A DNA stretch of 17,630 nt from Clostridia bacterium BRH_c25 (GTDB lineage Bacteria > Bacillota_A > Clostridia > Lutisporales > Lutisporaceae). Below, piece by piece: positions 1 to 17,630 of the stretch (position 1 is the stretch's first letter; each line of letters opens with the position of its first letter). The stretch is from NCBI GenBank assembly GCA_001515955.1, contig LOES01000100.1:1-17630 (forward strand), given 5' to 3'. A program made the position numbers and the translations under genes. Under the pieces are notes generated by a model that had not been told where the DNA came from, did no database searches, and saw nothing but the letters and a program-made list of their open reading frames with translations.

Positions 1-1329
1 GATAAGAAGATGCGGCATTTTTGCCAGATCCGCCACTATATTCGCACCGGCTACATCCTTTCCTATTGAAAAGGATATCTTTGATTTCTGATTCTTAAAC
101 TCCTCAGATTCCAGCACCTCTCGGAGAAGAACGCTGGATACGTCTTTATTGGGTACTTCGATTCCTATTGCCGCTTTACCGGGAATCGGTGCTTCTATCC
201 TGATGCCCGGTGACGCAAGGCTAAGGGATATATCATCTGCAAGACTCAATATCTTGCTTACCTTTACCCCGGGACTCAACTGCAGCTCATATCTTGTAAT
301 GGTGGGTCCCACAGAAACCTGGGCAATATTGGCACTGACTCCAAAGTTTTTGAGAGTATCCTCCAGTATTTTCACATTGTTCATTACTTCTTTTTTCCCG
401 TTGCCGGTCTTGTTCTCCAAAGGCAATGTGAGAAGATTCAGCCCGGGAAGCTTGTAATTTGCATAGTGTTTGTTGCTCACAGGGACTATTTTCGTTTCCG
501 CATCAGGCTTAGCTGCCGGATTCTCTTTGCCGGACTTGCTTTTATGCTCTCTGGCTTCTGAGTTATCCTTCACTCTTTCCGCAGCCTCATTTTCTTCCTT
601 GTTTTTAAAGCTCTTGTCAAAATGTTTTGTGAAATCAAGAATTTTGATTTTCTTATCTATATTCCTTATACGCTCTTCATCATCAGCCTCATGCAATCCA
701 GGCTCCTCCTGCTTCTTTGCCGCTGTTTTCCTTTGCAGTTCCTTGGTAATTGCAGCCTCCCTGTCCTTGTTCCTTATATGTGCGTATAAGTTCACTACTG
801 AGTTTTTCAGGTACTCAAGAATATGTACAAATGATATCTCCGTAAACATCAGAGTAGATATAATATATAGTGCCGCTATGATAGTAATGGTCCCTACCAT
901 TCCGAAGAGCATTACAAAAGCATAGCCGAAGAAGCCTCCTACAGCCCCTCCTCCTGTATTCAGAGAGCCTAAGGTATAGTAATATTTTACTGCGTCAAGC
1001 CAACTGGCATCAGCCCCTTCAATCTCTGTGTAATTTGCCATAAACAGTGCTATCAGTGTAGCTAACAAGAACATACAGAATGAATAAAATTTAAGGTTAA
1101 TCTGCATTTCACTCTTTCTGTACACCATAGCAAGCCCAAGTACAATCAACAGCACAGGTACTATATAAGCACCAAGTCCAAATACTCCAAGAATAAGAAT
1201 TCTGATTTGTTCTCCTACTATACCGGAGTTTTTGCTAAAAAGACTTATATATATGTATATACTGGACAATATCAAGGATACTCCTGCTATTTCATACTTT
1301 ATATTGTTTTGAATACTTTTCTTCGACAA
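1..1329 (-). CDS. ftsK/spoIIIE: FtsK/SpoIIIE DNA translocase, N-terminal part (runs off the left edge)
   Basis: Translating the minus strand from a TTG at 1329 gives an open frame of about 443 codons that continues past base 1. The TTG is preceded by GAGGTGA (1334-1340) at a spacing of 4, and an in-frame stop lies just upstream, so no earlier start is possible. The first ~165 residues hold about four hydrophobic segments (roughly 12-32, 43-70, 81-98, 127-160), the last with the Gly-rich GGGAVGGFFG typical of the FtsK membrane domain. A charged Lys/Glu linker follows. Then comes the alpha domain of the motor, recognisable by VGPTITRYELQLSPGVKVSK and by APIPGKAAIGIEVPN; the window stops at DLAKMPHLLI, just before the expected Walker A. 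Known role: septum-bound ATP-driven pump moving chromosomal DNA at division or into the forespore. Which of FtsK or SpoIIIE it is cannot be told from this part, though the tepA neighbourhood matches B. subtilis spoIIIE. Confidence 0.93.
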   Translation of the reverse strand, partial: MSKKSIQNNIKYEIAGVSLILSSIYIYISLFSKNSGIVGEQIRILILGVFGLGAYIVPVLLIVLGLAMVYRKSEMQINLKFYSFCMFLLATLIALFMANYTEIEGADASWLDAVKYYYTLGSLNTGGGAVGGFFGYAFVMLFGMVGTITIIAALYIISTLMFTEISFVHILEYLKNSVVNLYAHIRNKDREAAITKELQRKTAAKKQEEPGLHEADDEERIRNIDKKIKILDFTKHFDKSFKNKEENEAAERVKDNSEAREHKSKSGKENPAAKPDAETKIVPVSNKHYANYKLPGLNLLTLPLENKTGNGKKEVMNNVKILEDTLKNFGVSANIAQVSVGPTITRYELQLSPGVKVSKILSLADDISLSLASPGIRIEAPIPGKAAIGIEVPNKDVSSVLLREVLESEEFKNQKSKISFSIGKDVAGANIVADLAKMPHLLI

Positions 1330-1374
1330 AATATCACCTCATAAATACAATTTCAAAACAAATTAAATAAGTAA

Positions 1375-1424
1375 GCATTTGCGCGAAATTTTAGATGAAA
1401 AATGTTTTTCGCGAAATGCACTGG
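1375..1424 (+). repeat. Dispersed CGCGAAA hairpin repeat, copy 1
   Basis: Arms GCATTTGCGCGAAA (1375-1388) and TTTCGCGAAATGC (1407-1419) are inverted complements apart from one bulged base, around an A/T-rich 18-nt loop. A second copy with the same arms, orientation and trailing CANTGG is at 8576-8631. Copy 1 would be transcribed as part of the ftsK leader if the promoter at 1441-1469 is real. Confidence 0.8.
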
Positions 1425-1440
1425 TTTTGACTCTATTGTT

Positions 1441-1469
1441 ATTATAGCTTTATTTGGCAATGGTTGCAA
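1441..1469 (-). promoter_or_regulatory. Sigma-A type promoter for ftsK/spoIIIE
   Basis: On the minus strand TTGCAA (1464-1469) is followed by 17 bp and a perfect TATAAT (1441-1446). It would start transcription about 105 nt before the TTG start codon, leaving the CGCGAAA hairpin in the leader. Found by eye; no mapping data. Confidence 0.6.
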
Positions 1470-1521
1470 CTAAGCAGAGGTCATTTTTGCACTCAGCCTG
1501 TACTATAGCCGCACGTAATAG

Positions 1522-1555
1522 AAAAACTGCTCCACACAGCATATGCAGGAAGCAG
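1522..1555 (-). terminator. Rho-independent terminator of tepA
   Basis: The minus strand reads CTGCTTCC, a 15-nt loop, GGAGCAG and then TTTTT. The stem is 7 bp with one bulged T. It sits 12 bases after the tepA stop codon. Confidence 0.65.
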
Positions 1556-1566
1556 CCTTAACCTGT

Positions 1567-2310
1567 TCATTGTTTTTCTGATTCTTGCTTTACTTCTTTT
1601 ATCAGGTCCTGCAGCTTTGAAATAGCTTGATGAAGTCCCCCTATTTCATTAATGAGACCGAATTTTACTGCTTCAGGACCTACCAGTACCGTTCCAACAT
1701 CATTGGCAAGCTCACTGGTTGAAAACATCAGTCTTTTTACGGTTTCCAGATCGACCTGGCTGTGTCCCACTATGAATCTGATTATACGCTCCTGCATTTT
1801 GTTAAAATACTCGAAGGTCTGCGGTACACCTATAATTAAACCGTTCATCCTTATCGGATGTATTGTCATTGTTGCAGTGGATGCTATGAAGGAATGAGTC
1901 GCTGATACCGCCAAGGGTACTCCTATGCTGTGGCCCCCGCCAAGCACAAGTGATACCGACGGTTTATGCATGCTTCCTATCAGCTCTGACAATGCAAGGC
2001 CTGCCTCAACATCACCACCTACAGTATTAAGTATAAGAAGTAATCCATCCATGTCCGGGTTTTCTTCTACTGCAACAATCTGAGGTATAATATGCTCATA
2101 TTTTGTTGATTTGTTTTGTGGTGGCAGCAGAACATGTCCTTCAATCTGGCCTATAATGGTTATACAATGTATGTTGCTCCTGAATTGAGGGATTCTTGCC
2201 TCACCCAGCTCTTTTATATTCTCTGCGGAATTGTCCTTGCTTTCTTTGCTATTATCTGTTTCTTCAGCCCCTTTATCTTCATCAGATCTAAATTCGTACA
2301 TATCTGTCAA
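1567..2310 (-). CDS. tepA: TepA-like ClpP-fold serine protease (YmfB family)
   Basis: ClpP/crotonase-fold protein of about 247 residues, close in length and sequence to B. subtilis TepA. A charged, low-complexity N-terminal tail of about 45 residues is followed by [12 protein letters not shown], then [12 protein letters not shown], where the paired glycines form the oxyanion region. [11 protein letters not shown] carries the probable nucleophile serine, and [11 protein letters not shown] the probable catalytic histidine. The family is cytoplasmic and was linked in B. subtilis to protein export and spore-protein turnover; its true substrates are unclear. Start choice: a GTG at 2319 overlaps the GGGAG ribosome binding site and is unlikely. 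TTG at 2310 has a 10-nt spacing and is preferred; ATG at 2301 lies 19 nt from it. It is followed by a terminator and then ftsK/spoIIIE, as in B. subtilis apart from ylzJ, which I do not see. Confidence 0.9.
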
Positions 2311-2319
2311 GAAAATCAC

Positions 2320-2512
2320 ACTCCCGAATTTTATTTATCAATCGGTATCTATATGTTTTGCAATAAACATTCTACATTGAAATTCAAATATTGCAAAATC
2401 ATATTCCTTGATTTCATAGGTTGCATAATTCTTCTTTGAACCCTCTTTAGTGCAACCTACATATTTGAAGCATATTATAACTAATATTTTTACCTTAAAA
2501 AAAATCGGTATG
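2320..2512. other. Intergenic leader upstream of tepA: weak promoter and hairpins, no gene
   Basis: On the minus strand a TATAAT (2474-2479) may be a -10 box but lacks a good -35. A perfect 9-bp inverted repeat, TAGGTTGCA (2417-2425) and TGCAACCTA (2451-2459), encloses a 25-nt loop. The rest contains the dispersed repeat at 2351-2398. A 62-codon frame here (2338-2526) has no ribosome binding site and is partly made of that repeat, so I do not call it a gene. Confidence 0.4.
2351..2398 (-). repeat. Dispersed TTTTGCAATA hairpin repeat, copy 1
   Basis: TTTTGCAATA (2356-2365) and TATTGCAAAA (2389-2398) are perfect 10-bp inverted arms. The reverse complement matches 13556-13600 almost base for base, sharing a 17-base and a 19-base exact block separated by one substitution. 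The other copy is on the opposite strand. Confidence 0.8.
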
Positions 2513-2543
2513 CAAAAAAAGAGCAAATCCCAATGATTTGCTC
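2513..2543 (-). terminator. Rho-independent terminator of the ABC transporter operon
   Basis: The minus strand reads GAGCAAATC, ATTGG, GATTTGCTC and then TTTTTTT: a perfect 9-bp stem with a 5-nt loop and a U-tract (the + strand A run at 2514-2520). It lies 29 bases after the permease stop codon. Confidence 0.9.
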
Positions 2544-2571
2544 AATAAAGCTATATATCAAAAAAATTAAC

Positions 2572-3933
2572 TTACTCTTTTCTTATTGCTTCCAATGCGC
2601 TTAGATTCATTGCCCTCCGGGCAGGGTAAAATCCGGAGACAAGTCCGATAACAGTTGTAAACAGCATTGCACTAGCCGCAAGCCAGAATGGTATTATTGA
2701 AGTTTTGACCCCGTCTCCTCCCGGACTGAAAAAGCCCATCAATGCAAAGCCTGCCGTATTCAAACCGTAGGATACGCTATAGCTTAGCAATAGTCCTGCT
2801 ATACCTCCCAAGAGCCCGATCATAGCCGCTTCAAAAAGAAACAGTTTTTTGATATCCCTCAAGGAAGAGCCAATCACCTTCATAATGCCGATTTCTCTGG
2901 TGCGCTCATATATTGACATTACCATGGTATTTGTAATGCCTATGGATGCAACCAGCAGAGATACCGCACCTATTGCACCCAATACAATTCTTATACTGGA
3001 TGAGGTTTTTTGCATTGATTCAAGTATGTCTGTCAGGCTGTCGGCATAAAAACCCATTTCCTTTATCTGATTTTGTATGTTCTGCACATTTTTAATGTCT
3101 TTCACCTTAACTATTATTCTTGAATAACCTTTTATATTTCTATAATCTGAAGAATTGTCACTCTGACTCTTTCCTCTGTTGAAATCCTTTACCATTTTTT
3201 TTAGCTGATTAATATCAATAAATACATTGTTGTAATATTCATAGCTACCTTCCTCAAGTACCCCAACCCCTTTGATGTTATATGTCTTGGGCTTTTGCTG
3301 AACGGTGTCTCCGCTGCGAATATAATCATCACCATATGACATATCAAGGGAAAGGGTGATTCTGTCACTTAAGAGGTCTACCTTCGGTCTGTTGCTGCGC
3401 CGTCCGTATCTATAAGAAGCTTTGGGATTGTAGAGATTATCATTTACTCCAAAGCCAAATACTACATTTGTCTTATCATCACTGTTAAGAAGCCTTCCTT
3501 CAGATACCTTCAGGCCTAATCTATCCATGTATTTGAGATCTATCCCTTGGAGTTCAACATAACCTATATATTTACCCAGCTTGATTTTACCCTGAGTCTC
3601 AATGAAGGGTATTACTGCTTCAACGCCGCTTATTCTTGAAAAATCAGCAACTGCTGCTTCATCCAGATCACGCTTTTTTGTTGAACTTCCCCTGCTGTCC
3701 TCTTCTTCGCTAATATAGTATCTCCCTGTTTCAGGTGACCTTATGTTAATCGTATTGAGGCTTCCCATTCTTGATATTTCCTGTTTAAAGCCTTCGCTCA
3801 TGCCTATACCTATGGAAATCATTATAACAATTGATGCGGTGCCTATTACAACGCCCATTACAGTAAGCATAGTTCTGGTCTTTCTTCTAAGAAGGTTCTT
3901 AAAAGTCATTCTTATAATATCGATGCTATTCAT
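2572..3933 (-). CDS. MacB/FtsX-family ABC transporter permease
   Basis: A 453-residue permease with the classic MacB layout. One membrane helix lies near residues 21-45 (after the LRRKTRT motif), followed by a large extracytoplasmic MacB_PCD-like domain at about 46-310. Three C-terminal helices lie near 315-338, 365-388 and 414-436, with FtsX signatures ERTREIGIMKVIGS and FYPARRAMNLSALEAIR. This family does not usually move substrate through the membrane; it couples cytoplasmic ATP hydrolysis to extracytoplasmic movement, as in peptide, lipoprotein or antibiotic extrusion. Its ATG overlaps the 3' end of the upstream CARDB gene by 8 nt, implying translational coupling. It is the last gene of a three-gene operon closed by the terminator at 2513-2543. 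Substrate unknown. Confidence 0.92.
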   Translation of the reverse strand: MNSIDIIRMTFKNLLRRKTRTMLTVMGVVIGTASIVIMISIGIGMSEGFKQEISRMGSLNTINIRSPETGRYYISEEEDSRGSSTKKRDLDEAAVADFSRISGVEAVIPFIETQGKIKLGKYIGYVELQGIDLKYMDRLGLKVSEGRLLNSDDKTNVVFGFGVNDNLYNPKASYRYGRRSNRPKVDLLSDRITLSLDMSYGDDYIRSGDTVQQKPKTYNIKGVGVLEEGSYEYYNNVFIDINQLKKMVKDFNRGKSQSDNSSDYRNIKGYSRIIVKVKDIKNVQNIQNQIKEMGFYADSLTDILESMQKTSSSIRIVLGAIGAVSLLVASIGITNTMVMSIYERTREIGIMKVIGSSLRDIKKLFLFEAAMIGLLGGIAGLLLSYSVSYGLNTAGFALMGFFSPGGDGVKTSIIPFWLAASAMLFTTVIGLVSGFYPARRAMNLSALEAIRKE

Positions 3934-6319
3934 CCAGATCCATGTCCTTCCTTCTCTTATTTTTGATCAACTTTCTGGATGTGAAAACTCCTGCAGCAAT
4001 TACCGCAATACCTATCCAAAAATATTTATTCTTGATGGTATTGTTCATTATTTTATCCTTTGTGCTTACAGGTTCCGGCAGCATTTCTCCCGGCATCTCC
4101 ATCGGCGGCATTTCTACAACATTTACTGTAAATTCCCTTTCATATTTGAATTCTTCACCGGAAGGATCTTCAAAGCTGAATACTACTTTTCCGTTGGCAG
4201 AGCCAGGCTTCGTTGGTGTGAGCATTGCTTCATAGTAGTCACTGGAGCCTGATTCAAAATTACCAATGAAAGCTTCGCCGTTTTCCAACTGGAAATCACC
4301 TTCAATTTTTATCATCAGATTTGTAAGCTTTGTTTTTCCTTTGTTGTAATACTGCAGACTGATTGGAGAGGGCTGACCGATATAAACCTCAGGTGGAAGG
4401 CTTATTTCGGATGCATCAAGCTTGGACTGCTGAATTACAGGAATTCCTATCAGCTCTGCAGCTTTGTATTCTGTTCCCTCATCATCCTGATATTCGATAT
4501 TTGCAGTAATATTATAGTATTTTGGTTGTGCATCAGGGATGGTGTACATTGTAATGCTTCTCGCGGCATTTCCCTTTGGTTTTATTGAGTCAACAAAAAA
4601 AGTATTACTGCTTCCAACAGGGGTGAATACGACATTACCCTCTTTGTCCGAATCAATGCCTGTAAGATATATCTTTACGTTCTTTACTTCCTTTGTCATG
4701 CTGGTATTCATGAAGGTAAGATCCATGTTGAATTCTTCACCGGCCCTGACGAGCTTCGGTTCAAGGTTATAGTTGCTTATTATGATCTTGGGAGTAATCT
4801 TACTGTTTCCACCGTTTACATATATACCTGCGTACTGTGCTACCGAATGCTTGGAGCCTTCTTTTTCCGCATCCTCATATTCAAGATTAAGCAGTATATT
4901 ATAATTCTGAGTTTTTGCTTCACTATTGGCATAAAGTATGTATTCAAGCTTTTTCTGTTCCCCTGCCGCAAGGTTTTCAATGATTCTGACATCCGGGGAT
5001 TTCGATATTATACCCTCATCACCCTTCACAGTTACCTTGACATTTCTTGCAGCTGTTTTACCTTCATTATATACATCAAAGCTTAACATGAAATTCTCGT
5101 TTGTTTTTACTTCCTGCGGCATGACAACTATGTTATTCAGTGAAACATTAGAGCTCTTAGCCTCCCCCTGTACATTTACAAAAAAGCTCGCATTATTGGT
5201 GTAACTATTTTTCCGCTGGTCCTTGTAGTCCATTTTTATGGACAATCCGTAATTCCCGCTTCCCATAGAGTCAGCTGCTAAAAGACTTAGAATTATATTC
5301 TTCTTATCATTGCCTTCTATCTTGTCGAAATACCAGCTGTCAACACCGCTGGAGAGGGTAAATTCCTCTTTTTTCAGTCCTTCAACAGAAAGCCTGATCC
5401 CTTCCGCATCCAGATCCCCCACATTGGACACGTCAATGCTTACCTGGAATTTAGCGCCGGCTTTTACAGGGTTGGCACTGTATTTGATGTCTCCCAGCAT
5501 AAGCACAGGTTCGGTCTTGTTACCCGTGACCTTTACATATATCTTTTCATTGCTTGTGAAACTGTTGTTCCTGCTATTGTCATATTTGAACTCCACATTC
5601 ATTACATAGGTTTTTTCTTCTGCATAGGGCTTTACCTTCAGATCGAATATCACACCCTCACTCTTTCCTGCATTCAGGGAGCTTATGGATTTGGAAAGGC
5701 TGAGGCTGTTCATGTCGAAGGGACTGCTGTCTGAATCCTCCGGAGTAAGTTTGATGATTATGTTCCTTGCAGTGTACTTGCTCTCATTTGTTATGGTAAG
5801 GGATATCTTCATCGCATCTCCGGATGCTGCTTCAGGTATGGAAGTGCCTGCTATCAAGAGCTTGGGTTCATTGCTGTAGCTGCCGGAGGAAGAGGAGCTG
5901 CTTTCATCTATCTCGCTTATAGTTATATTGGCGTATGTTGCAGCTACGGCTGTTCCATCCTTTGTGTAGCTTATCCTTATCGGAACGTTATTGCTTCCTC
6001 CCTCGTATTGAAGATTGATTGAATATTCATCACCGAATTTGGCATTGGAGACACTTGACTGGCCGCCTAATACCGTGAAGTTGCTATTAGTTTGTATATC
6101 GAATATTATATTGCTAAATTTACTGTCGTCACTTACATCACTTATGTTTTCAAGTATAATAGTCAGTGTAAAAATATCACCTCTATTTATGCTTGATGCA
6201 GTAGTTCTGTAGTGTACTTCTATATCGTCCTGCAAGCCCAGTGCAGATATATTCAAGATGGGTATACCTGTAAATGCTAATAGTGCTGCTAAAATAATAA
6301 TAAATAGTCTTCTCTTCAT
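3926..6319 (-). CDS. Membrane-anchored extracellular protein with repeated CARDB-like domains (COG1361 type)
   Basis: About 797 residues. The chosen start is the ATG at 6319, one base after the stop of the ATPase gene. It gives an N-terminus of MKRRLFIIILAALLAFTGIP, a textbook signal peptide, whereas the ATG at 6361 would bury it. The exported part is a series of beta-rich repeats of about 110-130 residues with recurring phrases such as NVGDLDAEGI, NEGKTAARNV and NKGKTKLTN, each followed by a Gly/Leu-rich strand; this is the CARDB/COG1361 pattern. A C-terminal membrane helix (YFWIGIAVIAAGVF) is followed by a basic tail (KNKRRK). The topology is thus an extracellular rod anchored by its C-terminus. 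Sandwiched between an ABC ATPase and a MacB-like permease, it occupies the position often held by an HlyD-type adaptor, so I infer that it works with them at the cell surface. Ligand unknown. Confidence 0.85.
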   Translation of the reverse strand: MKRRLFIIILAALLAFTGIPILNISALGLQDDIEVHYRTTASSINRGDIFTLTIILENISDVSDDSKFSNIIFDIQTNSNFTVLGGQSSVSNAKFGDEYSINLQYEGGSNNVPIRISYTKDGTAVAATYANITISEIDESSSSSSGSYSNEPKLLIAGTSIPEAASGDAMKISLTITNESKYTARNIIIKLTPEDSDSSPFDMNSLSLSKSISSLNAGKSEGVIFDLKVKPYAEEKTYVMNVEFKYDNSRNNSFTSNEKIYVKVTGNKTEPVLMLGDIKYSANPVKAGAKFQVSIDVSNVGDLDAEGIRLSVEGLKKEEFTLSSGVDSWYFDKIEGNDKKNIILSLLAADSMGSGNYGLSIKMDYKDQRKNSYTNNASFFVNVQGEAKSSNVSLNNIVVMPQEVKTNENFMLSFDVYNEGKTAARNVKVTVKGDEGIISKSPDVRIIENLAAGEQKKLEYILYANSEAKTQNYNILLNLEYEDAEKEGSKHSVAQYAGIYVNGGNSKITPKIIISNYNLEPKLVRAGEEFNMDLTFMNTSMTKEVKNVKIYLTGIDSDKEGNVVFTPVGSSNTFFVDSIKPKGNAARSITMYTIPDAQPKYYNITANIEYQDDEGTEYKAAELIGIPVIQQSKLDASEISLPPEVYIGQPSPISLQYYNKGKTKLTNLMIKIEGDFQLENGEAFIGNFESGSSDYYEAMLTPTKPGSANGKVVFSFEDPSGEEFKYEREFTVNVVEMPPMEMPGEMLPEPVSTKDKIMNNTIKNKYFWIGIAVIAAGVFTSRKLIKNKRRKDMDLDE

Positions 6320-6320
6320 T

Positions 6321-7016
6321 TTAAATATTTTCCCGCCTTTCAATCTTCTCAACATTTCCATCCTTGATATGTATTATTCTATCGGCATATTTGGCTATTT
6401 CCAAGTCATGAGTGACAATTACAAGGGTCTGCTTATACTCTTCAGCCATACCTGTAATCAAGCCCATTATTTCACTGGTCGTCTTTGTATCCAGATTGCC
6501 CGTAGGCTCGTCGGCAAACACAATCTCAGGATTGGAAATAAAAGCTCTTGCTATACTGACCCGCTGCTGCTGCCCTCCGCTCATTTGAGACGGTCTGTGA
6601 TTCATCCGGTTTTCCAGACCAACAGCCTTTAGCATATTCCTGGCTTTTTTCTCTCTGATGTTCTTTGGTATCCCCTTGAATATAAGCGGCAATGTCACGT
6701 TTTCCAGAGCAGTAAAATACTCAAGCAGATTATAGGACTGAAAAACAAAGCCAATATATTTTTGCCTTAGCTTTGCCAGCTGTCTTTCGTTCAATTTTTC
6801 AAGGTTGTATTTTTTTATTTTTACTTCTCCCTTTGTCGGCTTTTCAAGCCCTGCCATCAGGTTCAGCAGAGTAGATTTGCCTGAACCGGAAGTACCCAGC
6901 AGGCAGCATATCTCACTTTTTTCTATTTCGAAGTTTATTTTGTCAAGAGCAACAACCTTTTCATCTCCCATTCTGTATATTTTTCTGACATTTAAAAGCT
7001 CAATGATTTTCTCCAT
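6321..7016 (-). CDS. LolD/MacB-type ABC transporter ATP-binding protein
   Basis: About 231 residues with a complete ABC ATPase motif set. Walker A GTSGSGKST is near residue 45, the Q-loop is FVFQSYNL, the signature is MSGGQQQR, Walker B is IVFADEPTGNLD, and the H-loop is VTHDLE. The EPTGNLDT form and overall length are typical of the LolD/MacB/YknY branch, consistent with the FtsX-type permease two genes on. It should sit at the inner face of the membrane as a dimer. A GTG at 7025 would extend it by three codons. The ATG at 7016 is favoured because GGAAGAG lies 8 nt upstream of it but almost touches the GTG. First gene of the operon, preceded by a candidate promoter and a 7-bp dyad at 7050-7070. 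Confidence 0.93.
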   Translation of the reverse strand: MEKIIELLNVRKIYRMGDEKVVALDKINFEIEKSEICCLLGTSGSGKSTLLNLMAGLEKPTKGEVKIKKYNLEKLNERQLAKLRQKYIGFVFQSYNLLEYFTALENVTLPLIFKGIPKNIREKKARNMLKAVGLENRMNHRPSQMSGGQQQRVSIARAFISNPEIVFADEPTGNLDTKTTSEIMGLITGMAEEYKQTLVIVTHDLEIAKYADRIIHIKDGNVEKIERRENI

Positions 7017-7049
7017 TTCACCCACTCTTCCATAAATAATTCATATGCT

Positions 7050-7095
7050 TGTCCTAGATATTTTAGGACATTAATATAATAACATATTTTGTCAA
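7050..7095 (-). promoter_or_regulatory. Candidate promoter and dyad operator of the ABC operon
   Basis: The minus strand carries a perfect TTGACA (7090-7095). The -10 at the expected distance is poor (TAATGT, spacing 16). It runs into a 21-bp dyad, TGTCCTA, 7 nt, TAGGACA (7050-7070). The placement suggests a regulator binding over the -10 and start point. The regulator cannot be named. Confidence 0.45.
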
Positions 7096-7105
7096 TTATT
7101 CAAAA

Positions 7106-7153
7106 TCAAAAAGGAATTCCAGGAAAAGCATTGCGCCAATCCGGGAATCCCTT
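7106..7153 (-). terminator. Rho-independent terminator of the aspartate kinase gene
   Basis: The minus strand reads AAGGGATTCCCGG, a 17-nt loop, CCTGGAATTCCTT and TTTTT. The 13-bp stem has one G-U pair and one mismatch. It follows the kinase stop codon by about 50 bases. Confidence 0.85.
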
Positions 7154-7203
7154 TATATTATTAATTCATCCTGCCAGCATTTGATCTTTTCAGACTATGA
7201 ATT

Positions 7204-8436
7204 TCATTGGTTGGCTTTTCCGAGCTCAAATTCCTGATGAAGTGCATTGACGGCTTCATTGGTTCTTGCGCTTTCTATCAGGCAGGAAATAGTAGTATGA
7301 GAGTCTGAAGTCTGAAGTACCTGGATGTCTTGCTTTGCCAAAGCACTAATAGCTTTTGCCATTACACCGGGAACGCCTCTCATTTTATTTCCTATTATTG
7401 TTACCTTGCTGCAATCAGCCTTCAGCTCATAGTTATAGCCGTAGACTTTTAGGGCTTTCTTCAGCTTCTCAGCATCGTCATTTTCTATTATGAACACCTT
7501 AAAATCGGGATTGACATTGATCATATCTATGCTTATTCCTTCAGCGGCTATGCATTTGAAAAGCTGATTATCATTCTCAAACTCTCCTGCTGAGCCGTCA
7601 AAGAGTATTCTTACTCTTACTCTGCCGCTTATATGAGCTATTGCTGTCAGGAGTTTGTCGCGCTTATCATATTTGTATCTTCTATTCTTGTCACAATTTG
7701 TTATAAGTGTACCTGCCGAGTTGGTCATGGTATTCTTTATGAGGAGAGGTATATTGCTTCGCATAGCAACTTCTACAGCTCTGGGATGGATTACCTTGGC
7801 TCCATACTCTGCCATTTGAAAAACTTCATTGTAATATATGGTATCCATAACCATTGCATCAGGTACAATTCTGGGATCGGCCGTCATAACACCTTCAACA
7901 TCAGTGTATATTTCCACAGCCTCAGCATTCAAGGCTTCCCCCATTATTGCACCGGTGACGTCACTGCCGCCCCTGCCGAGAGTTGTTATTTCACCTTTTT
8001 CAGATTTTCCCTGAAAGCCTGCAACTACCGGTATGACATTCTTCTCTACACAGTCATATATGGATTGGGGATCCACTCTCAAAACTTCTGCATCACCAAA
8101 GCTCTCATCAGTGATTATCCCTGCCTGGCCTCCGGTAAGCACAATACTGTCATAGCCTCTCTTTTTTATTGTGTTTGACAGTATGACACAGGATATGATT
8201 TCTCCGCAGGACATAAGCATATCCATTTCTCTTGGATTGCTTTTTACTCCCACTGAATCTGCGAGGTTTATCAAGGTGTCTGTGGCATAAGGGTCTCCAC
8301 TTCTTCCGATAGCAGAAACAACTACTACAGGGGAAAAACCGTTATTGACTGCTTTTTCTATCTTATCTACAACCATCTCTCTGCTCTCTTTGGTAGCAAC
8401 GGAAGTTCCACCAAACTTCTGTACAAGTAATTTCAT
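7204..8436 (-). CDS. dapG: Aspartate kinase (DapG/LysC type)
   Basis: ATP:L-aspartate 4-phosphotransferase, first step of the aspartate pathway to diaminopimelate, lysine, threonine and methionine, and also of the route that supplies dipicolinic acid precursor. Length (410 residues) fits the monofunctional enzymes. The kinase domain begins with KFGGTSV (residues 7-13) and has ITTLGRGGSDVTGA (about 150-163) and YTDVEGVMTADPR (177-189). Two ACT regulatory domains follow from about 265 to the end, including NKMRGVPGVMAKAISAL. Start ATG is preceded by GGGAGGA at a good spacing. In B. subtilis dapG lies two genes after spoVFB in one operon; here it follows the dpaB 3' part by 237 bases with its own candidate promoter and leader, and asd and dapA are missing. 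The gene symbol rests on synteny; which end product inhibits it cannot be read from the sequence. Confidence 0.93.
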   Translation of the reverse strand: MKLLVQKFGGTSVATKESREMVVDKIEKAVNNGFSPVVVVSAIGRSGDPYATDTLINLADSVGVKSNPREMDMLMSCGEIISCVILSNTIKKRGYDSIVLTGGQAGIITDESFGDAEVLRVDPQSIYDCVEKNVIPVVAGFQGKSEKGEITTLGRGGSDVTGAIMGEALNAEAVEIYTDVEGVMTADPRIVPDAMVMDTIYYNEVFQMAEYGAKVIHPRAVEVAMRSNIPLLIKNTMTNSAGTLITNCDKNRRYKYDKRDKLLTAIAHISGRVRVRILFDGSAGEFENDNQLFKCIAAEGISIDMINVNPDFKVFIIENDDAEKLKKALKVYGYNYELKADCSKVTIIGNKMRGVPGVMAKAISALAKQDIQVLQTSDSHTTISCLIESARTNEAVNALHQEFELGKANQ

Positions 8437-8467
8437 ATATATCCTCCCAAACTGTTTCAGCTATCAA

Positions 8468-8508
8468 GTGCCTCGTAAAGTGATTTTCTTCCAGGGTATG
8501 CGAGGCAC
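8468..8508 (-). promoter_or_regulatory. Hairpin in the aspartate kinase leader
   Basis: Perfect 8-bp arms GTGCCTCG (8468-8475) and CGAGGCAC (8501-8508) enclose a 25-nt loop, ending about 30 nt before the start codon and just ahead of the ribosome binding site. A second small hairpin (CGCAC/GTGCG, about 8523-8554) lies upstream. It matches no riboswitch consensus I know, including the lysine box, and has no U-tract. Confidence 0.45.
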
Positions 8509-8543
8509 AAATTAATATTGAACGCACAAAAGTATTCCCCTTG

Positions 8544-8571
8544 GGTATAGTGCGAATTCAATAACAATCAA
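8544..8571 (-). promoter_or_regulatory. Candidate sigma-A promoter for aspartate kinase
   Basis: Minus-strand TTGATT (8566-8571), 16 bp, TATACC (8544-8549): four of six matches in each box. It would give a leader of about 100 nt holding the 8468-8508 hairpin. Confidence 0.35.
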
Positions 8572-8575
8572 GGAA

Positions 8576-8631
8576 ACATTTACGCGAAATTTGAATAAAG
8601 AATGTAAAATGTATTTCGCGAAATGCATTGG
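8576..8631 (+). repeat. Dispersed CGCGAAA hairpin repeat, copy 2
   Basis: ACATTTACGCGAAAT (8576-8590) pairs with ATTTCGCGAAATGC (8613-8626) around an A-rich loop. It matches copy 1 at 1375-1424 in arms, orientation and the trailing GCANTGG. It lies between the end of dpaB and the candidate kinase promoter. Confidence 0.8.
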
Positions 8632-8673
8632 AAGTGCATTATTAACACTATGAAAGACAAGAAATTTGTTGTG

Positions 8674-8992
8674 TTAATAAGCACTAGAATGCTCAATTAT
8701 AACGGGCTGGTACTGTCTGCCTTCCATTGCCATTTCCACAGTAGACACCAGAAGCTCCATTTTGGCAACAAGAGAATTTCTCTTTGCAGTTGGATTATCC
8801 TGTCCAAAGGGAATAAAATAGAAGTTTTTGGAATTCAGAAGTACCGCCAGATTCTTCGCACTTAACCCGAGTCCATCATTGGTAGAGATTCCTATTACTA
8901 CGGGCCTCCCACCCCTCAATTGAGCTTTTGCCGCCATGAGTACAGGTGTATCGGTAATTCCATTGGCCAGTTTTGCCAAAGTATTGCCTGTA
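8674..8992 (-). CDS. dpaB: Dipicolinate synthase subunit B, 3' part (separated by the intervening element)
   Basis: Encodes the C-terminal ~103 residues of DpaB (SpoVFB), starting at NTLAKLANGITDTPVLMAAK and including RPVVIGISTND, FIPFGQDNP and NSLVAKMELL, all hallmarks of this UbiX/Pad1-like flavoprotein family. There is no start codon or ribosome binding site at its head. The frame stays open for about 35 codons further right, but those read element DNA unrelated to DpaB. The true partner is the 5' part at 12262-12545, in the same orientation and register. Joining at the shared CCTGTA (8987-8992) gives a 198-residue product, against about 200 for B. subtilis SpoVFB. Every family motif I can recall is intact, with no stops or frameshifts, which argues against simple decay. 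It would be expressed only after excision. Confidence 0.92.
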
Positions 8993-8999
8993 GGCAATA
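8982..8999. repeat. Left recombination site of the dpaB element (att half-site junction)
   Basis: TATTGCCTGTAGGCAATA is a near-perfect dyad with 8-bp arms around a central GT (8990-8991). It contains the CCTGTA core (8987-8992) that recurs in direct orientation at 12262-12267. Looser identity extends to AAAG (8978-8981 and 12253-12256). A dyad centred on a non-palindromic dinucleotide is what serine recombinases use as crossover site. Confidence 0.75.
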
Positions 9000-9018
9000 T
9001 TTGCCATACAAATATAAA

Positions 9019-9046
9019 GATGCGAGATACGAGATTCGAGATGCGA
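9019..9046 (+). repeat. Four tandem GATNCGA heptamers
   Basis: GATGCGA, GATACGA, GATTCGA and GATGCGA follow without a gap, starting 27 bases inside the left crossover core. Only the fourth base varies. Function unknown: a binding site for the recombinase or a directionality factor is possible. Confidence 0.8.
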
Positions 9047-9078
9047 GGAAAGCTGGGATATTCCTTATAGGTACAGGT

Positions 9079-9278
9079 ACGGGTAACACGGATCACACGG
9101 ATTTTACACGGAATTCCTACGGAATTACACGGTTATTTTTATTATTTCGATATTGCTACTTTAGTGAGTATAAATACTCTCTGCATTATCAAATACCGAT
9201 TCATTCCTTTATATTATTTTCCTAACCGTGTGTTCCGTGGGTTTCCGTGTTTTTCCGAAGGAAAACCGTGTTACCCGT
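9079..9278. repeat. Long imperfect inverted repeat built of ACACGG/CCGTGT units
   Basis: The left arm (9079-9135) begins ACGGGTAACACGG and ends ACACGGTTA. The right arm (9223-9278) begins TAACCGTGT and ends CCGTGTTACCCGT, so the ends are exact inverted complements. The interiors are imperfect copies of the same short unit: four ACACGG plus one ACGG on the left, four CCGTG on the right. The ~87-bp middle is A/T-rich and holds the hairpin GAGTAT/ATACTC (9166-9179). The right arm contains the stop codon of the RelA/SpoT gene (9271-9273). It may act as a terminator, be a MITE-like passenger, or be part of the element's recombination apparatus. Confidence 0.75.
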
Positions 9279-10581
9279 TCTCTTCTGTGGCCAGTTCGCT
9301 TAGCTTCCTGAGTACGATGGATATTGATTCGGCCAGATTTCCGAGCTGAACACTATCTGGAATTTCCATGCTGTAGACAATTTTGTTCCTGGTTTCCTCA
9401 AGATATTTTATATCCTCAAGGAGCAGTTCATCATCAGTTATGGCTCTTTTTACGGTATTGGCCAAGGATTCTCTGTGAGCAATGCCGGCCTTTGAGTCAA
9501 CCTTACTGCTTTTTTCCTGTTCAAAACTCTTTATTGATTTCTCCAGTAATATCCATTTACTTATAAAAAAGCTCAGCTGTTCATTTTCCTTTTTCAGCAT
9601 TATCTGCTTTTGTACAGATACATAGGGATTGTTGTAGCTGGACTCATATTTTGCCTCAACAAAATGACTGTAGTAATCCGGATTCTGATTCAAAACAAGG
9701 TCTACAAAATAGTCAACAATTGTTTTGTATCCCCTGGCAGTTCTTATATTGCAGAGTGAATGCAGGTATGAACAGATTTTTCTTGGATTATCCAGCTCTA
9801 TCCTCTGAAGGAATCTCAATAATATATCAACCCTGCCCATAAAATAGTCATCCAGCAGATCACAGTCTGTCTTCTCCCTTATCAGAGCAGCGAGCTCATA
9901 ATGATTGTTGAACTGCTGTTCAATTGTTGCAATCCTGTGTTTAAAGGCTTTTTGAAGTCTTTCCAGTGCGATTTCCCCCGAAAGCACCAGGCCGTTCAGT
10001 TCATCCAATATAGTGAACTCTTCCTCGGAAAGTCTTCCTATCTGAGGCTTGTAGGCAAGGTCATGCTCTACTTCAGCCCATGCATGCATCAGAGCGGAGG
10101 CAATCTGTATCTCTACCTGGGCGTGTGCAAATCTTTTATTGTTTTCCTCAAGCTTATCCTCATCTATCCGCACTCTGTAGTGAACCGCATCATAACCTGT
10201 GAAACGCCTCTTGAAGGGATCATCCTGATGAAGCTTCTGTTCTGCACTGGGAAATCTCTTAACCTTTTCCGTATTGAATTCAGATTCTATAAGCTTCCCT
10301 ATTTCCTCTCTGTCTCCTGGGAAGTAGATGGCTATCCTTACTCCGGAAAGATCCACTATGTCACTGTATATCTGTTCTATACTCTGATATTTCTTTGCTG
10401 CATTCCTTTTAATAAGCTTCTCTTTCAGGCTGTCAGGTTTCTTTGCACGATAGGTCACTATAGCCCTTATTCCACTTCTTTGTATTATAGTTTCGCAAAT
10501 CATTGCTACCTGGTGTGCCAGCTCGTTATAAAAATCATATTCCTTTGCGTATCTTAGCAGAAAGCTGTCAATTATACTCAT
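9271..10581 (-). CDS. RelA/SpoT synthetase-domain protein, element cargo
   Basis: 436 residues. A RelA/SpoT nucleotide pyrophosphokinase domain covers about 35-185. It shows RAKKPDSLKEKL (45-56, substrate-loop Arg, Lys and Ser), IVDLSGVRI with the probable catalytic Asp77, RFTGYDAVHYRV (126-137), and VEIQIASALMHAWAEVEHDLAYK around Glu157 and Glu172-His173. The canonical EIQIRT is EIQIAS here. There is no HD hydrolase domain before it and no TGS or ACT domain after it; the last ~250 residues are mostly helical. Relatives make (p)ppGpp, make (p)ppApp, or pyrophosphorylate tRNA as toxins (toxSAS, CapRel); sequence alone does not say which applies. No obvious antitoxin gene is adjacent. The ATG has AAGGGGA a few bases upstream and a strong extended -10 promoter at 10694-10722. 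The stop codon lies inside the right arm of the inverted repeat. Confidence 0.85.
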   Translation of the reverse strand: MSIIDSFLLRYAKEYDFYNELAHQVAMICETIIQRSGIRAIVTYRAKKPDSLKEKLIKRNAAKKYQSIEQIYSDIVDLSGVRIAIYFPGDREEIGKLIESEFNTEKVKRFPSAEQKLHQDDPFKRRFTGYDAVHYRVRIDEDKLEENNKRFAHAQVEIQIASALMHAWAEVEHDLAYKPQIGRLSEEEFTILDELNGLVLSGEIALERLQKAFKHRIATIEQQFNNHYELAALIREKTDCDLLDDYFMGRVDILLRFLQRIELDNPRKICSYLHSLCNIRTARGYKTIVDYFVDLVLNQNPDYYSHFVEAKYESSYNNPYVSVQKQIMLKKENEQLSFFISKWILLEKSIKSFEQEKSSKVDSKAGIAHRESLANTVKRAITDDELLLEDIKYLEETRNKIVYSMEIPDSVQLGNLAESISIVLRKLSELATEENG

Positions 10582-10693
10582 ACAATTTCCCCTTTTTTAG
10601 TGTTCGTTAACATAACATATATTCTGTCTTCTAAAATGTTAATAATGCACTTCCTTGAATTACTTGACGAAGCACATTAGTCCTTCTATAAAA

Positions 10694-10722
10694 ATTATAC
10701 CAATTAAACAGTTGTCGCACAA
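10694..10722 (-). promoter_or_regulatory. Promoter of the RelA/SpoT-domain gene with overlapping palindrome
   Basis: The minus strand has a perfect extended -10, TGGTATAAT (TATAAT at 10694-10699), and a weak -35, TTGTGC (10717-10722), at 17 bp. The -35 lies in a small dyad, GTTGT-CGC-ACAAC (10711-10723), which could be an operator. The leader would be about 105 nt. Confidence 0.6.
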
Positions 10723-10729
10723 CATACGT

Positions 10730-10756
10730 AAAGTGCCAAAATATTCTCAGCACTTT
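10730..10756. promoter_or_regulatory. Hairpin between the divergent cargo genes
   Basis: AAAGTGC (10730-10736) and GCACTTT (10750-10756) form a 7-bp stem with a 13-nt loop, followed by three more T. It could insulate the two divergent promoters. No upstream + strand gene needs a terminator here. Confidence 0.4.
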
Positions 10757-10765
10757 TTTCAATTT

Positions 10766-10805
10766 TAGGCGGACACGCCTATTATTACTCATCAGCTAAT
10801 ATAAT
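10766..10805 (+). promoter_or_regulatory. Candidate promoter of the recombinase, sigma-E-like, with palindrome
   Basis: AATATAAT (10798-10805) matches the sigma-E -10 CATACAAT at six of eight positions. CGCCTATT, 14 bp upstream (10776-10783), matches five of eight of the -35. The same -10 reads TATAAT for sigma-A but then lacks a -35. The palindrome TAGGCG-GACA-CGCCTA (10766-10781) covers the -35 and may be an operator. The predicted start point (about 10812) precedes the ribosome binding site at 10825. Match is degenerate. Confidence 0.4.
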
Positions 10806-10835
10806 TATATGATTATAGAAATTCAAGGTGAGTAT

Positions 10836-12254
10836 ATGGAAATGCATAAGAATTTAAAAGCTGCCCTGTATATAAGAGTCAGCACGGAAGAGCAGGCTCA
10901 AGACGGTCAATCTGCCTCTGCGCAGGTGGAAACCCTTAAGCAATATTGCTGTGCTTATGGTATAGAAGTATTTGACATATATATGGATTTAGGCCTTTCC
11001 GGTAAAAAGCTAAAGGATAGGAAAGAGCTTGAGCGGTTGATGGAAGCTTGCATCAGAAGACAGTTCGATATGGTGCTTGTCTGGAAAATATCAAGACTCT
11101 CCAGGAGCCTCAAAGACTTGCTGTATCTTATAGATGTTTTTGAAAGGAATAATGTCCACTTTGCAAGCTGCTCGGAAATGTTCGACACCTCTACTCCCGT
11201 AGGGAGGATGACTCTCCAGTTGTTAGGATCTATAGCAGAGTTCGAAAGAAACACTATTGTGGAAAATGTAAAACTTGGACTCAAGGAGTTTGCAAGAAAA
11301 GGAGGAAAGGCATCTGCAGTGCTCGGATATGATAATGTAGATAAAAAACTTGTAATAAATGAAACTGAGGCCGGTTTAGTCAGGCTTATTTTCAATCTGT
11401 ATACTGAAAATGCCATGAATTTTACAGCCATTGCACGTTACCTGAACAGTCTGGGCTACAAAACCAAGAGGGGAAGCGAGTTTAGATGCAGCAACATCTC
11501 TTATATTATTCACAATCCTGTATATATTGGCCTTAACAGGCACAGTATGAATACGGAAAGGGAATACAGCATCCGGGGCATGCATCCTTCAATTATTGAT
11601 TCCGGACAATGGTGCAAAGCACAGAGCTTAAGCTCAGAAAACGAGAAAAGGACGGTCAGTAAAAATAGCAATACAGAGTCATTAACTTTACCGGTTATTT
11701 GTATGAGGTGCAATTCGCAAATGAGAGTATTCTATACTTATTCGAAAGGTAAAAGGTATAAATATCTACGGTGCTGCAGCTGTTCCAACTATGTAAATGT
11801 TGAAAGGCTTATGAAAGTTGTTTCCCGGGCAATTATTGCACTTGTTGATGACAAGTCTGCACAGGAGCCGGCTTACAGGCTGATCTGCCAGGATACTATG
11901 TCTATTAAGTCCGGTGGCACGGAGATAACTGCAATAGAAGCAGAAATAAACCTCCTGCAAAAAAGCAAGGCCCGCTATCTAAGTCTTTTTGAGGGTTATA
12001 AGATCTCTGATACCAAAGCTTTTATTGATAGAATTGCAGAAATAGAACTTCAGATAAAAAAGCTTGAGCAAAAGAAGCTTGAATTAAACAGGGCTGCTTT
12101 TGCTTCCAATACAACAGCAGATTACAAAGAATACTTTTGTGGGCTTAAGGATAGGCTTTCCGCAATGGAGCCTGAAGCACTTTCTCAGACGGTCTGCCTT
12201 ATCAGAAGCATTGAAGCCTTCAGAGATGAAATAAAGATAGTTTTGTATTTATAA
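10836..12254 (+). CDS. Large serine recombinase of the dpaB element (SpoIVCA-like)
   Basis: About 472 residues. The resolvase catalytic domain has LYIRVSTEEQ, with the nucleophile Ser16, plus KISRLSRS and AEFERN. A recombinase domain follows (LGYDN to the NPVYIGLNRH region). A zinc ribbon with CMRC and CCSC pairs comes next, then a coiled-coil-rich C-terminal segment (INLLQKSKARYLSL to KKLEQKKLE). This is the layout of serine integrases and of SpoIVCA, which excises skin. An ATG at 10809 is possible, but AAGGTGA (10825-10831) points to the ATG at 10836 (or 10842), and the candidate -10 box overlaps the earlier codon. The stop codon (12252-12254) is 8 bases from the crossover core, so the gene's 3' end is part of the attachment site. 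It is the only gene in the element on the + strand. I infer that it excises the element during sporulation; no separate directionality factor is visible. Confidence 0.93.
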   Translation: MEMHKNLKAALYIRVSTEEQAQDGQSASAQVETLKQYCCAYGIEVFDIYMDLGLSGKKLKDRKELERLMEACIRRQFDMVLVWKISRLSRSLKDLLYLIDVFERNNVHFASCSEMFDTSTPVGRMTLQLLGSIAEFERNTIVENVKLGLKEFARKGGKASAVLGYDNVDKKLVINETEAGLVRLIFNLYTENAMNFTAIARYLNSLGYKTKRGSEFRCSNISYIIHNPVYIGLNRHSMNTEREYSIRGMHPSIIDSGQWCKAQSLSSENEKRTVSKNSNTESLTLPVICMRCNSQMRVFYTYSKGKRYKYLRCCSCSNYVNVERLMKVVSRAIIALVDDKSAQEPAYRLICQDTMSIKSGGTEITAIEAEINLLQKSKARYLSLFEGYKISDTKAFIDRIAEIELQIKKLEQKKLELNRAAFASNTTADYKEYFCGLKDRLSAMEPEALSQTVCLIRSIEAFRDEIKIVLYL

Positions 12255-12272
12255 AGCCTTCCCTGTACAGGG
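12242..12272. repeat. Right recombination site of the dpaB element
   Basis: The CCTGTA core (12262-12267) is a direct repeat of 8987-8992 and here lies in the 12-bp palindrome CCCTGTACAGGG (12261-12272). The aligned flank shares AAAG--TT-CCTGTA with the left site. TTTGTAT (12242-12248) on the element side is inverted relative to ATACAAA (9006-9012) on the element side of the left junction. A circle would therefore carry a roughly symmetrical attachment site with these as outer arms. Confidence 0.75.
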
Positions 12273-12545
12273 CGCTATTACTAAGATGTCCATAAGCTTC
12301 TTTGGCCCTATCGGCTCAGCATCAGCTATAGTCCTTATTGCATCATGCCCCGTTATTTCCTCAAATCTCCTTACCCAGTCTTCTGCTTTTCCGAACCTTG
12401 TGTCAATGGAAGCAGCATTTGTAGAAAATATCGGGTATACATTGGCCTTTTGCTGAACAAGCTTTTCCGCTTCAGGTACTAATTTGTCAAAGGTGCAAAA
12501 TGATCCGGTCACTGCCAATCCAATATTGTAGCCTTCCAGTTTCAT
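12249..12545 (-). CDS. dpaB: Dipicolinate synthase subunit B, 5' part (truncated by the element)
   Basis: 98-codon frame with a good start: AAAGGAGTG precedes the ATG. Residues 1-95 are typical DpaB: YNIGLAVTGSFCTFDK (flavoprotein phosphate-binding start), ANVYPIFSTNAASIDTRFG, AEPIGPKKL, and ILVIAPCTG. The last three residues (KAL) and the TAA at 12249-12251 come from the element. Restored at the core, the sequence reads VIAPCTGNTLAKLANGITD, matching the family across the join. The ATG lies 16 bases after the dpaA stop, so dpaA and dpaB form one transcription unit. With DpaA, DpaB converts dihydroxy-tetrahydrodipicolinate to dipicolinic acid in the mother cell. The 98-residue product alone lacks half the fold and should be inactive. 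Confidence 0.93.
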   Translation of the reverse strand: MKLEGYNIGLAVTGSFCTFDKLVPEAEKLVQQKANVYPIFSTNAASIDTRFGKAEDWVRRFEEITGHDAIRTIADAEPIGPKKLMDILVIAPCTGKAL

Positions 12546-12561
12546 ATTACACTCCTTTCTG

Positions 12562-13425
12562 CTAACTATCGCATAGAATTTTCTTTATAGTATCGTATAT
12601 ATAAGCCGCCGCTGACCTGCATGCAATTTTCCCCGGAATTCCAAGAGCGTGAATAGTTTTTATACCTTTTTCCGCCGCATAAGCATAATCAATTCCTCCA
12701 GGGTTTGACGCCAGGTCCAGTACCAATGCATCTTCCTTGATCAAATCAAGCAGCCTGCAATCCAGCATCATTGCAGGAGCTGTATTCACTATTACATCCA
12801 TTTTCCCCAAATACATCGGAAGCTCTTCTATTGGCACAGCCTTCATACCCCTTGTATTTATCCAGGTAAGGTCGGAGTCCTTTCTCGCCTCCACGTATAC
12901 CTCCGACTTTAAAGCCTTTAAATACCCGGAAAGCAGTTTGCCTATTCTCCCATAACCAAGTACGAGAATCTTACTTCCGAACACTGTCTCTCTCGTCTCG
13001 GTGATTATGATGGACAGAGCACCTTCAACCGTTGGGATGGTGTTCAGTATCTGATAGCCTTCATCGTTAAAGTAGTCCGTATATTCTACTCCGTATTTTT
13101 CTGCAAGCTCCTTTGAATAATTGTTTATTGCACCTAGCAAAAGTTTCTTCCCTGTACCGAGTTTTTTAAACAATTCTTCGATTTCAATATCAACGCTTGA
13201 ATACTTTGTATTGATTTTGTTCATGTCCTTGGAAAACGGTATTGGACAGACTAATATGTCGGAATTCTTCAGTGCATCATCAAGAGATAAATAATTTTTT
13301 ACGTTTCTTATCTCCACGTTATCCATTCCGAAAGTAGAGATATTTTTCCCGTTTCTCTCAAATATTGCTGCAAGTTCAACAAGCCTGTCGTCACCGCCTA
13401 CAATAAGGTATCTTGAGCTTTTCAT
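12562..13425 (-). CDS. dpaA: Dipicolinate synthase subunit A
   Basis: About 287 residues. DpaA (SpoVFA) is the dehydrogenase-like subunit that, with DpaB, makes pyridine-2,6-dicarboxylate, the calcium chelator packed into the spore core for heat resistance. The N-terminal half starts RYLIVGGDDRL and has LNTIPTVEGAL. The C-terminal Rossmann fold shows VLGYGRIGKLL (nucleotide-binding GxGxxG), then LVLDLASNPGGIDY and ALGIPGKIACRSAA, all diagnostic. An ATG at 13440 would add five residues, but GGAGGAA lies inside that extension, 6 nt before the ATG at 13425, so the later start is chosen. A sigma-K-type promoter lies immediately upstream and dpaB immediately downstream. The gene is intact, so only DpaB needs the rearrangement. 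Confidence 0.95.
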   Translation of the reverse strand: MKSSRYLIVGGDDRLVELAAIFERNGKNISTFGMDNVEIRNVKNYLSLDDALKNSDILVCPIPFSKDMNKINTKYSSVDIEIEELFKKLGTGKKLLLGAINNYSKELAEKYGVEYTDYFNDEGYQILNTIPTVEGALSIIITETRETVFGSKILVLGYGRIGKLLSGYLKALKSEVYVEARKDSDLTWINTRGMKAVPIEELPMYLGKMDVIVNTAPAMMLDCRLLDLIKEDALVLDLASNPGGIDYAYAAEKGIKTIHALGIPGKIACRSAAAYIYDTIKKILCDS

Positions 13426-13455
13426 ATTAAATTCCTCCATTATTAAAGACTAGTA

Positions 13456-13483
13456 TATAATATGTCATTTTTACTTTACTGGT
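13456..13483 (-). promoter_or_regulatory. Sigma-K-type promoter of dpaAB
   Basis: On the minus strand AC (13482-13483), 17 bp, CATATTATA (13456-13464) matches the sigma-K pattern AC-N16/17-CATANNNTA exactly. The expected start point (about 13449) leaves a 24-nt leader with GGAGGAA before the ATG at 13425. B. subtilis dpaAB is likewise made in the late mother cell. Confidence 0.7.
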
Positions 13484-13527
13484 GATTATTCAACGCCTGT
13501 ACAGGTTTAACCTTTTTCAGCAATATT

Positions 13528-13558
13528 AAAGAGCTATAAGCATTGCTTGCAGCTCTTT
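13528..13558 (-). terminator. Hairpin terminator between ymxH and dpaA
   Basis: AAAGAGCT (13528-13535) and AGCTCTTT (13551-13558) form an 8-bp stem, with a nested AAGC-ATT-GCTT stem after a 2x2 internal loop. On the minus strand it is followed by AATATT, so the U-tract is weak. It separates ymxH from the dpaA promoter. Confidence 0.6.
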
Positions 13559-13600
13559 GCATTTTGAATTTCAATGTAGATTGTTTATTGCAAAACATAT
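13556..13600 (+). repeat. Dispersed TTTTGCAATA hairpin repeat, copy 2
   Basis: Nearly identical to the reverse complement of 2351-2398, with one 2-base gap and a few substitutions. The right arm TATTGCAAAA is intact and the left arm is degraded to TTTGCAT. It starts inside the terminator stem and ends three bases before the ymxH stop codon. Confidence 0.8.
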
Positions 13601-13603
13601 AGT

Positions 13604-13852
13604 TCACTTTAAAATATCAGCAAAATCTATTATTATCATGTCATTGCCAATCTTTTTAATTCTTTCCCATGGAATCTCTATATATCTCCTATCAATGAAA
13701 AAAGATAGGGAACCTTTATTCTCAGGAACTATAAGGGACTTTATCTTGCCGGTCTCTGCATCAAGAATCAGGTCGCAGTCGCCTAAATATCCCAGCTTCT
13801 CGCAGTCCGGCAGCGACACGATCTCCTTTCCGCCTAATTTGCTGAATCTCAT
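13604..13852 (-). CDS. ymxH: PRC-barrel protein of the YlmC/YmxH family
   Basis: 82 residues, one PRC-barrel domain. MRFSKLGGKEIVSL is followed by LGYLGDCDLILDAETGKIKSLIVP, then RRYIEIPWERIKKIGNDMIIID, matching spore-former YlmC/YmxH proteins in length and sequence. GAGGTGAT precedes the ATG. Its place between the M16 peptidase/dUTPase pair and dpaA is the same as ymxH in B. subtilis (between mlpA and spoVFA). Molecular function unknown; the family is common in endospore formers. A terminator-like hairpin follows it, so it is probably not cotranscribed with dpaA. Confidence 0.88.
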   Translation of the reverse strand: MRFSKLGGKEIVSLPDCEKLGYLGDCDLILDAETGKIKSLIVPENKGSLSFFIDRRYIEIPWERIKKIGNDMIIIDFADILK

Positions 13853-13946
13853 GATATCACCTCACCAATAAATAAATATAAATCTATTTTATTATATTAA
13901 TGAAGTAGACAAATATTACTTTTTATTCAGCCATGGCTGGTCGAGT

Positions 13947-14405
13947 TCACTCGCCTGTAGATCCGAAGCCACCGGCACCTCTTTCTGTCGCTTCAAGCTT
14001 ATCTGTCTCCTGGAGCTTAACATTCAGTACAGGCATGAATACTATCTGTGCTATCCTGTCTCCGGGCTTTATGGTGTAATCACTGCTGCCGTGGTTGATT
14101 ACCGGACAAATTATCTCACCGGTATAATCCGAATCAATTACTCCGACGCAGTTTACAAGGGATATCCCGTGTTTGCTGGATAGTCCGCTTCTTGGAAAAA
14201 CAAAGCCTCCTATACCACTATGAGGAATCTGTATAGCTATTCCGGTATTCACCTTGACTATTTCGCCGGGTTTTATGCTGATCTCTGACTTTATACATGC
14301 ACTTAAGTCCATACCTGCCGATCCGGCTGTTGCATATTCCGGGGTTCTGGGCTCCACGCCACTATCACTGCTTGTCCCTATGTATTTTACTATTATCTCG
14401 TCCAC
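13947..14405 (-). CDS. dut: dUTP diphosphatase (trimeric dUTPase)
   Basis: 152 residues with all five trimeric dUTPase motifs in order: AGSAGMDLSA (about 27-36), PRSGLSSKHGI (71-81), VGVIDSDYTGEI with the catalytic Asp91 (87-98), GDRIAQIVFMPV (115-126) and the C-terminal arm ERGAGGFGSTG (141-151). It hydrolyses dUTP to dUMP and pyrophosphate, keeping uracil out of DNA and feeding dTMP synthesis. Start codon is GTG, with AGGAGGA 6 nt upstream and no competing ATG. It follows the M16 peptidase gene by 20 bases and is probably cotranscribed with it. It is an addition relative to the B. subtilis order. Full motif set suggests a chromosomal housekeeping enzyme. Confidence 0.96.
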   Translation of the reverse strand: MDEIIVKYIGTSSDSGVEPRTPEYATAGSAGMDLSACIKSEISIKPGEIVKVNTGIAIQIPHSGIGGFVFPRSGLSSKHGISLVNCVGVIDSDYTGEIICPVINHGSSDYTIKPGDRIAQIVFMPVLNVKLQETDKLEATERGAGGFGSTGE

Positions 14406-14425
14406 TGCAATTCCTCCTCAGGTGT

Positions 14426-15682
14426 TTATTTAAACATACTCCTAATGTCGGTATTGTTTTCCATAGATCCGATCACTGCAGCACCCATGCTGTCCGTATC
14501 AAATATATGTCCTATTATGCTGTTCACACTGTCCATATCTACCTTGTCGATTCTCTCCAGTATTTCTGTCGGAGAATATATCCTTTCAAGCAGCAGCTCT
14601 GACTTGCCAATGGATATCATTCTTCCGCTGGTACTCTCCAAGCCCAGTATATAACTGCCTTTAAGCTGTTCCTTGGAGTCGTACAGCTCTTCCTCGGTTA
14701 TTCCGGTTTTTTTGATTGCCCGTATCTCTTCCATAATAAGCTCTGCTACGCTTTTCAGGTTGTCGGGTTTGGAGCCTGCATAAATTGAAAATAATCCGCA
14801 GTCTTCAAAAGCTGATGGGTAGGAGAATACCGAATATGCAAGTCCCCTATCCTCTCTTATTTTCTGGAACAGCCTTGAGCTCATTGCTCCTCCAAAAACA
14901 TTATTCAATATCAGCATCGGATAGAATGCTCTGTTTTTTATATCAACTCCATTAAAGCCCATGCAAAGATGAACCTGCTCAGTGATCTTGTTTTTAAGCT
15001 TGTATTCAGGTTCGAACCTCGGCATTATTAATTGTGTGGTGCTGCTTTTCTTGTATGAAGCTTTCTCAAAGTATCCTTTTATCTTTTTAATTACATCATT
15101 ATGCTTAAAATTTCCTACAACAGAGATGACTATATTCTGGGGAATGTAATTTTCATTGAAGTAATTCACTATTCTTTCTCTATTAAGATTCTCCAAGGAT
15201 TCCTCAGTTCCGAGAATAGACATTCCCAGCGGATTACCTGACCACACTGCCTGGCTGAAAAGGTCATGTACAAGATCCTCCGGAGAATCCTCGTACATAT
15301 TGATTTCCTCTATGACTACGCCTCTCTCTTTATCTATTTCCTCACGGTCAAAGTTGGAGTTGAAGAACATATCTGACAATACATCAAGAGCTATGTCAAA
15401 ATGCGTGTCGAGAACCTTGGCATAAAAGCAAGTACATTCCTTTGATGTAAATGCATTAAGCTGTCCTCCGATTTTGTCTACACTATTGGCAATTTCCTTC
15501 GCTGATCTTTTCTTTGTTCCCTTAAAAAGCATATGCTCGATAAAATGTGAAATCCCGTTATTTTCAAAGCTTTCATATCTTGAACCGATTTTAACCCATA
15601 TACCAAGGGAAACCGAATTTACATATGGTATTTCTTCAGTTACCACTCGTACACCATTTATCAAAAGTTCTTTTTGAAACAT
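14426..15682 (-). CDS. mlpA: M16-family zinc metallopeptidase (MlpA/YmxG-like)
   Basis: About 418 residues, the size of single-unit M16B peptidases. The inverted zinc motif HFIEH lies near residues 46-50, with the third ligand in VIEEINMYEDSPEDLVHD about 75 residues on. The C-terminal half has the family's FGGAMSSRLFQKIREDRGLAYSV substrate-binding segment. Two adjacent ATGs are possible; the second (15682) is chosen because AGGAGG sits 6 nt before it. B. subtilis mlpA lies in the same position relative to ylxY and ymxH. The protein is probably cytoplasmic (no signal peptide). It has its own strong promoter and likely reads through into dut. Confidence 0.94.
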   Translation of the reverse strand: MFQKELLINGVRVVTEEIPYVNSVSLGIWVKIGSRYESFENNGISHFIEHMLFKGTKKRSAKEIANSVDKIGGQLNAFTSKECTCFYAKVLDTHFDIALDVLSDMFFNSNFDREEIDKERGVVIEEINMYEDSPEDLVHDLFSQAVWSGNPLGMSILGTEESLENLNRERIVNYFNENYIPQNIVISVVGNFKHNDVIKKIKGYFEKASYKKSSTTQLIMPRFEPEYKLKNKITEQVHLCMGFNGVDIKNRAFYPMLILNNVFGGAMSSRLFQKIREDRGLAYSVFSYPSAFEDCGLFSIYAGSKPDNLKSVAELIMEEIRAIKKTGITEEELYDSKEQLKGSYILGLESTSGRMISIGKSELLLERIYSPTEILERIDKVDMDSVNSIIGHIFDTDSMGAAVIGSMENNTDIRSMFK

Positions 15683-15725
15683 CATTTACCTCCTGATGTA
15701 TATATTAATATAAACCGTACAACTC

Positions 15726-15754
15726 ATTATATATAAAGTACTGTTTTTTATCAA
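15726..15754 (-). promoter_or_regulatory. Sigma-A promoter of the M16 peptidase-dut unit
   Basis: The minus strand has TTGATA (15749-15754), 17 bp, and a perfect TATAAT (15726-15731). The -35 overlaps the stop codon of the upstream deacetylase gene, and the leader is about 35-40 nt. Confidence 0.7.
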
Positions 15755-16464
15755 TTATTTTCTAAGGCGTCACTTACTGTTGTTATTTCGTAGCCATGGT
15801 TCTTCAAGATTTCAATCATTAGCGGAAGAGCTTCTATAGTGACCTTCGTGGGGTGCATAAGTACTATTGCACCATTGTGGTGCTTTTTTTCCAACCGCTG
15901 AATTATCTTGTTGTAATCCTTGGTATTCCAGTCTATCGTATCTATGCTCCACATTATAACCTTATATCCCAAGGCTTCTGCAGAGTCAACCACAGTATCA
16001 TTTACATCACCGTATGGGGGTGCGAAAAGCACCGTTTTACAGTCGGTAATTCTTTTTACTATTTCTTCTGTTTTCAAAATTTCCTGCTTGTTTGCCTCCG
16101 GAGTCAGCTTGCTGTGGTACAAATGCTTGTATCCATGATTGCCCAGCTCATGCTCGTCTTTATGTATGCTTTTTAACAGCTCCTCATTCTTCTCCGCCCA
16201 TTGGCCTCCGATAAAGAAGGTTATTTCTATATCATTGTCCTTGAACAGCTTAAGCATTGAGGGCAGGTATTCCTCGCCCCAGACTACATTACAGGCGAAG
16301 GCTATTTTCTTTTCATCATCCGCCCCCTTATATATCGGTTCATAATAGTTCATTGTGTTTATGCTTATCATTCGCAGTGCAGCTATGAAAAGGAACAGAA
16401 ACGCAAGCATTATAAGTATTACAAGAAGCTTTCTCTTACTGATTATTATTAACCTGGATTTCAA
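15751..16464 (-). CDS. ylxY: YlxY-like polysaccharide deacetylase-fold protein, motif 1 altered
   Basis: About 237 residues. A TTG at 16464 with GGAGGG 6 nt upstream is the best start; a longer ATG frame (16506) buries that ribosome binding site. A membrane helix (LLVILIMLAFLFLFIAAL) near the N-terminus anchors an outward-facing NodB domain. Motif 2 is intact (ELGNHGYKH, two zinc-type histidines), motif 3 is FAPPYGD without the usual arginine, motif 4 is WSIDTIDW and motif 5 VLMHP. Motif 1, normally TFDDGP, is ACNVVWGEE, so the catalytic base and a metal-binding aspartate are missing. It may therefore be inactive or changed in function. Synteny with ylxY, next to mlpA, supports the name. Confidence 0.85.
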   Translation of the reverse strand: MKSRLIIISKRKLLVILIMLAFLFLFIAALRMISINTMNYYEPIYKGADDEKKIAFACNVVWGEEYLPSMLKLFKDNDIEITFFIGGQWAEKNEELLKSIHKDEHELGNHGYKHLYHSKLTPEANKQEILKTEEIVKRITDCKTVLFAPPYGDVNDTVVDSAEALGYKVIMWSIDTIDWNTKDYNKIIQRLEKKHHNGAIVLMHPTKVTIEALPLMIEILKNHGYEITTVSDALENN

Positions 16465-16548
16465 GACTATCCCTCCAAATTGAAATATGTGGTTATAGTA
16501 ATTCATATTCAGAGAAGAAGTCCAAAATACAGGTTAATGAAATATTAA

Positions 16549-16980
16549 TCAGCCTTTTAGTTTGAATACAATAATACCTGCAATCATAATGGCTATTCCA
16601 AGAAGCTTTGTTATATCAAACTTAATAATCGGACTGCCGAACAGTCCGAATGAATCAATAATAGTTGCTGCAATAAGTTGAGTAACCAATAGTATGGCCA
16701 CGCTGTAGGTTGCACCAAGAGCATAAATTGCATTCATAACACTGAATAATATCAGTACTCCCAGCATGCCTCCTGCTAAATACAGTTTATTTACTTCTCC
16801 AATTCTTGAGTAGCTTCCATTTCCTATGGTCATCATAATAATAAATGTGAATACCCAACCAGTTCCGTGAACAAAAGTGTTTGTTTCCCAAAAACCTATC
16901 TTTTCTCCTAGTCTTGTATTGAATACTGACTGCAGACATATGAATATTCCTGCTGCAATTGAAAATAAAATTCCTTTCAT
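16549..16980 (-). CDS. Small DMT-superfamily membrane protein (YdcZ/DUF606 type)
   Basis: About 143 residues, almost wholly hydrophobic, with five predicted helices. Markers include the family's opening AAGIFICLQSVFNTRLGEKIG, then HGTGWVFTFIIMM, LGVLILFSVMNAI, YSVAILLVTQLIAATIIDSFGLFG and LLGIAIMIAGIIV. These resemble the half-size DUF606/YdcZ transporters, which often act in pairs; no partner is adjacent. The ATG at 16980 has AGGAG 8 nt upstream. A longer frame to 17133 runs through a GC-rich non-coding leader and has no transporter-like content. Substrate unknown. Confidence 0.82.
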   Translation of the reverse strand: MKGILFSIAAGIFICLQSVFNTRLGEKIGFWETNTFVHGTGWVFTFIIMMTIGNGSYSRIGEVNKLYLAGGMLGVLILFSVMNAIYALGATYSVAILLVTQLIAATIIDSFGLFGSPIIKFDITKLLGIAIMIAGIIVFKLKG

Positions 16981-17009
16981 GTTACAACTCCTAACTTCTA
17001 TTAAAATAT

Positions 17010-17169
17010 AACGAGGCCAAAAGATGTCCCCCACCACTATAGGTGGCTGGTACCGAATTAGCTTTACAGGCGGTGGGAATATACCCCGCCTCGTTGAAAG
17101 GCTGGTCGCAAGCAAAGCTTGCTGCTCGCCCATGCAACCCGGGGGTGTTGTAATTGCATGCGCAATTAC
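17010..17169 (-). promoter_or_regulatory. GC-richer, hairpin-rich leader upstream of the DMT gene (structured RNA or mobile-element remnant)
   Basis: Read on the minus strand, this has a perfect 8-bp hairpin, GTAATTGC/GCAATTAC (17150-17169), then a perfect 6-bp hairpin, GCAAGC/GCTTGC (17108-17122). An 8-bp outer stem, AACGAGGC with GCCTCGTT (ends near 17097 and 17010), encloses GGCGG/CCGCC and CCACC/GGTGG hairpins. It is noticeably richer in G+C than its neighbours and ends about 30 nt before the DMT start. It could be a cis-regulatory RNA or the end of an IS200/IS605-like element. I recognise no named family with certainty. Confidence 0.5.
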
Positions 17170-17177
17170 TTCCGTTG

Positions 17178-17630
17178 TTATAAAAAGCTTAAATCCTTCG
17201 ATTCCGGAGCTTTCACTTCGATTCTGATTCCCTCAGCTTCCAAAAATCCGGAAAACTGAGTAAAACACTTGCTTAATTCTTCCTTTAGCCTTTTACTTTG
17301 CTTTACTTCAGGCTCCCACCACCAGTTTTTTACTATCAAGGTCCTGGTGTTTTTATCCCAACCCGGCTCAAACCTTGCTATGAATCTGTCCCCATAAAGC
17401 ACCGGCAGCACATAATAACCATAGCTTCGCTCAGAAGCAGGCTTATATACCTCCCAGCGGTAATCAAAGTCAAACAGCTCCAATACCAGCTTCCTGTCCC
17501 AGAGCAAATTGTCCAATGGAGCCAGAATAAAGGCATGCTTTACCGGCTGCTTGCTTTCCAGAACACTATCCAAAAGCTGTTTTTCTTCACTGTTCATATA
17601 CAAAGGGTATTTTATACCCTCAACTATGAC
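17178..17630 (-). CDS. YcaQ/AlkZ-like winged-helix DNA glycosylase family protein, C-terminal part (runs off the right edge)
   Basis: The frame is open to the right edge of the window, so this is the C-terminal ~150 residues of a longer protein. It begins VEGIKYPLYMNSEEKQLL. FILAPLDNLLWDRKLV is followed by LFDFDYRWEVYKP, then RSYGYYVLPVLYGDRFIARFEP, the most conserved block of the HTH_42/YcaQ family. Known members (AlkX/YcaQ, AlkZ) unhook interstrand crosslinks or remove alkylated bases; the catalytic QxQ motif lies N-terminal of this fragment and cannot be checked. It ends 198 bases before the DMT start codon, with the structured leader between them. Confidence 0.87.
   Translation of the reverse strand, partial: VIVEGIKYPLYMNSEEKQLLDSVLESKQPVKHAFILAPLDNLLWDRKLVLELFDFDYRWEVYKPASERSYGYYVLPVLYGDRFIARFEPGWDKNTRTLIVKNWWWEPEVKQSKRLKEELSKCFTQFSGFLEAEGIRIEVKAPESKDLSFL

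Follow-up and report, generated by a model that had tools for sequence, protein, structure and literature searches.

A recombinase-carrying element divides dpaB at a single codon in a clostridial order and is predicted to be excised during sporulation

Organization of the divided dpaB locus

We analysed a 17,630-nt stretch of DNA (the window), the one contig of this genome covered here. A 3,275-bp element (Table 1) interrupts dpaB, the gene for dipicolinate synthase subunit B, between the codons for Pro-Cys-Thr and Gly-Asn. The two pieces match complementary parts of the NF006161 dipicolinate synthase B model (1–97 and 92–195 of 196), and CCTGTA occurs on the + strand at 8987 and again at 12262, a spacing of 3,275 bp; both observations bear out the first-pass annotation, which had described two undamaged halves around an insert of this length. 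Joining at CCTGTA yields a single 198-residue frame reading VIAPCTGNTLAKLANGITD, as had also been proposed. Comparison with a relative carrying an uninterrupted dpaB, suggested at that stage as a check, identified a clean joined site in genome G008, with which the joined protein aligns without gaps over 194 aa (84.5% identity). Both pieces are open, as annotated, although the 140-aa open reading frame (ORF) listed to 9096 starts inside the element and only about 8674–8992 belongs to dpaB. The upstream-piece ORF extends to 12249, encoding a 98-aa truncated product, and its end, PCT, is kept in 43 aligned truncated DpaB relatives.

Intact dpaA lies upstream of dpaB, preceded by a sigma-K-like promoter. 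Within the order, every locus whose sequence covers this upstream region has such a site (11 of 11, where a shuffled window would give 0.03), and dpaAB of C. difficile is reported to depend on sigma-K (PMC3789822). The putative aspartate kinase gene is the neighbour downstream of dpaB in split and intact relatives alike. Judged from the dpaB pieces and the sigma-K-like dpaA promoter, the insertion therefore lies inside a mother-cell-expressed sporulation gene, as in other sporulation intervening elements.

Two separate proteins could in principle assemble into a working DpaB with no DNA excision, given that both window pieces are open and that a GTG is present upstream of the downstream piece. 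This is scarcely conceivable, as 7 of 12 downstream pieces have no in-frame start codon preceding the join and, in three elements, the stop codon of rel, a gene within the insert, falls 16–23 nt ahead of the core; assembly in trans was ruled out on these grounds.

Table 1 Features of the dpaB locus (positions in the window)
Feature	Position	Strand	Details
Aspartate kinase gene, downstream of dpaB	7204..8436	-	Putative; named from sequence and known operon order
dpaB downstream piece	8674..8992	-	Gly-Asn-Thr to stop; NF006161 92-195
Crossover core copy 1, CCTGTA (TACAGG on dpaB strand)	8987..8992		Direct repeat, exact joining
Candidate recombinase-site arm ATACAAA	9006..9012		13 nt from core; pairs with 12242-12248; read from sequence
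rel, RelA/SpoT-domain protein, 436 aa	9271..10581	-	PF04607 3.3e-14
Possible housekeeping promoter of rel	10694..10722	-	TTGTGC, 17 nt, TATAAT; weak first hexamer; read from aligned intergenic region
Terminator-like hairpin between rel and recombinase	10766..10781	+	1 found, 0.1 expected
Large serine recombinase, 481 aa (472 aa from inner ATG)	10809..12254	+	PF00239 3.3e-42, PF07508 5.7e-19
Candidate recombinase-site arm TTTGTAT	12242..12248		14 nt from core; read from sequence
dpaB upstream piece	12262..12545	-	Codons 1-95 or so; NF006161 1-97, TIGR02852 2-92
Crossover core copy 2, CCTGTA	12262..12267		Direct repeat, exact joining
dpaA, intact	12562..13440	-	NF006162 1.5e-81, TIGR02853 5.8e-59
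Sigma-K-like promoter of dpaA	13456..13485	-	TCAC, 17 nt, CATATTATA

Distribution and evolution of the split

The same-codon split was found in 10 of 22 genomes of one clostridial order, with both pieces on one contig in seven and at contig edges in three. As it recurs on single contigs in seven other genomes, the split in the window is not a chance event. Most dpaB carriers of the order, 10 of 16, have the split form; inserts measure 2.6–4.0 kb, and the recombinase and rel both lie inside all eight resolved elements, including that of the window. An assembly artefact was ruled out because independent genomes and contigs show this structure, and a group II intron or intein by the content of the insert, which encodes a serine recombinase and Rel. 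A search with one query at one cut-off (E<=1e-40) did not detect this recombinase in any of the order's 12 non-split genomes. Among these, G008, with its clean joined site, nests among split genomes.

A scan of genome contigs gave a lower bound and not a census. Among the matches listed, 33 contig sizes were common to the 120 listed recombinase matches and the 120 listed truncated-DpaB matches (0–1 with shifted sizes); the comparison covered 119 of the 120 listed rel rows (0–4 when shifted), and a few short sizes may coincide by chance. A viral contig scan returned 80 related integrases, none adjoining a dpaB match, and the recombinase relatives in G246 and G082 lie outside dpaB within the stretch examined. 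In a sister lineage, sigK is split by a 1.6-kb insert with one recombinase. The isolate Pseudobacteroides cellulosolvens has a dpaB split by 84 kb and a second dpaB copy without most of the upstream half, which makes it a cultured test case.

In separate species, purifying selection acts on both dpaB pieces, with dN/dS of the downstream piece at 0.024–0.099 in the 7 of 13 split–split pairs with finite dS; a pseudogene was ruled out on this basis. Pathway loss does occur in the order, as 6 of the 22 genomes carry neither dpaA nor dpaB, and the recombinase ORF of G013 (L201) is short, at about 372 aa. Both facts would suit an ordinary insertion that killed dpaB in an organism without dipicolinic acid or without spores. 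We nevertheless consider this very unlikely, since both pieces remain open and selected, the split prevails among dpaB carriers, and dpaA, the sigma-K-like promoter and operon order are all retained.

Phylogenetic trees were constructed from 13 of the 14 dpaB-linked recombinase rows (L204 being too short) with 24 chosen others, and from dpaB sequences excluding L204, L205, L206 and G058 (one piece or no usable piece) and including duplicate rows of G008, G015, G019 and G026. The ten recombinases of the order formed one clade (support 100/98). The main groups agree between the two trees, which fits inheritance more than free movement, with a conflict in the sister clade, where L198 grouped with L199 in the dpaB tree (99/87) and L002 with L199 in the recombinase tree (99/91). 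From these trees, we infer that the dpaB split has been passed on through much of the order's history, with losses such as that in G008.

Genes and ends of the element

Matches to the Resolvase and Recombinase domains confirm the annotated intact large serine recombinase between the dpaB halves, which also matches the phrog_95 integrase (1.6e-112); its predicted structure (pTM 0.34) was too poor for use. The first-pass annotation had counted two genes correctly and left the second unnamed; it encodes a RelA/SpoT-domain protein (PF04607), Rel. Alignment and model (pLDDT 85) place the conserved core residues and fold of the family in its RelA_SpoT domain. The modelled fold resembles the small alarmone synthetases RelP/RelQ (PDB 6ewz, 2be3, 5dec) over the first ~200 residues, whereas Rel has a further helical half, and its aligned rows read EIQ[IV]A[ST] where two aligned PDB relatives read EIQIRT. 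rel matches PHROGs of unknown function, and PADLOC returned only the candidate-defence match PDC-S33 (1.7e-8). We take Rel to be a conserved passenger that may serve mainly in element maintenance or stress, and only possibly as part of the switch.

The window's element contains only the recombinase and rel, with no phage-related gene besides the recombinase. The description of a minimal, non-phage, two-gene element thus stands for the window's clade but not for four elements of the sister clade, which carry a third conserved gene. Among 74 ORFs of at least 33 aa from four window-clade elements, those with matches in all four were the recombinase, rel and a rel-antisense shadow only; no counterpart of Skr or CD1234 was found in this set, nor was a hidden small ORF like skr found in the elements. 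With no third conserved gene in the window's clade, no candidate excision factor is visible, and a host factor or Rel itself may possibly provide directionality. The possible rel promoter was not among the matches of the consensus promoter scan, and no convincing mother-cell site was found when the region ahead of the recombinase gene was searched for promoters.

TACAG is common to both ends of the resolved elements, and a TACAAAA-type arm was found again at the end corresponding to 12242–12248 in related elements. In a dyad test, six of nine sites were matched in symmetry by at most 60 of 2,000 shuffles; the sites of the window, L203 and L200 were not among the six, and that of the window was not significant (1,135 of 2,000 shuffles as good). 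As in known sporulation intervening elements, a short shared core accompanies a precise, frame-restoring join, as read from the sequence.

Alternatively, the element may be a mobile element or a phase switch that leaves and re-enters dpaB randomly or under stress, independently of sporulation, in which case joined-form carriers just happen to exist. The clean G008 site with no recombinase found there, the lack of a visible mother-cell promoter at the recombinase and of a visible separate directionality factor could all be accommodated in this way. We judge it unlikely all the same, because the target is a mother-cell gene under a sigma-K-like promoter, the main groups of the recombinase tree match those of the dpaB tree, and the precedents in dpaB/spoVFB, sigK, gerE and spsM are described as sporulation-specific (PMC5595907, PMC4191935).

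A predicted sporulation switch and its known relatives

Probably, the element's own large serine recombinase excises the 3,275-bp element in the mother cell, rejoining dpaB and allowing dipicolinate synthesis. The recombinase would pair both sites and exchange strands within TACAG. After excision, dpaA-dpaB-lysC would form one operon transcribed from the sigma-K-like promoter, and a free circle would carry the recombinase and rel. With excision predicted to be limited to the mother cell, which dies, the chromosome of the spore would retain the element. The described anatomy holds up, as does the proposal that a clostridial dpaB here carries an excisable element with two genes and no phage character; both are much strengthened by the conservation of the split, the recombinase and Rel, the purifying selection, the clean G008 site and the sigma-K-like dpaA promoter. 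The rearrangement is predicted to be developmentally programmed and would then gate dipicolinic acid synthesis.

An insert in this gene is already known in Bacillus, and the window's element is a variant of that kind. The first-pass annotation named spoVFB of some bacilli among the genes interrupted by excised elements. In Bacillus weihenstephanensis KBAB4, the element vfbin divides spoVFB, which encodes the same enzyme subunit; it is described as excised in sporulation (Abe et al. 2013; cited in PMC4191935, PMC10747680, PMC6957869) and as containing phage-related genes (PMC4191935). Like the window's element, gin in gerE of Bacillus cereus ATCC 10987 is non-phage and sits in a mother-cell gene, from which a serine recombinase excises it at a 9-bp shared sequence, but it is reported to span 28.6 kb and to hold 31 genes, among them those for three recombinases, with GirX as a separate factor (PMC5595907), in contrast to 3.3 kb, one recombinase and no recognised factor here. 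The skin element of B. subtilis and Clostridioides difficile lies in a different mother-cell gene, sigK, which is rebuilt when a serine recombinase removes the insert; each is described as requiring a small directionality protein, Skr (64 aa) or CD1234 (72 aa) (PMC6957869, PMC5025042). The yin element in yabG of Clostridium botulinum V73 is also clostridial, in a sporulation gene and with a recombinase inside, but is described as prophage-like and reported from one strain (PMC10747680), whereas the present element recurs across an order without phage genes. As a dedicated directionality factor is known in some members only, we do not take it as defining for intervening elements.

Most sporulation inserts described so far are large remnants of prophages, present in some strains or species. 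Among the new findings here are the order-wide same-codon split, the constant recombinase and rel content, the selection on both pieces and the agreement of the main tree groups. The small size of the element makes it testable how a serine recombinase limits excision with no separate directionality factor in view, and Rel, an alarmone-synthetase relative inside a predicted spore-gene switch, is an unexpected partner. Speculatively, and with little expectation that it will prove right, we suggest that the recombinase works without a separate directionality factor and that its RelA/SpoT-like partner, or the starvation nucleotide that this partner would make, turns integration into excision, such that dpaB rebuilding is timed directly by the mother cell's alarmone state; the late spore programme of the whole order might then use minimal switches, one lineage having its switch in dpaB and another, as the one-recombinase insert, in sigK. 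As most dpaB carriers have the insert, and its history tracks the host tree at the level of the main groups, DNA loss resembling that from germline to soma looks to be a standing part of development in this order.

Insertion in dpaB and its recurrence

Against models of dipicolinate synthase B, the two dpaB pieces of the window cover different, complementary portions. As the first-pass annotation had claimed, joining them at CCTGTA yields an in-frame 198-residue frame, with VIAPCTGNTLAKLANGITD spanning the join. Its description of the insert as a non-phage, two-gene element also held: a serine recombinase and a RelA_SpoT protein gene (rel) lie inside, and phage genes are absent. Between rel and the core (the short sequence common to both element ends), the window holds 278 extra bp, absent from the related loci L201–L203; these contain a repeat that is possibly a miniature element.

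Features of the window and of split sigK loci
Feature	Location	Strand	Size or sequence
CCTGTA, two copies	window, 8987 and 12262	+	
Serine recombinase	between dpaB pieces of window	+	481 aa
RelA_SpoT protein (rel)	between dpaB pieces of window	-	436 aa
Repeat with inverted arms	window, 9079-9278		13-bp arms (ACGGGTAACACGG) enclosing repeat-rich 174 bp
Split sigK, G023	L248, 2108-4455		junctions share AAATGAAATATT
Split sigK, four other genomes	L249-L252		junctions share AAATGAAATATT

Protein searches with the recombinase, the truncated DpaB piece and Rel gave 3,438, 319 and 2,359 matches, respectively, with 120 listed for each; the length limits of the DpaB search keep full-length DpaB from being returned. 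Among the matches listed, recombinase and DpaB piece had at least 33 same-sized longest contigs in common (0–1 with shifted sizes), recombinase and rel at least 39 (0–4 with shifted sizes) and all three at least 15. In 43 selected truncated DpaBs, the frame departs from the family at the same PCT.

Within an order of 22 genomes, entered via the relative G002 (locus L002), dpaB is split in 10. This order is probably Lutisporales, because Rel of G018 and P0277, a protein labelled Lutisporaceae, are identical in their first 118 residues. Both pieces lie on one contig and one strand in seven genomes (G002, G004, G007, G010, G013, G016 and G020), while three are split at contig edges, with a single piece adjoining a recombinase (G001, G005 and G006). 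The comparison with uninterrupted relatives suggested in the first-pass annotation found dpaB continuous across the site in six genomes (G008, G009, G015, G019, G021 and G023); six others have no dpaB. All eight resolved elements, the window's included, contain recombinase and rel in conserved order, and core-to-core spans were 2,648–3,985 bp (seven elements measured). One clade (L002, L198, L199 and L204) has a third ORF of 211–235 aa, conserved among these four, with hydrophobic helices at its start; it separates rel from the downstream piece of dpaB. In L201 (G013) the recombinase ORF is only ~372 aa, yet split and rel are retained; either the element has decayed or the assembly is faulty there.

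Descent of the split

In a dpaB tree of 42 rows, the window grouped with the intact G008 (100/95), and this pair nested in a group (97/93) made up of five split rows and two rows of G008; the split state required four changes. The ten recombinases of the order formed a single clade (100/98) whose two main groups match the dpaB tree, with L200 placed less surely (83/90) and a supported disagreement between the trees within the sister clade. At E ≤ 1e-40, none of the 12 non-split genomes gave a recombinase match (a single query, whose empty answer calls for caution). Taken with the tree pattern, this absence makes the split look old and mostly inherited; G008 reflects either precise element loss or an assembly that captured the excised form.

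dN/dS was 0.024–0.099 for the downstream dpaB piece (7 of 13 split–split pairs, those with finite dS), 0.106–0.135 for the recombinase (three pairs) and 0.050–0.086 for rel (five pairs), the pairs without a value being saturated. Of 12 downstream pieces, 7 have no start codon in frame ahead of the join.

Outside the order, 60 genomes searched around Pseudobacteroides cellulosolvens yielded three split-dpaB carriers, with gaps of 84 kb (P. cellulosolvens), 59 kb (G064) and about 5.7 kb (G065). G064 and G065 have an intact second dpaB, and the second copy of P. cellulosolvens (L216) is degraded, lacking most of the upstream half. Their recombinases form a clade of their own, next to the one from the order; three non-dpaB integrases fall between the two clades, and thus the dpaB site may have been captured more than once. 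Genes inside the 84-kb insert (L212, L215) include some that resemble NAD-metabolism genes and one that resembles a dockerin-type glycoside hydrolase, and its site has a 14-bp inverted arm.

Predicted recombination sites, direction and Rel

Resolved elements share TACAG (dpaB strand) at both ends; L206 (TACAC) and L204 (AACAG) deviate, only one end of each being seen. Significant inverted arms flank the core in six of nine sites tested by shuffling, most strongly in L199, L202, G064 and P. cellulosolvens, and not at L203, L200 or the window, where 1,135 of 2,000 shuffles were equally good. Host half-sites, also compared in nine pairs, never formed a significant dyad.

According to the parts of the reports consulted, the skin elements of B. 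subtilis and C. difficile require, respectively, Skr, of 64 aa, whose gene overlaps the recombinase gene (PMC6957869), and CD1234 (PMC5025042). The elements of four loci (the window, L201, L202 and L203) contain 74 ORFs of ≥33 aa, among which no candidate excision factor emerged: matches in all four are limited to the recombinase, rel and a frame running antisense to rel. Given no conserved extra ORF, whatever sets the direction must be Rel, a protein of the host, the recombinase itself or a peptide that is very small or evolves quickly. rel ends 16–23 nt short of the core in L201–L203. Rel is disfavoured as the direction factor because the G018 rel start (86% identical over 116 aa), adjoining ymxH at a contig end (L247), stands in a genome where dpaA, dpaB and recombinase were not found, and because Pseudobacteroides elements gave no rel match.

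RelA/SpoT core residues are kept in 53 aligned rel relatives. The Rel model (pLDDT 85) matched small alarmone synthetases over ~200 residues, with TM-scores of 0.29–0.38 by query length and up to 0.80 by target, and CapRel more weakly. Its second half is helical, and several relatives close with RN..(V/I)HG, a motif we take to be reminiscent of HEPN domains; in element copies, Tyr or Phe replaces His. Shorter relatives (ORFs of ~320 codons, 47–50% identical) lie away from dpaB in G017, G019, G012 and G015 (L242–L245).

A split sigK, expression signals and published inserts

In five of the 22 genomes (G012, G015, G017, G021 and G023), sigK lies in two pieces 1.61–1.63 kb apart, and none of these has a split dpaB. 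The insert encodes one 449-aa serine recombinase; the other four copies share 64–91% identity with that of G023, and identity with the dpaB recombinase is 27%. Full-length sigK is present in six split-dpaB genomes (G004, G007, G010, G013, G016 and G020), with no full match in G002, G005 and G006. In G001, also split in dpaB, one contig carries just the upstream piece of sigK and another a partial sigK across the join; G014 has the upstream piece alone.

Upstream of dpaA, TCAC or ACAC, 17 nt and CATANNAT(A/G) occur in 11 of 15 loci examined; among the remaining four, two (L211 and P. cellulosolvens) belong to other orders and two (L201 and L199) do not include the region. The pattern, derived from an alignment, is the sole such match in each locus (0.03 expected per shuffled window) and is in line with the sigma-K consensus. 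No such site was seen at the recombinase, and rel may have a housekeeping promoter, a sequence-based candidate whose first hexamer is weak and which a consensus scan missed. C. difficile dpaAB depends on sigma-K, according to the portion of PMC3789822 consulted.

Published inserts, as described in the sections consulted, include vfbin in spoVFB, skin, vrin, gin, SP-beta in spsM, and yin (PMC4191935, PMC5595907, PMC10747680, PMC6957869). A largely open-access literature search found no report of a split dpaB in Clostridia or of an order-wide minimal element. Inserts in sporulation genes, spoVFB included, are thus already known; what is new is a clostridial dpaB split by a minimal element across an order.
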